This document shows, piece by piece, positions 1 through 64,000 of a stretch of 64,000 bases of DNA. A program made the translations under genes and the position numbers. The first letter of the stretch is position 1, and each line of letters opens with the position of its first letter. A model generated the notes under the pieces. The model had not been told where the DNA came from. It ran no database searches and saw nothing but the letters and a program-made list of their open reading frames with translations. The DNA is from Gordonia sp. PDNC005 (GTDB lineage: Bacteria; Actinomycetota; Actinomycetes; Mycobacteriales; Mycobacteriaceae). The DNA lies in contig NZ_CP070351.1 of the NCBI RefSeq assembly GCF_016919385.1, positions 2,170,001 through 2,234,000 of the forward strand. The letters run 5' to 3'.

Positions 1-13
1 GCTGCCGGCTGCA

Positions 14-1114
14 GTGGACGATGTGCTCGACGGGTTCTTCCAGGCCACGGCACCGATCCTCGAGTCGATCTATCCCACTGTCGGCGAGGCAGGCGACGCC
101 CTGCGCGACTTCGTGATGACCGGTGGCAAGCGCGTCCGTCCACTGTTCGTGTTCGCCGGACGGCAGTGCGCCTCTACGCTCCCGACGAGCGCCGGCGGAG
201 ATAAAATCACGATGATTGAAACTCCGGAGGCGCTACACGAGACGCTGCGAGTGTGCGCGGCGATCGAGCTGATCCAAGCGTGCGCCCTGGTCCACGACGA
301 CATCCTCGATCGTTCCGACACGCGCAGGCAGAATCCGACGGTGCACCGTCGTTTCGAAGCCGTCCACGCCGACCGAGGGTGGTCGTCCGACTCCGGGCAC
401 TACGGCGATTCGGCCGCGATCCTGATCGGCGACATGGCTCTGGCCTGGGCAGACGACCTGTTTCACGGTGCCATGCCGACACCTGACGCCGCCTACGCTC
501 CCCCGCACCGCCCGATCCCGTTCGCGGCGACCGCGGTGTGGTCCAGGATGCGGACCGAGGTGCTCGCGGGCCAGTTTCTCGACATCACCAACGAGGTGTC
601 CGGTGACGAGTCGCTGACCGCTGCAGAACGAGTGATGGCTTACAAGACCGCCGCCTACACCGTCGCTCGTCCACTGGAACTAGGTGCGACACTCGGTGGT
701 GCCTCTCCCGAACTGTGCGCCGAACTTCACGGACTCGGCATCGATCTCGGGATAGCGTTCCAGCTTCGCGACGATCTGCTGGGTGTTTTCGGCGACCCCG
801 CCGAGACGGGCAAACCCTCGGGCGACGATCTCGTCGCAGGCAAGCGCACGGCCCTGCTCGCCGTCGCTCTCGACGCCGCGTCCGACGCCGACGCCAGGCT
901 GCTGCGCAACAGCATCGGGCGCCCCATCGGAGACGCCGAGTTGACCGCAGCTCGCGACGTCCTCGTCCGATCCGGAGCCGTCGCCGAGATCGAACGACAG
1001 ATCGCCGATCGACGCGACGCCGGCCTCGCCAGGATCGACGCACTCGACTGCCCCGCAGGGGCGCGCACCGACCTCACATCCATGGCGCACCGCGTCACCA
1101 GCCGAAGCAAGTGA
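14..1114 (+). CDS. crtE: Geranylgeranyl diphosphate synthase (polyprenyl synthetase)
   Basis: Trans-isoprenyl diphosphate synthase; in the cytosol it extends allylic diphosphates with isopentenyl diphosphate to the C20 precursor of phytoene. Visible are the first Asp-rich motif DDILD at residues 95-99 and the second, QLRDDLLGVFGD near residue 252, followed by a conserved GKRT. About 366 residues from a GTG, usual for the family, but the frame stays open to the window edge, so the true start may lie outside and the gene may be 5' partial. It is the first of four genes joined by 4-base overlaps (GTGA with crtI). In M. tuberculosis the matching position holds idsA2 next to mptA. A broader C15-C20 role is possible; the crt neighbours favour GGPP. 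Confidence 0.88.
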   Translation: MDDVLDGFFQATAPILESIYPTVGEAGDALRDFVMTGGKRVRPLFVFAGRQCASTLPTSAGGDKITMIETPEALHETLRVCAAIELIQACALVHDDILDRSDTRRQNPTVHRRFEAVHADRGWSSDSGHYGDSAAILIGDMALAWADDLFHGAMPTPDAAYAPPHRPIPFAATAVWSRMRTEVLAGQFLDITNEVSGDESLTAAERVMAYKTAAYTVARPLELGATLGGASPELCAELHGLGIDLGIAFQLRDDLLGVFGDPAETGKPSGDDLVAGKRTALLAVALDAASDADARLLRNSIGRPIGDAELTAARDVLVRSGAVAEIERQIADRRDAGLARIDALDCPAGARTDLTSMAHRVTSRSK

Positions 1115-2631
1115 CTGCCGTGACTGCTCCCCATGTCGTGGTGATCGGCGCAGGCCTCGCCGGATTGTCGGCAGCGGCCCGCCTCCGCCAGTCCGGCCTC
1201 GACGTGACGATCGTCGAGACAACTTCTGCCGCAGGCGGTCTCGTCCGGACCGAGACGATCGACGGGCACCGTTTCGACACGGGCGCAACGGTCCTCACGA
1301 TGCCGGGGCTCCTCGTCGACGTACTCGACGCCGTCGGCGTCACCGAACAGCAGGCTCGCGAACGCCTGTCTCTGACGCCCGTTGATCCGGGCTACGTGAT
1401 GAACTACTCCGACGGAACGTCGTTGACGATCCCGCACGACGCGGCGGCGATTCCCGCATCCGTCGCCGAGACCTTCGGCCCGAAGGCGGGTTCCGACGTC
1501 GCCGATCTGCTGACCTGGCTCCGGAGAGTGTACGACGCCGAGTTCGACGTCTTCATCGACCGGAATTTCGACGGATTCGGCGACCTCGCCGACGGACGGA
1601 CCCGAAAGGCGGCGGCCGAGCTCGTCCGACTCCGCACGCTCGGCGGTTTGACCGGCGCGATCTCACGGTTCGTATCGGACGAGCGACTGCAGCGAGCATT
1701 CACGTTCCAGGCCCTCTACGCGGGCGTCCCACCACACCGTGCCCGCGCGATCTACGCGATCATCCCGGACATGGACATCGGGCGGGGCGTGTGGGCGGCG
1801 CCCGGCGGCATGGGTCGAGTCGGGGAGGTCCTCGCGTCGGCGCTTGTTGATGCAGGCGTCCGCATCTCCTACGGAATCACCGCGACCGGGTTCACCAGAG
1901 ACTCTTCAGCCAGGATCGTCGCCGTCGACACGACCGACGGTCCGATACCCGCGGACGCAGTCGTCTCGACCGTCGAACGCGACGCCGTCGCGCGCCTGAC
2001 CGGCGAGAACCGGGCACTGCGACGTCTCACCTACTCCCCGAGCGCTGTCGTCGTCCACGGCCTGGTCCCGGTCGAGAAGACCGCCCGGTGGCGATCGGGT
2101 CACCACACGCTCGACTTCGGCGCTGCGTGGACCCAGACGTTCGCCGAGATCACCGGTCGCCGCGGCCGCCTGATGGAAGACGGGTCGTTCCTCGTGACGC
2201 GAAGCGCCGTCGGCGATCCGGGCACGTTTGTCGTCGACGGCATGGAATCGGTGTCCGTGCTCGCTCCGACCCCCAATCTCGACTCGGCCGATCTGCCGTG
2301 GGATGTCCTCGCCGAGCCGTACGTCGACGAGGTTCTCGCCACGCTCGCACGCCGCGGTTACCCGGGCATCGACGCGATGCGGCTGCTCCGAGTCGACCAT
2401 CCCCGTACCTGGGAACGGGCGGGCCTGCCCGCAGGCACCCCGTTCTCGGCCGCGCACACGGCCGCGCAGACCGGGCCGTTCCGCACCCGAAACGTCTGGC
2501 CGACGATCGACAACCTCGTCCTCGCAGGCAGTGCGACAGTTCCCGGTGTCGGCATCCCTCCGGTCCTGATCTCCGGCGGCCTCGCCGCGTCGCGCGTCAT
2601 CGACCTGTTTCGAACCAGCGGGCGCCGATGA
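1111..2631 (+). CDS. crtI: Phytoene desaturase family oxidoreductase
   Basis: FAD-dependent desaturase that introduces double bonds into phytoene towards lycopene, acting at the membrane. The N-terminus has the dinucleotide-binding motif VVVIGAGLAGLSAAARL followed by a conserved acidic strand end (VTIVE). The C-terminus carries the usual second FAD-contact region (NLVLAGSATVPGVGIPPVLISG). About 506 residues, typical of bacterial CrtI. I start it at the GTG whose last two bases are the first two of the crtE stop (GTGA); the reading frame is open further upstream, but that part is antisense-like noise inside crtE. Its 3' end overlaps the next gene by ATGA, so the pair looks translationally coupled. 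CrtI, CrtN and CrtO type desaturases cannot be told apart by eye; gene order favours CrtI. Confidence 0.88.
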   Translation: MTAVTAPHVVVIGAGLAGLSAAARLRQSGLDVTIVETTSAAGGLVRTETIDGHRFDTGATVLTMPGLLVDVLDAVGVTEQQARERLSLTPVDPGYVMNYSDGTSLTIPHDAAAIPASVAETFGPKAGSDVADLLTWLRRVYDAEFDVFIDRNFDGFGDLADGRTRKAAAELVRLRTLGGLTGAISRFVSDERLQRAFTFQALYAGVPPHRARAIYAIIPDMDIGRGVWAAPGGMGRVGEVLASALVDAGVRISYGITATGFTRDSSARIVAVDTTDGPIPADAVVSTVERDAVARLTGENRALRRLTYSPSAVVVHGLVPVEKTARWRSGHHTLDFGAAWTQTFAEITGRRGRLMEDGSFLVTRSAVGDPGTFVVDGMESVSVLAPTPNLDSADLPWDVLAEPYVDEVLATLARRGYPGIDAMRLLRVDHPRTWERAGLPAGTPFSAAHTAAQTGPFRTRNVWPTIDNLVLAGSATVPGVGIPPVLISGGLAASRVIDLFRTSGRR

Positions 2632-4133
2632 CCACGGCAGTCACCAAGGCCCGCGGCGACGCGACCGACCGGTCGTTCCCCGCGTTCATCGGCCGGTATC
2701 CGAACGCCGTGCTGGGATTCGTGGGCGCGCTCGCAGTGACGGTCGGCACCTACGGCCTCGCCGATGTGCCGCGAAACAACCCGACGCTCGCCGACCTCGG
2801 TCTCGCGCCGATGAGCTACGGCCACGGCAAGACGCTGTCGGGCCTGGTGTTCTGGCTCGGCGTCACATTCATGATCTGGGCATGGGTGCGGATCGGTCGG
2901 ACTCCCCACGCGATGAGCACACGAGCGACCGTCACGACGGTCGTGGCCTGGGCCGCGCCGCTGATGCTCGCGATCCCGGTGTACAGCCGGGACGTGTACG
3001 CCTATCTCGGTCAGGCCATGGTGCTCGCCGACGGATTCGATCCGTACCAGGACGGCCCCGCCCACGTTCCGGGGCCGATTGTCGACTCGATGGCTCAGAT
3101 CTGGGCACCCACGACGTCTCCCTACAGCCCGGCGTTCATGCTGCTTGCACGCGGTGTTGTCGCGGTGACCGGCCAGAACGTGTTCGCCGGAGTCATCGCC
3201 TTCCGCATCGTTCTGCTGCCCGGTCTGCTGCTCACACTGTGGGCGGTCCCGAAGATCGCCGCGCATTTCGGCGCGAGTCGACGTCGGGGGCTGTGGCTGG
3301 CGGGGCTCAACCCCATGCTCCTGATCCATCTCGTCGGCGGTCCGCACGCCGAGCTGCTGCTGATGGGAGTGCTCGCCGCCGGGGTCGCCCTCGTCCTGGA
3401 CGGCCGTCACGTCCTCGGACTGCTGGTCCTCGGCTGCGCGGGATCGCTCAAGGTGACCGCGTTCATCGCGGTCCCGTTCGTGGTCTGGATCTGGATCGAT
3501 CACCTGCGCAGGGAACGGGTCGTCTCCGCACGGGACGGTGTTGGAGTGTTCGCCGCGACGGCGGCGATCCCGCTTGCGGTCTTCGGCGCGTTCACGGCCG
3601 TCCTCGGACTGGGGATCGGCTGGACCAACGGCCTGACGTTCGCCGACCGCATCATCAACTGGTTCACTCTCCCCAGCCTGGTCGGGCATGTGGCGAGCTA
3701 TGTCCTCGCGCCGTTCCACGTGTGGAATCTTCAGGCGATCCTGCCGGTGACCCGCCTGATCGGCCAGATAGTACTCGTTGTCCTGCTCGTCTGGTTCTTC
3801 CTCCGCGGACGACGCGACGAACACTCCGCCATGAGATACATGTGCTGGGCGATGTTCGCGGTCCTCCTCCTGGAACCGTCGACTCTCCCCTGGTACTACT
3901 CGTGGGTGACGGTCCTGGTGGTCGCGTTCACCCTGCCGATGTGGGCGCGGCAAACGATCGTCGGAGCGAGCGCCTTCCTGCTCATCGTGTTCCAGCCGGA
4001 CGATTCGATCGTGTTCTACAAGCCTGTCGAGACGCTCCTCGCCCTTGCTCTCGCAGTGCTGGCCGCGGTGTCGCTGCGGCAGGCCGACCCGCTCCGACTA
4101 CGGCGCGGCGGCGCGTTCCTGCTCGGAAGATGA
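2628..4133 (+). CDS. mptA: GT-C alpha-(1->6)-mannopyranosyltransferase, MptA/MptB family
   Basis: Polytopic membrane glycosyltransferase that uses polyprenyl-phosphomannose to extend the alpha-1,6-mannan backbone of lipomannan/lipoarabinomannan on the periplasmic side. About 501 residues with many hydrophobic segments. The GT-C hallmark is the early loop SRDVYAYLGQA with a likely catalytic Asp, followed by GFDPYQDGP. The start ATG overlaps the crtI stop (ATGA), and its own stop overlaps the crtB start (ATGA). The M. tuberculosis counterpart by position is mptA (Rv2174) beside idsA2. What is odd here is its location between crtI and crtB, inside a carotenoid operon. MptA versus MptB cannot be separated by eye; synteny supports MptA. 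A role in sugar decoration of carotenoids is a less likely alternative. Confidence 0.8.
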   Translation: MTTAVTKARGDATDRSFPAFIGRYPNAVLGFVGALAVTVGTYGLADVPRNNPTLADLGLAPMSYGHGKTLSGLVFWLGVTFMIWAWVRIGRTPHAMSTRATVTTVVAWAAPLMLAIPVYSRDVYAYLGQAMVLADGFDPYQDGPAHVPGPIVDSMAQIWAPTTSPYSPAFMLLARGVVAVTGQNVFAGVIAFRIVLLPGLLLTLWAVPKIAAHFGASRRRGLWLAGLNPMLLIHLVGGPHAELLLMGVLAAGVALVLDGRHVLGLLVLGCAGSLKVTAFIAVPFVVWIWIDHLRRERVVSARDGVGVFAATAAIPLAVFGAFTAVLGLGIGWTNGLTFADRIINWFTLPSLVGHVASYVLAPFHVWNLQAILPVTRLIGQIVLVVLLVWFFLRGRRDEHSAMRYMCWAMFAVLLLEPSTLPWYYSWVTVLVVAFTLPMWARQTIVGASAFLLIVFQPDDSIVFYKPVETLLALALAVLAAVSLRQADPLRLRRGGAFLLGR

Positions 4134-5032
4134 GCGACGTCGCACGCGGGCACTCCGTCGCCCGATCGGTGACGGCGAGGGCAGGCCGTACCTACTATCT
4201 GGCGTCACTGATGCTGCCCGCTTCGCGACGCCGCGCGGTGCATGCACTGTACGCATACGCCAGGTCCGTCGACGACGCCGTCGACAGCGGCCTTCCACCA
4301 GATGTCGCGACAGCTCGGATCGACGTTCTCGAGGCCGGACTGCACGCCGCGCTGCGAGGCGACGATCCACCTGCTGGGCTGTCTTCCGACGACGTCGACC
4401 TACTCGCCGCGCTGGCAGCCGCCGCCGGAGACAACGGCATTCCGATCACGACGTTCGACGCCTTCGGGCACTCGATGCGCATGGACCTTCCCGGCTCTCC
4501 GCTGTTCCGAAACCGGTACCGGACATTCGACGAACTCGCCGAGTACACGTACGGTTCCGCCGCAGTCATCGGCATCCAGATGATCCCCGTACTCGGGGCC
4601 GACCCGTCGCTCACCGACGGCGCCGCACTGCTCGGCGAAGCCTTTCAACTCACCAACTTCATCCGCGACGTCGCCGAGGACCTGCGGCGCGACCGCGTGT
4701 ACCTTCCGACGGACGTTCTGTCGGTGTTCGGCGTCGACGAGAGTCGACTGCGCGACGACCTCCGGCGGCAATCGACGTCATCTGAGCTGAGACGCGCAGT
4801 AGCTCATCTCATCGCGGTCAACCGGGATCAGTACCGACGCACGACACCCGCGATCGAACGACTGCCCGCGACAACTCGCCCCGCCATCGCGGCCGCCGCA
4901 CGGTCGTACAGCGACATCCTCCGAGTGATCGAAGACGCCGACCACGACGTCATGGCGGCGCGAGCCGTTGTGCCGCGGCGCACCCGCGTCCGCCACGCGG
5001 CTCAGTCCCTGTTCGGCGCCCCCAAGTTCTGA
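4130..5032 (+). CDS. crtB: Phytoene synthase (squalene/phytoene synthase family)
   Basis: Head-to-head condensation of two GGPP to phytoene, the committed carotenoid step. About 300 residues. The two Asp-rich substrate/Mg motifs are visible: YARSVDDAVD near residue 45 and QLTNFIRDVAEDLRRDRVYLP near residue 180. The start ATG overlaps the stop of the mannosyltransferase (ATGA). The last 31 bases overlap the 3' end of the convergent HxlR regulator. With crtE and crtI upstream the operon can make lycopene-type products; no cyclase or elongase is seen in the window, so the final pigment cannot be inferred. Confidence 0.9.
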   Translation: MSDVARGHSVARSVTARAGRTYYLASLMLPASRRRAVHALYAYARSVDDAVDSGLPPDVATARIDVLEAGLHAALRGDDPPAGLSSDDVDLLAALAAAAGDNGIPITTFDAFGHSMRMDLPGSPLFRNRYRTFDELAEYTYGSAAVIGIQMIPVLGADPSLTDGAALLGEAFQLTNFIRDVAEDLRRDRVYLPTDVLSVFGVDESRLRDDLRRQSTSSELRRAVAHLIAVNRDQYRRTTPAIERLPATTRPAIAAAARSYSDILRVIEDADHDVMAARAVVPRRTRVRHAAQSLFGAPKF

Positions 5033-5499
5033 TCGAAGCTATCCACCCGCACCGCGATCTGGTCGTCGGAGGGTTCATGGCCGTCTGCGCATCGCATTTC
5101 GACGCGGACGGGCGCATTGCAGTCGACGTGCGCCAGTCGCAGTGGCGTGGGCGCGTCGGCGTGGGCCTCTCCCCACTGGAACAGGCCGAACACGACTGGC
5201 ATGAGGTCCCGACCGGAGTCGGTGAGCACGTACTCGTGGCGAGTGCGCTCCCCCTCTTCTCGATACGCACGCTTATCGAGCAGCCCGGCCTCCACGAGGC
5301 CCTTCAGGTTGGCCGACGTCGTCGCCGGAGACATGCCGACTCGCTCGGCGAAGTCGTCGAACCGCATGGTGCCGTAGAACGCCTCCCGCATCACCAGCAT
5401 CGCGTTGCGTGTGCCGACCACTCGCATCGCCTTCTCGATCGGACACCGCCCGTGAGTGACCCAGGCGCCGCGGTCCTCGAGCACCCCGTCCAATCGCAT
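5002..5499 (-). CDS. HxlR-family winged-helix transcriptional regulator
   Basis: Small MarR-like winged-helix repressor or activator of the HxlR type. The core has a conserved Cys near the start (GRCPIEKAMRVVGTRNAMLV), the recognition region (FAERVGMSPATTSANLKGLVEAGLL) and the wing (ERTRHEYVLTDSGRDL). About 165 residues from the ATG at 5499, which has a GAGGTG-type ribosome site just upstream; a GTG 12 bases further upstream is in frame. It is transcribed away from the thiolase gene, and two palindromes lie between the two starts, so autoregulation and control of the thiolase are likely (inference). The extra C-terminal region contains two Cys (HVDCNAPVRVEMRCADGH) that could bind metal or sense redox state. 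The 3' end runs 31 bases into crtB from the opposite strand. Confidence 0.82.
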   Translation of the reverse strand: MRLDGVLEDRGAWVTHGRCPIEKAMRVVGTRNAMLVMREAFYGTMRFDDFAERVGMSPATTSANLKGLVEAGLLDKRAYREEGERTRHEYVLTDSGRDLMPVVFGLFQWGEAHADAPTPLRLAHVDCNAPVRVEMRCADGHEPSDDQIAVRVDSFDQNLGAPNRD

Positions 5500-5518
5500 G
5501 ACGCACCTCACATGTCTA

Positions 5519-5579
5519 CTGACTTCAGATTACTGAACTCAGCGTACACTCGACACTGACTTCAGATAACTGAAGTCAG
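5519..5579. promoter_or_regulatory. Tandem palindromic operators between HxlR gene and thiolase
   Basis: Two 24-base inverted repeats of the form CTGACTTCAG-N4-CTGAAGTCAG. The copy at 5556-5579 is perfect; the copy at 5519-5542 has one mismatch in the right arm. Their centres are 37 bases apart. They lie between the divergent starts at 5499 and 5599, which is the expected place for sites bound by the HxlR regulator. The thiolase ribosome site (AAGGAG at about 5586) follows the second copy directly, so binding there would overlap the thiolase promoter or leader. Confidence 0.78.
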
Positions 5580-5598
5580 ATGGCGAAGGAGAGCTCCC

Positions 5599-6777
5599 AT
5601 GACCGGTATCGCACGTGACGCAGTGATCGTGGACGCGGTCCGCACCCCCGTGGCCAAAGGCAAGCCGGGCGGCGCGTACCACGAGATCCACCCCGTCGAT
5701 CTGCACGCTCGCGCCCTGTCCGCACTCGTCCAGCGAACCGGGATCGACCCCACGAGGATCGACGACGTGATCTCCGGGGCCGTCGGCCAGGTCGGCGAGC
5801 AGTCGGGGAACACCGCTCGGTGGGCGGCACTCGCCGCCGGCCTCCCGGAGTCGGTGCCCGCGGTGACCGTCGACCGGCAATGCGGGTCGAGCCAGCAGGC
5901 TCTGCACTTCGCGGCGCAGGGTGTCATCGCAGGCGCGTACGACGTCGCGATCGCCTCAGGTGTCGAATCGATGAGTCGCATTCCCATCGGCTCTCAGTTC
6001 CTCGGCGCGGACTTCGCAGGCCCGACCGTCGCCGAGCGGTACGCACCAGGCCTCATCCCCCAGGGTGTGAGCGCTGAACTGATCGCACAGAAATGGGATC
6101 TGAGCCGGACCCGACTGGACGAGTTCTCCGCGGAATCGCACCGCCGCGCCGCGGCCGCGTGGGCGGACGGCAAGTTCGACTCGCAGATCACCTACGTCAA
6201 CGGCCTCCGGACCGATGAGACGATCCGCCCGTCGTCGACCGCCGAGACCCTCGCCGGCCTGCGACCGGCGTTCCGGAGTGACGCGTGGGAGGCGCGCTTC
6301 CCGAACCTCGACTGGCGAATCACCGCGGGCAACAGTTCACCCGTCAACGACGGGTCGGCAGCTGTCCTCGTGGCGTCCGATCTCGCCGCGCAGGAGTTCG
6401 GCCTGACTCCGCGGGCGCGTGTTCACTCGTTCGCGGTCTCGGGCGACGATCCGATCCTCATGCTCACCGGCATCATTCCGGCGACCCGAAAGGTGCTCGC
6501 GCGCGCGGGCCTGAGCATCGCCGACATCGACGTGTTCGAAGTGAACGAGGCGTTCGCCAGCGTCGTCCTGGCATGGCAGGCCGAGACCGGGGCCGACCTG
6601 ACGAAGGTCAACATCAACGGCGGCGCCATCTCGATCGGGCATCCGTTGGGCGGGTCGGGGGCGCGCCTGACGACCACCCTGCTCAACAATCTCGAGCAGG
6701 TGGACGGACGGTTCGGGCTTCAGGTGATGTGCGAAGCCGGCGGCCTCGCGAACGCCACGATCATCGAGCGAATCTGA
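5599..6777 (+). CDS. Acetyl-CoA acetyltransferase / beta-ketothiolase
   Basis: Thiolase-fold enzyme that makes or cleaves acetoacyl- or 3-ketoacyl-CoA. The 392-residue length is standard. The acylated nucleophile is Cys95 in DRQCGSSQQA, the catalytic His is His348 in GHPLGGSGAR, and the second Cys is Cys378 in CEAGGLANATIIE; this last motif departs from the usual CxGxG, as is common in one actinobacterial thiolase branch. The start ATG follows a good AAGGAG site and the two HxlR-type operators. It sits alone between crtB and the Rv2175c-like gene, a position with no thiolase in M. tuberculosis, so it is an insertion in the synteny. Substrate chain length cannot be read from the sequence. Confidence 0.88.
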   Translation: MTGIARDAVIVDAVRTPVAKGKPGGAYHEIHPVDLHARALSALVQRTGIDPTRIDDVISGAVGQVGEQSGNTARWAALAAGLPESVPAVTVDRQCGSSQQALHFAAQGVIAGAYDVAIASGVESMSRIPIGSQFLGADFAGPTVAERYAPGLIPQGVSAELIAQKWDLSRTRLDEFSAESHRRAAAAWADGKFDSQITYVNGLRTDETIRPSSTAETLAGLRPAFRSDAWEARFPNLDWRITAGNSSPVNDGSAAVLVASDLAAQEFGLTPRARVHSFAVSGDDPILMLTGIIPATRKVLARAGLSIADIDVFEVNEAFASVVLAWQAETGADLTKVNINGGAISIGHPLGGSGARLTTTLLNNLEQVDGRFGLQVMCEAGGLANATIIERI

Positions 6778-6783
6778 CGTCCG

Positions 6784-6826
6784 ATCCGCCGGGCGGCTAA
6801 AAAGCCTGGGCCTGCGCCCGGCGGAT
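6784..6826. terminator. Possible bidirectional hairpin at convergent gene ends
   Basis: Inverted repeat with arms ATCCGCCGGGC (6784-6794) and GCCCGGCGGAT (6816-6826). It lies just past the thiolase stop and overlaps the last codons of the convergent Rv2175c-like gene. The loop contains an A-rich stretch. It could end transcription from both sides; no clear U-tract is seen. Confidence 0.45.
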
Positions 6827-7162
6827 GACCTCGCGTGCGGAATGCGTGTGCAGGGCGTCCGCCGGGCGGAGACCGAGGTCGTCCTGCTCGGTGAACAACC
6901 ACTCCATCGCGTCGTCGCGGGTGTAACCGCCGTCGAGGAGAGTCCGGACCAGGCCCTCGAGGTGCTTGGCGAGGCCGTCGGGACCGAAGAACGCCGCGGG
7001 AATCACCGGCACGCCGTCGCGGGACGCCGCAAGAAGGTTGTGGTCCCGGACCAACGTCCGGACACGGTTGGACGAGACGTGGAGTCGGCGTGCGGCCTCA
7101 TCGAGGTCGACGGTCTCGACGTCGGCGGGCAGGACATTGACGGAGAGCGGAAGGGATGCCAC
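6797..7162 (-). CDS. Rv2175c-family DNA-binding protein
   Basis: Small winged-helix DNA-binding protein. The 121-residue sequence has a MerR/excisionase-like segment, LDEAARRLHVSSNRVRTLVRDHNLLAA, followed by a C-terminal helical region (LVRTLLDGGYTRDDAMEWLF). It starts at a GTG 71 bases from the divergent pknL start. In M. tuberculosis the neighbouring Rv2175c is a phosphorylation substrate of PknL, which changes its DNA binding; the same divergent pair is kept here, so the same kinase-substrate relation is likely (inference from synteny). The N-terminal tail has a Ser and a Thr (S3, S7, T17) that could be phosphorylated. Confidence 0.8.
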   Translation of the reverse strand: MASLPLSVNVLPADVETVDLDEAARRLHVSSNRVRTLVRDHNLLAASRDGVPVIPAAFFGPDGLAKHLEGLVRTLLDGGYTRDDAMEWLFTEQDDLGLRPADALHTHSAREVIRRAQAQAF

Positions 7163-7233
7163 GGGCGAAACACTACCCGCCCGGTCGGACGCCTCACACG
7201 AGACGCCAGGTGTACCGGGTAGATTCGAACATC

Positions 7234-8484
7234 ATGACAGCCCCCGCCGACCCCCTGATCGGCCGCGTCCTCGAGCGGCGATATCAGATCGACGCTCCGA
7301 TCGCGCGCGGCGGGATGTCGTCGGTGTACGTCGGGACCGATGTCCGGCTGCACCGTCGAGTCGCGATCAAAGTCATGGATTCGCGGTACGTCGGCGATCC
7401 GCAGTTCCTCCGCCGCTTCGAGTTCGAGGCGCGCGCCGTCGCGGGATTGAGTCACCCTGGACTTGTCGCCGTCTATGACCAGAGCATCGACGGCGACATC
7501 GCCTTCCTGGTCATGGAGCTCGTCCGCGGCGGCAGCATCCGCGAGCTCCTCCGCGAACGCGGCCCGATGCCGCCGCATGCGGTCGCCGCGATCGGCATCC
7601 CGATGCTCGGCGGTCTCGGGACCGCTCACCGAGCGGGACTGGTCCACCGCGATGTGAAGCCAGAGAACGTACTGATCTCCGACACCGGAGACATCAAAGT
7701 CGCCGACTTCGGCCTTGTTCGCGCCGTCGCTGAAGCGGGCGTCACGTCGGCGAGCGTGATCCTCGGAACGGCCGCCTACCTGTCGCCGGAGCAGGTGTCG
7801 TCCACTGACATCGACGCGCGCAGCGACGTCTACTCCGCGGGCATCCTGTTGTTCGAATTGCTCACCGGTCGGCAACCGTTCAGCGGCTCCACCCAGCTCG
7901 CGCTCGCCTACCAGCGATTGAGTTACGACGTGCCCGCCCCCGGCGACCTCATTCCCGGCGTGCCCCCGCAGTTCGACGAGATCGTCCTGCGCGCAACCGA
8001 GCGACGACCCGACGATCGATTCGCCGACGGCTTCGCGATGCAGCACGCCATCCTCGACGCCGTCGACGAGATCGGGCTGCCACCGTTCACCGTTCCCGCC
8101 CCGAGTCAGGCGTCGGCACGCGTGACGAACGCAATCGCCCGCCCCGTCGTGCCTCGCCCCGTCGCCCCGCCTGCGCTCGCTCAACCGGCTGTCGCCGGGA
8201 CCCGACAGGCTACCGATCCCGATCGATTCGATTACGCACCCGAGTACGACGCCCCCGATGACGACTACGCCGATGACGGGCAGTGGGACGATGACCACTG
8301 GGACGATGACCACTGGGACGATGACCACTGGGACGATGAGCACGAATACCGAGGACGAGATCTCGACGACGACCCTTTGCCGCCGTCTCGCCGCATGGCG
8401 GCGGTCGTCTGGTTTCTCCTGGTCACCGCCGTCGCGGCGGGAATCGGAACCCTCGGATGGGCGCTCGGTTCCGCTGTCGCCTGA
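7234..8484 (+). CDS. pknL: Serine/threonine protein kinase PknL
   Basis: Membrane-anchored Hanks-type kinase. Visible are the Gly-rich loop ARGGMSSVYVG, the catalytic Lys46 in VAIKVMD, HRDVKPEN with Asp140, DFG at 158-160, and the activation loop with Thr171 before GTAAYLSPEQ. The kinase domain ends near residue 270. A Pro/Ala linker follows, then an Asp-rich juxtamembrane stretch with four WDDDH-type repeats (351-370), and one C-terminal membrane segment (about 388-412) with almost no outer domain, as in M. tuberculosis PknL. I chose the ATG at 7234 because it begins just before the conserved RVLERRYQ segment; an upstream in-frame ATG would overlap the divergent neighbour. Length is 416 residues. 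Its neighbour at 6797 is its likely substrate. Confidence 0.9.
   Translation: MTAPADPLIGRVLERRYQIDAPIARGGMSSVYVGTDVRLHRRVAIKVMDSRYVGDPQFLRRFEFEARAVAGLSHPGLVAVYDQSIDGDIAFLVMELVRGGSIRELLRERGPMPPHAVAAIGIPMLGGLGTAHRAGLVHRDVKPENVLISDTGDIKVADFGLVRAVAEAGVTSASVILGTAAYLSPEQVSSTDIDARSDVYSAGILLFELLTGRQPFSGSTQLALAYQRLSYDVPAPGDLIPGVPPQFDEIVLRATERRPDDRFADGFAMQHAILDAVDEIGLPPFTVPAPSQASARVTNAIARPVVPRPVAPPALAQPAVAGTRQATDPDRFDYAPEYDAPDDDYADDGQWDDDHWDDDHWDDDHWDDEHEYRGRDLDDDPLPPSRRMAAVVWFLLVTAVAAGIGTLGWALGSAVA
8284..8343 (+). repeat. Four tandem 15-base repeats within pknL
   Basis: Four copies of a 15-base unit (TGGGACGATGACCAC), the last with one change (GAC to GAG). They encode (Trp-Asp-Asp-Asp-His)x3 plus Trp-Asp-Asp-Glu-His in the cytoplasmic juxtamembrane part of PknL. 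In-frame unit length means copy number can change by slippage without a frameshift. Confidence 0.95.
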
Positions 8485-8741
8485 CGCTAGACGTGCCACG
8501 ACGTGCAGTTCGTCCGTTCGGATGAACTCTGTGCAGAGAGCACTTCGCAGGGACGTTTCTTTCCGACCCCGCTCCTACGTTGATGTCCACCAGCAACCGG
8601 GCCGAAGGCGCGCGACCCGTCGCCGACGAGTACCGTCGATGATGTGCTTCGAGCTGCTGGAGACATCGAAGAAGCGGCAGCTCACGTTCGGCCGCGACCT
8701 GCTCGTGCTTCCCGTGCTCATCGGCACGTACGCGGTGACGA
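8485..8741. other. Convergent gap between pknL and aroG with a coding-like fragment
   Basis: The 257 bases separate two convergent genes. No clear terminator hairpin was found. From 8641 (ATGATG) to about 8750 the plus strand reads FELLETSKKRQLTFGRDLL, then LVLPVLIGTYAV, with nearly every third codon base G or C. That looks like real coding sequence, but there is no matching upstream part and the frame then runs antisense into aroG. I do not recognise it; it may be a gene remnant or a short ORF. Confidence 0.3.
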
Positions 8742-10647
<1,906 letters not shown>

Positions 10648-10687
10648 GAGTTGAAGGTTATCCCCCCGCAGCGGCCATAATCTCCCT

Positions 10688-11974
10688 ATGTCCTCCTCGA
10701 CCCGCGCCGCCGAGTCCACGCTGCGCCGTTGGCGGCCGGGCCCGGGGGGGTCGGCGCTGGCCGCTCTCGTGTTCATCGTGTCGTCGACGCTGCAGATCGC
10801 CGGCGTCCCGTTCACCTCGAGTTTCGGCACGCGGACCCGCTTCGACATGGACGTCTACCGCCTCGGCGGGCAGATGTGGCACCAGGGGTTCAGCCTGTAC
10901 GCCGACGGCTCGTTGCCGTTCACCGAGGACGGGATCTGGCTGCCGTTCACCTATCCGCCGTTTGCGGCGCTGCTGTTCACACCGCTCGGCGCGATGTCGT
11001 TGGCGGTGACGAGCATCGGCGTCTCCGTCGTCACGGTGCTGCTGCTCGTGTATGTGACCAAGGTGACGTTCGACGTCCTCGGGGTCGGCGATCGTGCAAA
11101 CCGGTGGCAGGCGGCATCGCTGCTGTCCGCTGTGACGGTGTGGTTCAACCCGTTCGGGATGACGCTGGGATTCGGGCAGATCAATCTGGTGCTGATGGCG
11201 GTGATCGTCGTCGACGTCTTCATCGTCGGACGCACCCCGGGCCCGTCGACCGCACTTCAGGGTGTGCTGACCGGCCTGGCCGCCGCCGTGAAGCTGACCC
11301 CGCTCGTGTTCCTCGGCGTCTTCCTGGCGGCCGGACGGGTCCGTGCGGCCGTGACCGGCGTCGTGACGTTCGTCGGCGCAGCCGCCATCGCCTGGGTGTG
11401 GATCCCCGACGACTCGAAGACGTACTGGACCGACACGGTGTTCCACACGGGGCGGATCGGCGAGCCCGAAGGTCGCATCAATCAGAACCTGAACGCGCTG
11501 TGGCTGCGCCTGTTCGACGACGGCGGATCGACGGCGTCGATCCTCTGGGTGCTGTCGAGCCTGCTGGTGACGGTGCCCGCCCTCCTCGCCGTCCTCGCGG
11601 CACGTCCACGCGAGGCGTTCTCCCCCGGCCCGATCGGCGGCCGGGTGAACGCAATGGTCGTCACATGCGCGATCGCGGTGTGGGGGCTGCTCGTCTCCCC
11701 GACCACCTGGGCTCATCACTGGGTCTGGTGTGTGCCCGCGATCCTGACGTGCCTGGTGTTCGTGTTCCGGGCCGATTCCGGTCGGGTGCGGGCGGTGTAC
11801 GGGTCGTTGGCCGTGGTCGGAACGGTCGTCTTCGCGATGGGGCCGTTCCAGTTGCTTCCGCCGATCCAGGACGGCTGGGCGTGGTGGCAGCACATCGTCG
11901 GAAACGCGTACCCGCTCTGGGGCATCGCGCTGCTCATCGCCTTCTGGCGACTCCCGTACCGGCCCGCCTCGTGA
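10688..11974 (+). CDS. mptC: GT87 alpha-(1->2)-mannosyltransferase (Rv2181 type)
   Basis: Polytopic GT-C enzyme that adds alpha-1,2-mannose branches to the mannan chain of lipomannan/lipoarabinomannan with polyprenyl-phosphomannose as donor. 428 residues with about 10 membrane segments. The family loop RFDMDVYRLGGQMWHQGFSLY carries the expected acidic residues, followed by TYPPFAALLF. The counterpart by position is Rv2181. It is transcribed alone, divergent from the exoribonuclease and convergent with the acyltransferase. Together with the mannosyltransferase at 2628 and PimB' at 18305 it shows that lipoglycan assembly is spread over this region. Confidence 0.85.
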   Translation: MSSSTRAAESTLRRWRPGPGGSALAALVFIVSSTLQIAGVPFTSSFGTRTRFDMDVYRLGGQMWHQGFSLYADGSLPFTEDGIWLPFTYPPFAALLFTPLGAMSLAVTSIGVSVVTVLLLVYVTKVTFDVLGVGDRANRWQAASLLSAVTVWFNPFGMTLGFGQINLVLMAVIVVDVFIVGRTPGPSTALQGVLTGLAAAVKLTPLVFLGVFLAAGRVRAAVTGVVTFVGAAAIAWVWIPDDSKTYWTDTVFHTGRIGEPEGRINQNLNALWLRLFDDGGSTASILWVLSSLLVTVPALLAVLAARPREAFSPGPIGGRVNAMVVTCAIAVWGLLVSPTTWAHHWVWCVPAILTCLVFVFRADSGRVRAVYGSLAVVGTVVFAMGPFQLLPPIQDGWAWWQHIVGNAYPLWGIALLIAFWRLPYRPAS

Positions 11975-12004
11975 CTGCCGAAAGCGGTTCGCGGTCCCCA
12001 GCCG

Positions 12005-12730
12005 TCAGGCTGCGGGTTCGCCGCCGTCCATCAGTTCTTCGGCCTTCTTGTACGTGCCGTCGGAGTTCTTGAGCTTCGCGGCGTACACGTCCACGTACTG
12101 CTGCCCGGTCAGACGCATGAGCGCGTACATGATCTCGTCGGTCACGGCGCGTTCGATGAAACGATTGCCCGCCATGCCCTCGTAGCGTGAGAAGTCGAGG
12201 GGTTCGCCGACACGAACCGTGATGCGGGTGGGACGGGGAAGAATGGTCCCGGGCGGGTTGATTCGCTCGGTGCCGATCATCGCCACGGGGATGACGGGTT
12301 TTCCGGTCTCCAACGCCATGCGGGCGAGTCCGGTCTTGCCCTTGTAGAGGCGACCGTCGGGCGAGCGGGTCCCCTCGGGGTACAGACAGAGCAGACCGCC
12401 GGCGTCGAGGACACGCTTACCCGCGATCAGGGCGCCTGCAGCGGCGCTGGCTCCGGACCGGTCGATCGGAATCTGACCCGACGAGCTGAAGAACCACTTC
12501 TTGAACTTGCCTTTGACGCCGCCCTCGGTGAAGTACTCCGACTTCGCGAGGAAGAAGATGCGACGACGAACCATCAGCGGAAGGTAAAAGCTGTCGACGA
12601 CGGCGAGGTGATTGGACGCGATCAGAGCAGCGCCCGACTTCGGGATGTTGTCGTGCCCCTCGACGGTGGGGCGACCCATGAGCCGCAGTCCCGGGCCCAT
12701 GAGGATGTACTTGAAGATGAAGTACCACAT
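12005..12730 (-). CDS. 1-acyl-sn-glycerol-3-phosphate acyltransferase (PlsC family)
   Basis: Acyltransferase of glycerolipid synthesis at the membrane. The NHLAVVD motif (HX4D) carries the catalytic His/Asp, PEGTRSPDG is the substrate-binding block, and VIPVAMIGT the fourth block. I start at ATG 12730 (WYFIFKYILMGPGL), which matches the mycobacterial protein and has an AAGGGA site upstream; an in-frame start 57 bases further upstream would add a 19-residue non-conserved tail. 241 residues. The order Rv2181-Rv2182c is kept. The substrate could be lysophosphatidic acid or a lipoglycan anchor; sequence alone does not decide. Confidence 0.85.
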   Translation of the reverse strand: MWYFIFKYILMGPGLRLMGRPTVEGHDNIPKSGAALIASNHLAVVDSFYLPLMVRRRIFFLAKSEYFTEGGVKGKFKKWFFSSSGQIPIDRSGASAAAGALIAGKRVLDAGGLLCLYPEGTRSPDGRLYKGKTGLARMALETGKPVIPVAMIGTERINPPGTILPRPTRITVRVGEPLDFSRYEGMAGNRFIERAVTDEIMYALMRLTGQQYVDVYAAKLKNSDGTYKKAEELMDGGEPAA

Positions 12731-12788
12731 GCTCGCGTCAAGTCCCTTCTCACGACTGCCGGTCGGCTCGTCGGTGCGTCGCCTCACT

Positions 12789-13763
12789 CTACTGGCTTGT
12801 GCGAAGTCCCTCGCGTGCTACTTGTGCGGCGCCGATCACTCCGGCCGACTCACCCAGCTGAGTTCCGCGGATCCGGGCGAGTTGTCGGTGACCCGCACCC
12901 GTCACCGACGTCGTGTACTGCTCGCGTGCGTCGTCGAGGAACAGACTGGAGGCCGCCCCGACGCCCCCGGCCAGGACGATCAGATCCGGGTCGAACACGT
13001 CGGCGATCATGCCCAGCCCAAGCCCGAGCCATCGCGCCAGGTCCGCGTATGCGGCCAGCGCGACGGGGTCGCCGTCGGCGGCGGCTGCCGCGACTCGCCG
13101 CCCGGTGAGCGAGCCGGGGTCGGCGTCCGACTCTGCGGCCAGCACGCTGCGCGGGAACCGTTGTGAGGCGAGTATCTCGACTGCTGTGTCGACGAGTGCC
13201 GTCCCGCTGCAGTATCGCTCCCAGCAGCCCTTCTTGCCGCAGCCGCACGGACGACCGTCGGGGACCACGGTGAGGTGACCGAGTTCGGGCGCCACACCGA
13301 AACTGCCTCGGTAGAGTTGTCCACCGAGGATCAGACCCGCCCCGATTCCGGTGCCGATCGCGAGGACGAGAGTGTTGTGTCCGCGGGCCGCGGCCCCGAA
13401 GTGGAGTTCGGCGACGGCTGCAGCGTTCGCGTCGTGCTCGGCGAACACCGGCATGCCGATCCGCCGTGACATGTCGGCCGCGACATCCGCTTCGATCCAC
13501 GGCAGGTGAGGCGCGAACCGGACCGTCTTCCGGTCCGGGGTGAGAAACCCCGCGATGGCCAGTCCCACTGCTCCGACCGCCCACCTGTCACTGAGTTCAG
13601 CGACCAGCCGATCCAAACAGTGCTCAAGGGCCGACGCCGTGGACGGAGTCGCGGTGCGCAGGGTGTCCAGCATGCGGCCCGACGAGTCGACGACGCAGGC
13701 CCGGACGCTGGTGCCGCCGATGTCGATCCCCACGGTCAGGTCCGATCCCGCACTCGACGCCAC
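12789..13763 (-). CDS. ROK family sugar kinase (glucokinase-like)
   Basis: ATP-dependent hexose kinase of the ROK family. The phosphate loop DIGGTSVRA lies near the N-terminus, the catalytic Asp in EHDANAAAVAE, and the ROK zinc signature is CGCGKKGCWERYCSG. 324 residues, standard length. The start is the GTG at 13763 with a GGAG upstream; the open frame continues far upstream but without family similarity. It follows the small gene at 13769 with a 5-base gap, so both are probably one transcript. This kinase is not at this place in M. tuberculosis, so it is a synteny insertion. Glucose is the most likely substrate, but N-acetylglucosamine or mannose kinases look alike. Confidence 0.88.
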   Translation of the reverse strand: MASSAGSDLTVGIDIGGTSVRACVVDSSGRMLDTLRTATPSTASALEHCLDRLVAELSDRWAVGAVGLAIAGFLTPDRKTVRFAPHLPWIEADVAADMSRRIGMPVFAEHDANAAAVAELHFGAAARGHNTLVLAIGTGIGAGLILGGQLYRGSFGVAPELGHLTVVPDGRPCGCGKKGCWERYCSGTALVDTAVEILASQRFPRSVLAAESDADPGSLTGRRVAAAAADGDPVALAAYADLARWLGLGLGMIADVFDPDLIVLAGGVGAASSLFLDDAREQYTTSVTGAGHRQLARIRGTQLGESAGVIGAAQVAREGLRTSQ

Positions 13764-13768
13764 TCTAT

Positions 13769-14122
13769 CTACGCTCCGGAGTCCGAGATCCGGACCGGGA
13801 TCGACTCGAAACCGCTGCTCGGCGCCGGCTGTCCGGCGGGTGCCGACCGGAGCGATTCGGCGATCGCTTCGAGGATCGCGATGACTGCGGAGAGGATTCG
13901 GGCGAGGAGATCGCCGAGCTCTGCGAGCAACGTCCCCAACTCGGCTGCGAGTTCGGGGATGGGCCCTGGAACGACACCGACGGCCGCGGCGGCAGCCGAG
14001 TGCCCTCCGCCGATGATGGCTGCCAACTGATCGATGTTCGAGACCAGTCCGAGCAGCATGTCCTGCACCGGATCGCCGCTCGGGGCGGCGCCGGCGCGGG
14101 TGTCGCGCTCGTTTGCAGGCAT
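13769..14122 (-). CDS. Small hypothetical protein with amphipathic helix
   Basis: 117 residues, not recognised. The central part is helical and hydrophobic with regular leucines (PELAAELGTLLAELGDLLAR, then ILSAVIAILEAIAES), flanked by a polar N-terminus and a Pro/Ser-rich C-terminus. There is no signal peptide and no clear membrane anchor. It could be a small helical partner or membrane-associated peptide. It starts at ATG 14122 and is followed 5 bases later by the ROK kinase. In M. tuberculosis the short hypothetical Rv2183c sits between Rv2182c and Rv2184c; this may be its positional counterpart, though I cannot confirm similarity. Confidence 0.6.
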   Translation of the reverse strand: MPANERDTRAGAAPSGDPVQDMLLGLVSNIDQLAAIIGGGHSAAAAAVGVVPGPIPELAAELGTLLAELGDLLARILSAVIAILEAIAESLRSAPAGQPAPSSGFESIPVRISDSGA

Positions 14123-14221
14123 TGCTCGTGCACTCCTTCGGCGGGGTCCGACGCCCTGGTTGCCCGGCGTCGAGGGTGTGTGCGGATTCTACCGGGCGAC
14201 GTCGAAGAACTTCCGTGTCGG

Positions 14222-15430
14222 TTACCTCGCGGGCCCGGATCCGCCGTCTCGTGCGGGCCACACTGCCGGATCGGGCGAAAAGGTCACGGTGATCCGGCCG
14301 GACTCCCATCCGGCGCCGGTCACGCGACATCGCCGCAGGACAGAGGGCAGTCGGACCGGATGACGGAAGCCGTCGATAGTGACGAGCAGGTCGTCGCCCG
14401 ATCGACCGAGTTGGAGTCGATCCGGCCGCGGCAGACCTTGCCGCCACGTGAGTTCGAACACAGTGTCCACCCCGTCGCCGGACACCTTGGTGACTGTCAG
14501 TGCACCGCTGCCACGCGGTCGTCCGCTCGGCTTCTGCGCGTGCAGCGTGATCTTGCGGATGCGGGAGAGTCGATCGAGGACGCCGCCCGAGGACACTTCG
14601 TGGACGGTGACGGCATGATCGTCGCCGATGAGAGACCGAACGTGCTCGGCGACCGACGCCGTGGAGGCCGCGTCCTCACCGGCGTTGACAAGCACCGATC
14701 GCAGTGGGAGACCCGTGAGGTCGGCTACGGCGAGCTGATCGGCGGCGGCGCGGCGTCCACGGTCTCCGGCGTCGAGTACCAGGTGCGCCGACACCGAATG
14801 CGGATCGATGAGGAGCTCGGCGAGGTCTTGGCAGTCGCGGTCGATGCCCTCGACGGCGGCCGACAGCTGTGCAAGCGCAGGCTTCTCCGCGGCCTCCGCG
14901 AGGCGCGCATGCCTCGGCCACAACCGTTCCAGTGTCGTGGACAAGATGACTGGCGACCGCAGGAATGCGTGAGGATCACCGACACCGGAGAGGTCGACGA
15001 CAACCCGACGCCACCGCCCGCTGGTTGCGGCGTCGCGGATCTGGCGGAGCAGCAGAAACTCCCCGATTCCCGGTAGCGCGACCATCTCCCCCGGTGCGAT
15101 CGAGGACAGGGTCCCGACGATCGGCAGGAACGCGCGGGCGGCGCCGGCGGCCGTCAATGCCGCGGTGAAATCGGTCCACGCCTGTTCGACGACAGCCAAC
15201 GGGTCCAGGTGCAGGAGGTCGGTGTCCGCAGTGATGGCCACGGGCTCGCCTGGTACTCGGAAGACCCCCAGCCGCTCGGGGAGGTACGACTGCCGATCAA
15301 GCGTGACCAGGAGAGTGTCGCGTTCGGCGCCGAGGGGCAGGACTCCGCGATGCTCGTGTGTCGACGCGTCGACGGTCAGTGCGGCCGCCGCGGCCACCAC
15401 GGACACGCCTGATCCACCGGGTCCGAGCAC
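14222..15430 (-). CDS. ArsA-like ATPase fold protein with degenerate P-loop (Rv2184c type)
   Basis: About 402 residues of the ArsA/GET3/MinD-like fold family. The N-terminal loop reads LGPGGSGVSVVAAAAALTVDA, where active family members have GKGGVGKT; the conserved Lys is absent, so ATP hydrolysis is doubtful. A later part has the family's central region (VVVDLSGVGDPHAFLRSP) and an all-beta C-terminal domain (KITLHAQKPSGRPRG onward) seen in actinobacterial ArsA-like proteins. The start is uncertain: GTG 15430 removes most of the first strand, and the frame is open upstream into the preceding gene, so a rare start codon nearer 15454 is possible. It follows the SRPBCC gene by 23 bases on the same strand; the order Rv2184c-Rv2186c is kept. 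Function unknown. Confidence 0.75.
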   Translation of the reverse strand: MLGPGGSGVSVVAAAAALTVDASTHEHRGVLPLGAERDTLLVTLDRQSYLPERLGVFRVPGEPVAITADTDLLHLDPLAVVEQAWTDFTAALTAAGAARAFLPIVGTLSSIAPGEMVALPGIGEFLLLRQIRDAATSGRWRRVVVDLSGVGDPHAFLRSPVILSTTLERLWPRHARLAEAAEKPALAQLSAAVEGIDRDCQDLAELLIDPHSVSAHLVLDAGDRGRRAAADQLAVADLTGLPLRSVLVNAGEDAASTASVAEHVRSLIGDDHAVTVHEVSSGGVLDRLSRIRKITLHAQKPSGRPRGSGALTVTKVSGDGVDTVFELTWRQGLPRPDRLQLGRSGDDLLVTIDGFRHPVRLPSVLRRCRVTGAGWESGRITVTFSPDPAVWPARDGGSGPAR

Positions 15431-15453
15431 CAGGTGGATGGGCGTCAGATCGA

Positions 15454-15891
15454 TCAGTCTTCGACCCTCTTCTTGAGGTCGCTCAGCGCCGACGTGGTGA
15501 TCGCCTTCTCAGCACGGCGCTTAAGCTGACTGATCATCGGGATCTTGAGGTCTACGGTGAGCGTGTACGTGACCTTCGTCGAACCCTCCACCTGCTGAGT
15601 GAGCAGGTATCGACCGCGTTGGTCGCGTTGAAGATCGCTGGAGACGAGACGCCACGACACCGACGACCCGTCGTCGGCCCATTCATAGCGCAGTTCGTAG
15701 GTGTCGGCGAGGACTCCCGCGTCGAGGACGAAGCGCACGTGAACACCGCGTCCGGCGGCGTCACGCTCAAGCACTGCGACCTCGCGTGCGGCGCCGACCC
15801 ACGCCGGGTAATTCTCGAAGTCGGCGATCACAGCCATCACCGCGGCGACGTCGGCCGCGATGATCGTGGACTGCTCGGTGCTGTCGGTCAT
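15454..15891 (-). CDS. SRPBCC/START-like domain protein (Rv2185c type)
   Basis: 145-residue single-domain protein of the polyketide cyclase/START-like superfamily, which forms a helix-grip cavity for hydrophobic ligands. Family landmarks are the N-terminal strand and helix (STIIAADVAAVMAVIADFENYPAW), the central strands and the C-terminal helix (MISQLKRRAEKAITTSALSDL). No enzyme residues can be named. The start ATG overlaps the stop of the gene upstream (ATGA). Adjacent to fadD15 on the other side of a divergent promoter, it may bind an acyl or lipid ligand, but that is only inference. Confidence 0.8.
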   Translation of the reverse strand: MTDSTEQSTIIAADVAAVMAVIADFENYPAWVGAAREVAVLERDAAGRGVHVRFVLDAGVLADTYELRYEWADDGSSVSWRLVSSDLQRDQRGRYLLTQQVEGSTKVTYTLTVDLKIPMISQLKRRAEKAITTSALSDLKKRVED

Positions 15892-16295
15892 GCGACGCTC
15901 CCGCTGGTGGCGGGTCCACCGATCTCTCGGTCGGCCTCGAGGAGTTGCTTGACCTCGAAGGCCATCACCTTGCCCGCGACACGTCGCAGCCGGTTGAGCT
16001 CAGCGATCTCAGAGAGCCAAGCGTCGGGCTCCGTCGGCAGCGGTGCGACGGGTTCGGCGTGGAGGTAGTAGTGCAGGACGAAGCCGTCCATGCACTTCTC
16101 GTTCCATATCTCCATGGTTCCGGTCAGCGGGCCGGACACGCGCCAGCGGACACCTTCGTCGCCGCGGTCCTCGGCGACCTCCAACGTCAGATCCGGCCAC
16201 CACCGCCGCCACCGGGCTCGATCGCCGACAACGGCTCCGGCCAGGGACGGGGCGGCAGCGACGAATGCCTCGTCAGCCACCTGAATGCTCGTCAC
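15888..16295 (-). CDS. Polyketide cyclase/START-like hypothetical protein (Rv2186c type)
   Basis: 135 residues from a GTG at 16295 (TSIQVADEAFVAAAP). The body (RARWRRWWPDLTLEVAEDRG, GTMEIWNEKCMDGFVLHYYL) suggests a second small START-like fold, followed by a helix (ELNRLRRVAGKVMAFEVKQLL). An upstream ATG in the same frame would add 16 residues without conservation. It overlaps the downstream SRPBCC gene by ATGA, so the pair is translationally coupled. The counterpart by position is Rv2186c. It is divergent from fadD15, with 133 bases between the starts that must hold both promoters. Confidence 0.75.
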   Translation of the reverse strand: MTSIQVADEAFVAAAPSLAGAVVGDRARWRRWWPDLTLEVAEDRGDEGVRWRVSGPLTGTMEIWNEKCMDGFVLHYYLHAEPVAPLPTEPDAWLSEIAELNRLRRVAGKVMAFEVKQLLEADREIGGPATSGSVA

Positions 16296-16428
16296 CGAAC
16301 CAGCATCACATACGTGTGTCGCACGGCAAAAGCCGCCTGGCACCGCGGGACCGCATCAGCGGGGATAGAATTACCGACCAGACCAATACGTCTTGTCACA
16401 TTGTCCTGTTCTGAGAAGGTGTTTCTTG

Positions 16429-18234
16429 ATGGCAGAGTGCCGCGTCCCCGCTGAATTCAACACTCCGAAGGAGCGGAACGCGTCCGACGTCCTCTTCGAC
16501 ATCGCAGCGGCCACCCCAGCGAAGACCGTCTTCCGCGTCCAGCAGGGCACGGAATGGCTTCCGGTCTCCGCGTCCGACGCCGCCGACCGTGTCCGGTCGC
16601 TCGCCAAGGGCTTCATCGCCTCCGGCATCAAGCCTGGCGACCGAGTCGCGCTGCTGTCCTCGACCCGTATCGAGTGGACCCTCATCGACTTCGCGATCTG
16701 GTCGGCAGGCGCAGTGCCCGTCCCGATCTACGATTCCTCCTCCGGCCCGCAGATCGACTGGATCATGCGCGACTCGGCGGCCGTCGCGATCATCGCCGAG
16801 ACACCGTCGCACCGCGCCACCGTCGACGCCGTCGAGTCGATCACCGATGCCGTCGCCGTGTACCAGATCGACGACGACCCGGGTAAGGGCATCGTCGAAC
16901 TGTTCGCCGAACTCGGCAAGGACGTGACCGACGCCGAACTCGACGAGCGTCGTCGCCACCTCACCGCCGCCGATCCGGCGACCCTGATCTACACCTCGGG
17001 CACCACCGGACGTCCCAAGGGCTGCATGCTGACGCACGCGAACATGCTCGGCGAGATCGGTGGCGTGCTCGAGACCTCACTGAGCACACTCCTCGGCGAC
17101 GGCAAACGCCTCCTCTTGTTTTTGCCGATGGCCCACGTCTTGGCCCGCGCGATCAATCTCGTCGCGATCGAGGCGGGCGTCGAAGTCGGCTACACGAACA
17201 ACATCAAGGACCTGCTCCCGACCTTCGCCCAGTTCCGGCCGTCGCTGATCCTGTCGGTTCCGCGCGTGTTCGAGAAGGTCTTCAACTCGGCACGTCAGGG
17301 CGCCCACGACGGCGGCAAGGGCAAGATCTTCGATCTCGCAGCCGACACCGCGGTCGAGTACTCCAAGGCGGTTCAGTCCGGCGTGAAGCCCGGACTGGTT
17401 CTGCGAGGCAAGCACGCGCTCTTCGACAAGCTCGTCTACGCGAAGCTGCGTTCTGCGCTCGGCAGCCAATGTGAGATGGCGATCTCGGGCGGCGGGCCTC
17501 TCGGCCCGTACCTCGGCCACTTCTTCAGCGGTGCGGGTATTCCCGTATACGAGGGCTATGGCCTCACCGAGACCACCGCCGCCGTGTGTGTGAACACGCC
17601 TGGCCGAGTCCGCGTCGGCACCGTCGGTCGCCCGATTCCCGGCAACGGCGTCCGGATCGCCGACGACGGAGAGATTCTGCTCGCCGGTGAGGTCGTCTTC
17701 GCCGGCTACTGGCAGAACGAAGAGGCCACCGCGAACGCCATCGTCGACGGCTGGTTCCACACGGGTGACATCGGCAGCCTCGACGAGGACGGTTACCTAC
17801 GGATCACCGGCCGAAAGAAGGAGATCATCGTGACGGCGGGCGGCAAGAACGTCTCCCCCGGCCCGATGGAGGACATCATGCGCACGCATGCGCTCGTGTC
17901 GCAGGCCATGGTCGTCGGCGATCAGCGTCCGTTCGTGTCGACCTTGATCACGATCGACCCGGAGGCCTTCGAGGGCTGGAAGACCCGGAACGGCAAGGAC
18001 GCGGGCGCCACCGTCGCAGACCTGGCGACCGACCCCGACCTGCGTGCCGAAGTACAGCAGGCGGTCGACCAGGCCAACGAGAGTGTCTCTCGCGCCGAGG
18101 CGATCAAGAAGTTCCGCATCCTGCCCTCGGACTTCACCGAGGAGACCGGTGAACTCACGCCGACCCTCAAGGTGAAGCGCAACGTGGTCGCCGAGAAGTT
18201 CGCGGCCGACATCGAGGCTCTGTACAAGAAGTAG
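16429..18234 (+). CDS. fadD15: Long-chain acyl-CoA synthetase FadD15
   Basis: AMP-forming fatty acid:CoA ligase. The P-loop TLIYTSGTTGRPKGCML, the adenine motif YEGYGLTETTA, the hinge region WFHTGDIGSLDEDGYLRI and the C-terminal lysine block GRKKEIIVTAGGKNVSP are all present. 601 residues, the same size as M. tuberculosis FadD15, which it resembles along its whole length including the C-terminus ELTPTLKVKRNVVAEKFA. I start at ATG 16429, which has GAAGGTG seven bases upstream; an ATG 36 bases earlier is in frame but less likely. It ends before a strong hairpin. It probably activates long-chain acids for lipid synthesis or degradation. Confidence 0.95.
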   Translation: MAECRVPAEFNTPKERNASDVLFDIAAATPAKTVFRVQQGTEWLPVSASDAADRVRSLAKGFIASGIKPGDRVALLSSTRIEWTLIDFAIWSAGAVPVPIYDSSSGPQIDWIMRDSAAVAIIAETPSHRATVDAVESITDAVAVYQIDDDPGKGIVELFAELGKDVTDAELDERRRHLTAADPATLIYTSGTTGRPKGCMLTHANMLGEIGGVLETSLSTLLGDGKRLLLFLPMAHVLARAINLVAIEAGVEVGYTNNIKDLLPTFAQFRPSLILSVPRVFEKVFNSARQGAHDGGKGKIFDLAADTAVEYSKAVQSGVKPGLVLRGKHALFDKLVYAKLRSALGSQCEMAISGGGPLGPYLGHFFSGAGIPVYEGYGLTETTAAVCVNTPGRVRVGTVGRPIPGNGVRIADDGEILLAGEVVFAGYWQNEEATANAIVDGWFHTGDIGSLDEDGYLRITGRKKEIIVTAGGKNVSPGPMEDIMRTHALVSQAMVVGDQRPFVSTLITIDPEAFEGWKTRNGKDAGATVADLATDPDLRAEVQQAVDQANESVSRAEAIKKFRILPSDFTEETGELTPTLKVKRNVVAEKFAADIEALYKK

Positions 18235-18241
18235 CCGCACG

Positions 18242-18279
18242 AACGATGCCCCGCACACACGAGCGTGCGGGGCATCGTT
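18242..18279. terminator. Hairpin terminator between fadD15 and pimB'
   Basis: Perfect 15-base inverted repeat (18242-18256 with 18265-18279, core GATGCCCCGCAC) and an 8-base loop. An outer pair GCACGAA/TTCGTGC extends the stem after a bulge. It lies between the convergent ends of fadD15 and pimB', so it can act in both directions. Confidence 0.8.
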
Positions 18280-18304
18280 GTAGTTCGTGCGAGATTCGCC
18301 TGTG

Positions 18305-19423
18305 TCAGAGAAGACGCATGAGGCGGGCGGCCTGCTGCCGCCACTGCCAGTTGTCGACCGCCCAGGCCCGGCCTGCTCGCCCCATCGACTCCGCGAGTGC
18401 GGAGTCGGTCAAGATGGCGGTGATCGCTCCGGCGACCCGATCGTGGTCCCGGCCGTCGACGACGGTGCCGGTCTCACCTTCGCGGACCGTCTCCGGCGCA
18501 CCGCCCGAGTCTCCTGCGACGACGGGCACTCCGCTTGCGGACGCCTCGAGGAACACGATCCCCAGTCCTTCGACGTCGAGCCCGCGTCCACGCGTGCGGG
18601 TGGGCATCGCGAACACGTCGGCCATCGCGTGATGCTTGGGGAGTTCGTCGGCGGGCACCGAACCGGTGAACATCACCGACTCGGTGACGCCGACCGAGAC
18701 TGTGAGCTCTCTCAGGTGGTCGCCGTAAGGACCACCACCGACGATGACCAGCCGGGCGTCCGGCACCGACGCCAAGACCTTCGGCCAGGCCTCGATGAGT
18801 ACGTCCTGGCCCTTCCGTGGGACGAGCCTGGACAGGCAGAGGACAACCGGCGCATCGCCGAGACCGTATCGTCCACGGAGTTCGCCGCGAGCAGCGGCGT
18901 CTGGCGCGAAGCGATCGACGTCAACACCGCAGGGCACGTACTCGAGAGCCGCGTGCCGCCCGAACGCCGCGGCGAACCGCCCTCGCGTGTAGCGGCTGAC
19001 GTAGGTGACCACATCGGTGTTGGTGCCGATGTACCGCAGGACCTGCCGAGATCCCGGCAGCATCGACCAACCCACTTCGTGACCGTGTGTGCTCGCAACG
19101 ACCCGGGCGGCTCCGGCGCGACGCATGTGCGGGCCGAGGACCGCCAACGGTGCGGCCGCGCCGAACCACACGGTGTGCACGTTGTTGTCGCGGACGAGTC
19201 GGGCAGCTTTCCGCGCCACGAAGGGCGTCGGGATCATGAGCGTCGTGCGGTGTCGAACGATCCGGTACGGGGCAGCGGCATCGTACTCTTCGCATCCCTT
19301 CCATTTCGGCGCGTAGACGATCACGTCCTCCGGAGGCAAGAACTGGAGAAGGCTCTCGAGGTACGACTGGATTCCGCCGGGTCGCGGTGGAAAGTCGTTG
19401 GTGACGAGCAGGGTCCGTTCCAT
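18305..19423 (-). CDS. pimB: GT4 mannosyltransferase PimB'
   Basis: Cytosolic GDP-mannose-dependent transferase that adds the second mannose to phosphatidylinositol monomannoside. The N-terminus LLVTNDFPPRPGGIQSYLE has the acceptor-site loop; the donor half has CLSRLVPRKGQDVLIEAW and the EX7E-type segment GIVFLEASASGVPVVAG. 372 residues. The start ATG overlaps the stop of the upstream lipoprotein gene (ATGA), so the two are coupled. The counterpart by position is Rv2188c. Confidence 0.9.
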   Translation of the reverse strand: MERTLLVTNDFPPRPGGIQSYLESLLQFLPPEDVIVYAPKWKGCEEYDAAAPYRIVRHRTTLMIPTPFVARKAARLVRDNNVHTVWFGAAAPLAVLGPHMRRAGAARVVASTHGHEVGWSMLPGSRQVLRYIGTNTDVVTYVSRYTRGRFAAAFGRHAALEYVPCGVDVDRFAPDAAARGELRGRYGLGDAPVVLCLSRLVPRKGQDVLIEAWPKVLASVPDARLVIVGGGPYGDHLRELTVSVGVTESVMFTGSVPADELPKHHAMADVFAMPTRTRGRGLDVEGLGIVFLEASASGVPVVAGDSGGAPETVREGETGTVVDGRDHDRVAGAITAILTDSALAESMGRAGRAWAVDNWQWRQQAARLMRLL

Positions 19424-20835
19424 CAGCGGATCTGCTCTCGCAGCCAGCTCTGCCACTGCTTGATCAACGCGGCCTTGTCCCTGCCCAGTGCGGCGGTGAT
19501 GGCCGCGTCCTGCGTCGGCGAGTCGCCGCCCTTGGCGACCAGGGTGTACAGCGCCTTCAACTTGTCCTCGCCGTACTTGTCGGCGACGAACGCGGCGAAC
19601 GACCATGCGCTCTGGTAGGCCACACGGGCGGCGTCGCTGTCGACCGCGAAGGCGGAGTCTGCGGGCAAGGTCTTCGGAAGGTCTCCTCCGGCGACGGCGG
19701 CTGCGAGATCAGGTGCGGCGTCGATGAACTCGCGATAGGTGCCGCGACGGCCCACATACTCCGGCACTCCTTCGGTGAGCCACAGCGGCGCATTCTCCGC
19801 TGTGATCAGCCGAGTTGCGACGTGCATCAGCTCGTGCCGCAACACCACTGCGAGGGCAGGCCCGGACAGGGACGCGGCGTTGGGCGAGAGCACGATCCGC
19901 TGGCCGATCACCTTCTTGTCCTGCTTGTCGATGCGGGAGAACACCGTCGCCGCCGCGGCGGTCCTCGTCTCAGCCGACTGCGTACGGGTGAGACCTGCGA
20001 ACTCGTCCGGGCCGCCGGTGGCGACGACTGCGGCGCGGCGCGGCCAGTCCTCGCCCCAGAACTCGTCGACGGCCGTGACCGCGGCGGGCAGCGCCTTGGC
20101 GACCGCGGCGGTGGTCGACTCGGTCTTCGGGTACGACAGGACTGTGGATGATCCTCCCGCGGTCTTCACATCGATCGCGGCCAATCCACCGAACTCCCAG
20201 GGACCGACCTCTGCCGGACCCGCCGTCTTGATCGTTGTCGGAGTCGGATCAGGTGCCAGGGTGCCGTCTCCGACGATCTTCCAGTCGTCGTCATAACGTG
20301 CGAACGACATCGTCTCGGTGAGCGTGACCACCGGTTCGTCGAGTCCGGGCGTCCGGGCGCCGCCAAGAGCGTACGACAGCTCGACCGGGCTCACCCAGGT
20401 GTCGGTGCTGCCCTGCTCCTCGAGACGTGACACCCATTGCTCGCCGAGAAGCCGTTCGGCACCGGTGCTCGGCGCGAGGCGGTAGCTGAACGTCGACGCG
20501 GAGAGTGGCCCGCCACGCGTCCCGCGGTCCCCCTTCGCCGCGAACGACGCGGCGATCGTGTGCATACGGGCGCGGAAGGCCGCGGGCGCGGACCTGTCGA
20601 TGAGCGCGTCGAGCCCGGCGACGTCACCGGTCTTGAGGACCGACGACAGTTGGTCGAGCAGCGCTGTCACACCATCTGATCGCTGTTGTTCGAATGGGTT
20701 CAGCGGGGTCGTCGACACCGACCCGGACGGCGCGATCGTGTCGTCGGATCGACTCGAGCAGCTCGTCAGGGCACTGACGGAGACCGTCGCGACCACCAGA
20801 ACGGCAAGCGCGGTCAGGCCGCGGTGCGAGCTCAC
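19423..20835 (-). CDS. Lipoprotein with HExxH (peptidase MA-like) domain
   Basis: 470 residues. The N-terminal signal ends with the lipobox LTSC (Cys26), so it is probably lipid-anchored on the outer face of the membrane. Residues about 40-200 look like an NTF2-like or stalk region. The C-terminal half has HELMH at 334-338 and WLTEGVPEYV with a Glu about 20 residues later, the gluzincin zinc-metallopeptidase arrangement. It begins at a GTG directly next to the stop of the upstream NlpC/P60 gene, and its stop overlaps pimB'. A role in maturation or turnover of envelope proteins is plausible; the substrate is unknown. The position corresponds roughly to Rv2189c, but I cannot judge similarity to that protein. 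Confidence 0.75.
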   Translation of the reverse strand: MSSHRGLTALAVLVVATVSVSALTSCSSRSDDTIAPSGSVSTTPLNPFEQQRSDGVTALLDQLSSVLKTGDVAGLDALIDRSAPAAFRARMHTIAASFAAKGDRGTRGGPLSASTFSYRLAPSTGAERLLGEQWVSRLEEQGSTDTWVSPVELSYALGGARTPGLDEPVVTLTETMSFARYDDDWKIVGDGTLAPDPTPTTIKTAGPAEVGPWEFGGLAAIDVKTAGGSSTVLSYPKTESTTAAVAKALPAAVTAVDEFWGEDWPRRAAVVATGGPDEFAGLTRTQSAETRTAAAATVFSRIDKQDKKVIGQRIVLSPNAASLSGPALAVVLRHELMHVATRLITAENAPLWLTEGVPEYVGRRGTYREFIDAAPDLAAAVAGGDLPKTLPADSAFAVDSDAARVAYQSAWSFAAFVADKYGEDKLKALYTLVAKGGDSPTQDAAITAALGRDKAALIKQWQSWLREQIR

Positions 20836-21888
20836 TCAGTACCGTCGCGCAGCGTTGTACGGTCCGGCCTTGTCGATCGGGACGACGGCCACGGGGACTC
20901 CGAATGTGGAGGCGTGGACGACGAATCCGTCACCGACGTACATGCCCACATGGGAAGCACTGGAGTAGTAGATGATCAGGTCACCCGGCTTGAGGTCCTT
21001 GCGCTCGACCGGGGTGCCGCCTGCGAGTTGAGCTTCGCTGGTACGCGGTATCGTCCGTTTGGCCTGCTTGTACGCCCACAGCATCAGACCTGAGCAGTCG
21101 AACTGGTGCGGGCCGACCGCGCCCCACACGTAGGGGTCACCGATCCGGGAGATCGCCGCCTGCACGGCAACGAGTGCCGGAGAGGTGCCCTTGGGGACGG
21201 CTCTCGCGTCGAACTCGTACCGAGGTCCGCGAAGCGCGGCGAGTTGCTTGCCGGTGAGCGACTTGTAGATCGCCCGGATCTGCACCGCTTCGAGCTGAAG
21301 GTCGGCCTGTTTGGCCTGCAGGTCCCCGCGATGACGTTCGGCCTCCGCGACGGCGGCGCGCGCTGCGGCGGCGGCTGCGTCGGCGTCCGAGCGTGCCTGG
21401 CGCGTCTGCTTGGCGACGTCTGTGGCCACGCGGAGATCGGTCGCCGTCTGTCGGGACATGATCTCCAGGCCCGACATGTTGTCGAGGAGGTTCTGCGGCG
21501 AGTCGCTCACGAGCATGGCGTAGAGGCGATTGACGCGCGCGCCCCGGTAACTCGCTCGAGCGAGCGCGTCCACCTTGACCTGCGCGGCGTCCATCTCCTT
21601 CTGCATGGAGTCGAGCTTCTTCGTCGCCGCGGCCGATACACGGCGTTCCCTGACGACGGTCTTGCGCTGCTTGTTGTACTCGACCTGGGCCGAGTTCATC
21701 GACTCGGCAGTCCGCTCGGCGTCTTTCGACAGCTCGCGGTACCTGGTCAGGATCTGGTCGGCGCTGCGCACGGGATCCGCAACTGCGACCGGCGGTGCGG
21801 GCAGCAGTGCGGCGGTGGCGACGACGACACTCCCGAGCACGGCGGCACGCGTAGTCCGACGTCGCCGGTCACGGTTTATCTGATACAC
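20836..21888 (-). CDS. NlpC/P60 peptidoglycan hydrolase with coiled coil (RipC-like)
   Basis: Secreted cell-wall endopeptidase. It has an Arg-rich n-region and signal peptide ending near VAVADP, then a long coiled-coil domain (about 140 residues, rich in Ala/Glu/Gln), then a C-terminal NlpC/P60 domain with the nucleophile in FDCSGLMLWAY and the His in SHVGMYVGDGFVVHAS. Coiled coils of this kind are FtsX-binding in RipC-type enzymes. I prefer GTG 21888 because AAGGA lies seven bases upstream; ATG 21903 and GTG 21927 are in-frame alternatives. The position matches Rv2190c (ripC). It is second in an NlpC/P60 pair and directly precedes the lipoprotein gene. Confidence 0.88.
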   Translation of the reverse strand: MYQINRDRRRRTTRAAVLGSVVVATAALLPAPPVAVADPVRSADQILTRYRELSKDAERTAESMNSAQVEYNKQRKTVVRERRVSAAATKKLDSMQKEMDAAQVKVDALARASYRGARVNRLYAMLVSDSPQNLLDNMSGLEIMSRQTATDLRVATDVAKQTRQARSDADAAAAAARAAVAEAERHRGDLQAKQADLQLEAVQIRAIYKSLTGKQLAALRGPRYEFDARAVPKGTSPALVAVQAAISRIGDPYVWGAVGPHQFDCSGLMLWAYKQAKRTIPRTSEAQLAGGTPVERKDLKPGDLIIYYSSASHVGMYVGDGFVVHASTFGVPVAVVPIDKAGPYNAARRY

Positions 21889-21910
21889 CACATGATCCTT
21901 CATACCGTTC

Positions 21911-21947
21911 GAGCGGGCCGGGTGCACACATGTGCACCTGACCCGCT
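21911..21947 (-). other. Intercistronic hairpin between two NlpC/P60 genes
   Basis: Stem GAGCGGG/CCCGCTC (21911-21917, 21941-21947) enclosing a second perfect palindrome GGTGCACA/TGTGCACC (21921-21936). No U-tract follows. It could be a processing site or partial terminator that sets the ratio of the two hydrolases, or an operator. Confidence 0.5.
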
Positions 21948-21977
21948 CGGAACTTCAGTTCGTCGGCGTTGTCACGC

Positions 21978-22553
21978 TCAGTAGCGACGGATCGCTGCGA
22001 GGTTCCAGGCCTTGACCTTGGCGCGCTGCACAGGCACACCCTCGGTGGACGAGTGGATGAAGACGCCGTTGCCCTCGTAGATGCCTGCGTGTCCGCCACC
22101 GTTGAAGATAAGGATGTCGCCGGGCTTCGCCTGAGCCAGCGATGCGACGGGGGTGCCGCCGCCCATCTGGCCGTAGCTGTCACGCGGGATGATCTTGCCG
22201 GCCTGCTTGAAGGCCCACGAGGTGAGTCCCGAGCAGTCGAAAGCGTTGGGGCCTGCAGCACCGTAGACGTACGGCGAGCCGATCTTCGATGCAGCAGCCT
22301 TCACCGCCTTCTTGGCGCGGACTTCCTGCGGGCTGCCGAAGTTGCCGTCGAGCTTCGGGGCCTTCAGGTTGCCGGGAAGCAGGTTGTCCGGAACGTCGAA
22401 CGTGCCGACATTCGGGATCTTGAGCGGTGCGGCATCTGCCGGTGCGGCTGCCAGCGCAAGCGATCCGCCGAGGGCGATCGAGCCTGCGACCACAGCAGTC
22501 GTGGCGGCCTTGAAGGCGCCAGTCTGGGGCTTGTCCAAACGGTGTTTAGCCAC
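21978..22553 (-). CDS. Small secreted NlpC/P60 hydrolase
   Basis: 191 residues. Signal peptide of the Tat/Sec type ending near PADAAP, a short linker, then one NlpC/P60 domain with the nucleophile in AFDCSGLTSWAF, His in HAGIYEGNGVFIHSS and a C-terminus (LAAIRRY) like that of the neighbouring larger enzyme. It cleaves peptide stems of peptidoglycan outside the membrane. It starts at a GTG after an AAGGAG site. The leader upstream is a c-di-AMP riboswitch, so expression should follow osmotic or wall stress signalling. Confidence 0.9.
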   Translation of the reverse strand: MAKHRLDKPQTGAFKAATTAVVAGSIALGGSLALAAAPADAAPLKIPNVGTFDVPDNLLPGNLKAPKLDGNFGSPQEVRAKKAVKAAASKIGSPYVYGAAGPNAFDCSGLTSWAFKQAGKIIPRDSYGQMGGGTPVASLAQAKPGDILIFNGGGHAGIYEGNGVFIHSSTEGVPVQRAKVKAWNLAAIRRY

Positions 22554-22579
22554 TGAACTACGTACTCCTTGTTGTTTCT

Positions 22580-22765
22580 CCCTGACCGCTGACCGGGTTA
22601 GCTGTCGGGTTCGGGCCGGAAGAGATGGCCCTACGCGATCTCGAACCTGGTGGGTTCGGACCGCGATTCACCCCAATTCTCTTCAGTGCGTCTGCACGCA
22701 CCGACGAGAAGGAAGTGGTTCCCCGGTTCACTCCCGGAGGGTGGGAGCGATTAAGCGGTGACTTT
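22580..22765 (-). ncRNA. c-di-AMP riboswitch (ydaO/yuaA type)
   Basis: In the leader of the small NlpC/P60 gene. Read on the minus strand, conserved ydaO blocks appear in order: CCGCTTAATCGCTCCC, GAACCGGGGAACCAC, GGGGTGAATCGCGG, and finally GAACCCGACAGCTAACCCGG followed by TCAGCGG. This class binds two c-di-AMP molecules and in Actinobacteria usually sits upstream of wall hydrolase genes (established knowledge). The end of the aptamer is about 30 bases from the start codon. Boundaries are estimated by eye. Confidence 0.85.
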
Positions 22766-22876
22766 CCAGCGGATGTCACTGGTGGGGGATCACCCTGATT
22801 GGAAAGTCTCGAAAAGATTACGAAACCCCGACACCGATGTCCACCAGCCCCGGCACAGATCCGACTCGAAGCGTTG

Positions 22877-23128
22877 TCAGACTGCCCGCAGCCACCCCAC
22901 ACCCACCCCCTCGATAACGCCCTGACCTGCGCCGACTCCCTCAAGGGCCGCATGTGCAGTTTGCGTCGAAATCATGTCTGTGGCGACGAACACATCAACC
23001 GCAGCAAACATTTCACTTGACTCCCGATCTGTTACATACCCGCTGGTAACAGGGCTGAACAGCACCTGCATCATGCAGTCGCCACACTCACGGCTACGTG
23101 CAGGGCATGTTGCGCAGTCGATCAACAC
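22877..23128 (-). CDS. Small Cys-rich conserved actinobacterial protein
   Basis: 83 residues from GTG 23128 with a GAGAGG-type site upstream. It begins VLIDCATCPARSRECGDC, a Cx2C-x6-Cx2C pattern that would suit a zinc or Fe-S site, then MMQVLFSP and a helical second half. Short proteins beginning like this are common in high-GC Actinobacteria near wall hydrolase genes; no function is known to me. It is on the same strand as the riboswitch and NlpC/P60 genes and 111 bases upstream of the aptamer, so it may share their transcript. The remaining bases up to 23308 hold its promoter and that of the divergent nuclease gene; I see no further gene there. Confidence 0.55.
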   Translation of the reverse strand: MLIDCATCPARSRECGDCMMQVLFSPVTSGYVTDRESSEMFAAVDVFVATDMISTQTAHAALEGVGAGQGVIEGVGVGWLRAV

Positions 23129-23308
23129 TGTGATCCGCCTCTCATTCTGGGACAGGGGCGTGTTCCGAGTCGTCGTCGGGGCGTCCGACGCGGCTTCTCT
23201 CGTCACGCAACTGTCGATGTGGTGTGGAGACTACGAGTCGCCTACGACAATCTCGGCCCGCGACTTGGACGATCGAGTTTGTCGGAGGTGCGCCGTAGCG
23301 TCCCGCCC

Positions 23309-25102
23309 ATGACCACCGGCCAACTGTCGTTCGCGGACATCGACCATGACGAGTTCGCCGACCGCTCCCTGTTCGATACGACCCTCGTCGTCGTCGACCT
23401 CGAGACGACGGGCGGCAGTTCGGACACCGATGCGATCACCGAGATCGGTGCGGTCAAGATCCGCGGCGGTGAGGTGCTGGGCGAGTTCGCGACACTCGTC
23501 GACCCCGGTCGCGAGATTCCACCGCAGATCGTCGCGCTCACGGGCATCACCACCGCGATGACGTACGACGCTCCTCCCATAGAAGAAGTACTGCCCGCGT
23601 TCGCCGAGTTCGCCCGCGGAGCGATCCTCGTCGCACACAACGCACGGTTCGACACCGCATTTCTCCGGAAGTCCGCCGCACGGATGAATCTTCCGTGGCC
23701 GTTCACGACATCGTTGTGCACCGTCGCGATGGCTCGCCGAATCCTCACTCGCGAAGAGGCGCCGAGTGTGAAGCTGTCGGCACTCGCCGATCTCTTCAAC
23801 GTGTCGGTGCGCCCCACTCACCGCGCCCTCGACGACGCCCGTGCCACCGTCGACGTGTTTCACCGACTCCTCGAGAGAGTCGGCAACCGAGGCGTGCACA
23901 CGTACCAGGACCTCGTCGACTATCTGCCCAGGGCGACGCCCGCGATGCGCGCCAAACGCGGGTTGGCCGCCGGACTCCCCCACGCGCCGGGCGTGTACCT
24001 GTTCCGGGGGCCGGGTGACGAGGTGCTGTACGTGGGGACTGCGGTAGATCTCCGCCGCCGCGTAGGTCAGTACTTCTCCGGGTCCGACTCACGGGCCCGG
24101 ATGACGGAGATGGTGGCGCTGGCGACACGCGTCGACCACGTGGTGTGCGCGCACGGCCTCGAAGCGGGCGTACGCGAACTGACACTGCTCGCGGCCCACA
24201 AGCCCGCGTACAACCGCCGATCCCGCAATCCGCATCGTGGATGGTGGATCACACTCACACACGAGCGCTTCCCCCGCCTGACAGTCGGCCGGACTCCGTC
24301 CGCCGACTCGATCGGCCCGATAGCGGGGCGGGCGACCGCTGCCGATGTCGCCGATGTGATCAGCGCAGCGGCCGGACTGCGCACCTGCACCCAGAACCTC
24401 AAACGCGCCGACCACCACTACTGCCCCGGCGCGGGGCCTGCGGACTCACGACCGGATCCGCTCGTCGCTCATCGACCGGATCTGTGCCATGCCGCGAGTG
24501 ATCGTCCGCAGACACTCCCGGACTACCTGTGTCGCGCCGAGGCCGCACGCGCCCTGATGGCGGGCGAGTCGGACGAATTGCTCACCGACCTTCAACGCAG
24601 GCTCGCACGGTTGTCTGAACTCCGCCGGTTCGAGTCAGCGGCGCGCGCCCGCGACCGGCTCGCGTCGACAATCGAGTCGTTGGCTCGATGCCAACGGCTG
24701 ACAGCGGTCGCGGGGATCGCGGAGATCGTCGTCGCACGACCGGACGACGCGGGTGGGTGGAACTTCAGTGTGATCCGGCACGGCAGGCTCTCCGGAGCTG
24801 CGCACGCCGCCCGCGGCGTGGCACCGATGCCGGTTGTCGAGACCATGCTGGCGAGTGCCTCCACCGTCCTTCCGCCGGGGGACGACGGTCCCCTCGCGGG
24901 TGCCCCGGCGGAAGAGGTCGCACTGATCGAGCGCTGGATGAACGAGAGCGGCACCCGACTGGTGTCGTCCACCGACTCCCTGTCGCTGCCGATCGGATCG
25001 GCCCAGCGATGGACCGGCTTCGCCAGAACCGCTCGGCTGGCCCGAGACGGCGCGGACGTCGGCGGCCCGGCCGACGACCGCGGTACTAAGGTGAAGCCAT
25101 GA
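23309..25102 (+). CDS. DEDD exonuclease / GIY-YIG nuclease fusion (Rv2191 type)
   Basis: 597 residues with three recognisable parts. Residues about 22-185 form a DnaQ-like 3'-5' exonuclease (VVVDLETTGG, HNARFDTAFL, HRALDDARAT). Residues about 225-310 form a GIY-YIG domain as in UvrC/Cho (PGVYLFRGPGDEVLYVGTAVDL). Near residues 425-460 is a UVR-like helical motif (FESAARARDRLASTIESL). The layout suggests a DNA repair nuclease combining incision and resection, related to the N-terminal half of UvrC. I start at ATG 23309, where the conserved region begins. Its stop overlaps the next gene (ATGA). The counterpart by position is Rv2191. Confidence 0.88.
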   Translation: MTTGQLSFADIDHDEFADRSLFDTTLVVVDLETTGGSSDTDAITEIGAVKIRGGEVLGEFATLVDPGREIPPQIVALTGITTAMTYDAPPIEEVLPAFAEFARGAILVAHNARFDTAFLRKSAARMNLPWPFTTSLCTVAMARRILTREEAPSVKLSALADLFNVSVRPTHRALDDARATVDVFHRLLERVGNRGVHTYQDLVDYLPRATPAMRAKRGLAAGLPHAPGVYLFRGPGDEVLYVGTAVDLRRRVGQYFSGSDSRARMTEMVALATRVDHVVCAHGLEAGVRELTLLAAHKPAYNRRSRNPHRGWWITLTHERFPRLTVGRTPSADSIGPIAGRATAADVADVISAAAGLRTCTQNLKRADHHYCPGAGPADSRPDPLVAHRPDLCHAASDRPQTLPDYLCRAEAARALMAGESDELLTDLQRRLARLSELRRFESAARARDRLASTIESLARCQRLTAVAGIAEIVVARPDDAGGWNFSVIRHGRLSGAAHAARGVAPMPVVETMLASASTVLPPGDDGPLAGAPAEEVALIERWMNESGTRLVSSTDSLSLPIGSAQRWTGFARTARLARDGADVGGPADDRGTKVKP

Positions 25103-25377
25103 TCACCGCCATCGTTCTCATCGGGGCCGACATCCATCAGATTCCGGAGACCGCTCAGGCGGTCGCGAACATCCCCGGAGTCACCGAGGTCTACTCGTGC
25201 GCCGGCGACGTCGACCTGATCGCCAAGGTGCGCGTCCGCAGCCATGACGAGATCGCAGATGTGGTGACGGCGAAGATCAACCGCCTGCCGGGTGTGGTGT
25301 CGAGTGCAACTCACATCGCCTTCCGCAGCTACGCGAGCGCCGAGGTCGACGGCGGCTTCTCCATCGGCGAGGCGTAG
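25099..25377 (+). CDS. Stand-alone Lrp/AsnC ligand-binding (RAM) domain protein
   Basis: 92 residues consisting only of the alpha-beta ligand-binding domain of Lrp/AsnC regulators (AIVLIGADIHQIPETAQAVA, GVTEVYSCAGDVDLIAKVRV), without a DNA-binding part. Such stand-alone domains form oligomers that bind amino acids and may modulate other proteins. The start ATG overlaps the stop of the nuclease fusion, so the pair is translationally coupled. Proximity to trpD hints at amino-acid sensing, but that gene is on the other strand. Confidence 0.85.
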   Translation: MITAIVLIGADIHQIPETAQAVANIPGVTEVYSCAGDVDLIAKVRVRSHDEIADVVTAKINRLPGVVSSATHIAFRSYASAEVDGGFSIGEA

Positions 25378-25384
25378 GGCTCGC

Positions 25385-25900
25385 TCATTCCGTCAGTGCG
25401 GCCGCCCACTCCGCGACCCGTTGGGCACTCTCCTCGTCACTGAGGTCGACCGTGCGGGTCATGACTGACCACCGGATCCCGTACGGGTCGCGGATGCTCG
25501 CGTACCGGTCTCCCGACGCGAACTGGCTCGTCGGCTCTCGGAGCACCGATCCTTCGGCGACCGCACGCTCGACCGTGGTGTCGACATCGGTCACGTAGAC
25601 GGCCAGCGAGAAGCAGGCGTCGTCGCCTGACGGCCCCGACACCAGACGGTATTCCGGGTTCACCTCGCCGAGTTGGAGGCGCCCCACACCAAAGTCGAGG
25701 TCGGCGTGCACCACCACACCGCCGTACTCGTTCGACGAGATGAGCCTCGCACCGAAGACCCGTCGGTAAAAGGTGATGGCCGAGGCCGCGTCGGTCACGG
25801 CGACGAACGGAGTCAACGAGGTGGATCCGTGCGGTCGACCGTCGCTCGTGTGGTCGCCGGTCACGGCTGCGGTGGACTGGGACCTGATGTTCTGCGTCAT
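25385..25900 (-). CDS. VOC (glyoxalase/bleomycin resistance) family protein
   Basis: 171 residues, PhnB/YdeR-like vicinal oxygen chelate fold. The two beta-alpha-beta-beta-beta modules are visible: LTPFVAVTDAASAITFYRRVFGARLI and FSLAVYVTDVDTTVERAVAEG, with the end SIRDPYGIRWSVMT. The metal-binding positions are not complete, so an enzyme reaction cannot be assigned. The first 35 residues are low-complexity. I start at ATG 25900 with an AGGG upstream; an in-frame start 27 bases earlier is possible. It follows the AraC regulator on the same strand with a 61-base gap, and may be its target. Confidence 0.8.
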   Translation of the reverse strand: MTQNIRSQSTAAVTGDHTSDGRPHGSTSLTPFVAVTDAASAITFYRRVFGARLISSNEYGGVVVHADLDFGVGRLQLGEVNPEYRLVSGPSGDDACFSLAVYVTDVDTTVERAVAEGSVLREPTSQFASGDRYASIRDPYGIRWSVMTRTVDLSDEESAQRVAEWAAALTE

Positions 25901-25961
25901 GCTGTCGACCCTACGAATTGCAGGCACTGTGCAGCTTGTCGATTCGCGACAGATTCGACCC

Positions 25962-26789
25962 TCAGTCCTTCGAGGCGTCGGCCCGATAGGCGCTCGGCGT
26001 GAATCCGAGGACTCGTGAGAACTCCCGGGTCAGATGAGCGTGGTCGGTGAACCCGGTGTCGGCGGCGATCTCAGCCAGTGACGACTGATCGTTCCGAACT
26101 CTCTCGGCCGCCTCATGGAGGCGTCGACGCCTGATCAACGTGAGAGGCGTCAGGCCCGTGTATCGCAGCGTCAACCGCTGCACCGTCCTGGCACTCACTC
26201 CGACGGCGGCGCCGACCTGCTCGACCGTCACGATCGTGGCATCGCCTTCGATCAGCGTGACGATCCGGTCCGCCAGTACTGCATCCGGGCCGGGCACCGG
26301 AGCGTCGGAGCACAGGGCATCGCTGAATGCGGCGGCCGCCGCCACCGGATCGCGAGACTCTCGCATGATCGTCCGCACCGGGTCTGAAACGACGTCGAGG
26401 CGTCTGGTGACCACCTCGTCGACCAGAGTCGCGGGCTCAACTGCTAGCCAGTCGACCGCCGCAGGCCGCATCAGCCCGCCGACCGCCCATCCCGAACCGG
26501 TCAGGACTCGCGTGGACAACCTCGTGGTCGCCCCGGACACCGACACCGTCATCGGCTCGACGACGATGTTGAGCGCGGGAAACCCGATGACGTCCTGCGC
26601 CGACTCGGCGCCGTCGGGCAGATTCCACTGTGAGATCCAGAACCATCGCACCCACTGCGCTGCCCGTCCGGTCGCGGGAACCCGGTCGAACTGCGGGAGG
26701 CGGTCCGGTCGCAGGACGCCCCGCGACGAGGGCTCGGGCGACGGAGAGTCGGGCGACGTCAAGCCAGTGACGTGCTGATCGTCGCCCAC
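25962..26789 (-). CDS. AraC-family transcriptional regulator
   Basis: 275 residues. The C-terminal third has the double helix-turn-helix of AraC proteins (VEQVGAAVGVSARTVQRLT and LAEIAADTGFTDHAHLTREFSRVLGFTPSAYR). The N-terminal domain resembles the DUF6597/cupin-like sensor of actinobacterial AraC proteins (WVRWFWISQWNLP, GFPALNIVVEP). Its start is uncertain: GTG 26789 lies 31 bases inside trpD, while a TTG at 26762 would give a 4-base TTGA overlap with the trpD stop. Either way it is downstream of trpD on the same strand and probably shares its transcript, an unusual arrangement absent from mycobacteria. Confidence 0.82.
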   Translation of the reverse strand: MGDDQHVTGLTSPDSPSPEPSSRGVLRPDRLPQFDRVPATGRAAQWVRWFWISQWNLPDGAESAQDVIGFPALNIVVEPMTVSVSGATTRLSTRVLTGSGWAVGGLMRPAAVDWLAVEPATLVDEVVTRRLDVVSDPVRTIMRESRDPVAAAAAFSDALCSDAPVPGPDAVLADRIVTLIEGDATIVTVEQVGAAVGVSARTVQRLTLRYTGLTPLTLIRRRRLHEAAERVRNDQSSLAEIAADTGFTDHAHLTREFSRVLGFTPSAYRADASKD

Positions 26790-27829
26790 TGATCGAGCAG
26801 CCGCGCCGCGGCCCCGGAGTCGAGAACGTCGTCGACCCTGGCTTGTGCACTGCGCAGTGCCGACACCAGGCTCGCGTCGTCGAACAGCGTTGTCTGTTCG
26901 TATGCGACGATCGCGGCCGCGGCGTTCAAGGTCACCGCGTCCCGCACCGGGCCGCGCACACCTGCGAACAGGTCACGAGCGATCCCGGCGTTCACAACGG
27001 CGTCGCCGCCCTGCAGAGCAGACAGGTCCACGAGCTCGATGTCGAGGTCGCGCGGATCGAGGGCCAAACGATTCACTCGGCCGTCGAGAACCTGCCACAC
27101 CGTGGACGTAGTGGTGGTCGTCAGTTCATCGAGGCCGTCGTCGCCCCGAACCACGAGGGTCCGGTTTCCGCGGCCGGCGAACGCCTCTGCAAGCACCGGA
27201 GCCAGGTCTTCGAAAGCGCAGCCGATGAGACCAGCCGTCGGGCCTGCCGGGTTCGTCAACGGGCCGAGCACGTTGAACACCGTTGGAATGCCGATCTCCT
27301 TGCGCGGCGGTCCGGTGAATCGGAACGCGGGATGAAAGACCGGAGCGAAACAGAAGCCGATTCCGACTTCTTCCAGACAAGAGCTCACCGCGTCGGGCCC
27401 GAGGGTGATGGCGACACCGAGGGCTTCGAGAACGTCCGCCCCTCCGCTCTTGGACGACGCCGCACGATTCCCGTGCTTCACCACGCGAACTCCCGCGGCC
27501 GCCACGACGACCGACGTCATCGTCGAGATGTTCACCGTGTGCGAACGGTCGCCACCGGTACCGACTATGTCGACGGCGTCGCCGTCGAAGTCGATGCGGT
27601 TGGCGAGCGACAGCATCGTGTCGGAGAGCCCGAGCAGCTCGTCTGAAGCGACACCCTTCATCTTGAGGCCGACGCCGAACGCCGCGATCTGCGCCCCGGT
27701 CGCCGAATCGGACATGATCTCGCGCATGGCCCACGACGCCTCGGCCACGGTCAAGTCGACGCCGTCGGTCGCCTTCCCGAGGATCTGCGGCCAGGTGTGC
27801 GTCGGTGTGCTGTATTCGGGCATGCTCAC
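26759..27829 (-). CDS. trpD: Anthranilate phosphoribosyltransferase
   Basis: Second step of tryptophan synthesis from chorismate: transfers phosphoribosyl from PRPP to anthranilate. The PRPP-binding [14 protein letters not shown], the [21 protein letters not shown] block and the [11 protein letters not shown] segment are intact. About 356 residues from a GTG at 27829; an ATG two codons later is equally good. It is transcribed with the hypothetical gene at 27839 upstream (9-base gap). Other trp genes are absent, as in mycobacteria, where trpD also stands apart beside ctaE. Confidence 0.95.
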
Positions 27830-27838
27830 CGCTCCACC

Positions 27839-28312
27839 CTATCGACGCGCGTCACTTGACGACGCGGGCGGGACGTCCAGCAACGCCCACCCGAGAACAC
27901 GACCACCGCTGCGGGACGCAAGACTCGCGATCCGCGCTCGTTCCTGCGACGCGGTCCGCGCGTCGACCGATTGCACCCGGACAAGAGCCAGGAGCACACC
28001 GCCGTCGAACGCCCCTGGGTCGTCGGGCAGCGGCTGACCTTCTGAGTAGCCTTCCAATCCAGCCGATGCCGCCGCGTCGTCGAGCGCACTCTCGGGAAGT
28101 TCGAGAAGATGCCGCAGAACGACCTTCCGATCGGAATCGAAGCCCGCATCCGACAAGACCGCCGACGACGCCACCGCGTCGTCGTCCGCTCGGACGATCA
28201 CCGCCAGGTCGTCGTCGTCGACACTCGGCACACGGACCGCGCGGCTCCCCGAGCCGAAGAGCCTGCCGAGTCTGCTGCGAAGTCCGGACGCTCCCGGAGT
28301 GTCACTCGTCAT
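27839..28312 (-). CDS. Hypothetical protein upstream of trpD
   Basis: 157 residues, not recognised. The N-terminus is basic ([16 protein letters not shown]); the rest forms two alternating alpha/beta halves ([24 protein letters not shown], then [16 protein letters not shown] and [14 protein letters not shown]), suggesting a duplicated ferredoxin-like fold. No signal peptide, Cys motif or catalytic triad is visible. I start at ATG 28312; an in-frame start 66 bases earlier is unlikely. It precedes trpD by 9 bases and is divergent from ctaE. The 155 bases to the ctaE start hold both promoters and no other gene. Confidence 0.65.
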
Positions 28313-28467
28313 GTCTCGACATAACCAGATCCGCCCAGGTACGCGCACCTCGGGAGACACGCCGAGACGACGCGCCACGATCGTTCTACCTGCAGTGCAG
28401 AGAAGTCCGGCCCCAATTTCCCTACCCAGGTGGAAATCGCTTACTACGAACCGTCATACTTCATGTT

Positions 28468-29079
28468 GTGACTAGCGCTGTGGGTAACTCCGGAACCGCC
28501 ATCACCTCACGCGTGCACTCGCTGAACCGTCCGAACATGGTCAGCGTCGGCACCATCGTGTGGTTGTCGAGCGAGTTGATGTTCTTCGCCGGCCTGTTCG
28601 CGATGTATTTCGTCGCGCGGGCCAACGCTGCCGACGGCTGGCCTCAGCCGCCTGCTCACCTGAATTTGGCACTCGCCGTGCCGGTGACGCTCGTGCTGAT
28701 CCTCAGCTCGGTCACCTGCCAGTACGGCGTGTTCGCGGCCGAGAAGGGTGACGTGTACGGCCTTCGCCGCTGGTACACGCTCACACTCGCGATGGGCGCG
28801 TTCTTCGTGGCAGGTCAGGCGTACGAGTACTACACGCTCGTCGGTGAGGGACTGACCCTCTCGTCGAACGCGTACGGCTCGGTCTTCTACATGGCTACCG
28901 GGTTCCACGGCATGCACGTCATCGGCGGTCTCATCGCCTTCGTGTACCTGCTGATCCGCACCCGCATGTCGAAGTTCACGCCCGCGCAGGCGACCGCTGC
29001 GATCGTCGTGTCGTACTACTGGCACTTCGTCGACGTCGTGTGGATCGCCCTCTTCGTAGTCATCTACTTCATCCGGTAG
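28468..29079 (+). CDS. ctaE: Cytochrome c oxidase subunit III
   Basis: Subunit III of the aa3-type terminal oxidase in the bc1-aa3 supercomplex. Five membrane segments; the conserved [13 protein letters not shown] and [22 protein letters not shown] end are present. 203 residues. The start is GTG 28468 ([21 protein letters not shown]), which matches the mycobacterial protein from its first residues; no ribosome site is visible, so the message may have a very short leader. First gene of the ctaE-qcrC-qcrA-qcrB operon. Confidence 0.96.
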
Positions 29080-29154
29080 TCCCGGCGATCCTTGAAGAAC
29101 CGATCAGCCCCGGTTCACCAGAAACCAGTCCAACCGCTTAGTAGAGAGTCACCG

Positions 29155-30048
29155 ATGAGATCATCTCCACCGAGTTCGCCGGATTCGAGCGACGAAACGT
29201 CAGGAGCGCGCGCCAAGGCGCGCCGCAAGCTGCGTCGACGCGCCGCCGGTACCCTCTTCCTCTTCCTCGGCCTCGTCGCCACCGGCTTGATCGCCGGGCT
29301 CATCAGCCCGAAGCCGCAGATCGCGACCGCTGAAGACAAGCAGGTCGCCATGATCAATGCCGGCAAGCAGCTGTACTCGACGTCGTGCATCACCTGCCAC
29401 GGCACCAACCTCGAAGGCGTGCCGGACCGCGGTCCCTCGCTCATGGGTGTCGGCGACGCCGCCGTGTACTTCCAGGTCTCGACCGGCCGTATGCCCGCCG
29501 CTCGCGGTGAGGCTCAGGCACAGCGCAAGCCCGCCAAGTTCACCGAGGCTCAGATCGATCAGCTCGGTGCCTACATTCAGGCGATGGGCGGCGGTCCCCG
29601 CGCCGCATACGTTCTGGACGAGAACGGCAACGTCAAGCGCGACGAGAACGGCTTCCCGGAGCTCAAGATGGATCAGCTCCGTGGCACCGACCTCGGTCGC
29701 GGCTCCGAGCTCTTCCGCCTCAACTGCGCCTCCTGCCACAACTTCACCGGTCGTGGCGGCGCTCTGTCGGGCGGCAAGTTCGCTCCCCCGCTGACCGATG
29801 TGAACCCGCAGCAGCTGTACACGGCGATGCTCACCGGCCCGCAGAACATGCCGAAGTTCTCCAACCGGCAGCTGTCGGTCGAAGACAAGGAAGACATCAT
29901 CGGCTACATCCGCTACGCGGACACGGCCAACCCGAGCGGCGGACTCGGCCTGGGCGGATTCGGCCCGGCCTCTGAGGGTCTGACCATGTGGGTCGTCGGC
30001 GCAGCTGCCATCGTCGCAGGCGCCATGTGGATTGGATCACGAAATTGA
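29155..30048 (+). CDS. qcrC: Diheme cytochrome c subunit of bc1 complex
   Basis: Cytochrome cc subunit that passes electrons directly from the bc1 complex to the aa3 oxidase, replacing a soluble cytochrome c. An N-terminal anchor (about residues 30-50) is followed by two heme-binding domains with SCITCHG and NCASCHN, each with a distal Met later (RMPAA, NMPKF), and a C-terminal membrane segment ([19 protein letters not shown]). 297 residues from ATG 29155. Its stop overlaps the TTG start of qcrA. Confidence 0.96.
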
Positions 30049-31211
30049 GCGAGTCGAACAAGGACCTCCCGACCGCTGAGGAACTCGCGGCGATGTCCAC
30101 CGAGGACAAGGTTCGTCTCGGCACGAACCTCGACGGTGTGGAGATCATCCACCGCACCGAGCGGTTCCCTGAACCGGGCACCCGCGCCGAGAAGCGCGCC
30201 GAGGCGACTGTCGCCATCTGGTTCACCCTCGCCGGGCTGCTCGCCCTTGCGGGAATGGTTCTCTTCATCTGGAACCGGTGGGAATTCACCATGCCGGAAG
30301 AAGAGGGCTACTGGGCCTACACGTTCTACACCCCGTTGCTCGGCGTCACCTTCGGCGGCGCGATCCTGGCGTTCGGTTTCGGCGTCATCCAGATCTCCAA
30401 GCGCTTCATCCCGCAGGAGATCTCGGTGCAGGACCGCCACGACGGCGGCTCGAGCGAGGTCGACAAGCAGACGATCGTCGCTGAACTCAGCGACACCCTG
30501 CAGACCAGCACACTCCCCCGCCGCAAGATGATCATCGGCTCCGCCGTGTTCGGCGTCGGAGCGATCGGTGTGTCGGCGGGCGTCGCAGCTCTGGGCGGTT
30601 TCATCAAGAACCCCTGGGCCAAGCGCGAAGACGCCGATCTCTGGCACTCGGGCTGGTCGACCAACCACAGCGAGAAGCCGGGCGAGACCGTCTTCCTGCG
30701 TCGCGACACCGGCAACCCGTACCAGGTCGTCCTGGTGCGCCCGGAGGATCTCGACGCAGGCGCCATGGAAACGGTCTTCCCGTGGCGCGTCTCGGACGGC
30801 TACGGCGACACCGAGCATTCGCGTCACAAGCTGCTCGAAGGCCTCCGTGCCGTCCGCAACCCCGTGATGCTGATCCGCCTCCGTCCCGAGGACAACAAGC
30901 GGGTCGTCAAGCGCCGTGGCCAGGAGAGCTTCAACTTCGGCGACTACTACGCGTACACAAAGGTGTGCAGCCACCTCGGTTGCCCCACCTCGCTGTACGA
31001 GCAGCAGACGCAGCGCATCCTGTGCCCGTGCCACCAGTCGCAGTTCAACGCGCTCGAGTACGGAAAGCCGGTCTTCGGTCCCGCCGCCCGCGCTCTCGCT
31101 CAGCTGCCTATCACTGTCAACAACCAGGGCTACTTGGTCGCCAACACCGCTATCAACGGCGGCGACTTCATCGAGCCTGTCGGACCGGCATTCTGGGAGC
31201 GTAAGTCATGA
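30045..31211 (+). CDS. qcrA: Rieske iron-sulfur subunit of bc1 complex
   Basis: Actinobacterial Rieske protein with three N-terminal membrane segments and a C-terminal [2Fe-2S] domain. The cluster ligands are in CSHLGCP and CPCHQSQF. The twin-Arg-like RRK before the third segment fits dual Sec/Tat insertion known for this family. I start at TTG 30045, which gives a TTGA overlap with qcrC and a beginning ([16 protein letters not shown]) like relatives; a GTG at 30027 is the alternative. 388 residues. The C-terminus overlaps qcrB (ATGA). Confidence 0.95.
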
Positions 31212-32827
31212 CGATCGCCGATCGCCTCGCCACGCAGGCAGAAGAGGTCGACTCGAGGTACCACCTGGCTGCGGGCATGCGCCGCCAGATCAACAAGGTC
31301 TTCCCCACGCATTGGTCGTTCATGCTGGGCGAGGTCTCGCTCTACAGCTTCATCATCCTGCTGCTGTCGGGCGTGTACCTGACGTTCTTCTTCGATCCGT
31401 CGATGGCGCACGTCACGTACGAAGGCGCATATCAGCCGCTCAACGGCGTCACGATGAGCCGTGCGTACGAGACCACGCTCGACCTCTCGTTCGAGGTCCG
31501 CGGCGGTCTGTTCGTCCGCCAGATCCACCACTGGGCGGCTCTGCTGTTCGCTGCGTCGATCATCCTGCACATGATGCGCATCTTCTTCACCGGCGCGTTC
31601 CGTCGCCCGCGTGAGGCGAACTGGGTCATCGGCTGCTTCCTGCTGCTGCTGGCGATGTTCGAGGGCTTCTTCGGTTACTCGCTCCCCGACGATCTGCTGT
31701 CGGGCACGGGTGTCCGAGCCGCCATGTCGGGCATCGTCCTGGGCATTCCGTTGATCGGCACCTGGGTCCACTGGGCTCTGTTCGGTGGCGACTTCCCCGG
31801 CGACATCATCATCCCGCGCCTGTACGTGCTGCACGTGCTGCTGTTCCCGGCCATCATCCTGGCCCTGATCGGCGCTCACCTCGCACTCGTCTGGTACCAG
31901 AAGCACACGCAGTTCCCCGGCCCCGGCCGCACCGAGAAGAACGTCGTCGGCGTTCGCATCCTCCCGGTGTTCGCTGCCAAGGGCGGCGCGTTCTTCGCGA
32001 TCGTGTTCGGTGTCCTCGCCGTCATGGCCGGCATCTTCCAGATCAACCCGGTCTGGAACATCGGACCGTACAACCCGGCGCAGGTGTCGGCGGGTTCGCA
32101 GCCGGACATCTACATGATGTGGACGGACGGTTTCGCTCGACTGATGCCTGCCTGGGAGCTCTACCTGGGCAACTACACGATCCCCGCCATCTTCTGGGTG
32201 GTCCTGGTGATCGGCGTGCTGTTCGGTCTGCTCTTCGGTTACCCGTGGATCGAGAAGGCCCTCACCGGCGACACTGCACACCACAACCTGCTGCAGCGTC
32301 CCCGTGACACCCCGGTTCGCACCGCCGCCGGCGCGATGGCCCTGACGTTCTACATCATCCTCACGCTGATGTGCATGAACGACATCATCGCCCTGAAGTT
32401 CCACATCTCGCTGAACGCGACGACGTGGATGGGTCGAATCGGCCTGATCGTCCTGCCGCCGCTGGTGTACTTCATCACCTACCGTTGGGCACTGTCTCTG
32501 CAGCGCAGCGACCGCGACGTTCTCTCCCACGGCATCGAGACGGGCATCATCCGTCGCGAGCCGAAGGGCGAGTACATCGAGATGCACCAGCCGCTGGGCC
32601 CGGTGGACGATCACGGCCACCCGATCCCGCTGCCCTACGAGGGTGCGGCGCTGCCGAAGCGCATGAACAAGCTCGGCTCGGCCGGCGCCCCCGGCACCGG
32701 TACCGTCCTCGTCCCGGACTCTCTCGAGGAGCAGGCGACCAACCGTCGTATCGCTCACGAGAACCACGACGCCGAGAAGAAGGCGCTCCAGGAACTTCAG
32801 GAAAAGGGCGGAAACCCGCTCGCCTGA
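31208..32827 (+). CDS. qcrB: Cytochrome b subunit of bc1 complex
   Basis: Quinol-oxidising membrane subunit with about nine segments and a long C-terminal cytosolic tail typical of Actinobacteria. The two heme b His pairs lie in the second and fourth helices ([32 protein letters not shown]), and the quinol-site PEWY-type region reads [13 protein letters not shown] here. 539 residues. This subunit is the target of imidazopyridine inhibitors in mycobacteria. Its stop is followed by a strong hairpin. Confidence 0.96.
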
Positions 32828-32843
32828 CGCTCCATCGCTTCAT

Positions 32844-32883
32844 CGAGAGAGGCCGCCTCGCATCCGCGAGGCGGCCTCTCTCG
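32844..32883 (+). terminator. Terminator of the ctaE-qcrCAB operon
   Basis: Perfect 18-base stem (32844-32861 with 32866-32883; core GAGGCCGCCTCGC) and a 4-base loop ATCC, 17 bases after the qcrB stop. The stem is very stable; the following U-tract is weak, as is usual in this order. Confidence 0.85.
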
Positions 32884-32909
32884 TATCCGCTCCCCTCCCC
32901 CACCGCCTT

Positions 32910-32973
32910 CCCGCGGCACTTCTCGTTCCCGCACTTCGTCGGGGCGAGGAGCGCGAACGAGAAGTGCCGCGGG
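32910..32973. repeat. Palindromic repeat, copy A, upstream of nuclease gene
   Basis: A 19-base perfect inverted repeat (32910-32928 with 32955-32973, core GCGGCACTTCTCGTT) around a 26-base loop containing GTCGGGGCGAGGAGCG. A second copy in the same orientation lies at 33945-34004. About 52 of 59 aligned bases agree. It follows the qcr terminator and precedes the start of the nuclease-like gene by 58 bases. Confidence 0.85.
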
Positions 32974-33031
32974 TACAAGCCTGTGGATACCGCCCTGGTC
33001 GGATCGCGGACTTCGCGCTTGGATACAGCGC

Positions 33032-33943
33032 ATGTGGACGACAGATGGTAACGGCGTGGTCAGACGGTCCGAGGCGCTCGACGCAGGCCGTACAGACGCG
33101 GACATCCGACAGGCGGTCCGGAGAGGAGAACTCCTCGTCGCCTGCCGGGGTTTGTACATACCCAGATGCAGTCTGCCCGTCGAGAAGTGGCGCCTCGAAC
33201 AAGAGGTCTATAAACGACGCTGCCTCTCCGAAGCCGACGCCGGGGCCGTCCTCAGTCACCAGTCCGCTGCTGCCGTCCTCGGCCTGGCGATGCTGGAACC
33301 GGACATGAGCCGTGTCCACGTGTCAGTACAAACCTCAGCCAACGGGAAACGCCGCGCCACGCGGCACATCCACACCAGCCTTGACGAGAATGATGTCATC
33401 TCCCTGGACGGCTTCCTGGTCACCAGTCCGGCACGCAGCGCTGTGGACGTAGCGCTGACCTCCGATTTCGCAGGTGCCCTCGCCGTGTTCGATTCTGCGC
33501 TGCGAATCGGAGTCGACCGTGCTGAACTCCAGGACCGCCTCGAGTCGGGCCGCCGACGAGGCATAGTCCGAGCGCGTGTTGCGCTGCGGTACGCGAACGG
33601 ATTGGCCGCGAACCCCGGCGAATCGTGGAGCCGGGCTCAGATGATCGAGGCACGCTTGCCAGTTCCCAGCCTGCAGTCCGAGATCACCGTCGAAGGCCGC
33701 ACCTACTTCAGCGACTTCGACTGGGATCTGCTGGTCATCGGCGAGTTCGACGGCCAAGGCAAGTACCTGGCGAACCTCCGCCCGGGCGAAGAGGTTGCTG
33801 ATGCGGTCCTGCGGGAGAAGGACCGCGAGAACGCGCTACGCCGGATGGGCTTCGAGATCGTCCGCTGGGACTGGACTGTCGCGAAACGTCGACAAGTCGC
33901 TGCGCGTGTTCGCCCGTACTTGGACGCCGCCGGTCTGTTGTGA
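33032..33943 (+). CDS. AbiEi-type winged-helix / DUF559 (Vsr-like) nuclease-fold protein
   Basis: 303 residues. Residues about 8-45 look like the AbiEi antitoxin winged helix (VVRRSEALDAGRTDADIRQA, RGLYIP). The middle contains the AbiEi-associated domain (AVLSHQSAAAVLGLAML, TSPARSAVDVAL). Residues about 195-285 match the DUF559 PD-(D/E)xK-type core: Glu197, Asp228/Asp230, Glu238 in IGEFDGQGKY with Lys244, then EKDRENALRRMGFEIVRWDW. No partner AbiEii toxin gene is beside it, so this is a solo member, as is frequent in Mycobacteriales. The gene stands between two copies of a palindromic repeat, where mycobacteria have Rv2197c/mmpS3. DNA binding is likely; nuclease activity is unproven. Confidence 0.8.
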   Translation: MWTTDGNGVVRRSEALDAGRTDADIRQAVRRGELLVACRGLYIPRCSLPVEKWRLEQEVYKRRCLSEADAGAVLSHQSAAAVLGLAMLEPDMSRVHVSVQTSANGKRRATRHIHTSLDENDVISLDGFLVTSPARSAVDVALTSDFAGALAVFDSALRIGVDRAELQDRLESGRRRGIVRARVALRYANGLAANPGESWSRAQMIEARLPVPSLQSEITVEGRTYFSDFDWDLLVIGEFDGQGKYLANLRPGEEVADAVLREKDRENALRRMGFEIVRWDWTVAKRRQVAARVRPYLDAAGLL

Positions 33944-33944
33944 T

Positions 33945-34004
33945 CGCGGCACTTCTCGTCCCCGCTCTCTGTCGGGGCGAGGAGCGGGGACGAGAACTGC
34001 CGCG
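33945..34004. repeat. Palindromic repeat, copy B, between convergent stops
   Basis: Inverted repeat of 23 bases (33945-33967 with 33982-34004, core GCGGCACTTCTCGTCCCCGC) with one mismatch and a 14-base loop. It shares GTCGGGGCGAGGAGCG with copy A. It begins one base after the nuclease stop and ends immediately before the stop of the convergent acetyltransferase, so it may serve both as terminator. A T-to-C change in its left arm against copy A is matched by A-to-G in the right arm. Confidence 0.85.
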
Positions 34005-34535
34005 TTACCAGACGTCGCCGGCGCGCCAGTCGCAGAGGAGGCGTGCGCTCGTGTCAATGGAGACTGTGGACGGAGTCCGGAGGATGAGGACCCCTCCCTC
34101 GTCGTCCGGTGTCATCGTCACACCGTTCGGTGTCAGGGCGCCCAGTGGACCTGTCCACGGCTCCCAGCCGCGTCGGAGATAGAGCGGCATTCCGTCGTCC
34201 GACGCCCCCAGCGCCCCGAGGTCGTACGCACTGCGGACTATCTCGTCGATCCGCGACATCAGCGCCTCGCCGATCCCCCGGCGACGCATGCGGGAGGCCA
34301 CGGCAACGGCTTCTACATAGCCGACGCGATACACGTCGTCTCCTGCGACCAGCTGACGCTGGACAACCGCCGCGTGACCGACAACACCGTCGGCGTCCTC
34401 CGCGATGACGTGGACGCCACCGAGAGCATGGTCGAAGTCGGAGGCCTCGAAGTCGTGTTCGAACGCTTCGTCCAAGAATGAGAACAGCGCCGACCGATCA
34501 TCGTCGGCCAGTTCGTGGGTATGACAAAGCCGCAC
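34005..34535 (-). CDS. Aminoglycoside 2'-N-acetyltransferase, AAC(2') family
   Basis: GNAT-fold enzyme. Family landmarks are FDHALGGVHVIAEDADGVVGHAAVVQR (in pieces FDHALGGVH and VGHAAVVQR), the acetyl-CoA loop VEAVAVASRMRRRGIGEALM, YLRRGWEPWTGP, and the ending TSARLLCDWRAGDVW, nearly identical to that of chromosomal mycobacterial AAC(2') enzymes. 176 residues. It could confer intrinsic tolerance to gentamicin/tobramycin-type drugs, or act mainly on a cell-wall substrate as suggested for mycobacteria. The only plausible start, GTG 34535, lies inside the stem of the terminator of the ctaC-ctaF operon, 39 bases after the ctaF stop, with no ribosome site. In M. tuberculosis the homologue is elsewhere (Rv0262c), so it is an insertion here. 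Confidence 0.8.
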   Translation of the reverse strand: MRLCHTHELADDDRSALFSFLDEAFEHDFEASDFDHALGGVHVIAEDADGVVGHAAVVQRQLVAGDDVYRVGYVEAVAVASRMRRRGIGEALMSRIDEIVRSAYDLGALGASDDGMPLYLRRGWEPWTGPLGALTPNGVTMTPDDEGGVLILRTPSTVSIDTSARLLCDWRAGDVW

Positions 34536-34559
34536 CCGGTATCCGGGTGCGGCTTTGTC
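34523..34559 (-). terminator. Terminator after ctaF overlapping the acetyltransferase start
   Basis: Perfect 17-base stem (34523-34539 with 34543-34559, core AAAGCCGCACCCGG) and a 3-base loop, 14 bases past the ctaF stop on the minus strand, ending in GCTTTGTC. The start codon of the AAC(2') gene falls inside its 3' arm. Confidence 0.85.
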
Positions 34560-34573
34560 AGATGCTGTGTGCG

Positions 34574-34990
34574 TCAGTGCTTCTCAGGTCCGACGTGGTA
34601 CTCGAACACGAGGCCTGCGACAGCAGCGAGGATCACGGCCACCATGGTGATCGAGAACCAGAAGTTGCCGGTCGCGAACCCGATCGCGAAGAGCGAGGCG
34701 CCTGCGGCGATTGCGATGGGCCAGTAGCTGTGCGGGCTGAAGAAGCCCAGCTCGCCGGCGCCGTCTTCGATCTCGGCGTCGTCGTAGTCCTCAGGGCGGA
34801 TCTCAACACGACGAGCAACGAACCGGAAGTACGTTCCCGCGATCAGAGCCAGACCACCCGCGAAGAACATGCACGTGACGCCGGTCCATTCGACGCCCGT
34901 CCGGTAGTAGTAGGTGCAGACGGCGTAGATGACGCCCATCAGAATGAAGAAGACTGCGAGGACCTCGAAGAGGCGTGCTTCGATCTTCAT
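34574..34990 (-). CDS. ctaF: Cytochrome c oxidase subunit IV
   Basis: Actinobacterial aa3 oxidase subunit IV, 138 residues with four membrane segments in two pairs ([21 protein letters not shown] and [16 protein letters not shown]; then [18 protein letters not shown] and [18 protein letters not shown]). The HSYWP and final FEYHVG motifs are typical. The start ATG overlaps the ctaC stop (ATGA). The counterpart by position is Rv2199c. Required for stable assembly of the supercomplex oxidase in mycobacteria. Confidence 0.93.
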
Positions 34991-36135
34991 CAGTTCTTAC
35001 CTCCCTCGGCCGGAGTGCATCCGGCCAGTGCGGTGTTGTTCGCATCGCCGAGATCCGACGGAGTCGTGCCATTCGAGACGCGGCGCGTGTCGAACGGAAC
35101 CGTCGTCACCGAACGCGGCTGCTGGCAGACCGCCTGCAGTGCCTCCGAGTTCGGAGCCTCCGGGTTGGCCTTGCGGAATTCGATGTAGCGAGCGAACACC
35201 TCGGGACTCACGGCCCGAACCTCGAAGTTCATCATCGCGTGGTAGGTGCCGCACATCTCCGCGCAGCGTCCGACGAAGGCGCCTTCACGATCGATACCGC
35301 TGATCTGGAACGACGAATCCGTGTGGTTCTGCTCCGGGAACGGCATGACGTCGCGCTTGAAGAGGAACTCCGGAACCCAGAACGAGTGGACGACGTCGGC
35401 CGCCGCGAGATCGAACTGGATGCGGGTGTCGGTCGGCAGGACCAGGATCGGGATCTCCGACGACGAACCAAGGGTCTCGATCTGATCGAAGGCGAGGTAC
35501 TTGCGCTCCTCGTTCGACCGGCCGCCTGCGGCGCCCTTGATCTCTTCCTTCTCACCCTCGTGCTCGCGGAACTTCGGGATCTGCAGGTCGAACGCCGAGC
35601 CCTTCTTCGAGTCCTTGGCGTCGACGAGCTGCCGGCCGTTCACGTTGACCGAGTTGTACCCGAACTTCCAGTTCCACTGGAACGCGGTCACGTCGACGAC
35701 GACGGCGGGATTGTCTTCCTTCGCCTCGACCTTGTTCTGGACGACGACGGTGAAGTAGAACATCACGGCGATCAGCACGAACGGGATCGCGGTGTACGCC
35801 AGTTCGAGCGGCACGTTGTAGGCCGTCTGACGCGGGATCTCCTGATCCTCGGAGTCGACTGCCTTCGCGCGGTGGAATGTGATGGTCCAGAAGATGAGGG
35901 CCCACACGAACACACCCATGGCGAGGGCGGCGATGACCGACCACGTCCAGAATTCGGCCATGTCCTTGGCTTCGCTGGTCACGCCCGCAGGCCATCCGAA
36001 GCGCATCGCTTCTTCGGCACTGCAGCCCGAGGTCATCAGCACGACGACACCCAGGACCGCGAGGGCACTGAGTCGCTTGATCGTGCGCGACGTGGGTACC
36101 CCACGTCGCACAGACGGCCGTCCACGGTTCGTCAA
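34990..36135 (-). CDS. ctaC: Cytochrome c oxidase subunit II
   Basis: CuA-containing subunit II of the aa3 oxidase. A signal with lipobox-like TSGC suggests an acylated N-terminus, followed by two membrane helices and a periplasmic cupredoxin domain with the CuA ligands in [12 protein letters not shown] and [13 protein letters not shown] start at TTG 36135: AGGAAGG lies seven bases upstream and the protein then begins TNRGRP, like relatives; GTG 36141 is closer to the ribosome site and less likely. About 381 residues. The C-terminal tail (after FDTRRVSNG) is variable and ends with a Cys ([11 protein letters not shown]). First gene of ctaC-ctaF. Confidence 0.94.
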
Positions 36136-36221
36136 TTTCACGCCTTCCTGCTGACAGGGAGCTGTTCTACAAGTTTCGCGCACGAGTGTTGCACTGCTCG
36201 ACGCAATTCTTGCACCTAGTA

Positions 36222-36236
36222 ACTACGCAGCGTAGT
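36222..36236. promoter_or_regulatory. Palindrome in the ctaC/asnB divergent region
   Basis: ACTACGC-A-GCGTAGT, a 7-1-7 inverted repeat 87 bases upstream of the ctaC start. The 309-base region 36136-36444 must hold promoters for both divergent units; no gene is seen in it. The palindrome is a candidate binding site; the protein is unknown. Confidence 0.4.
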
Positions 36237-36444
36237 CCAACCCGCCCATCTGTTCTCGATTGGGGTTGGCGGTTTTGCACTCACGGTGGCCGACCTGCGG
36301 ATTCCTCCCGTGACAAGAGTGTCGTTTCCCTCACGAGACCCGCGGGATGTCGCACCCGGCGGCGCTTCTGCGGCATAGTAGACGCGGCGCGGAGACCAGT
36401 TCTTCGCCGAGACCTGCAATCGATGTGAAAAGAGGCCAGTCAGC

Positions 36445-38370
36445 GTGTGCGGCTTGCTCGGAATGCTCACCAGCGACGGCACCGCGGGGCCGGACGCCGA
36501 CCTGATCGCGTCCGCGGCGCATTGCATGCGCCACCGCGGTCCCGACGAGCCCGGCACCTGGCACGACGACGACATCGTCCTCGGCTTCAACCGTCTGTCG
36601 ATCATCGACATCGAGCACTCTCACCAGCCGCTGCGCTGGGGACCGCCGGAGAACACCGAGCGGTACGCTCTGGTGTTCAACGGGGAGATCTACAACTACC
36701 TCGAGATCCGCGAGGAGCTGACCAACGAGTTCGGGACGCAGTTCCGGACCGAGGGCGACGGCGAGTCGATCGTCGCCGGGTTCCACCACTGGGGTCCCGA
36801 CGTGGTTCGCAAGCTGCGCGGAATGTTCGCCTTCGCCGTCTGGGACACCGAGAAGCGCGAACTGTTCCTCGCCCGCGACCAGTTCGGCATCAAGCCGCTG
36901 TTCCTTGCCACGAGCAGCCGTGGCACCGCGTTCGGCAGCGAGAAGAAGAGCCTGCTGGAGATCCTCGAGCGCCTCGATCTGGACTCCGAGCTCGACGATC
37001 GCGCCATCGAGCACTACACCGTCCTCCAGTACGTTCCCGAGCCCGAGTCCCTGCATCGGAACATCACTCGCCTCGAATCCGGCTGCTACGCCACGCTTCG
37101 TCCCGGCGTCGCACCCGAGGTGACCCGCTACTTCGTGCCGAAGTTCCCCGTCCGCCCATTCGCGGCCGGTGGTGAACAGAAGCGCTACGACGAGATCGCC
37201 GACGTGCTGCGCGACTCCGTCGCCAAGCACATGAGGGCCGACGTCACCGTCGGATCATTCCTCTCCGGCGGCATCGACTCGACCGCTATCGCGGCGCTCG
37301 CGATCCAGCACAACCCCGACCTCATCACCTTCACCACCGGCTTCGAGCGTGACGGCTACTCCGAAGTGGACGTCGCTGCCGAGTCGGCCGAGGCCATCGG
37401 CGCGCGCCACATCGTCAAGGTCGTCTCACCGCGGGAGTTCGTCGACGCTCTCCCGAAGATCATCTGGTACCTCGACGACCCGGTCGCCGACCCGGCACTG
37501 GTTCCCCTGTACTTCGTCGCAGCCGAGGCCCGCAAGCATGTGAAGGTGGTCCTGTCGGGCGAGGGCGCCGACGAACTCTTCGGCGGTTACACGATCTACA
37601 AGGAGCCGCTGTCGCTCAAGTCGTTCGACAAGCTCTCCCCCGGCCTGCGTCGTCTCGCAGGCAAGGTTTCCGATCGCATCCCCGAAGGCACACGCGGCAA
37701 GAGCCTGCTCCATCGCGGTTCGCTCAGCCTTGAGGAGCGCTATTACGGAAACGCCCGCAGCTTCGACGACGCGCGCCTGCGAGCCGTTCTTCGGACCTTC
37801 CGTGAGGATTGGATGCACCAGGACGTGACCGCGCCCATCTACAAGATGAGCGAGGGCATGGACCCCGTCACCCGCATGCAGCACCTGGACCTGTTCACAT
37901 GGCTGCGCGGCGACATCCTCGTCAAGGCCGACAAGATCAACATGGCGCATTCCCTCGAACTGCGCGTGCCGTTCCTCGACAAGGAGGTGTTCGCGATCGC
38001 CGAGCAACTCCCCTTCGAGGAGAAGATCAGCCACGACACCACCAAGTACGCGCTGCGCAAGGCCCTCGAGCAGATCGTGCCCCCGCACGTCCTGCACCGC
38101 CGCAAACTCGGCTTCCCGGTTCCGCTTCGCCACTGGCTGGCCGGCACCGAGATGTACGACTGGGCGCGCGAACTGATCTCGACGTCCGACACCGACCACA
38201 TCTTCGACAAGAAGTTCGTGATGCAGATGCTCGAGGAGCACCGTCGCGGCGAGGTGGACAACAGCCGCCGCGTCTGGACCGTCCTCTGCTTCATGCTCTG
38301 GTACGGAATCTTCGTCGACAAGACGATCGACCCGCAGATCGAGGATCACGACTACCCGGTTCGTCTGTAG
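36445..38370 (+). CDS. asnB: Asparagine synthase (glutamine-hydrolysing)
   Basis: Makes asparagine (or amidates another carboxylate) with glutamine as nitrogen donor. The N-terminal glutaminase starts with catalytic Cys2 (MCGLLGML) and has RHRGPDEPG and NGEIYNYLEIRE; the C-terminal synthetase has the pyrophosphate loop SFLSGGIDSTAIA and GEGADELFGGYTIYK. 641 residues, like mycobacterial AsnB (Rv2201). In relatives this enzyme amidates meso-diaminopimelate of peptidoglycan; that alternative fits the wall-related surroundings. Start ATG with GAGGCC upstream. Confidence 0.93.
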   Translation: MCGLLGMLTSDGTAGPDADLIASAAHCMRHRGPDEPGTWHDDDIVLGFNRLSIIDIEHSHQPLRWGPPENTERYALVFNGEIYNYLEIREELTNEFGTQFRTEGDGESIVAGFHHWGPDVVRKLRGMFAFAVWDTEKRELFLARDQFGIKPLFLATSSRGTAFGSEKKSLLEILERLDLDSELDDRAIEHYTVLQYVPEPESLHRNITRLESGCYATLRPGVAPEVTRYFVPKFPVRPFAAGGEQKRYDEIADVLRDSVAKHMRADVTVGSFLSGGIDSTAIAALAIQHNPDLITFTTGFERDGYSEVDVAAESAEAIGARHIVKVVSPREFVDALPKIIWYLDDPVADPALVPLYFVAAEARKHVKVVLSGEGADELFGGYTIYKEPLSLKSFDKLSPGLRRLAGKVSDRIPEGTRGKSLLHRGSLSLEERYYGNARSFDDARLRAVLRTFREDWMHQDVTAPIYKMSEGMDPVTRMQHLDLFTWLRGDILVKADKINMAHSLELRVPFLDKEVFAIAEQLPFEEKISHDTTKYALRKALEQIVPPHVLHRRKLGFPVPLRHWLAGTEMYDWARELISTSDTDHIFDKKFVMQMLEEHRRGEVDNSRRVWTVLCFMLWYGIFVDKTIDPQIEDHDYPVRL

Positions 38371-38496
38371 TTTCTCGACCAGCCGGTCTCGACCGACACG
38401 TCTCGACCAGCGGGCGAGTCGAAGCGTCTCGCACCCGAACATAAGCTCGGCACCATCGGACAGCAGCAGACCGTCAGACAGTCGAGCTGCCCGTCA

Positions 38497-38598
38497 CGAC
38501 GCTTCGACTCGCTTCGCTCGCTCAACGAGCAGGAATATCATCGCGAGCTCGCTCAAGATCCACTGCTCGTTGAGCGAGCGAAGCGAGTCGAAGCGTCG
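38497..38598. repeat. Long perfect inverted repeat between asnB and adenosine kinase
   Basis: Arms of 36 bases (38497-38532 and 38563-38598) match perfectly; the arm contains GCTTCGACTCGCTTCGCTCG followed by CTCAACGAGCAG. The loop is 30 bases. Shorter relatives of the arm occur at 38414-38426 (GCGAGTCGAAGCG) and 53864-53888 (CTGCTCGTTG...TCGAAGCGTCG). It lies between convergent genes and may end transcription in both directions, but the dispersed pieces suggest a repeat family. The rest of 38371-38604 holds three short TCTCGACC repeats and no gene. Confidence 0.9.
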
Positions 38599-38604
38599 GC
38601 CGGA

Positions 38605-40007
<1,403 letters not shown>

Positions 40008-40131
40008 GGGCGCTCCTCATGTCGCCGGCCGCGTCTGCACGAGCGAACCGGGATACGTCTGTCGTCGAACCGCAGACACGACGATCACGTGTGTTGACGG
40101 TCTGACTGGCTCAACGGTACTCGCTGTGCGC

Positions 40132-41211
40132 CTATTCCCGCATCACGCCCTCAATTGTGTCCACCGTGCTCGCAACGTCGGCGGCCAGCCCCATCAACGT
40201 CTCACGCGGACGCTGCAGGGCCCTTTCCACTGATCCCGCGTGCGCGGCCACAGACCTGACCGCAGTCACTCCGGCGATGTCCGGCGTCCCGCGGACCTGG
40301 CCGGCGAGGACGATCAGCGGTGTGCCGCTCGCCTCTGCGGCGAGTGCGGCGATCACCTTCCCTCGAGCGGTCTGCTCGTCGTATCGCCCCTCGCCGGTGA
40401 CGATCACGTCCGCGGCGGCGATCTGCCTGCGGCGGCCCGTGGCTTCGGCGACCACGTCGGCTCCCGACCTCCGATGTCCCCCGAGCGCCAGCAGCGCGGC
40501 GCCGAGGCCTCCCGCGGCACCTGCTCCAGGCAGGTCGGCCACTGCGTCGCCGAGTGTCGCCGCCCAATCAGTCAGACGCGTCTCGAGGAACGTCACCGTC
40601 GTCGGATCCGCGCCCTTCTGCGGACCGAACACGGCCGCCGCACCGGCGGCTCCCAACAGCGGATTGTCAACGTCCGAGGCCACAACCAGGTCGATTCCGC
40701 TCAGTTGAGCTCTAGCGACGTCGATTCCGCCGAGTGCGTCGACGGCGCCCTTCCCGCCGTCAGTCGTGGCACTTCCGCCCAACCCGACGACGATCCTCGT
40801 CGCGCCCGATGAGACAGCGGCTGCGAGCATCGTCCCGACTCCCGCCGTGGACGCTGCACACGCCGACGACGGATCGGGCGCACGGCCGAGCAGGTGGAGT
40901 CCGCACGCCTGCGCCGCTTCCAGGTACACCGTCCCGTCGGGGCCGTGGCCCACGGCGGCGTCGACCGGCCGTCCGAGCGGTCCCGGGACCCGCAGAAATC
41001 GGACCGAGACCACACCCGCTGCCTGCAGTACGGCGATGAACCCGGGCCCACCGTCCGACTGCGGGAGGAGCCTCACGCGATCGCCGGGACGCGAGACCGA
41101 CCATCCCTGCGCAATCGCCTCGGCAGCATCGACGGCCGAGAGAGTGCCGCCGAACTCGTCCGGCGCGATGACAACACGAAGCGTCGTCCGGTTCACGGTC
41201 GTCGGTGTCAT
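40132..41211 (-). CDS. Glycerate kinase (GlxK/GarK type)
   Basis: Phosphorylates glycerate. The N-terminal VVIAPDEFGGTLSAVDAAEAI is the family's substrate loop (usually PDSFKGT), with QSDGGPGF, GLGGSATTDGGKGAVDALG and VTGEGRYDEQTARGK following. 359 residues from ATG 41211; an earlier in-frame start is not conserved. The counterpart is Rv2205c. It follows no operon partner closely (124 bases to the Fe-S carrier gene downstream) and is divergent from the DUF3043 gene. Confidence 0.9.
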   Translation of the reverse strand: MTPTTVNRTTLRVVIAPDEFGGTLSAVDAAEAIAQGWSVSRPGDRVRLLPQSDGGPGFIAVLQAAGVVSVRFLRVPGPLGRPVDAAVGHGPDGTVYLEAAQACGLHLLGRAPDPSSACAASTAGVGTMLAAAVSSGATRIVVGLGGSATTDGGKGAVDALGGIDVARAQLSGIDLVVASDVDNPLLGAAGAAAVFGPQKGADPTTVTFLETRLTDWAATLGDAVADLPGAGAAGGLGAALLALGGHRRSGADVVAEATGRRRQIAAADVIVTGEGRYDEQTARGKVIAALAAEASGTPLIVLAGQVRGTPDIAGVTAVRSVAAHAGSVERALQRPRETLMGLAADVASTVDTIEGVMRE

Positions 41212-41270
41212 AGGTCGGACACTAACGCCCGATCGTCGACACGGTCCGGTCATCGCCTAGTCTCAACGGT

Positions 41271-41942
41271 GTGAAGTTGCCCTGGAAGCCCGCTGCGACG
41301 AGCACCGACGACACCGCAGACGACGCGGCGTCGTCCTCCGCCGCGCCCGCCCCCGCAGAGACCCCGGCCAAGGCCGGACCTACGCCCGGCAAGGGCCGTC
41401 CGACGCCGAAACGACGCGACTCCGAGAAGCGTCGCGGCCCCGTCGCGGCCCCTCCGACGACGCGCGCCGAGGCTCGTGAGCGCAAGAAGGCGCTCAAGAG
41501 GACGATGAGCAAGGACGAGCGCAAGGCACTGTCGGCCGAGCGCAAGCAGGTGCGCATCGATCAGCGCGAGAAGATGATGTCGGGTGACGAGAAGTACCTG
41601 ATGGCCCGCGACAAGGGCCCGGTCCGCAAGATGGTCCGCGACATCGTCGACGCACGACGCAACTTCGCGGGCCTGTTCATGCCGTTCGCGGTGCTGCTCA
41701 TCGTCGCGATCATGGTGCCCAAGCTCGCGGTGATCGCGAACCTGCTGCTCCTCGTGTTCGTCGTGTTCATGGCGATCGACTCGATGTTCCTCGGCCGCAT
41801 GGTCAACAAGCGGGTCCGCGAACGCTACCCGGACACGCAGGAGAAGCCCTTCCGCCTCGGTTGGTACGCCTTCACCCGCGCGATGCAGCTCCGAGTGATG
41901 CGTGCACCGAAGCCGCAGACCAAGCCCGGCGACAAGGTCTGA
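41271..41942 (+). CDS. DUF3043 membrane protein (Rv2206 type)
   Basis: 223 residues, function unknown. A disordered, Pro/Ala-rich then Lys/Arg-rich N-terminus (about 100 residues) is followed by the conserved region [31 protein letters not shown] (given here in two blocks, [13 protein letters not shown] and [15 protein letters not shown]) and two membrane helices, then a conserved tail [15 protein letters not shown]. Starts at a GTG. One base separates its stop from the cobUT fusion, so they are co-transcribed. Confidence 0.85.
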
Positions 41943-41943
41943 C

Positions 41944-43668
41944 ATGCGGTATCTCGTCCTGGGCGGAACCCGTTCGGGCAAGTCCGCGCATGCCGAGAAC
42001 CTCCTCGCGGAAGCTAATCGGCCTCGGTACCTGGCGACCGGCGCGGTCGACGTAGATGAAGCGTGGGATGTCCGCGTGGACGCGCACCGGGCGCGACGCG
42101 GAGATCACTTCCTGACTGTCGAGACTCACGATCCGGCGGCCGAGATGCGGCTCGATCCCGAATCACCGGTCCTGATCGACGATCTCGGCTCCTGGGTGAC
42201 GACACTGCTCGACACCGCGAACGCCTGGGACGATCCGGCCGCCACCATCACCGCTGCCGTCGACGATCTGTGCTCGGCGATCGTCGACCACGGAGCGGAT
42301 GTGGTCGTTGTGAGCCCCGAAGTCGGGATGTCCGTCGTCGCACCCACCCCTGTCGGTCGCCGGTTCGCCGACGAGATCGGCTCGGTGAACAGCCGTGTCG
42401 CGCAGGTCTGCGAGACCGTGCATCTCGTCGTCGCGGGTCGAGTCCTCGAGTTGCCCGCTCGGAGCGTTCCGTTGACGGCAGAGCCCGCGCCGGTCGACGC
42501 CGAGACTCCCCGCAGCGCTGTCGAGGCGCCGCTGGTCCCCGTACCCGTCGCCCCCTTTCCCGAGACGATCTCCCCGTCAACGTCGTTCGTCGGCGCCGCT
42601 ATGCCCGACGGCATCGACGCCGAAGTGTTCCCAGCCGTCGATCCCCCCTCCCCGGAGGTCGCGGACGCGGCGCGCGCCCGTCACCTGACCCTCACCAAGC
42701 CCCCGGGCGCGCTCGGGCTGCTCGAGGATCTCGGCGTCTGGATCTCCGCGTGCCAGGACCAGTGTCCGCCGCATCGGCTCACCTCACCCGCGGTGGCCGT
42801 GTTCGCCGGAGACCACGGAGTGGCGGAGGACGGCGTGTCGGCCTTCCCGCCCGAGGTGACGGCACAGATGGTCGCGAACATCGCCGCGGGCGGTGCAGCA
42901 GTCAATGTCCTCGCGCGTCGTGCCGGTGCGAAAGTGCACGTGTTCGACATGTCGGTGAAGGCAGACGTCCCCGACGGCGATGCCGCGGCAAGCGCGTACA
43001 AGGTCCGCAACGGCAGCGGAGACCTCCGCACCGGGGACGCCATGACAATCGCCGAGGCGCGGAAGTCCCTCGCCGCCGGACGCGCGATCGCCGACCGCCT
43101 CGTCGACTCCGGTGCTGACCTTCTCATAGCGGGCGACATGGGCATCGGGAACACCACCCCGGCAGCCGTGCTGATCGGCACCATCGCCGATCGCGAGCCT
43201 GTTGTCGTCGTTGGACGCGGTACCGGCATCAACGACGCCACCTGGATCCGCAAGACCGCCGCCATTCGCGACGGCATGAGATACGGCCGCCGATTCCGCA
43301 ATGAGCCGTTGGCACTGCTCGCCGCTGTCGGCGGACCCGACCTGGCAGCCATGACCGGCTTCTACGCCCAGGCCGCCCTTCGTCGGACGCCGGTCCTCAT
43401 CGACGGTGTGGTGACCTCCGCCGCGGCCCTCGTCGCTGAACAGCTCGCGCCCGGCGCATCGGCCTGGTGGCGAGCCGGTCACCGCTCGACCGAACCGGCC
43501 CACGGGTTTGCTCTGGCCAGCCTCGGGCTCGAACCGATCGTCGACATGTCGATGCGTCTCGGCGAAGGCACCGGCGCGCTGACCGCACTCCCGATCGTCG
43601 CTTCGGCTGTCGACGTGCTGATCGACATGGCGACATTCGCCGACGCCGGCGTCAGCGATGGCGGTTAA
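41944..43668 (+). CDS. cobT: CobU-CobT fusion: adenosylcobinamide kinase/guanylyltransferase + DMB phosphoribosyltransferase
   Basis: 574 residues combining two cobalamin enzymes. Residues 1-175 are CobU-like: Walker A GGTRSGKS at 7-14, the acidic LIDDLGSW segment, [21 protein letters not shown] Pro/Ala-rich linker (about 176-225) follows. Residues about 230-570 are Cob[46 protein letters not shown] and the C-terminal Glu in [14 protein letters not shown]. CobU makes GDP-cobinamide; CobT activates dimethylbenzimidazole as alpha-ribazole phosphate; the two products are joined by CobS next door. The CobU part has a GTP-binding core, but its guanylylated His is not obvious (a His-containing loop lies near residue 45). 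ATG 41944; overlaps cobS by 11 bases. Confidence 0.88.
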
Positions 43669-44404
43669 TCCGGCCACAGCCCTGCAGGTGGCGGTCACGT
43701 GGCTGACCGTCGCACCACTGCCCCAGCCGCGGGCCGAGATGGATCGGCGAACGGGTGGTGCGGCGATCGCCGCAGTCCCAGTGGTCGGCGCCCTCCTCGG
43801 CGCGATGGCCACGGCTGTTGCCTTCGGGCTGTCGTACACCAGACTGCCCGATCTCGTCATCGGTCTGCTCGTCGTGAGTGTGCTTGCGCTCGCGACACGG
43901 GGCATGCATCTCGACGGGCTCGCCGACACCGCTGACGGCCTCGGCTGCTACGGCGCCCCCGACAGGGTGCGCGAGGTGATGCGCAGCGGCGATGTCGGCC
44001 CGTTCGGCGCCGCCACTCTGGCCGTGGTCCTCGCAGTCCAAGCGGTCGCGTACGCGACCCTGACCGGTGACCACGGATGGGCGCAGATCGTCTTCGCAGT
44101 AGTCCTCGGCCGAGTCGCCGTCGTCTATGCGTGCCGTCATGGACTGGATGCGGCGAACGCCGACGGCTTCGGCGCCCTCGTCGCCGGGACTCAACGATGG
44201 TCGATGTTCGTCTGGACCGTGGCGGCTCTCGGCGCGGCGTGGCCACTCAGTGTCCGCGCGATCTGCGCGGTACCCGCAGCCATCGTGTTCACAGTCGCCT
44301 TCACGGCACACTGCCGCCGCCGAATCGGCGGCGTCAGCGGCGACGTGCTCGGTGCCGTCGTGGAACTCACAACGGCAGTGATCCTGGTGGTTCTCATCCT
44401 CTGA
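43658..44404 (+). CDS. cobS: Adenosylcobinamide-GDP ribazoletransferase
   Basis: Membrane enzyme that joins adenosylcobinamide-GDP with alpha-ribazole (phosphate), the last assembly step. 248 residues and about six membrane segments. The conserved [13 protein letters not shown] and [10 protein letters not shown] motifs carry the metal/phosphate-binding acidic residues. Start ATG lies inside the end of the cobUT frame. Followed by 132 bases before the next gene with only a promoter region visible. Confidence 0.92.
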
Positions 44405-44536
44405 GCGAAAGTCCGCTGGCACAGATTCGACGCTGTCAATCAGTCGTTGAGACGAATCGACTACTGCCGAGTAACTGACTATGGGGTGTTCGGACACACT
44501 CGACGTGCAAAGTCCCCCACGACACACGGAGATTCC

Positions 44537-45109
44537 ATGCCCAACCGGATTCGAAACACGCTCATAGTCGCCGGAATCGCTGCTTGCTCGGCGGTGACGA
44601 TCGGCGTCGGAACCGCCGCCGCGTACGACACCATCTACGTCGACGAAGCGCTCTACCCGCACACCGACACGCTCACCAGCGGCGTGTTCGACGTGTCCGT
44701 CACCAACAAGACCGAGCTGATCGCAGACTGCACCGTGACCCTGTACCCGACGTCGGAGAAGGCCGACGCCGAGAATCTCGCCACCGTGACGAACGATTGG
44801 TGGCGGAAGGTCGCTTCCGACACCGAGCTCTCGGATGCACGAGCTTCGGTGACCGGTGAAGCGGGCACGGCGACACTCTCCGACATCCCTGCGGACGGGA
44901 TCAAGACCGCGTCGATCACACCGTCTGCACCTCTGCAGTCCAGCTACGTGGTGTTCAAGTTCTGCCGCGCCGACGACCTGCCGAACGAGACCTACAAGGT
45001 CTCCGCGACGACCTACGAGATCACCGCGACAACTCCCGAGCCGGAGAACCCGACCTTCGGCAGCCTGACCGGTCCGGGACTCGGCAGCCTCGGATCGCTC
45101 CTCCCCTGA
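44537..45109 (+). CDS. Small secreted protein of unknown function
   Basis: 190 residues. N-terminal signal peptide (basic NRIRN, hydrophobic core, cleavage after GTAAA). The mature part is predicted beta-rich, with two Cys (IADCTVT and FKFCRAD) that may form a disulfide, and a Gly/Ser/Leu-rich tail. A CGGAGA site precedes the ATG. Several mycolate-formers carry small secreted immunoglobulin-like proteins of this kind; no function is known to me. A strong terminator follows directly, so it is a single-gene unit unless read through from cobS. Confidence 0.75.
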   Translation: MPNRIRNTLIVAGIAACSAVTIGVGTAAAYDTIYVDEALYPHTDTLTSGVFDVSVTNKTELIADCTVTLYPTSEKADAENLATVTNDWWRKVASDTELSDARASVTGEAGTATLSDIPADGIKTASITPSAPLQSSYVVFKFCRADDLPNETYKVSATTYEITATTPEPENPTFGSLTGPGLGSLGSLLP

Positions 45110-45110
45110 A

Positions 45111-45161
45111 AAACGTTGGAGGCGTTTCCCGGTCTGACACCGGGAAACGCCTCCAACGTTT
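45111..45161. terminator. Very strong bidirectional terminator
   Basis: Perfect 23-base stem (45111-45133 with 45139-45161; core GGAGGCGTTTCCCGGT) and a 5-base loop between the convergent secreted-protein and ilvE genes. A-rich on one side and T-rich on the other, fitting use in both directions. Confidence 0.92.
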
Positions 45162-45171
45162 CAGCCTGGGA

Positions 45172-46269
45172 TTACTTGAGGCGGGTCATCCACCCGTGAG
45201 TGTCAGCGAAGGTGCCGCGCTGCAGCCCGGTGAGGGTGTCGCGCAGCGCCTGGGTGACCTCGCCGGTGGCGCCGTCGCCGATCGTGTAAGCATCGGTGTC
45301 GCTCTGGACCCGGCCGACCGGCGTGATGACGGCCGCCGTGCCACAGGCGAAGACCTCGGTGATCTCGCCGGATCGGACTCCGTCTGCGAGCTCATCCGTG
45401 GAGATCTTGCGCTCTTCGACTGAGTAGCCCGCATCCGCGGCGAGCGCGAGCAACGACTTCCGCGTGACACCGGGCAGCAGCGAACCGCTCAACTCGGGCG
45501 TCACCAGACGCGCCTGCGAACCGGAACCGAAGACGAAGAACAGGTTCATCCCGCCCATCTCCTCGATGTACCGGTGCTCGGTCGCGTCGAGCCAAACCAC
45601 CTGGTCACAGCCCTTCTCCGCCGCCTGCGCCTGTGCGAGGAGCGAGGCGGCATAGTTGCCGCCGAACTTGGCTGCGCCCGTGCCGCCGGGCGACGCACGG
45701 ACGTATTCGGTGCACAGATACACGCTGACCGGCTTGAGCCCGCCTTGGAAGTACGCGCCAGCCGGCGATGCGATCAGCACGTACCGGTACTGGTTCGCCG
45801 GACGGACACCGAGGCTGGCCTCGGTCGCGAACATGAAGGGACGCAGGTACAGCGATTCCTCGCCGCCGGCCGGTGGCACCCAGGCGTCGTCGACCTCCAG
45901 CAGCGCGCGCAATGATCCGACGAAGTCCTCGACCGGGAACTCGGGCATCGCGAGACGACGTGCCGACGTGTTGAACCGCTCGGCGTTCGCCTCGGGACGG
46001 AACGCGGCGATAGTGCCGTCGGGCTGGCGGTAGGCCTTGAGGCCCTCGAAGATCTCCTGCGCGTAGTGCAGGACCATCGCGGCCGGATCGAGCGCGATGG
46101 GACCGTACGGAGTCACCTTCGCGTCGTGCCATCCGCGCTCACGGTCGTAGTCGACTACCACCATGTAGTCGGTGAAGTGGTTGCCGAAGCCCGGCGCGGC
46201 GAGAATCTCTGCGCGTCGACCCTCCGACACCGGATGCGGATGCTCGGTGCGAGTGAACTCCAAGGTCAT
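45172..46269 (-). CDS. ilvE: Branched-chain amino acid aminotransferase
   Basis: PLP-dependent aminotransferase of valine, leucine and isoleucine metabolism. The PLP Lys is in [18 protein letters not shown]; the family signature [13 protein letters not shown] and the C-terminal [12 protein letters not shown] are intact. 365 residues, the bacterial/mitochondrial type as in Rv2210c. Start ATG 46269. It follows gcvT on the same strand with a 49-base gap. Confidence 0.95.
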
Positions 46270-46318
46270 GCACCGATCCTAGCGAAGTTCCGCATGCGAC
46301 TTACGTCGAGACCGGCTG

Positions 46319-47428
46319 TCAGACGTTGCCCTGGACGAACGGCGGCAGCACCACTTCGCATTCGAGGGCGCGACCGCGGACGTCGACCACCACCGTCGCC
46401 CCCTTCTTGACGCCCGACGCCACGTCGATGAAAGCCAGCGCGATGCCCTGCTTGAGCGTCGGCGAGAAGGTGCCGGACGTGCACACGCCGATCGCCTCGC
46501 CGCCGGCCTCGAGGTGCACGGTGCAATCCGCGCGCGGCACACCGCGACCGGTGGCCTTGAGACCGTAGAGGCGGCGCGCGGGGCCCGCCTCCTTCTCCGC
46601 GACCAAGACGTCGCGGCCGAAGAACTCCGGCTTGTCCCATCCCACTGCCCACGAGCTGCGTGCCTGGACCGGTGTGATGTCGGGGCTCAGTTCGTGGCCG
46701 TGCAGGGCGTACCCCATCTCCGTGCGCAGCGTGTCACGTGCGCCGAGACCGGCGGGCAGCCCGTCGCGGGAGGTGACCTCTGCGAGTAGAGCGTCAAAAA
46801 CCGGGCCGGCGTCGGCCCAGGTCGGCAGGATCTCGTACCCGTGCTCACCGGTGTAGCCGGTCCGACACACCCGCACGGTGCGCTCCGCACCGTCCACGGT
46901 CAGGGTCGCGTCGGCGAACGCCATGTACTCCATCTCAGTGGGCAGACCGAGGGAGGCGAGCACATCGGCCGACTTCGGTCCCTGCACGGCGAACACCGCG
47001 TAGTCACGATGCAGGTCGGTGATCTCGACGCCTTCCGGCGCCACTGCCTTCAGCGCGGCGACAACCGCAGGGGTGTTGGACGCGTTCGGGATGAGGAACA
47101 CTTCATCATCGCTGACCAGATAGGTGATCAGATCGTCGACGACGCCGCCTTCTGCGTTGCAGCACATCGTGTACTGCGCCTTACCCGCGGCCACCTTGCG
47201 CAGGTCGTTGGTAAAGCAGCGGTTGACGAAGTCGGCAGCGCCGGGCCCGGCGACGAGCGCTTTGCCCAGGTGGCTGACGTCGAAGATCCCAACTGTTTCG
47301 CGGACTGCGGTGTGCTCCGCGACGGTGCCGGAGTACGACACCGGCATGTCCCATCCGCCGAATTCGGCGAACGATGCCCCGAGAGCGATGTGACGGTCGG
47401 CGATTGGCCCTGCAAGGAGTTCGGTCAT
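46319..47428 (-). CDS. gcvT: Aminomethyltransferase (glycine cleavage T protein)
   Basis: T protein of the glycine cleavage system: transfers the methylene group from H-protein aminomethyl-lipoate to tetrahydrofolate, releasing ammonia. Landmarks are the N-terminal [25 protein letters not shown] (in blocks FGGWDMPV and VAEHTAVRE), [13 protein letters not shown] sequence ([14 protein letters not shown]), [13 protein letters not shown] and [16 protein letters not shown]. 369 residues. The other gcv genes are not in the window. It depends on lipoylation, for which lipB and lipA are 4 kb away. No glycine riboswitch fits the 67 bases upstream. Confidence 0.95.
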
Positions 47429-47495
47429 ACCCGATACGGTATCGCCCTCGCATCAGCCGCGTAGCGCCGCCGGTCGCATCGGCGTCGACCCACCT

Positions 47496-49037
47496 GTGGC
47501 AGAGTTGACACCTGTGAGCAGCAACGACTTCTCCGACCGCGTTCGCGGTCCGCGCATCGAACTGACCACTGCCCTCGCCAAGGACGACGACGTCCTGGTG
47601 ATCGGCCTGATCGCCGCAGAGGACGCCGACACCGAAGCACCGTCCCTGCTGATCGGCGAGGACCTCCTCGACGACGCGACGGCCGACGCCGTGTCGGCGA
47701 GCGTCGCGGCCCTCGGCGGCACCGGCCGCAGCGGAGAGATCCTCAGCTTTCCGGCTCCGGCCTCGCTGCCGGTCCGTCTGATCCAGACCGTCGGCCTCGG
47801 CCAGGACACCGGCGAGCACGACGCCGACACGATCCGACAGGCCGCAGGCGAGTCCGTCCGCAAACTCGACGGTGTCGGCCGGGTGGTCAGCACTCTCGCC
47901 CAGGCCGGTGTCGGCCCCGCGGCGGAGGGCTACTTCCTCGGCGCATACCGCTTCGAGGAGTTCCGCTCGGAGAAGTCGGCGTCGAAGAAGCAGGCGCCGT
48001 CGGAGGTCCGACTGCTGGCCACCAAGTCGAAGGAGAATCGCGCAGAGCTCGATCACGCGCTGATCGTCGCCGACGCTGTCGCGCTCGCCCGAGACTTCGT
48101 CAACACTCCCCCGAGTCACCTGTTCCCGGCGGAGTTCGCCGAGCGCACCCGTGTACTCGCCAGCCAGGCCGGTCTCCGCGTCGAGATCCTCGACGACGTC
48201 GAGCTCGCCAAGGCCGGTTACGGCGGAATCGTCGGTGTCGGCAAGGGCAGCTCCCGCCCGCCGCGTCTGGTTCGACTCGTCCACGAGGCCAAGGGCGCGG
48301 AACGCACAGTCGCGCTTGTCGGCAAGGGCATCACATTCGACACCGGCGGCATCTCGATCAAGCCCGCCGCGGGCATGGACCACATGACCTCCGACATGGG
48401 CGGCGCCGCAGCGGTTGTCGCGACGGCGATCGCCGCCGCCAAGCTCGATGTGAACGTCACCGTCATCGCCACCGTGCCGATGGCCGAGAACATGCCGTCG
48501 GGTACCGCCCAGCGACCGGGCGACGTCCTGACGCAGTACGGCGGAACGACAGTCGAGGTCCTCAACACTGACGCCGAGGGACGGCTGATCCTCGCCGACG
48601 CGATCGTCCGCGCCTGCGAGGACGATCCGGACTACCTGATCGACACCGCTACGCTGACCGGCGCGCAGATGGTGGCACTCGGCAACCGGACGCCCGGCGT
48701 GCTCGGCACCGATGATTTCCGTGATCGCGTCGCGTCGGTCTCGCAGAGTGTCGGCGAGAACGGCTGGCCCATGCCGATGCCGTCAGAGCTGCGCGGTGAC
48801 CTCGATTCGCGAGTCGCCGACCTCGCCAACGTCACCAACCATCGTTGGGGCGGGATGCTGTCCGCGGCGATCTTCCTCAAGGAGTTCGTAGGCGAAGGAA
48901 TCGGCTGGGCGCACGTGGACGTCGCGGGTCCTGCGTTCAACACCTCCGGACCGTGGGGTTACACGACCAAGGGCGGCACGGGTGTGCCCGTTCGCACGCT
49001 GATCGCGGTTCTCGAAGACGTCGTCGAGAACGGCTGA
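47496..49037 (+). CDS. pepB: Leucyl aminopeptidase (M17 family)
   Basis: Cytosolic di-metal aminopeptidase. The catalytic domain has [17 protein letters not shown] (metal-binding Lys and Asp), [18 protein letters not shown] and the M17 signature [12 protein letters not shown]; the C-terminus [10 protein letters not shown] matches relatives. 513 residues from GTG 47496; a GTG at 47514 (SSNDFSDRV) is an equal candidate and neither has a ribosome site. Counterpart Rv2213. Divergent from gcvT. Confidence 0.92.
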
Positions 49038-49233
49038 GGCGACGGCGAATCCGCTACCGGCGGGTAACTGATGGACTCCCCTGAGCGGTTCACGGGTTGC
49101 GGGTACTGTGAATTCGGGAGTCGGTCGATCCACCGCCTGCACCACGCGTGAGCGCACCACTGCACACGCGATAAGCACCCGCGAATCGGCTTGACCGAAC
49201 GGCACAAGTTCACGAGTTAGGGAGTCACACGCA

Positions 49234-50985
49234 ATGGCCTTCTCTGTTGAGATGCCCGCCCTGGGTGAGAGCGTCACCGAGGGAACCGTCACCCAATGGC
49301 TGAAGCAGGAAGGCGACACCGTCGAAATCGACGAGCCCCTGCTCGAGGTCTCGACCGACAAGGTCGACACCGAGATCCCGTCCCCGGTGGCGGGCGTCCT
49401 GACCAAGATCGTCGCCCACGAGGACGACGTGGTCGAGGTCGGAGGCCAGTTGGCTCTCATCGGAGAGGCCGGCGAGGCCGCTCCCGAAGCAGAGGAGCCC
49501 GCGGCAGCGGCCGCTCCCGAGCCGGAGGCCGAGCCCGAGGCTGAACCCGCTCCGGCCGAGGCCGCTCCGGCGGCCGAGACCTCGGCTGCCGCACCCGCGA
49601 GCGGCTCCGCGTCCGGCACCGATGTCGTGATGCCCGAACTCGGCGAGTCGGTCACCGAAGGCACCGTCACCAACTGGCTCAAGGCCGTCGGCGACACCGT
49701 CGACGTGGACGAGCCGCTGCTGGAGGTCTCGACCGACAAGGTCGACACCGAGATCCCGTCGCCCGTCGCAGGTGTGCTCCTGGAGATCATCGCCGACACC
49801 GACGACGTCGTCGACGTCGGTGGTCGTCTCGCCGTGATCGGCGACGCGAACGCCGCACCGGCGTCTGAGCCGGCCCCGAAGGCGGCCCCCGAGCCCGAGG
49901 CCGAGCCGGAGCCCGCACCCGAGCCGAAGCCCGCACCCGCTCCCGCACCGAAGACCGAGGCGAAGCCCGAACCGGCGCCCGCCCCGGCCGAGCCGGAGCA
50001 GGCCGCCCCGGCCGCGTCGTCGGAGACCCTGGAGTCGACCCCGTACGTCACTCCCCTCGTGCGCAAGCTCGCCGCCGAGAACGACATCGACCTCTCGACG
50101 CTGACCGGCACCGGTGTCGGCGGACGCATCCGGAAGCAGGACGTGCTCGCCGCTGCCGAGGCGAAGAAGGCTCCGGCGCCCGCACCGGCCGCAGCTGCAC
50201 CCGCCGCCGCTCCCGCTGCGGCTGCTCCGGCCGTCGCGACTGCCAGCCCCGAGCTCGCGGCGCTCCGCGGAACGACGCAGAAGATCAACCGCATCCGTCA
50301 GATCACCGCGGCGAAGACCCGTGAGTCGCTGCAGACGAGCGCACAGCTCACGCAGGTCCACGAAGTCGACATGACCAAGGTCGCGACGCTGCGGAAGGCC
50401 GCCAAGGCGGGCTTCGCCGCCGCCGAGGGCGTCAACCTGACGTTCCTGCCGTTCTTCGCCAAGGCCGTCGTCGAGGCCCTCAAGGCGCACCCGAACGTCA
50501 ACGCGTCGATCAACGAAGAGGCGAAGGAGATCACGTACCACGCGGCCGTGAACCTCGGCATCGCCGTGGACACACCGCAGGGACTGCTCTCGCCTGTGAT
50601 CCACAACGCCGACGACTTGTCGCTGGCGGGCCTCGCCCGTGCGATCGCCGACATCGCCGACCGCGCACGCAACGGCGGTCTCAAGCCCGATGAGCTCGCA
50701 GGCGGCACTTTCACCATCACGAACATCGGCAGCCAGGGCGCACTGTTCGACACGCCGATCCTGGTTCCGCCGCAGGCCGCCATGCTCGGCACGGGTGCGA
50801 TCGTCAAGCGGCCGGTGGTCCTGACCGCGGCCGACGGCACCGAGTCGATCGCCTCGCGGTCGATGGCGTTCCTGCCGCTGACTTACGATCATCGCCTGAT
50901 CGACGGCGCTGACGCCGGTCGTTTCGTCACGACTGTCCGCAAGCGTCTGGAAGCCGGAGAGTTCGCCGGCGACCTGGGACTGTGA
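49234..50985 (+). CDS. sucB: Dihydrolipoamide acyltransferase E2 (DlaT/SucB type) with two lipoyl domains
   Basis: E2 core of a 2-oxoacid dehydrogenase complex; in mycobacteria the single such E2 serves pyruvate dehydrogenase and peroxynitrite reductase. Two lipoyl domains (about 1-77 and 128-205) each carry the lipoyl Lys in [16 protein letters not shown]. Ala/Pro/Glu-rich linkers follow, then an E3/E1-binding domain ([28 protein letters not shown]), and the catalytic domain with [16 protein letters not shown] (His and Asp). 583 residues. AGGGAG site upstream. The 196 bases before it (49038-49233) contain a promoter region and no gene. lipB and lipA, which lipoylate it, follow. Confidence 0.94.
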
Positions 50986-51007
50986 CACGCGTCCAATCCG
51001 CATGACC

Positions 51008-51044
51008 GCCGTTCGCGGCGACCATCCCGGTCGCCGCGGACGGC
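51008..51044 (+). terminator. Terminator after the E2 gene
   Basis: 16-base stem (51008-51023 with 51029-51044, core GCGGCGACC) with one mismatch and a 5-base loop, followed by a T-rich stretch (GTTCGTCTTTCC). It separates the E2 gene from lipB. Confidence 0.82.
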
Positions 51045-51152
51045 GTTCGTCTTTCCCGTCCGGAATGATTCCGGTGCGCGCCGCGTTGCAGATTCATGTG
51101 CCACGCCGCGACGCCTTTCCCGTCTGTCTGATGTGTTCTTTGGAGTGCCGCT

Positions 51153-51887
51153 GTGCGTAACGGATCCGCCCGATTGAGCAGTGAACCGATCGAGGTGCGA
51201 CGCCTCGGCGTGATCGACTATCCGGACGCTTATCGGATACAGCACGAGCTGGCCGATCAACGTGCGTCCGGCGAACTCGACCACGACGTGCTGCTTCTCC
51301 TCGAGCATCCATCGGTGTACACCGCGGGCAAGCGGACGCAGGACGCCGACCGCCCCACCAACGGGGCGCTCGTCATCGACGTCGACCGCGGCGGCCGCAT
51401 CACATGGCACGGCCCCGGCCAGCTCGTCGGCTACCCGATCGTGCTTCTCGCCGAACCGGTCGACGTCGTCGACTACGTCCGCCGCATCGAAGAAGCGCTC
51501 ATCCGAGTCTGCAACGGGCGGGGTCTGTCCACCGGCCGCGTCGACGGACGGTCCGGCGTCTGGATCGACGACGAGAAGGGCGACCGGAAACTCGGCCAGA
51601 TCGGCATCCGCGTCGCCAAGGGCGTGACGCTGCACGGCTTCGCCCTCAACGTCGACCCCGACATGACGGTGTTCGACGCGATCGTGCCGTGCGGGATCCC
51701 CGACGCGGGCGTCACCTCGATCGCGAAGGAGATCGGCGCGCCCATCAGCGTCGACTCGATCCTCGATGAGGTGACGGCTTCGATCGCCGAATGTCTCGAC
51801 GATCCGATCCCGCCGTCACCCGGTCACACCGCCGACGTGCTCGACTCGACATCCCCCACACCCTCGACCGTAGGAACTCTGCAGTGA
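51153..51887 (+). CDS. lipB: Lipoyl(octanoyl) transferase
   Basis: Transfers octanoyl from acyl carrier protein to lipoyl domains via a Cys thioester. The acceptor pocket region [19 protein letters not shown], the catalytic Lys146 in [10 protein letters not shown] and nucleophile Cys180 in [15 protein letters not shown] are present. 244 residues from GTG 51153 (no strong ribosome site), with a variable Pro/Ser-rich tail. Its stop overlaps the lipA start (GTGA). The 167 bases upstream hold the E2 terminator and a promoter region. Confidence 0.95.
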
Positions 51888-52921
51888 CTGCCACACCGTC
51901 CACCCCGTCCCCCGCCGACGCCCCGAGCGGCCGCAAACTGCTCCGTCTCGAGGTCCGCAACGCGCAGACCCCCATCGAACGCAAGCCCAAGTGGATCAAG
52001 ACCAAGGCGACGATGGGCCCGGAGTACACCGAGCTCAAGTCGCTGGTGAAGGGTGAAGGTCTGCACACCGTGTGCGAGGAGGCCGGCTGCCCCAACATCT
52101 ACGAGTGCTGGGAAGACCGCGAGGCCACCTTCCTCATCGGAGGTGAGCAGTGCACCCGACGCTGCGACTTCTGCCAGATCGACACGGGCAAGCCCTCCGC
52201 GCTCGACCGCGACGAGCCCCGTCGCGTGGCCGAGTCGGTCCGGTCGATGGGATTGCGCTACTCGACGATCACCGGCGTCGCACGCGACGACCTTCCCGAC
52301 GAGGGCGCATGGCTGTACGCGGAGACCGTCCGCAAGATTCACGAACTGAACCCCGGCACGGGCGTCGAGAATCTGATCCCCGACTTCCACGCCAAGCCCG
52401 ACCTGCTCGCCGAGGTCTTCGAGTCTCGCCCCGAGGTCCTCGCCCACAACGTGGAGACCGTGCCGCGCATCTTCAAGCGGATCCGCCCCGCCTTCCGTTA
52501 CGAGCGGTCACTCGACGTGATCACCCAGGCGCGCGACTTCGGCCTGGTCACCAAGTCGAACCTGATCCTCGGCATGGGCGAGACACCGGAGGAGATCCAA
52601 GAATCGCTTCGCGACCTGCACGAAGCAGGCTGCGACATCGTGACGATCACCCAATACCTGCGCCCGTCGCCACGACACCACCCGGTGGAGCGCTGGGTGA
52701 AGCCCGAAGAGTTCGTCGAGCACTCGCAGTACGCGGAAGAGCTCGGTTTCGCCGGCGTGATGGCCGGACCACTCGTCCGCTCGTCCTACCGCGCCGGACG
52801 CCTCTACTCGCAGGCCATGGCACGCCACGGGCGCGAACTCGCGCCGGAACTCGCACACCTCGCCTCCGAGGGATCGGCGGCACAGGAAGCGTCGTCCGTC
52901 CTCGCTCGGATGTCGCGCTGA
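51884..52921 (+). CDS. lipA: Lipoyl synthase
   Basis: Radical SAM enzyme that inserts two sulfurs into octanoyl-lipoyl domains. The auxiliary cluster motif [12 protein letters not shown] and the SAM cluster motif CTRRCDFC are both intact, and the C-terminal RSSYRAG supplies the auxiliary Ser ligand. 345 residues from GTG 51884, overlapping lipB by 4 bases (GTGA). The first 15 residues are variable. The operon lipB-lipA-DUF4191 follows the mycobacterial order. Confidence 0.96.
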
Positions 52922-52963
52922 CCGCGCGACGTATCCCGCATCGAGACCTTTAGACTGGTAGGC

Positions 52964-53710
52964 ATGGCGAAGGCGCAAGACAAGAGCAAAGAGGCGAAGG
53001 CCGCAGCGAAGGCCGCCCGCAAGGCGGCCAGCAAGGAACGCCGTCAGCAAATCTGGCAGGCGTTCCAGATGCAGCGCAAGGAGGACAAGGCCCTCATTCC
53101 GCTGATGGCGGCAGTGATCCTCGGCGTGACGGCGATCTTCGTCGTTCTGAGCCTCTTCGCATTCGGGCCGCTGTGGATGATGATCCCGCTCGGCCTGATC
53201 CTCGGTGTGCTGCTGTCGTTCATCCTGTTCGGCCGCCGCGTCCAGAAGACCGTGTACAAGAAGGCCGACGGACAGCCGGGCGCCGCCGGATGGGCGCTGG
53301 GCAACATCCGCGGCCAGTGGCGAGTGCAGCAGGCCGTCGCCGGAACATCTCACCTCGACGCAGTGCACCGCGTGATCGGCAAGCCGGGCGTGATCCTCGT
53401 GGCCGAAGGCCAGGCCAGCCGCGTGAAGCCGCTGATGTCGCAGGAGAAGAAGAAGGTCGCTCGCGTCGTCGGCGACACTCCCGTCTACGAGGTCATGGTC
53501 GGAGACGGCGAGGGCGAAGTCCCGCTCGCGAAGCTGGAACGCTACATCCGCAAGCTGCCGAACAACATCGACCGCAATCGCATGGAAGCCGTGGACGGTC
53601 GTCTGTCGGCGCTCAAGGCGAAGGGCGGCGCCGGCGCCGCGCTACCCAAGGGACCGATGCCTCAAGGCGCCAAGATGCGCAGCGCTGCACGTACCGTTCG
53701 TCGTCGCTGA
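52964..53710 (+). CDS. DUF4191 membrane protein (Rv2219 type)
   Basis: 248 residues. A strongly basic Lys/Ala-rich N-terminus, two membrane helices (IPLMAAVILGVTAIFVVLSL and WMMIPLGLILGVLLSFILFG), then a conserved cytosolic domain (GAAGWALGNIRGQWRVQQAV, GKPGVILVAEG). Function unknown. Starts 42 bases after lipA, so probably co-transcribed with lipBA. In relatives it is always beside lipA. Confidence 0.88.
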   Translation: MAKAQDKSKEAKAAAKAARKAASKERRQQIWQAFQMQRKEDKALIPLMAAVILGVTAIFVVLSLFAFGPLWMMIPLGLILGVLLSFILFGRRVQKTVYKKADGQPGAAGWALGNIRGQWRVQQAVAGTSHLDAVHRVIGKPGVILVAEGQASRVKPLMSQEKKKVARVVGDTPVYEVMVGDGEGEVPLAKLERYIRKLPNNIDRNRMEAVDGRLSALKAKGGAGAALPKGPMPQGAKMRSAARTVRRR

Positions 53711-53740
53711 CCTTCGAGCTCAAGGCATTTCCTCGCTTCA

Positions 53741-53888
53741 GACCGAAAGGCGAGGCGAAGCAGTTTCCTCGGCAGTCCTCGCGGGCTCGCCTAGCGGCTC
53801 GCGCGCAGCGGAGGGCTCCGAAACTGTTTCGCCTCGCCTTCTTCGTTGGTCTGTCCCTGCTTCCTGCTCGTTGCGTGTCGAAGCGTCG
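53741..53888. repeat. Imperfect inverted repeat and repeat fragment after DUF4191 gene
   Basis: Arms 53747-53767 and 53820-53840 (core GGCGAGGCGAAGCAGTTTC) pair with one mismatch around a structured 52-base loop that has its own GCTCGC/GCGAGC-type pairing. Downstream, 53864-53888 resembles a shortened arm of the repeat at 38497. The region lies between convergent genes and contains no ORF I trust. Confidence 0.75.
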
Positions 53889-53898
53889 TGACAAGTGA

Positions 53899-54648
53899 TC
53901 AGACCCGGTACCAGCGCGCGGCGTTGGACCAGAGCACGTCGTCGATGAGGTCGTCGCCGACCGCTTCACGAACGAGGTCGAGATCGGTGTCGAGGAATGG
54001 CCGCGGGGCACGTGTCGACGGCAGGTCGGTTCCGACCATCAGCGCTCCGGGATCCACGTCTACGATCGCCCGCATCGCGGCCACCGGGTCGAGTTCGATG
54101 CGACCGAACCCGGTGGCTTTCACTCGGACTCCGGCCCCCACCAGCCGCAGCAGGTCTGTGAACCCGTCTGCCGACAGTCCAAGGTGGTCGATGCTGATCG
54201 CCGGAAGCCTGCGAAGCATCGGCGCGAGCGCGGCGAGGTCGTTCGAATCGATGTAGAGCTCGCTGTGCCAGCCGACGAGGTCGTGCACTCGGCACGCCAA
54301 CGACTCGAGTTCGTCGAGCGACGCCGATCCCCCGCGTCGGACGTTGAACCGGACAGCCCGTACACCGAGGCCGTCCAACTCGGCGATCCGATCGTCAGGC
54401 GTGTCGGCCGGAATCTGGGTGACACCGACGAAACATCCGGGCAGAGTCGCCAGAGCGTCGAGGAGATACGTCTGGTCGAATGCCTGGAACGACCCGGAGA
54501 CGACCGCCCCACCCCGCACCCCCAAGTCTCGGACTCGGCTCGCATAGTCCGCAGCGGTGAACGCCGGCGGCAGGTATCCGTTGTTCTCGACGAGCGGGAA
54601 TCGCGGATCCACGATGTGCAGGTGGGCGTCGAACAGTCTGCGGGTCAT
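53899..54648 (-). CDS. Amidohydrolase-2 family protein
   Basis: 249-residue TIM-barrel hydrolase of the amidohydrolase-2/LigI-like group. Metal-site signatures are the first-strand HxH (FDAHLHIVD), IDHLGLSADGF and the late Asp in MVGTDLPSTRAPRPF. Such enzymes hydrolyse lactones, decarboxylate or hydrate ring-derived acids. I start at ATG 54648, where the motif begins; it overlaps the FMO stop (ATGA). Last gene of the TetR-controlled operon, so a lactone from the Baeyer-Villiger step is a plausible substrate (inference). Confidence 0.82.
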   Translation of the reverse strand: MTRRLFDAHLHIVDPRFPLVENNGYLPPAFTAADYASRVRDLGVRGGAVVSGSFQAFDQTYLLDALATLPGCFVGVTQIPADTPDDRIAELDGLGVRAVRFNVRRGGSASLDELESLACRVHDLVGWHSELYIDSNDLAALAPMLRRLPAISIDHLGLSADGFTDLLRLVGAGVRVKATGFGRIELDPVAAMRAIVDVDPGALMVGTDLPSTRAPRPFLDTDLDLVREAVGDDLIDDVLWSNAARWYRV

Positions 54649-56126
54649 CGCGTTCGGACGATCCTCGAACGCCCCACGACGAAGTGCTCCTCTTGTGGAG
54701 CTGCGAGCATGCGGTCGAGGGTCCGGCGGTCGAACGGCCACAGGTCGATGCCCGAACCGGTCTGGTACCAGGAGTTGCAGCCGGTGTTCCAGACAGTCGG
54801 CTCCATCGCCTCGGCCACCTGCGCGTTGAACTCGGCCGTCGCCTCCTCGGTCACCTCGACCTCGTCGACGTCGCCGGACCGGAACCTCTCCAACCACGCG
54901 ATGATGTACGTCGCAGTCTTCGATGCGGAGTGCTGCAGTGAAATCGAACCGGTCGGAGAGTTGGGGCCGAGAACCGTGAACAGGTTCGGGAAGCCGGGGA
55001 TCGCGGTCATCCGGTAGGCTCGCGGACCGTCGCTCCAGACGTCGTCGAGCTTCACTCCGTCACGTCCGACGACGTTCATCGGACGCATGTAGTCGTGCGC
55101 ACGGAAGCCGGTCGCCAGAACGATCACGTCCACGTCATGGGTACGACCGTCCTCGGTGACGATGCCGCCATGGACAACTCGGTTGATGCCCGAACTGACC
55201 ACTTCGGTGTTGCGTGCGTTGATCGCCCGGTAATACGACCCCGACAGCACTTGGCGTTTGCACAGCGGCTCGTAGTCAGGGGTGAGCTGATCGCGCAGCG
55301 CTCCCGATCCCACCTGCGCACGTAGTGAGATCTCTGCGTACTTCTGCACGGCGCGCCGACGCCAGGTCGGCTTCGTGACGACGTCGACGAGGATTCCCGC
55401 TCCTTTCAGCAGGACACTGTGCAGCGCGTCCTGAACCGAAGGTGCTGCGCGGAAGAGCTTGGCCACGCCGGGCACGGCGGGGAGATGCATCGGCGCCCAG
55501 AGAATCCACTGCGGTGAGCGGACGAAGTGAGTCACCGAGGCCGCCTCCGGCTGCAGCGCGGACACCACCTGAACGCCTGTCGAACCGGTGCCGAGTACCG
55601 CGATGCGCCTGCCAGCGGTGACCAGATCGTCGTCCCACCGTGCAGTGTGCACAACGGGCCCGTCGAACGTGTCGAGACCGTCGATGTCGGGATACGCCGG
55701 ATTGTGCAGGACACCCGTCGCGCAGATGACGAAGTCCGCGACGTGGACGTCGCCCGCCGACGTGCTGACCGTCCACTCCCCCGACACGTCGTCGAAGACG
55801 GTCGAGACCACCTCCGTGTCGAGGCGGATCCGATCGGCGAGGCCGAACTGCTCGACGACGTCGCGGTGATACTGCTGGATCTGCGGCCCGGTGGCCCAGA
55901 TCCTCGACCAGTCCGGTTTGGGCGCGAACGCAAACTGATAGATCTCCGACGGCACGTCGCAGGTCAGTCCGGGGTAGTGATTCCAGTACCAGACCCCGCC
56001 GACGTCCGAGCCCTTCTCGAGGACGACGAAGTCGGTGAACCCAGCACGATCGAGATGGTGGGCCGTGGTGATTCCGGCGACGCCCGCACCGATGACGACG
56101 ATGCGCGGCTCCCTGCGACCGCTCAC
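54645..56126 (-). CDS. Flavin-containing / Baeyer-Villiger-type monooxygenase
   Basis: 493 residues. N-terminal FAD motif VVIGAGVAGITTAHHL, internal NADPH motif AVLGTGSTGVQVV, and the fingerprint TFDGPVVHTARWD, which follows the Baeyer-Villiger pattern FxGxxxHxxxW. LGPNSPTGSIS and the ATGF motif (VLATGFRAHDYM) are also present. Likely inserts oxygen beside a ketone to give an ester or lactone, using NADPH. Begins at GTG 56126, overlapping the patatin stop (GTGA). In mycobacteria related enzymes also activate thioamide drugs; the natural substrate here is unknown. Confidence 0.88.
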   Translation of the reverse strand: MSGRREPRIVVIGAGVAGITTAHHLDRAGFTDFVVLEKGSDVGGVWYWNHYPGLTCDVPSEIYQFAFAPKPDWSRIWATGPQIQQYHRDVVEQFGLADRIRLDTEVVSTVFDDVSGEWTVSTSAGDVHVADFVICATGVLHNPAYPDIDGLDTFDGPVVHTARWDDDLVTAGRRIAVLGTGSTGVQVVSALQPEAASVTHFVRSPQWILWAPMHLPAVPGVAKLFRAAPSVQDALHSVLLKGAGILVDVVTKPTWRRRAVQKYAEISLRAQVGSGALRDQLTPDYEPLCKRQVLSGSYYRAINARNTEVVSSGINRVVHGGIVTEDGRTHDVDVIVLATGFRAHDYMRPMNVVGRDGVKLDDVWSDGPRAYRMTAIPGFPNLFTVLGPNSPTGSISLQHSASKTATYIIAWLERFRSGDVDEVEVTEEATAEFNAQVAEAMEPTVWNTGCNSWYQTGSGIDLWPFDRRTLDRMLAAPQEEHFVVGRSRIVRTR

Positions 56127-57055
56127 GCGACTGCTCCCTCGTCGAGTGCACGGCGGACGCTGTCGGCGGCGGAGATCATCGACTGCTCGAACGCCTCGGC
56201 GCGCTTGTCGCGCGCCATGAAGTTGGGACCGAGGCCACGCAGGTCACGAGCGTCGGGAGTGATCACCACGACCTCGGTGCCGCGTGCCCGGACCGCTTCG
56301 ACTTCTCGCCACATCACAGCCGACATCGGCTTGCGGAGGAGGAGCCTCTCGAGGGCGCCCCCGATCCCGGGCCCGGAGGCCGCCCCCGCCGACGCCATCG
56401 GCGCGAGAAGATAGATCAGGTCAGCCTCATCTGGACCGACCAGATCAACCGATGCGGTCGACGCCGCGCCGCCGTCCACGTACGTGCGACCGTCGATCTC
56501 CACCGGCGGCATCCAGCCGGGAATCGCCCACGACGCACGCAACGCCTGGCCTGCCGTGGCAGCGGGCGACCCCGGGCTGCCGAACGCGACACGTTCACCG
56601 TCCCCGGGCCGGTAGGCGACCAGCCGCACGCCATCGCGTTCGAACCAGTCACGCCCTCCAGTCGACGCGTCTGCGAGACGCTGGAGCCAGGCGGTGTCAC
56701 CACGGCCTCGCGGGGCGAGGCCGGTGAGTCGAGAATGCCCCGGTCCTCCGGCTCGAACGGCCGACAGGCTCGGCACCGCCGGTGCCGGCAGCTTCGGCAA
56801 CGACGGAGGACAGTCCGCGAGGTGACTGCACAGCACCGCGTTCGGCGGGTTCCCCTGCTGCATCGCAACGAGGTCGGCAACACTGTGCCCGCCCGCAAGC
56901 ATGGTGACGATCTCCGATCCGGCGGAAGTCCCCTGGAGGATCGACGCCGACGCCGGATCCCAGCCCGTCTGGTCGACGAGATGATGCAGCGCGGCGACGG
57001 TCCACGCACCGCCGATGGTTCCGCCGCAGCCGATGACGAGTGCGGTGCGGGTCAT
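56123..57055 (-). CDS. Patatin-like phospholipase/esterase
   Basis: 310 residues with the Ser-Asp dyad of patatins: oxyanion loop GCGGTIGGAW, nucleophile in GTSAGSEIV, and Asp in YVDGGAASTASVDL. Hydrolyses acyl esters, usually at the inner membrane or in the cytosol; no signal peptide. Start ATG overlaps the SDR stop (ATGA). In this operon it could hydrolyse the ester produced by the monooxygenase. Confidence 0.88.
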   Translation of the reverse strand: MTRTALVIGCGGTIGGAWTVAALHHLVDQTGWDPASASILQGTSAGSEIVTMLAGGHSVADLVAMQQGNPPNAVLCSHLADCPPSLPKLPAPAVPSLSAVRAGGPGHSRLTGLAPRGRGDTAWLQRLADASTGGRDWFERDGVRLVAYRPGDGERVAFGSPGSPAATAGQALRASWAIPGWMPPVEIDGRTYVDGGAASTASVDLVGPDEADLIYLLAPMASAGAASGPGIGGALERLLLRKPMSAVMWREVEAVRARGTEVVVITPDARDLRGLGPNFMARDKRAEAFEQSMISAADSVRRALDEGAVA

Positions 57056-57957
57056 GCGCCGGCCTCCGACTTGTCTGCCGCGTGATCACGGGACTGGCGA
57101 TCGATCCGGTCGAGGTATGCGCGACGCTCCTCGGCGTCCAACGCCATGGCCTGACGCTCCCCGGCCAGGCGACGAGCGACTCGCTCGACGAATTCGGGGA
57201 CGAACGCGTCGACGAGCACCCAACCGGGAGCGATCCAACCCGGCACAGACGTCCGAGGCGCTCTGACGCGGACACTGCGGACCACGGCTCTCGCCACGTC
57301 CTCCGGGTCGACCGTCGGCAGGATCCCACCCAGCTTCGCGCCGGACGCCAGTTCGGTGCGGACCGCCGACGGCAGGATCGCCGAGACCGTCACTCCGGTC
57401 CCGTCGTACTCCCGGCGCGCGGCAAGCGATGCTCCGAGCGCGGCGAACTTGCTCGCGTTGTACGTGACCATGCCCGGCAGCGGGATCATGCCGGCCAGCG
57501 AGGCGACGTTCACGATGTGCCCGACACCTGCGTCGCGCATGAGCGGCAACACGGACCGCATGCCGAGGAGGAGTCCGCGCACGTTCACGTCGAGCATCAG
57601 ATCAGTCGTCGCGTCCGGCTCGTCTTCGAACGGACCGACGGGCATCACGCCCGCATTGTTGACAAGAACGTCGATTCGTCCCGATTCGCCGATCACCGTC
57701 TCGACGAACCGGGTCCACGACGAATGCGAGGTGACATCCAGATGGGCCGATCGAATACCCAGCCGGGCCGCTGTCTGAGCGGCGACGTCGGCGTCGACGT
57801 CGCCGATCCACACCTGCGCCCCTCGACTCGCGAACAGTTCGGCGGTGGACGCACCGATGCCGCGGGCGCCGCCGGTGATCACGACGACGGCGCCGTCGAC
57901 GTCGATCGCCGGATTGGACGAGTTGAGGAATGGCAGCTTCATCATGCCGACGATCAT
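57052..57957 (-). CDS. Short-chain dehydrogenase/reductase
   Basis: 301 residues, classical SDR fold: TGGARGIG cofactor loop, NNAG, and YNASK catalytic Tyr/Lys with a Ser upstream (VNVASLAGM). Interconverts an alcohol and a ketone with NAD(P). The C-terminal 70 residues are an extra helical tail with a hydrophobic patch (APGWVLVDAFVPEF), seen in actinobacterial lipid-acting SDRs. Start ATG 57957 (two more in-frame ATGs follow within 15 bases); 7 bases upstream begins the operator. First gene of the operon SDR-patatin-FMO-amidohydrolase. Confidence 0.88.
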   Translation of the reverse strand: MIVGMMKLPFLNSSNPAIDVDGAVVVITGGARGIGASTAELFASRGAQVWIGDVDADVAAQTAARLGIRSAHLDVTSHSSWTRFVETVIGESGRIDVLVNNAGVMPVGPFEDEPDATTDLMLDVNVRGLLLGMRSVLPLMRDAGVGHIVNVASLAGMIPLPGMVTYNASKFAALGASLAARREYDGTGVTVSAILPSAVRTELASGAKLGGILPTVDPEDVARAVVRSVRVRAPRTSVPGWIAPGWVLVDAFVPEFVERVARRLAGERQAMALDAEERRAYLDRIDRQSRDHAADKSEAGA

Positions 57958-57964
57958 TGTTCAA

Positions 57965-57994
57965 ATACCGCCGGTATGTCAATACCCACGGTAT
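57965..57994. promoter_or_regulatory. Two operator palindromes between SDR operon and TetR gene
   Basis: ATACCG-C-CGGTAT (57965-57977, perfect 6-1-6) and ATACC-CAC-GGTAT (57982-57994, 5-3-5), 17 bases start to start. They fill the 58-base divergent region, so a repressor bound here would block both promoters. The form TACCG-N-CGGTA is typical for TetR sites in this order. Confidence 0.78.
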
Positions 57995-58015
57995 GCACCC
58001 GCTATGATCGTCTCC

Positions 58016-58639
58016 ATGCCACCCGAGACCGCACGACTGACCCGATCGGACCGACGAGCTAAGACCGTCGCCGATCTGGTGACGACCGCGCGGACCGCAT
58101 TCCTCCGAGACGGATACGCCGCCACCAGCCTCGACGCCATCGCGGAGGCCGCGGGTTACTCGAAGGGCGCCGTCTACTCGAACTTCAAGGACAAGCCGAC
58201 GCTGTGCCGCGCAGTGCTCGTCGACATCCACGACGAGAAGATGGCGGAGATCGCCGATCTGGCGCCCGGCGACGGCGAGGTGGACCCGATTCGATTCGTC
58301 GACGGTCTCGCCGACTGGCTTCGACGGTCCCTCGGCGACATGGAGTGGACGATGCTCGAGTTCGAGTACGCCGCGCTCGCGCGCAGCAATCCGGACGTCA
58401 AGGAGGCGATCGCGACCCTCCGCTACGAGATCAGCGAGACGATCGCGGCGCAGTTGGCCCGGGTGTTCGGCGATTCACTGGCCATCAGCGACGCGTTCGG
58501 CTCACCGCACGACATCGCCGACCTGATACTGAGCACCGGGATCGGCCTCAGCGTGCAGCGCGCGATCGACCCGCGAGTGTCCGTAGAGCCGGCGATCGGC
58601 ATCCTCACCGCCGTAGCCGCACTGCTGCACAAGATGTGA
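58016..58639 (+). CDS. TetR-family transcriptional regulator
   Basis: 207 residues. N-terminal helix-turn-helix ATSLDAIAEAAGYSKGAVYSNFKDK, C-terminal ligand domain with LADWLRRSLGDMEWTMLEFEYA. Divergent from the four-gene SDR operon and next to two palindromes, so it probably represses that operon and itself, released by the substrate or its CoA ester (inference). Start ATG 58016; ATG 58004 is in frame; no ribosome site is visible for either, suggesting a leaderless message. Confidence 0.88.
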   Translation: MPPETARLTRSDRRAKTVADLVTTARTAFLRDGYAATSLDAIAEAAGYSKGAVYSNFKDKPTLCRAVLVDIHDEKMAEIADLAPGDGEVDPIRFVDGLADWLRRSLGDMEWTMLEFEYAALARSNPDVKEAIATLRYEISETIAAQLARVFGDSLAISDAFGSPHDIADLILSTGIGLSVQRAIDPRVSVEPAIGILTAVAALLHKM

Positions 58640-58642
58640 AAG

Positions 58643-58691
58643 AACTTCGGCACTCTCTACCGCGCATAGCGCGGCGAAGAGTGCCGAAGTT
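58643..58691. terminator. Bidirectional hairpin between TetR and RDD genes
   Basis: 14-base outer stem (58643-58656 with 58678-58691, core CTTCGGCACTCT) with an inner GC stem (58660-58665 with 58669-58674). Located between convergent stops at 58639 and 58706. Confidence 0.78.
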
Positions 58692-58705
58692 GAGAGAACG
58701 GCGGA

Positions 58706-59266
58706 TCAGCGCGTGCGGACGAGCGCCGTTCCGGTTGCGCGATCGTGCATGCTGCGTCCGTTGAGGTCGGCGATGAGAGCAGGGACGACGAAGAAGACGA
58801 TCACCTGCCGGACGAGGGCGCGGACGAACCCGACCGCCGCGCGCGGCTCCGTTCCTGCGGCTTCTGCCGCGTTCCGCTCGGCGCCGTAGTCCACGCGGGC
58901 CACGCGCATCCCGGCCAGATACTGCCCCGGCGTGAAGCCGAACAGGCTGACGGCGACCAGACCCATCACGAACCAGGTGATCGCCTGCACCGGCGACGCA
59001 GCGCGCATCGTCATCTCAAAACCGCTGGCCATCCCCTCGGGGCCACGAACCCCGACGATGAGGATCGCGACTCCGCCTGCGATCAACCAGTCGGCGAGGA
59101 TGCCGACGAGACGCTGCCAGCCCGAGGCGAGGGCGCCGACACCCGATTCCGGAAGCCCGAGGTCTTCACCACGGAACCGGTTTCCTTCGGCACCCGGGAT
59201 CTGGGGGCCCGACAGCCACGTCCCCGCGGCACGTCGAGTGGATCCGGAGTCACCGCGTGAAGTCAT
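58706..59266 (-). CDS. RDD family membrane protein
   Basis: 186 residues. The conserved Arg-Asp-Asp type positions appear in SGWQRLVGILADWLIAGG, followed by three membrane segments and the family's FTPGQYLAGMRV and DRATGTALV. The N-terminal 50 residues are polar and disordered. RDD proteins are implicated in small-molecule or ion transport; substrate unknown. In M. tuberculosis the same short protein (Rv2219A) lies between Rv2219 and glnA1; here the inserted SDR operon separates it from DUF4191. Confidence 0.85.
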   Translation of the reverse strand: MTSRGDSGSTRRAAGTWLSGPQIPGAEGNRFRGEDLGLPESGVGALASGWQRLVGILADWLIAGGVAILIVGVRGPEGMASGFEMTMRAASPVQAITWFVMGLVAVSLFGFTPGQYLAGMRVARVDYGAERNAAEAAGTEPRAAVGFVRALVRQVIVFFVVPALIADLNGRSMHDRATGTALVRTR

Positions 59267-59366
59267 GCCTTCATCGTAGTCAGTGGGCGGCGAACACCAA
59301 GTTCGGTGGCCGAGGCCACACGCACGCGCACCGAGTGCGGCTAATCTGTAACACGTCGTCCGTGAC

Positions 59367-59420
59367 GTAACACGGCGGAAACATTCGCTTGACGCACGGG
59401 CAACCTCACCTCCATAGATT
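59367..59420 (+). promoter_or_regulatory. GlnR-like box and candidate glnA1 promoter
   Basis: GTAAC-ACGGCG-GAAAC at 59367-59382 fits the actinobacterial GlnR half-box (gTnAC-N6-GaAAC). A second, weaker GTAAC lies just upstream. Candidate -35 TTGACG (59389-59394) and a -10-like TAGATT (about 59415-59420) follow, with spacing somewhat long. The 247 bases before glnA1 (59267-59513) hold no gene. Nitrogen-dependent control of glnA1 is the expected function. Confidence 0.6.
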
Positions 59421-59513
59421 TCATTGGTGAGATCCGGCGCCGTCGCATCACGGCGGCTTCGGAAGTGCGACCAGAGGTTCTGGTCGGATGTTCAGTAAGG
59501 AGTCAGGCCAACC

Positions 59514-60947
<1,434 letters not shown>

Positions 60948-60962
60948 TCAGTTCTCAGCACA

Positions 60963-61002
60963 ACAGAGCCCCGTCCGACGGTCATGTCGGACGGGGCTCT
61001 GT
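60963..61002. terminator. Terminator after glnA1
   Basis: Perfect 17-base stem (60963-60979 with 60986-61002, core GAGCCCCGTCCGAC) and a 6-base loop, 15 bases past the glnA1 stop and just before the convergent MDR gene. Works in both directions by position. Confidence 0.9.
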
Positions 61003-61009
61003 CATTTGC

Positions 61010-61987
61010 CTACGGCTTCAGCAGGATCTTTCCGGAACGGCCTGCTGTCGCGTTCGCGGCGACGGCGTCGCGGATCTTCTCCAGGGGGTAGACGGCTTCG
61101 ACGGGGAGCGACAGTTCGCCGGCACCAACACGTTCGACGAGTTCGGCCATCAGTTCAGCGTTCCGCGTACGGTCCATGGTGGCGCTGACCGTGCTCGCCC
61201 AGAACCCCTTGACGGTGGCCTGCTTGAAGATGAGGTCTCCCGACGGGATCTTCACGACGGGCGACTCCATCGCCCCGAAAACGATGAGCGTCGAGTTCTC
61301 ACCCAACAGCTGCATCATGTCGCCCGTCGCGCGTCCACCGACGGAGTCGACACCCGCGATGATCGGCGCGTCGCCGGCGATCGCGCGGACCTTCTCCTGC
61401 CACCCGTCCTCATCGGTCGCGACGACACGATCGATTCCGATGGCGGCGAGTTCGTCAACGCCTGCGGCACGACGGACCAGGCTGATCACGTTGACTCCGC
61501 GGGCTGACGCGAGCTGAGCGAGCGTGCGGCCGACCGCACCGTTGGCCGCATTCTGGATGAGCCACTGGCCCTCGCCGAGGTTCAGCTGGTCGAGCAGCGT
61601 GATCGACGAGTACGGCATCGCGAGGAGTTGGGCGGCGTCCTCATCGGACAAGGTGTCCGGGACCGGAATCAGCCCGGTCGCCTTTGCGACGAAGAACTCG
61701 GCCCAGGCGCCGAACTTCTGACCGGTGGCCACTCGCTGCCCGACCGCCAAGTTGTCGACTCCCTCACCGAGTGCGTCGACGACACCGACCGCCTCGGTGC
61801 CGGCTTGTGCGGGCAGCTCAGGCTTGAAGCCGTACTCACCCCTGATCGTCCAGAGATCATGGTTGTGGATGGGCGACAGCACTACGCGGACGCGCACCTC
61901 GCCGGGGCCCGGGTCGGGAGTAGGGATCTCCTCGACGCCGAGGATCTCTTCCGGCGTTCCGAACTGAGGGTATTTGACGGCGCGCAT
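61010..61987 (-). CDS. MDR-superfamily NADPH:quinone/enoyl reductase-like protein
   Basis: 325 residues. Medium-chain dehydrogenase fold without the catalytic zinc Cys, like ETR/quinone reductases: N-terminal GroES-like domain (PGPGEVRVRVVLSPIHNHDL), cofactor loop QNAANGAVGRTLAQLA, SVGGRATGDMMQLL, and the end AGRSGKILLKP. Reduces enones or quinones with NADPH. The His-Asn-His-Asp loop is typical for a zinc-less subgroup. Divergent from the TetR gene at 62100, which probably regulates it. Confidence 0.85.
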   Translation of the reverse strand: MRAVKYPQFGTPEEILGVEEIPTPDPGPGEVRVRVVLSPIHNHDLWTIRGEYGFKPELPAQAGTEAVGVVDALGEGVDNLAVGQRVATGQKFGAWAEFFVAKATGLIPVPDTLSDEDAAQLLAMPYSSITLLDQLNLGEGQWLIQNAANGAVGRTLAQLASARGVNVISLVRRAAGVDELAAIGIDRVVATDEDGWQEKVRAIAGDAPIIAGVDSVGGRATGDMMQLLGENSTLIVFGAMESPVVKIPSGDLIFKQATVKGFWASTVSATMDRTRNAELMAELVERVGAGELSLPVEAVYPLEKIRDAVAANATAGRSGKILLKP

Positions 61988-62039
61988 CGGCTGGCCTCTC
62001 TCAACGATTGACGGTGGTCGTCCCCCACCGTACGTCCGC

Positions 62040-62054
62040 TGTCACACTATGACA
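62040..62054. promoter_or_regulatory. Candidate TetR operator between MDR and TetR genes
   Basis: TGTCA-CACTA-TGACA, a 5-5-5 inverted repeat 53 bases from the MDR start. A partial second site, TGTCA-C-TGATA, lies at 62078-62088. Both lie in the 112-base divergent region. Confidence 0.5.
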
Positions 62055-62099
62055 AGTAAGGCACTGGATGAACTTTCTGTCACTGATAGACTCGCGTGC

Positions 62100-62690
62100 A
62101 TGACTGCAGAGGGCAACGGCATGAGGGCACGCGCACGCGAAGCCGTGACGTGCGCACTCGCCGATCTCGCCCTCGACATGTTCGATCAGCACGGCTACGA
62201 CACCGTGACGGTCGCCGATATCGCGAAAGCCGCCGACATCTCCTCGCGCAGCTTCTTCCGCTACTTCCCGAACAAGGACGATGTGGTGTTCGGCAGCCGC
62301 ATGCCGACGGCGCAGGCGGTCGTCGATGCGTACCTCTCACACGGTGGCAGTCCGTGGGAGGCGCTGCGGCTCACCTTCCGCGGCGCAGGCGTCGAGATGG
62401 ACCTGATGGCAGAGTCGTGGAAGCAGATCATGCGGATCATCTCGTCAAGCTCGGAGCTCCGCGCGAAGAACCTCGAACGGCACATCGCGTGGGCAGTGGC
62501 GCTCATGCCGCACGTTGAGAAATCCATCCCGGACAGCAACTCGCGTCGTCTCGCCGACATCACCATCAACTCCGCACTCACCTGCTTCGACGTCGCCCTT
62601 CGCACGTGGAGCCAGAGCGACGGGTCCACACCCCTCGCCGACATCATCGACGACATGTTCGCCCAGGTGCAGATACCCGCCGCCGGTTGA
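62100..62690 (+). CDS. TetR-family transcriptional regulator
   Basis: 196 residues. Helix-turn-helix VTVADIAKAADISSRSFFRYFPNK, a common actinobacterial TetR/MftR-like type, and a C-terminal domain typical for that branch. I prefer ATG 62100 (TAEGNGMRARAREAV), since an in-frame ATG at 62049 lies inside the palindrome at 62040-62054. Divergent from the MDR reductase, the likely target. Three bases separate its stop from that of the convergent secreted hydrolase gene. Confidence 0.82.
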   Translation: MTAEGNGMRARAREAVTCALADLALDMFDQHGYDTVTVADIAKAADISSRSFFRYFPNKDDVVFGSRMPTAQAVVDAYLSHGGSPWEALRLTFRGAGVEMDLMAESWKQIMRIISSSSELRAKNLERHIAWAVALMPHVEKSIPDSNSRRLADITINSALTCFDVALRTWSQSDGSTPLADIIDDMFAQVQIPAAG

Positions 62691-62693
62691 TCG

Positions 62694-63992
62694 TCACGCG
62701 TCGGCCAGCGGCGCCTCGACTGGAACCGTGAACGCCGGATCAATCGGAAGACCCGCCACGGGGGCTCCCACGAGCGCAGCCATCCGGTCGACGTCGACAC
62801 TGCCGCCCACCGCCGGGCCGAACACATTCGACGCGACCTCTGACGCTCGGGGAAGCACGGTTTCAGCCCTGTCCCCCGGAACGAGAGGAGCCGACGGCAC
62901 CGCGGCCAGTTCGGCATCCTGGGCGTCGGATACGGCCACCGGAGGCAACTGAATCCGCTCGGCCACACCGACTCCGGGGACTGCGATCGCGTCGACCACG
63001 TCGTCGACAGTCCCGACAACGGCATCCACCAACTGGACGACTGCGACGAGGATCGCCTGCAGATCCGCGATCGGCGGCAGCACAACGGCACCGATTCGCG
63101 GAGGCAGCACCCACCCGAGGATGGGCGGGAAGTATGCGGCCACAGGTGTCGGCCGATACGTCGTCGCGATCGGCGCGGGCGTGATGAACAGGCGACTGAC
63201 CGGGTCGAGCACGTCGTAGAGCGTCGGAATCCCGGGCGCGGGCCTGACGGTGTCCGCCGTCGGTATGTACGGCGCGCGCCGGACCGTGTGCAAGTGACCG
63301 TCGTCGACGGTGTGCGGTGCGGCGAAGTAGTCGCCGTGCGCACCGTAGACGAGATACCCGAGAAGATTGTTGACGAACCCGATCGGGTCGAGTATCGGGT
63401 TGGGCGCCGCGCAGATCCCGTCGTTGGTCTGGCAGACCTGCGTGACGCGGATGTTCCGCGTCTGCGGCCGCGGCCCCATCATCGGGAATCCCGGCACAAA
63501 CGACGGCAGCGTCGCCATGACTCCGGGTCGGACTGGATCAGGTCGGCGTGGATCCGAATAGAGGACGCAGCTCGTGTTTCGCGCCATCACCGGGTCGGAG
63601 TCGAACGTGTTGCACACGTTGCCGGTGACGAGAGCCCCTTGAGAGAATCCCACCAGGCGGATGTGCGATTCCGGGCAGCGCGCGCGGAACGACCGCGCGG
63701 CCCGGCGCAGGTTCCGTTCGCCCTCGGCCGTCGACTCGGCCCCACTGATGTTGCCCCCGACCGGCGAGATGCTCGCGCTGTAGCGAACCTTTGTTCGCTG
63801 CGTGTCGGCCGGCACCGGCTTCCCCATCGCACCGAGTCGAATGCCGTCGGGCTGCGCCGCCCCTCCGGTGGAGAACTCCATCACCTGCGGGCAGTTCGGA
63901 GCCGCCGACGCCGTCCCGACGTTTGATGGCAACATCGGGGACAGAAGTCCCGCGGCAAGCAGAACCAAGATCCCGGATCTCCGAATATTCAT
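62694..63992 (-). CDS. Secreted PE-PPE/cutinase-like serine hydrolase
   Basis: 432 residues. Signal peptide ending near GTASA; the mature protein starts with a Cys-containing segment (APNCPQVMEFSTGG). The alpha/beta-hydrolase nucleophile is in VGFSQGALV (GxSxG), with an Asp and His expected in NPILDPIGF and YGAHGDYF. Four Cys may form two disulfides. The layout matches the PE-PPE (cutinase-like) domain found in secreted esterases of mycolate-formers. The C-terminal 150 residues are hydrophobic, Val/Pro-rich and poorly conserved. Likely an outer lipid esterase. The start ATG lies 9 bases from the window edge, so its promoter is not visible. Confidence 0.8.
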   Translation of the reverse strand: MNIRRSGILVLLAAGLLSPMLPSNVGTASAAPNCPQVMEFSTGGAAQPDGIRLGAMGKPVPADTQRTKVRYSASISPVGGNISGAESTAEGERNLRRAARSFRARCPESHIRLVGFSQGALVTGNVCNTFDSDPVMARNTSCVLYSDPRRPDPVRPGVMATLPSFVPGFPMMGPRPQTRNIRVTQVCQTNDGICAAPNPILDPIGFVNNLLGYLVYGAHGDYFAAPHTVDDGHLHTVRRAPYIPTADTVRPAPGIPTLYDVLDPVSRLFITPAPIATTYRPTPVAAYFPPILGWVLPPRIGAVVLPPIADLQAILVAVVQLVDAVVGTVDDVVDAIAVPGVGVAERIQLPPVAVSDAQDAELAAVPSAPLVPGDRAETVLPRASEVASNVFGPAVGGSVDVDRMAALVGAPVAGLPIDPAFTVPVEAPLADA

Positions 63993-64000
63993 GCGGCAGA

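Follow-up and report, generated by a model that had tools for sequence, protein, structure and literature searches.

Palindrome-bracketed genes for AbiEi-type proteins in Gordonia: a possible family of REPtron-like nuclease cassettes

REPtrons (RAYT/TnpA-REP) are described, in the available portions of two papers, as a single gene between its own palindromes with solitary palindrome copies elsewhere; they are intergenic and mostly 3' of genes, the palindrome coevolves with the protein, and repeat-specific units occur in one genome (PMC8266576, PMC3733652). AbiEi proteins of the AbiE type IV toxin-antitoxin systems recognize inverted repeats of 23 bp, of which the Streptococcus agalactiae promoter has two and Rv2827c four, and the accessible part of that paper mentions no array downstream of AbiEi or Rv2827c genes (PMC7319586). 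Since such proteins bind multiple inverted repeats, a multi-site array is what a protein of this type would read. Two nucleases were also compared, the Vsr mismatch endonuclease and the homing endonuclease I-Bth0305I, which is reportedly of intron origin and which we take to be of the EDxHD type.

The locus described here lies in a window of 64,000 nucleotides, the whole stretch of Gordonia DNA that was analyzed, and consists of one gene between two palindromic arrays, together called the cassette. Among known systems, it would work most like a REPtron and shares the features listed above. It differs in having an AbiEi part and a Vsr-like nuclease instead of the HUH/Y1 tyrosine transposase, in the absence of the GTAG tag from the two window arrays, and in its few solitary copies (one for the window's family); the cassettes also flip in place and occupy differing sites. 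With AbiE it shares the predicted AbiEi two-domain fold and the multi-repeat inverted array upstream, but it has no AbiEii (DUF1814) toxin gene, and has a nuclease domain in addition, another array downstream and solitary arrays. The catalytic fold of its nuclease domain, as modeled, is common to I-Bth0305I, whereas the cassette has an AbiEi aiming module, is a free-standing gene, brackets itself with arrays and only presumably cleaves DNA. Unlike Vsr, it has another N-terminal module, and no methyltransferase was present among the neighbors scanned.

The gene and its two flanking palindromes had been predicted from the sequence, and all three were confirmed at the predicted positions; the arms and the identity between the arrays are given in Table 1. 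The prediction that the gene has no toxin partner also held, the neighbors being cytochrome b and a GNAT acetyltransferase. Its placement between qcrB and ctaF needs a correction: the next gene to the right is the GNAT gene, and the cytochrome c oxidase subunit IV gene follows beyond it. Array B starts 1 nt from the stop codon of the window gene and ends directly at the GNAT stop codon, filling the interval between the ends of the two convergent genes. A local match score of 42.5 was obtained between the 5' and 3' flanks of the window gene. No Rfam family reached its gathering score in 32600-34600. Perfect 18-nt inverted repeats, terminator-like, were observed at 32844-32883 (after qcrB) and at 34522-34560 (GNAT start side).

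Table 1. Positions of the cassette features and neighboring genes in the window
Feature	Position	Strand	Basis or remark
5' palindromic array A, 29-nt arms, 90% complementary	32910..32973	.	Inverted-repeat scan; matches array B, score 42.5
3' palindromic array B, 23-nt arms, 96% complementary, 88% identical to A	33945..34004	.	
Half-site GCACTTC, copy 1 in array A	32916..32922	+	
Half-site GCACTTC, copy 2 in array A	32931..32937	+	Lag 15, vs lag 19 usual in relatives
Half-site GCACTTC, minus-strand copy in array A	32961..32967	-	
GTATCCACA, weakly DnaA-box-like, adjoins array A	32982..32990	-	
Cassette gene, 303 aa: predicted AbiEi-type DNA-binding protein with putative Vsr/EDxHD-type nuclease domain	33032..33943	+	ORF, Pfam, PADLOC, fold
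Winged-helix part, residues 6-43, Pfam AbiEi_4	33047..33160	+	Pfam match
Putative nuclease domain, residues 193-302	33608..33937	+	Fold and invariant residues
qcrB (cytochrome b), left neighbor, convergent with GNAT	31208..32827	+	
GNAT acetyltransferase, right neighbor	34005..34535	-	

The gene had been assigned to DUF559, which was not borne out: Pfam DUF559 (PF04480) gave no match to the protein at E ≤ 1, and AbiEi_4 was the sole Pfam match at that threshold. NCBIfam gave no match, and neither did solved structures searched by sequence. Residues 1-189 are predicted to take the AbiEi / Rv2827c fold, and the nuclease domain was identified via its modeled fold, for which the nearest structure was that of I-Bth0305I. 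Residues E197, D228, E238, D240 and K244 were unchanged across 73 aligned sequences, and the PADLOC AbiEi profiles hit all 73 members. The cassette genes are under strong purifying selection.

Relatives of the window protein were widespread. Its own genome yielded 11 matches (itself, six at 43-47% identity and four at 28-33%), at least 58 of the 59 Gordonia genomes carried relatives among the matches listed (E ≤ 1e-6), and so did 141/200 genomes of the order (E ≤ 1e-10). The close relatives were from Gordonia; the nearest genome, G024, looks identical at this locus to Gordonia malaquae NBRC 108250. One relative with 66% identity (P0002) is annotated as CTP synthase in Gordonia spumicola, apparently a misnaming.

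For the flank test, the 250 nt upstream of each gene were aligned with the region around and after its stop codon, with a cut-off score of 20. The 100 Gordonia genes comprised the 11 from the own genome, 29 best matches of other genomes and 60 more among the matches listed; these 60 loci were picked blind to their flanks, 20 coming from six close relatives and the other 40 roughly following the order of the list. The cut-off was reached by 80 of the 100 genes, with other palindromes (median of all 100, 38), so that the palindrome link proposed for one gene extends to most of the relatives tested. Mismatched flank pairs reached it in 2% of cases. Gene-sized intervals slid along the window did so in 3/598 (maximum 25.5), shifted intervals of the same loci in 0/120, and other genes, tested over 464 kb of the own genome, in 0/272; the control stretches all fall within the initial 2.57 Mb of its 4.26 Mb and avoid known cassette places. 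Chance repeats as the origin of the matched flanks were ruled out by the interval and 272-gene controls. The genes of the latter control, like those of the neighbor-orientation count below, were called by a crude GC3 rule that missed the window gene (GC3 0.746).

With 300-nt flanks, 19/26 loci from eight other genera of the order and 4/5 more distant loci (L152-L155, L157) reached the cut-off, the mismatched-pair rate being 1.5% over all 40 loci of the comparison with other taxa. Two loci (L161, L162) were partly tandem by eye. The distant loci L152, L153, L155 and L157 have GACCACGT in common beside palindromes that are otherwise different; L153 is labeled as a Spirochaetaceae MAG, perhaps through a binning error. 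Among the 20 Gordonia genes lacking matched flanks, 15 had an open reading frame of normal length and five did not (L022, L060, L068, L089, L131). From the own genome, seven of the 11 genes passed and four failed; inspected by eye, L017, L019, L021 and L022 had palindromes that matched too weakly or were clearly one-sided.

The palindromes of different genes were mostly unlike in sequence and largely alike in layout. A gene-specific 7-mer recurred in many of them in the orientation > > < <, most commonly spaced at 19 bp for like units and at 15-17 for inner ones. A 7-mer repeat at a lag of exactly 19 was found in 100/200 Gordonia flanks vs 2/200 window segments, and the other lags from 8 to 40 in 1 to 12 flanks each, except 38 (23 flanks), which is twice 19. 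The 62 flanks of 31 loci from other taxa showed lag 19 in 17 and lag 20 in 12. Counted per gene, 61/100 had the lag-19 repeat, 39 of them on both sides; the other 39, including the window gene and its closest kin, did not. A four-half-site consensus at lag 19, derived by script, proved too noisy for most genes and was dropped, and the lag count was therefore used instead. At L020, each side carries a double palindrome of about 335 nt (1079-1413, 2442-2772), and a solitary copy of the dimer, REP-dimer-like, was seen at L260 17571-17883.

Array sequence followed the protein. Genes with more than 80% protein identity had similar palindromes, whereas below 60% most palindromes were unrelated, apart from exceptions scoring as high as 36.5. 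For genes at the same site, a gene's own two arrays were more like each other than like those of the other gene in 70/70 pairs below 70% identity, 10/17 at 70-80% and 0/20 above 80%; these pairs are not independent of each other, as they overlap, and the restriction to genes with matched arrays favors within-gene likeness. Median array scores differed widely (33.5-38 within a gene vs 12-17 between genes). In pairs of 50-85% identity, array similarity was best tracked by identity over residues 61-120 (rho 0.53 vs 0.13-0.31 elsewhere). The protein tree was restricted to lengths of 230-345 aa (95/100 kept), and the coupling comparisons covered genes scoring at least 20 with proteins in this range, leaving out the 20 lower-scoring genes and the four distant own-genome genes. 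The window palindrome itself occurred in 3/59 Gordonia genomes, accompanied in each by a gene at least 66% identical: 100% in G000, 91% in G024 (part of the gene) and 66% in G052. This agrees with the original prediction that one gene and its palindrome form a self-contained unit. No array matching the window's was found at E ≤ 1e-6 in G030, where the gene is 63% identical. The generality, the gene-specificity and the mostly fixed geometry of the link go beyond that single-case prediction.

The cassettes also changed orientation. In G024, the window-locus gene is inverted exactly between two arrays, with its last third broken. In-place flips whose breakpoints are the arrays were found for L018/L087 and L144/L145 (cassettes 92-93% identical in both pairs), for L097/L102 (74%) and for pairs of greater divergence, and in all five flipped same-site pairs tested the flank proteins matched across sides. 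At the L021 site, the cassettes of G024 and G052 are inverted relative to the own genome and 69% alike beside flanks of 84-92%, and the gene is absent from the other 7/10 genomes. The cassette-free versions of this site in G037 (L195) and G023 (L190) have solitary palindromes of other families; on inspection by eye, the one in G023 looks like the L076 cassette of the same genome.

Presence varied at other sites as well. At the L127 site, the cassette was absent from G001 and G028 and present in G020 and G053, four genomes giving no flank match. The contrary picture of evenly spread repeats and a gene fixed at its site was not found, as the cassette gene lay within 1.5 kb of qcrB in 2/30 genomes whose qcrB surroundings were compared. 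Precise excision had been proposed too; cassette-free sites do exist, but inspection by eye revealed neither an obvious target-site duplication nor an exact scar at them, the relatives being too diverged. L016 and L057 (66% identical) are similar cassettes at unrelated places, alike in gene and arrays and with no flank protein in common; the flank of L057 maps to 3.13 Mb of the own genome. Moves appear rare, since 37/40 pairs above 70% identity with arrays were at the same site. A second candidate relocation, L121/L138 (85% identical), showed no flank protein match and a likeness ending near the arrays, yet its opposite flanks matched weakly (61% over 518 nt); this may be a diverged flipped site, and the relocation was not counted. 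Of the 83 placed loci, 52 had convergent and 3 had divergent flanking genes (17 of the 100 loci, without a placeable neighbor, were left out); of 277 adjacent gene pairs sampled from the own genome, 62 were convergent. REPs are placed similarly, as far as the available text describes (PMC3733652).

Solitary arrays were few. Across the whole genome (4.26 Mb, one contig), the window palindrome recurred strongly at a single other place, as a solitary array at 894014-894082. Within 400 kb of that genome, the 11 families had six copies or dimer halves (one each for L017 and L025, two for L021, with L020 contributing a dimer), and no match to a cassette gene was found in the stretches around them. 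Other copies away from cassettes were found in G052 (two), G020 and G053 (some) and G024 (a second). Three examined solitary copies were also in place in G024, the nearest relative, and one stays palindromic in G052 via paired changes. At three solitary sites, loci from nine relatives had no cassette gene. Homing into solitary arrays is thus unsupported there, and solitary arrays were rejected as homing targets; the general homing idea gains from the likeness of the predicted nuclease fold to I-Bth0305I.

The data fit a product that would read its own arrays and act there. We hold as evenly poised between belief and doubt the reading that the window locus belongs to a large family of palindrome-bracketed nuclease cassettes, working like a REPtron or a homing gene with other parts. 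Each cassette would encode one protein, whose AbiEi-type module (winged helix and AbiEi C-terminal domain) would read its private array, made up of short half-sites in inverted orientation, and whose other part would be a Vsr/EDxHD-type nuclease; the array would stand at both gene ends and in a few solitary places. The protein would bind its own arrays, the 5' one doubling as an autorepression operator, as for AbiEi, and would nick or cut at bound arrays. Repair from the other array copy, homologous and symmetric, would flip the cassette in place and make the arrays alike, and would occasionally copy the cassette or a bare array into another convergent intergenic site. A symmetric target bracketed by symmetric copies would explain why cassettes flip, why their arrays change jointly and why insertion can occur either way round. 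The flips could also stem from ordinary homologous recombination between the 60-nt repeats.

The main rival, which we regard as unlikely, is a domesticated single-gene regulator or defense nuclease with operators at both ends. The 5' array would serve autorepression, as expected from the repeats bound by AbiEi and Rv2827c at their own promoters according to the accessible text (PMC7319586), and the 3' array looping or the blocking of convergent read-through, although autorepression alone does not require a 3' array. Flips and homogenization would be ordinary recombination, but both arrays change jointly, often completely, within 30-40% protein divergence. The nuclease would hit invading DNA with similar sites; the PADLOC hits, the strong purifying selection and the mostly shared sites of relatives speak for such a role, while the solitary copies away from any cassette, the presence that varies by genome and the lack of an adjacent AbiEii toxin at the window gene speak against it.

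A classical unrecognized insertion sequence, with the palindromes as transposon ends and the PD-(D/E)xK-type nuclease as transposase, is improbable. TnsA, part of Tn7, offers a parallel for such a transposase. The own-genome paralogs, however, are at most 47% identical to the window protein and have other palindromes, which indicates no copy burst; target duplication was not seen, relatives are mostly at the same sites, and hardly any plasmid or phage is a carrier. A phage- or plasmid-borne element was ruled out by 0 relatives in 50,697 phage records and four weak ones among 72,556 plasmid records (both E ≤ 1e-5).

Arm mismatches were counted on the gene strand for genes scoring at least 20, the 20 lower-scoring genes being left out, and the ratio of G-T to A-C was 106:60 upstream and 60:97 downstream. 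G-T leaned to the strand reading into the cassette from outside (51/76 votes, p 0.004), and an RNA hairpin as the sole reason for the palindromes was rejected despite this lean, G-T and A-C being equal over both sides (166 and 157). That the palindromes are passive terminators or 3'-end stabilizers of convergent neighbors, alike by gene conversion and with no role for the protein, agrees with the convergent sites and the inward lean but is very improbable, given that equality, a lean that persists where the neighbor points away (8/9 votes), gene-specific arrays that follow the protein, 0/272 other genes with matched flanks and the 19-bp half-site spacing.

For the palindrome-bracketed nuclease cassettes, a tentative further step is that they are selfish elements of an undescribed class, occurring in Gordonia and the order to which it belongs. 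Their reader, derived from an antitoxin, and their nuclease, of the homing type, would coevolve with a private array of fixed geometry at both gene ends, switch target within 30-40% protein divergence and insert in either orientation via target symmetry. The cassettes are classed as new because the REPtron enzyme and the AbiE toxin are absent and the homing step is one that we infer. No description of this architecture was found in the open-licence literature searched by title and abstract start, subscription journals lying mostly outside it. If true, such a class would mean that the REP system was invented a second time, independently, and would constitute a natural nuclease series with readable sequence specificity. 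Dozens of natural protein-target pairs, similar in geometry but with half-sites of their own, would be available for deriving a recognition code. The family also bears on the origin and persistence of palindromic repeat systems that have no REP transposase. Where names were given among the matches listed, relatives were mostly called antitoxin or hypothetical protein, and such orphan 'antitoxins' gain a testable role from the shared plan and private palindromes.

A DnaA-box-like sequence, TTGTCCACA (at most one mismatch), was observed between the 5' array and the start codon in 8/11 own-genome cassettes, including L017-L020 and L022-L025. The window copy has two mismatches. Overall, the sequence was present in 11/40 cassettes vs about 4% of 250-bp window segments.
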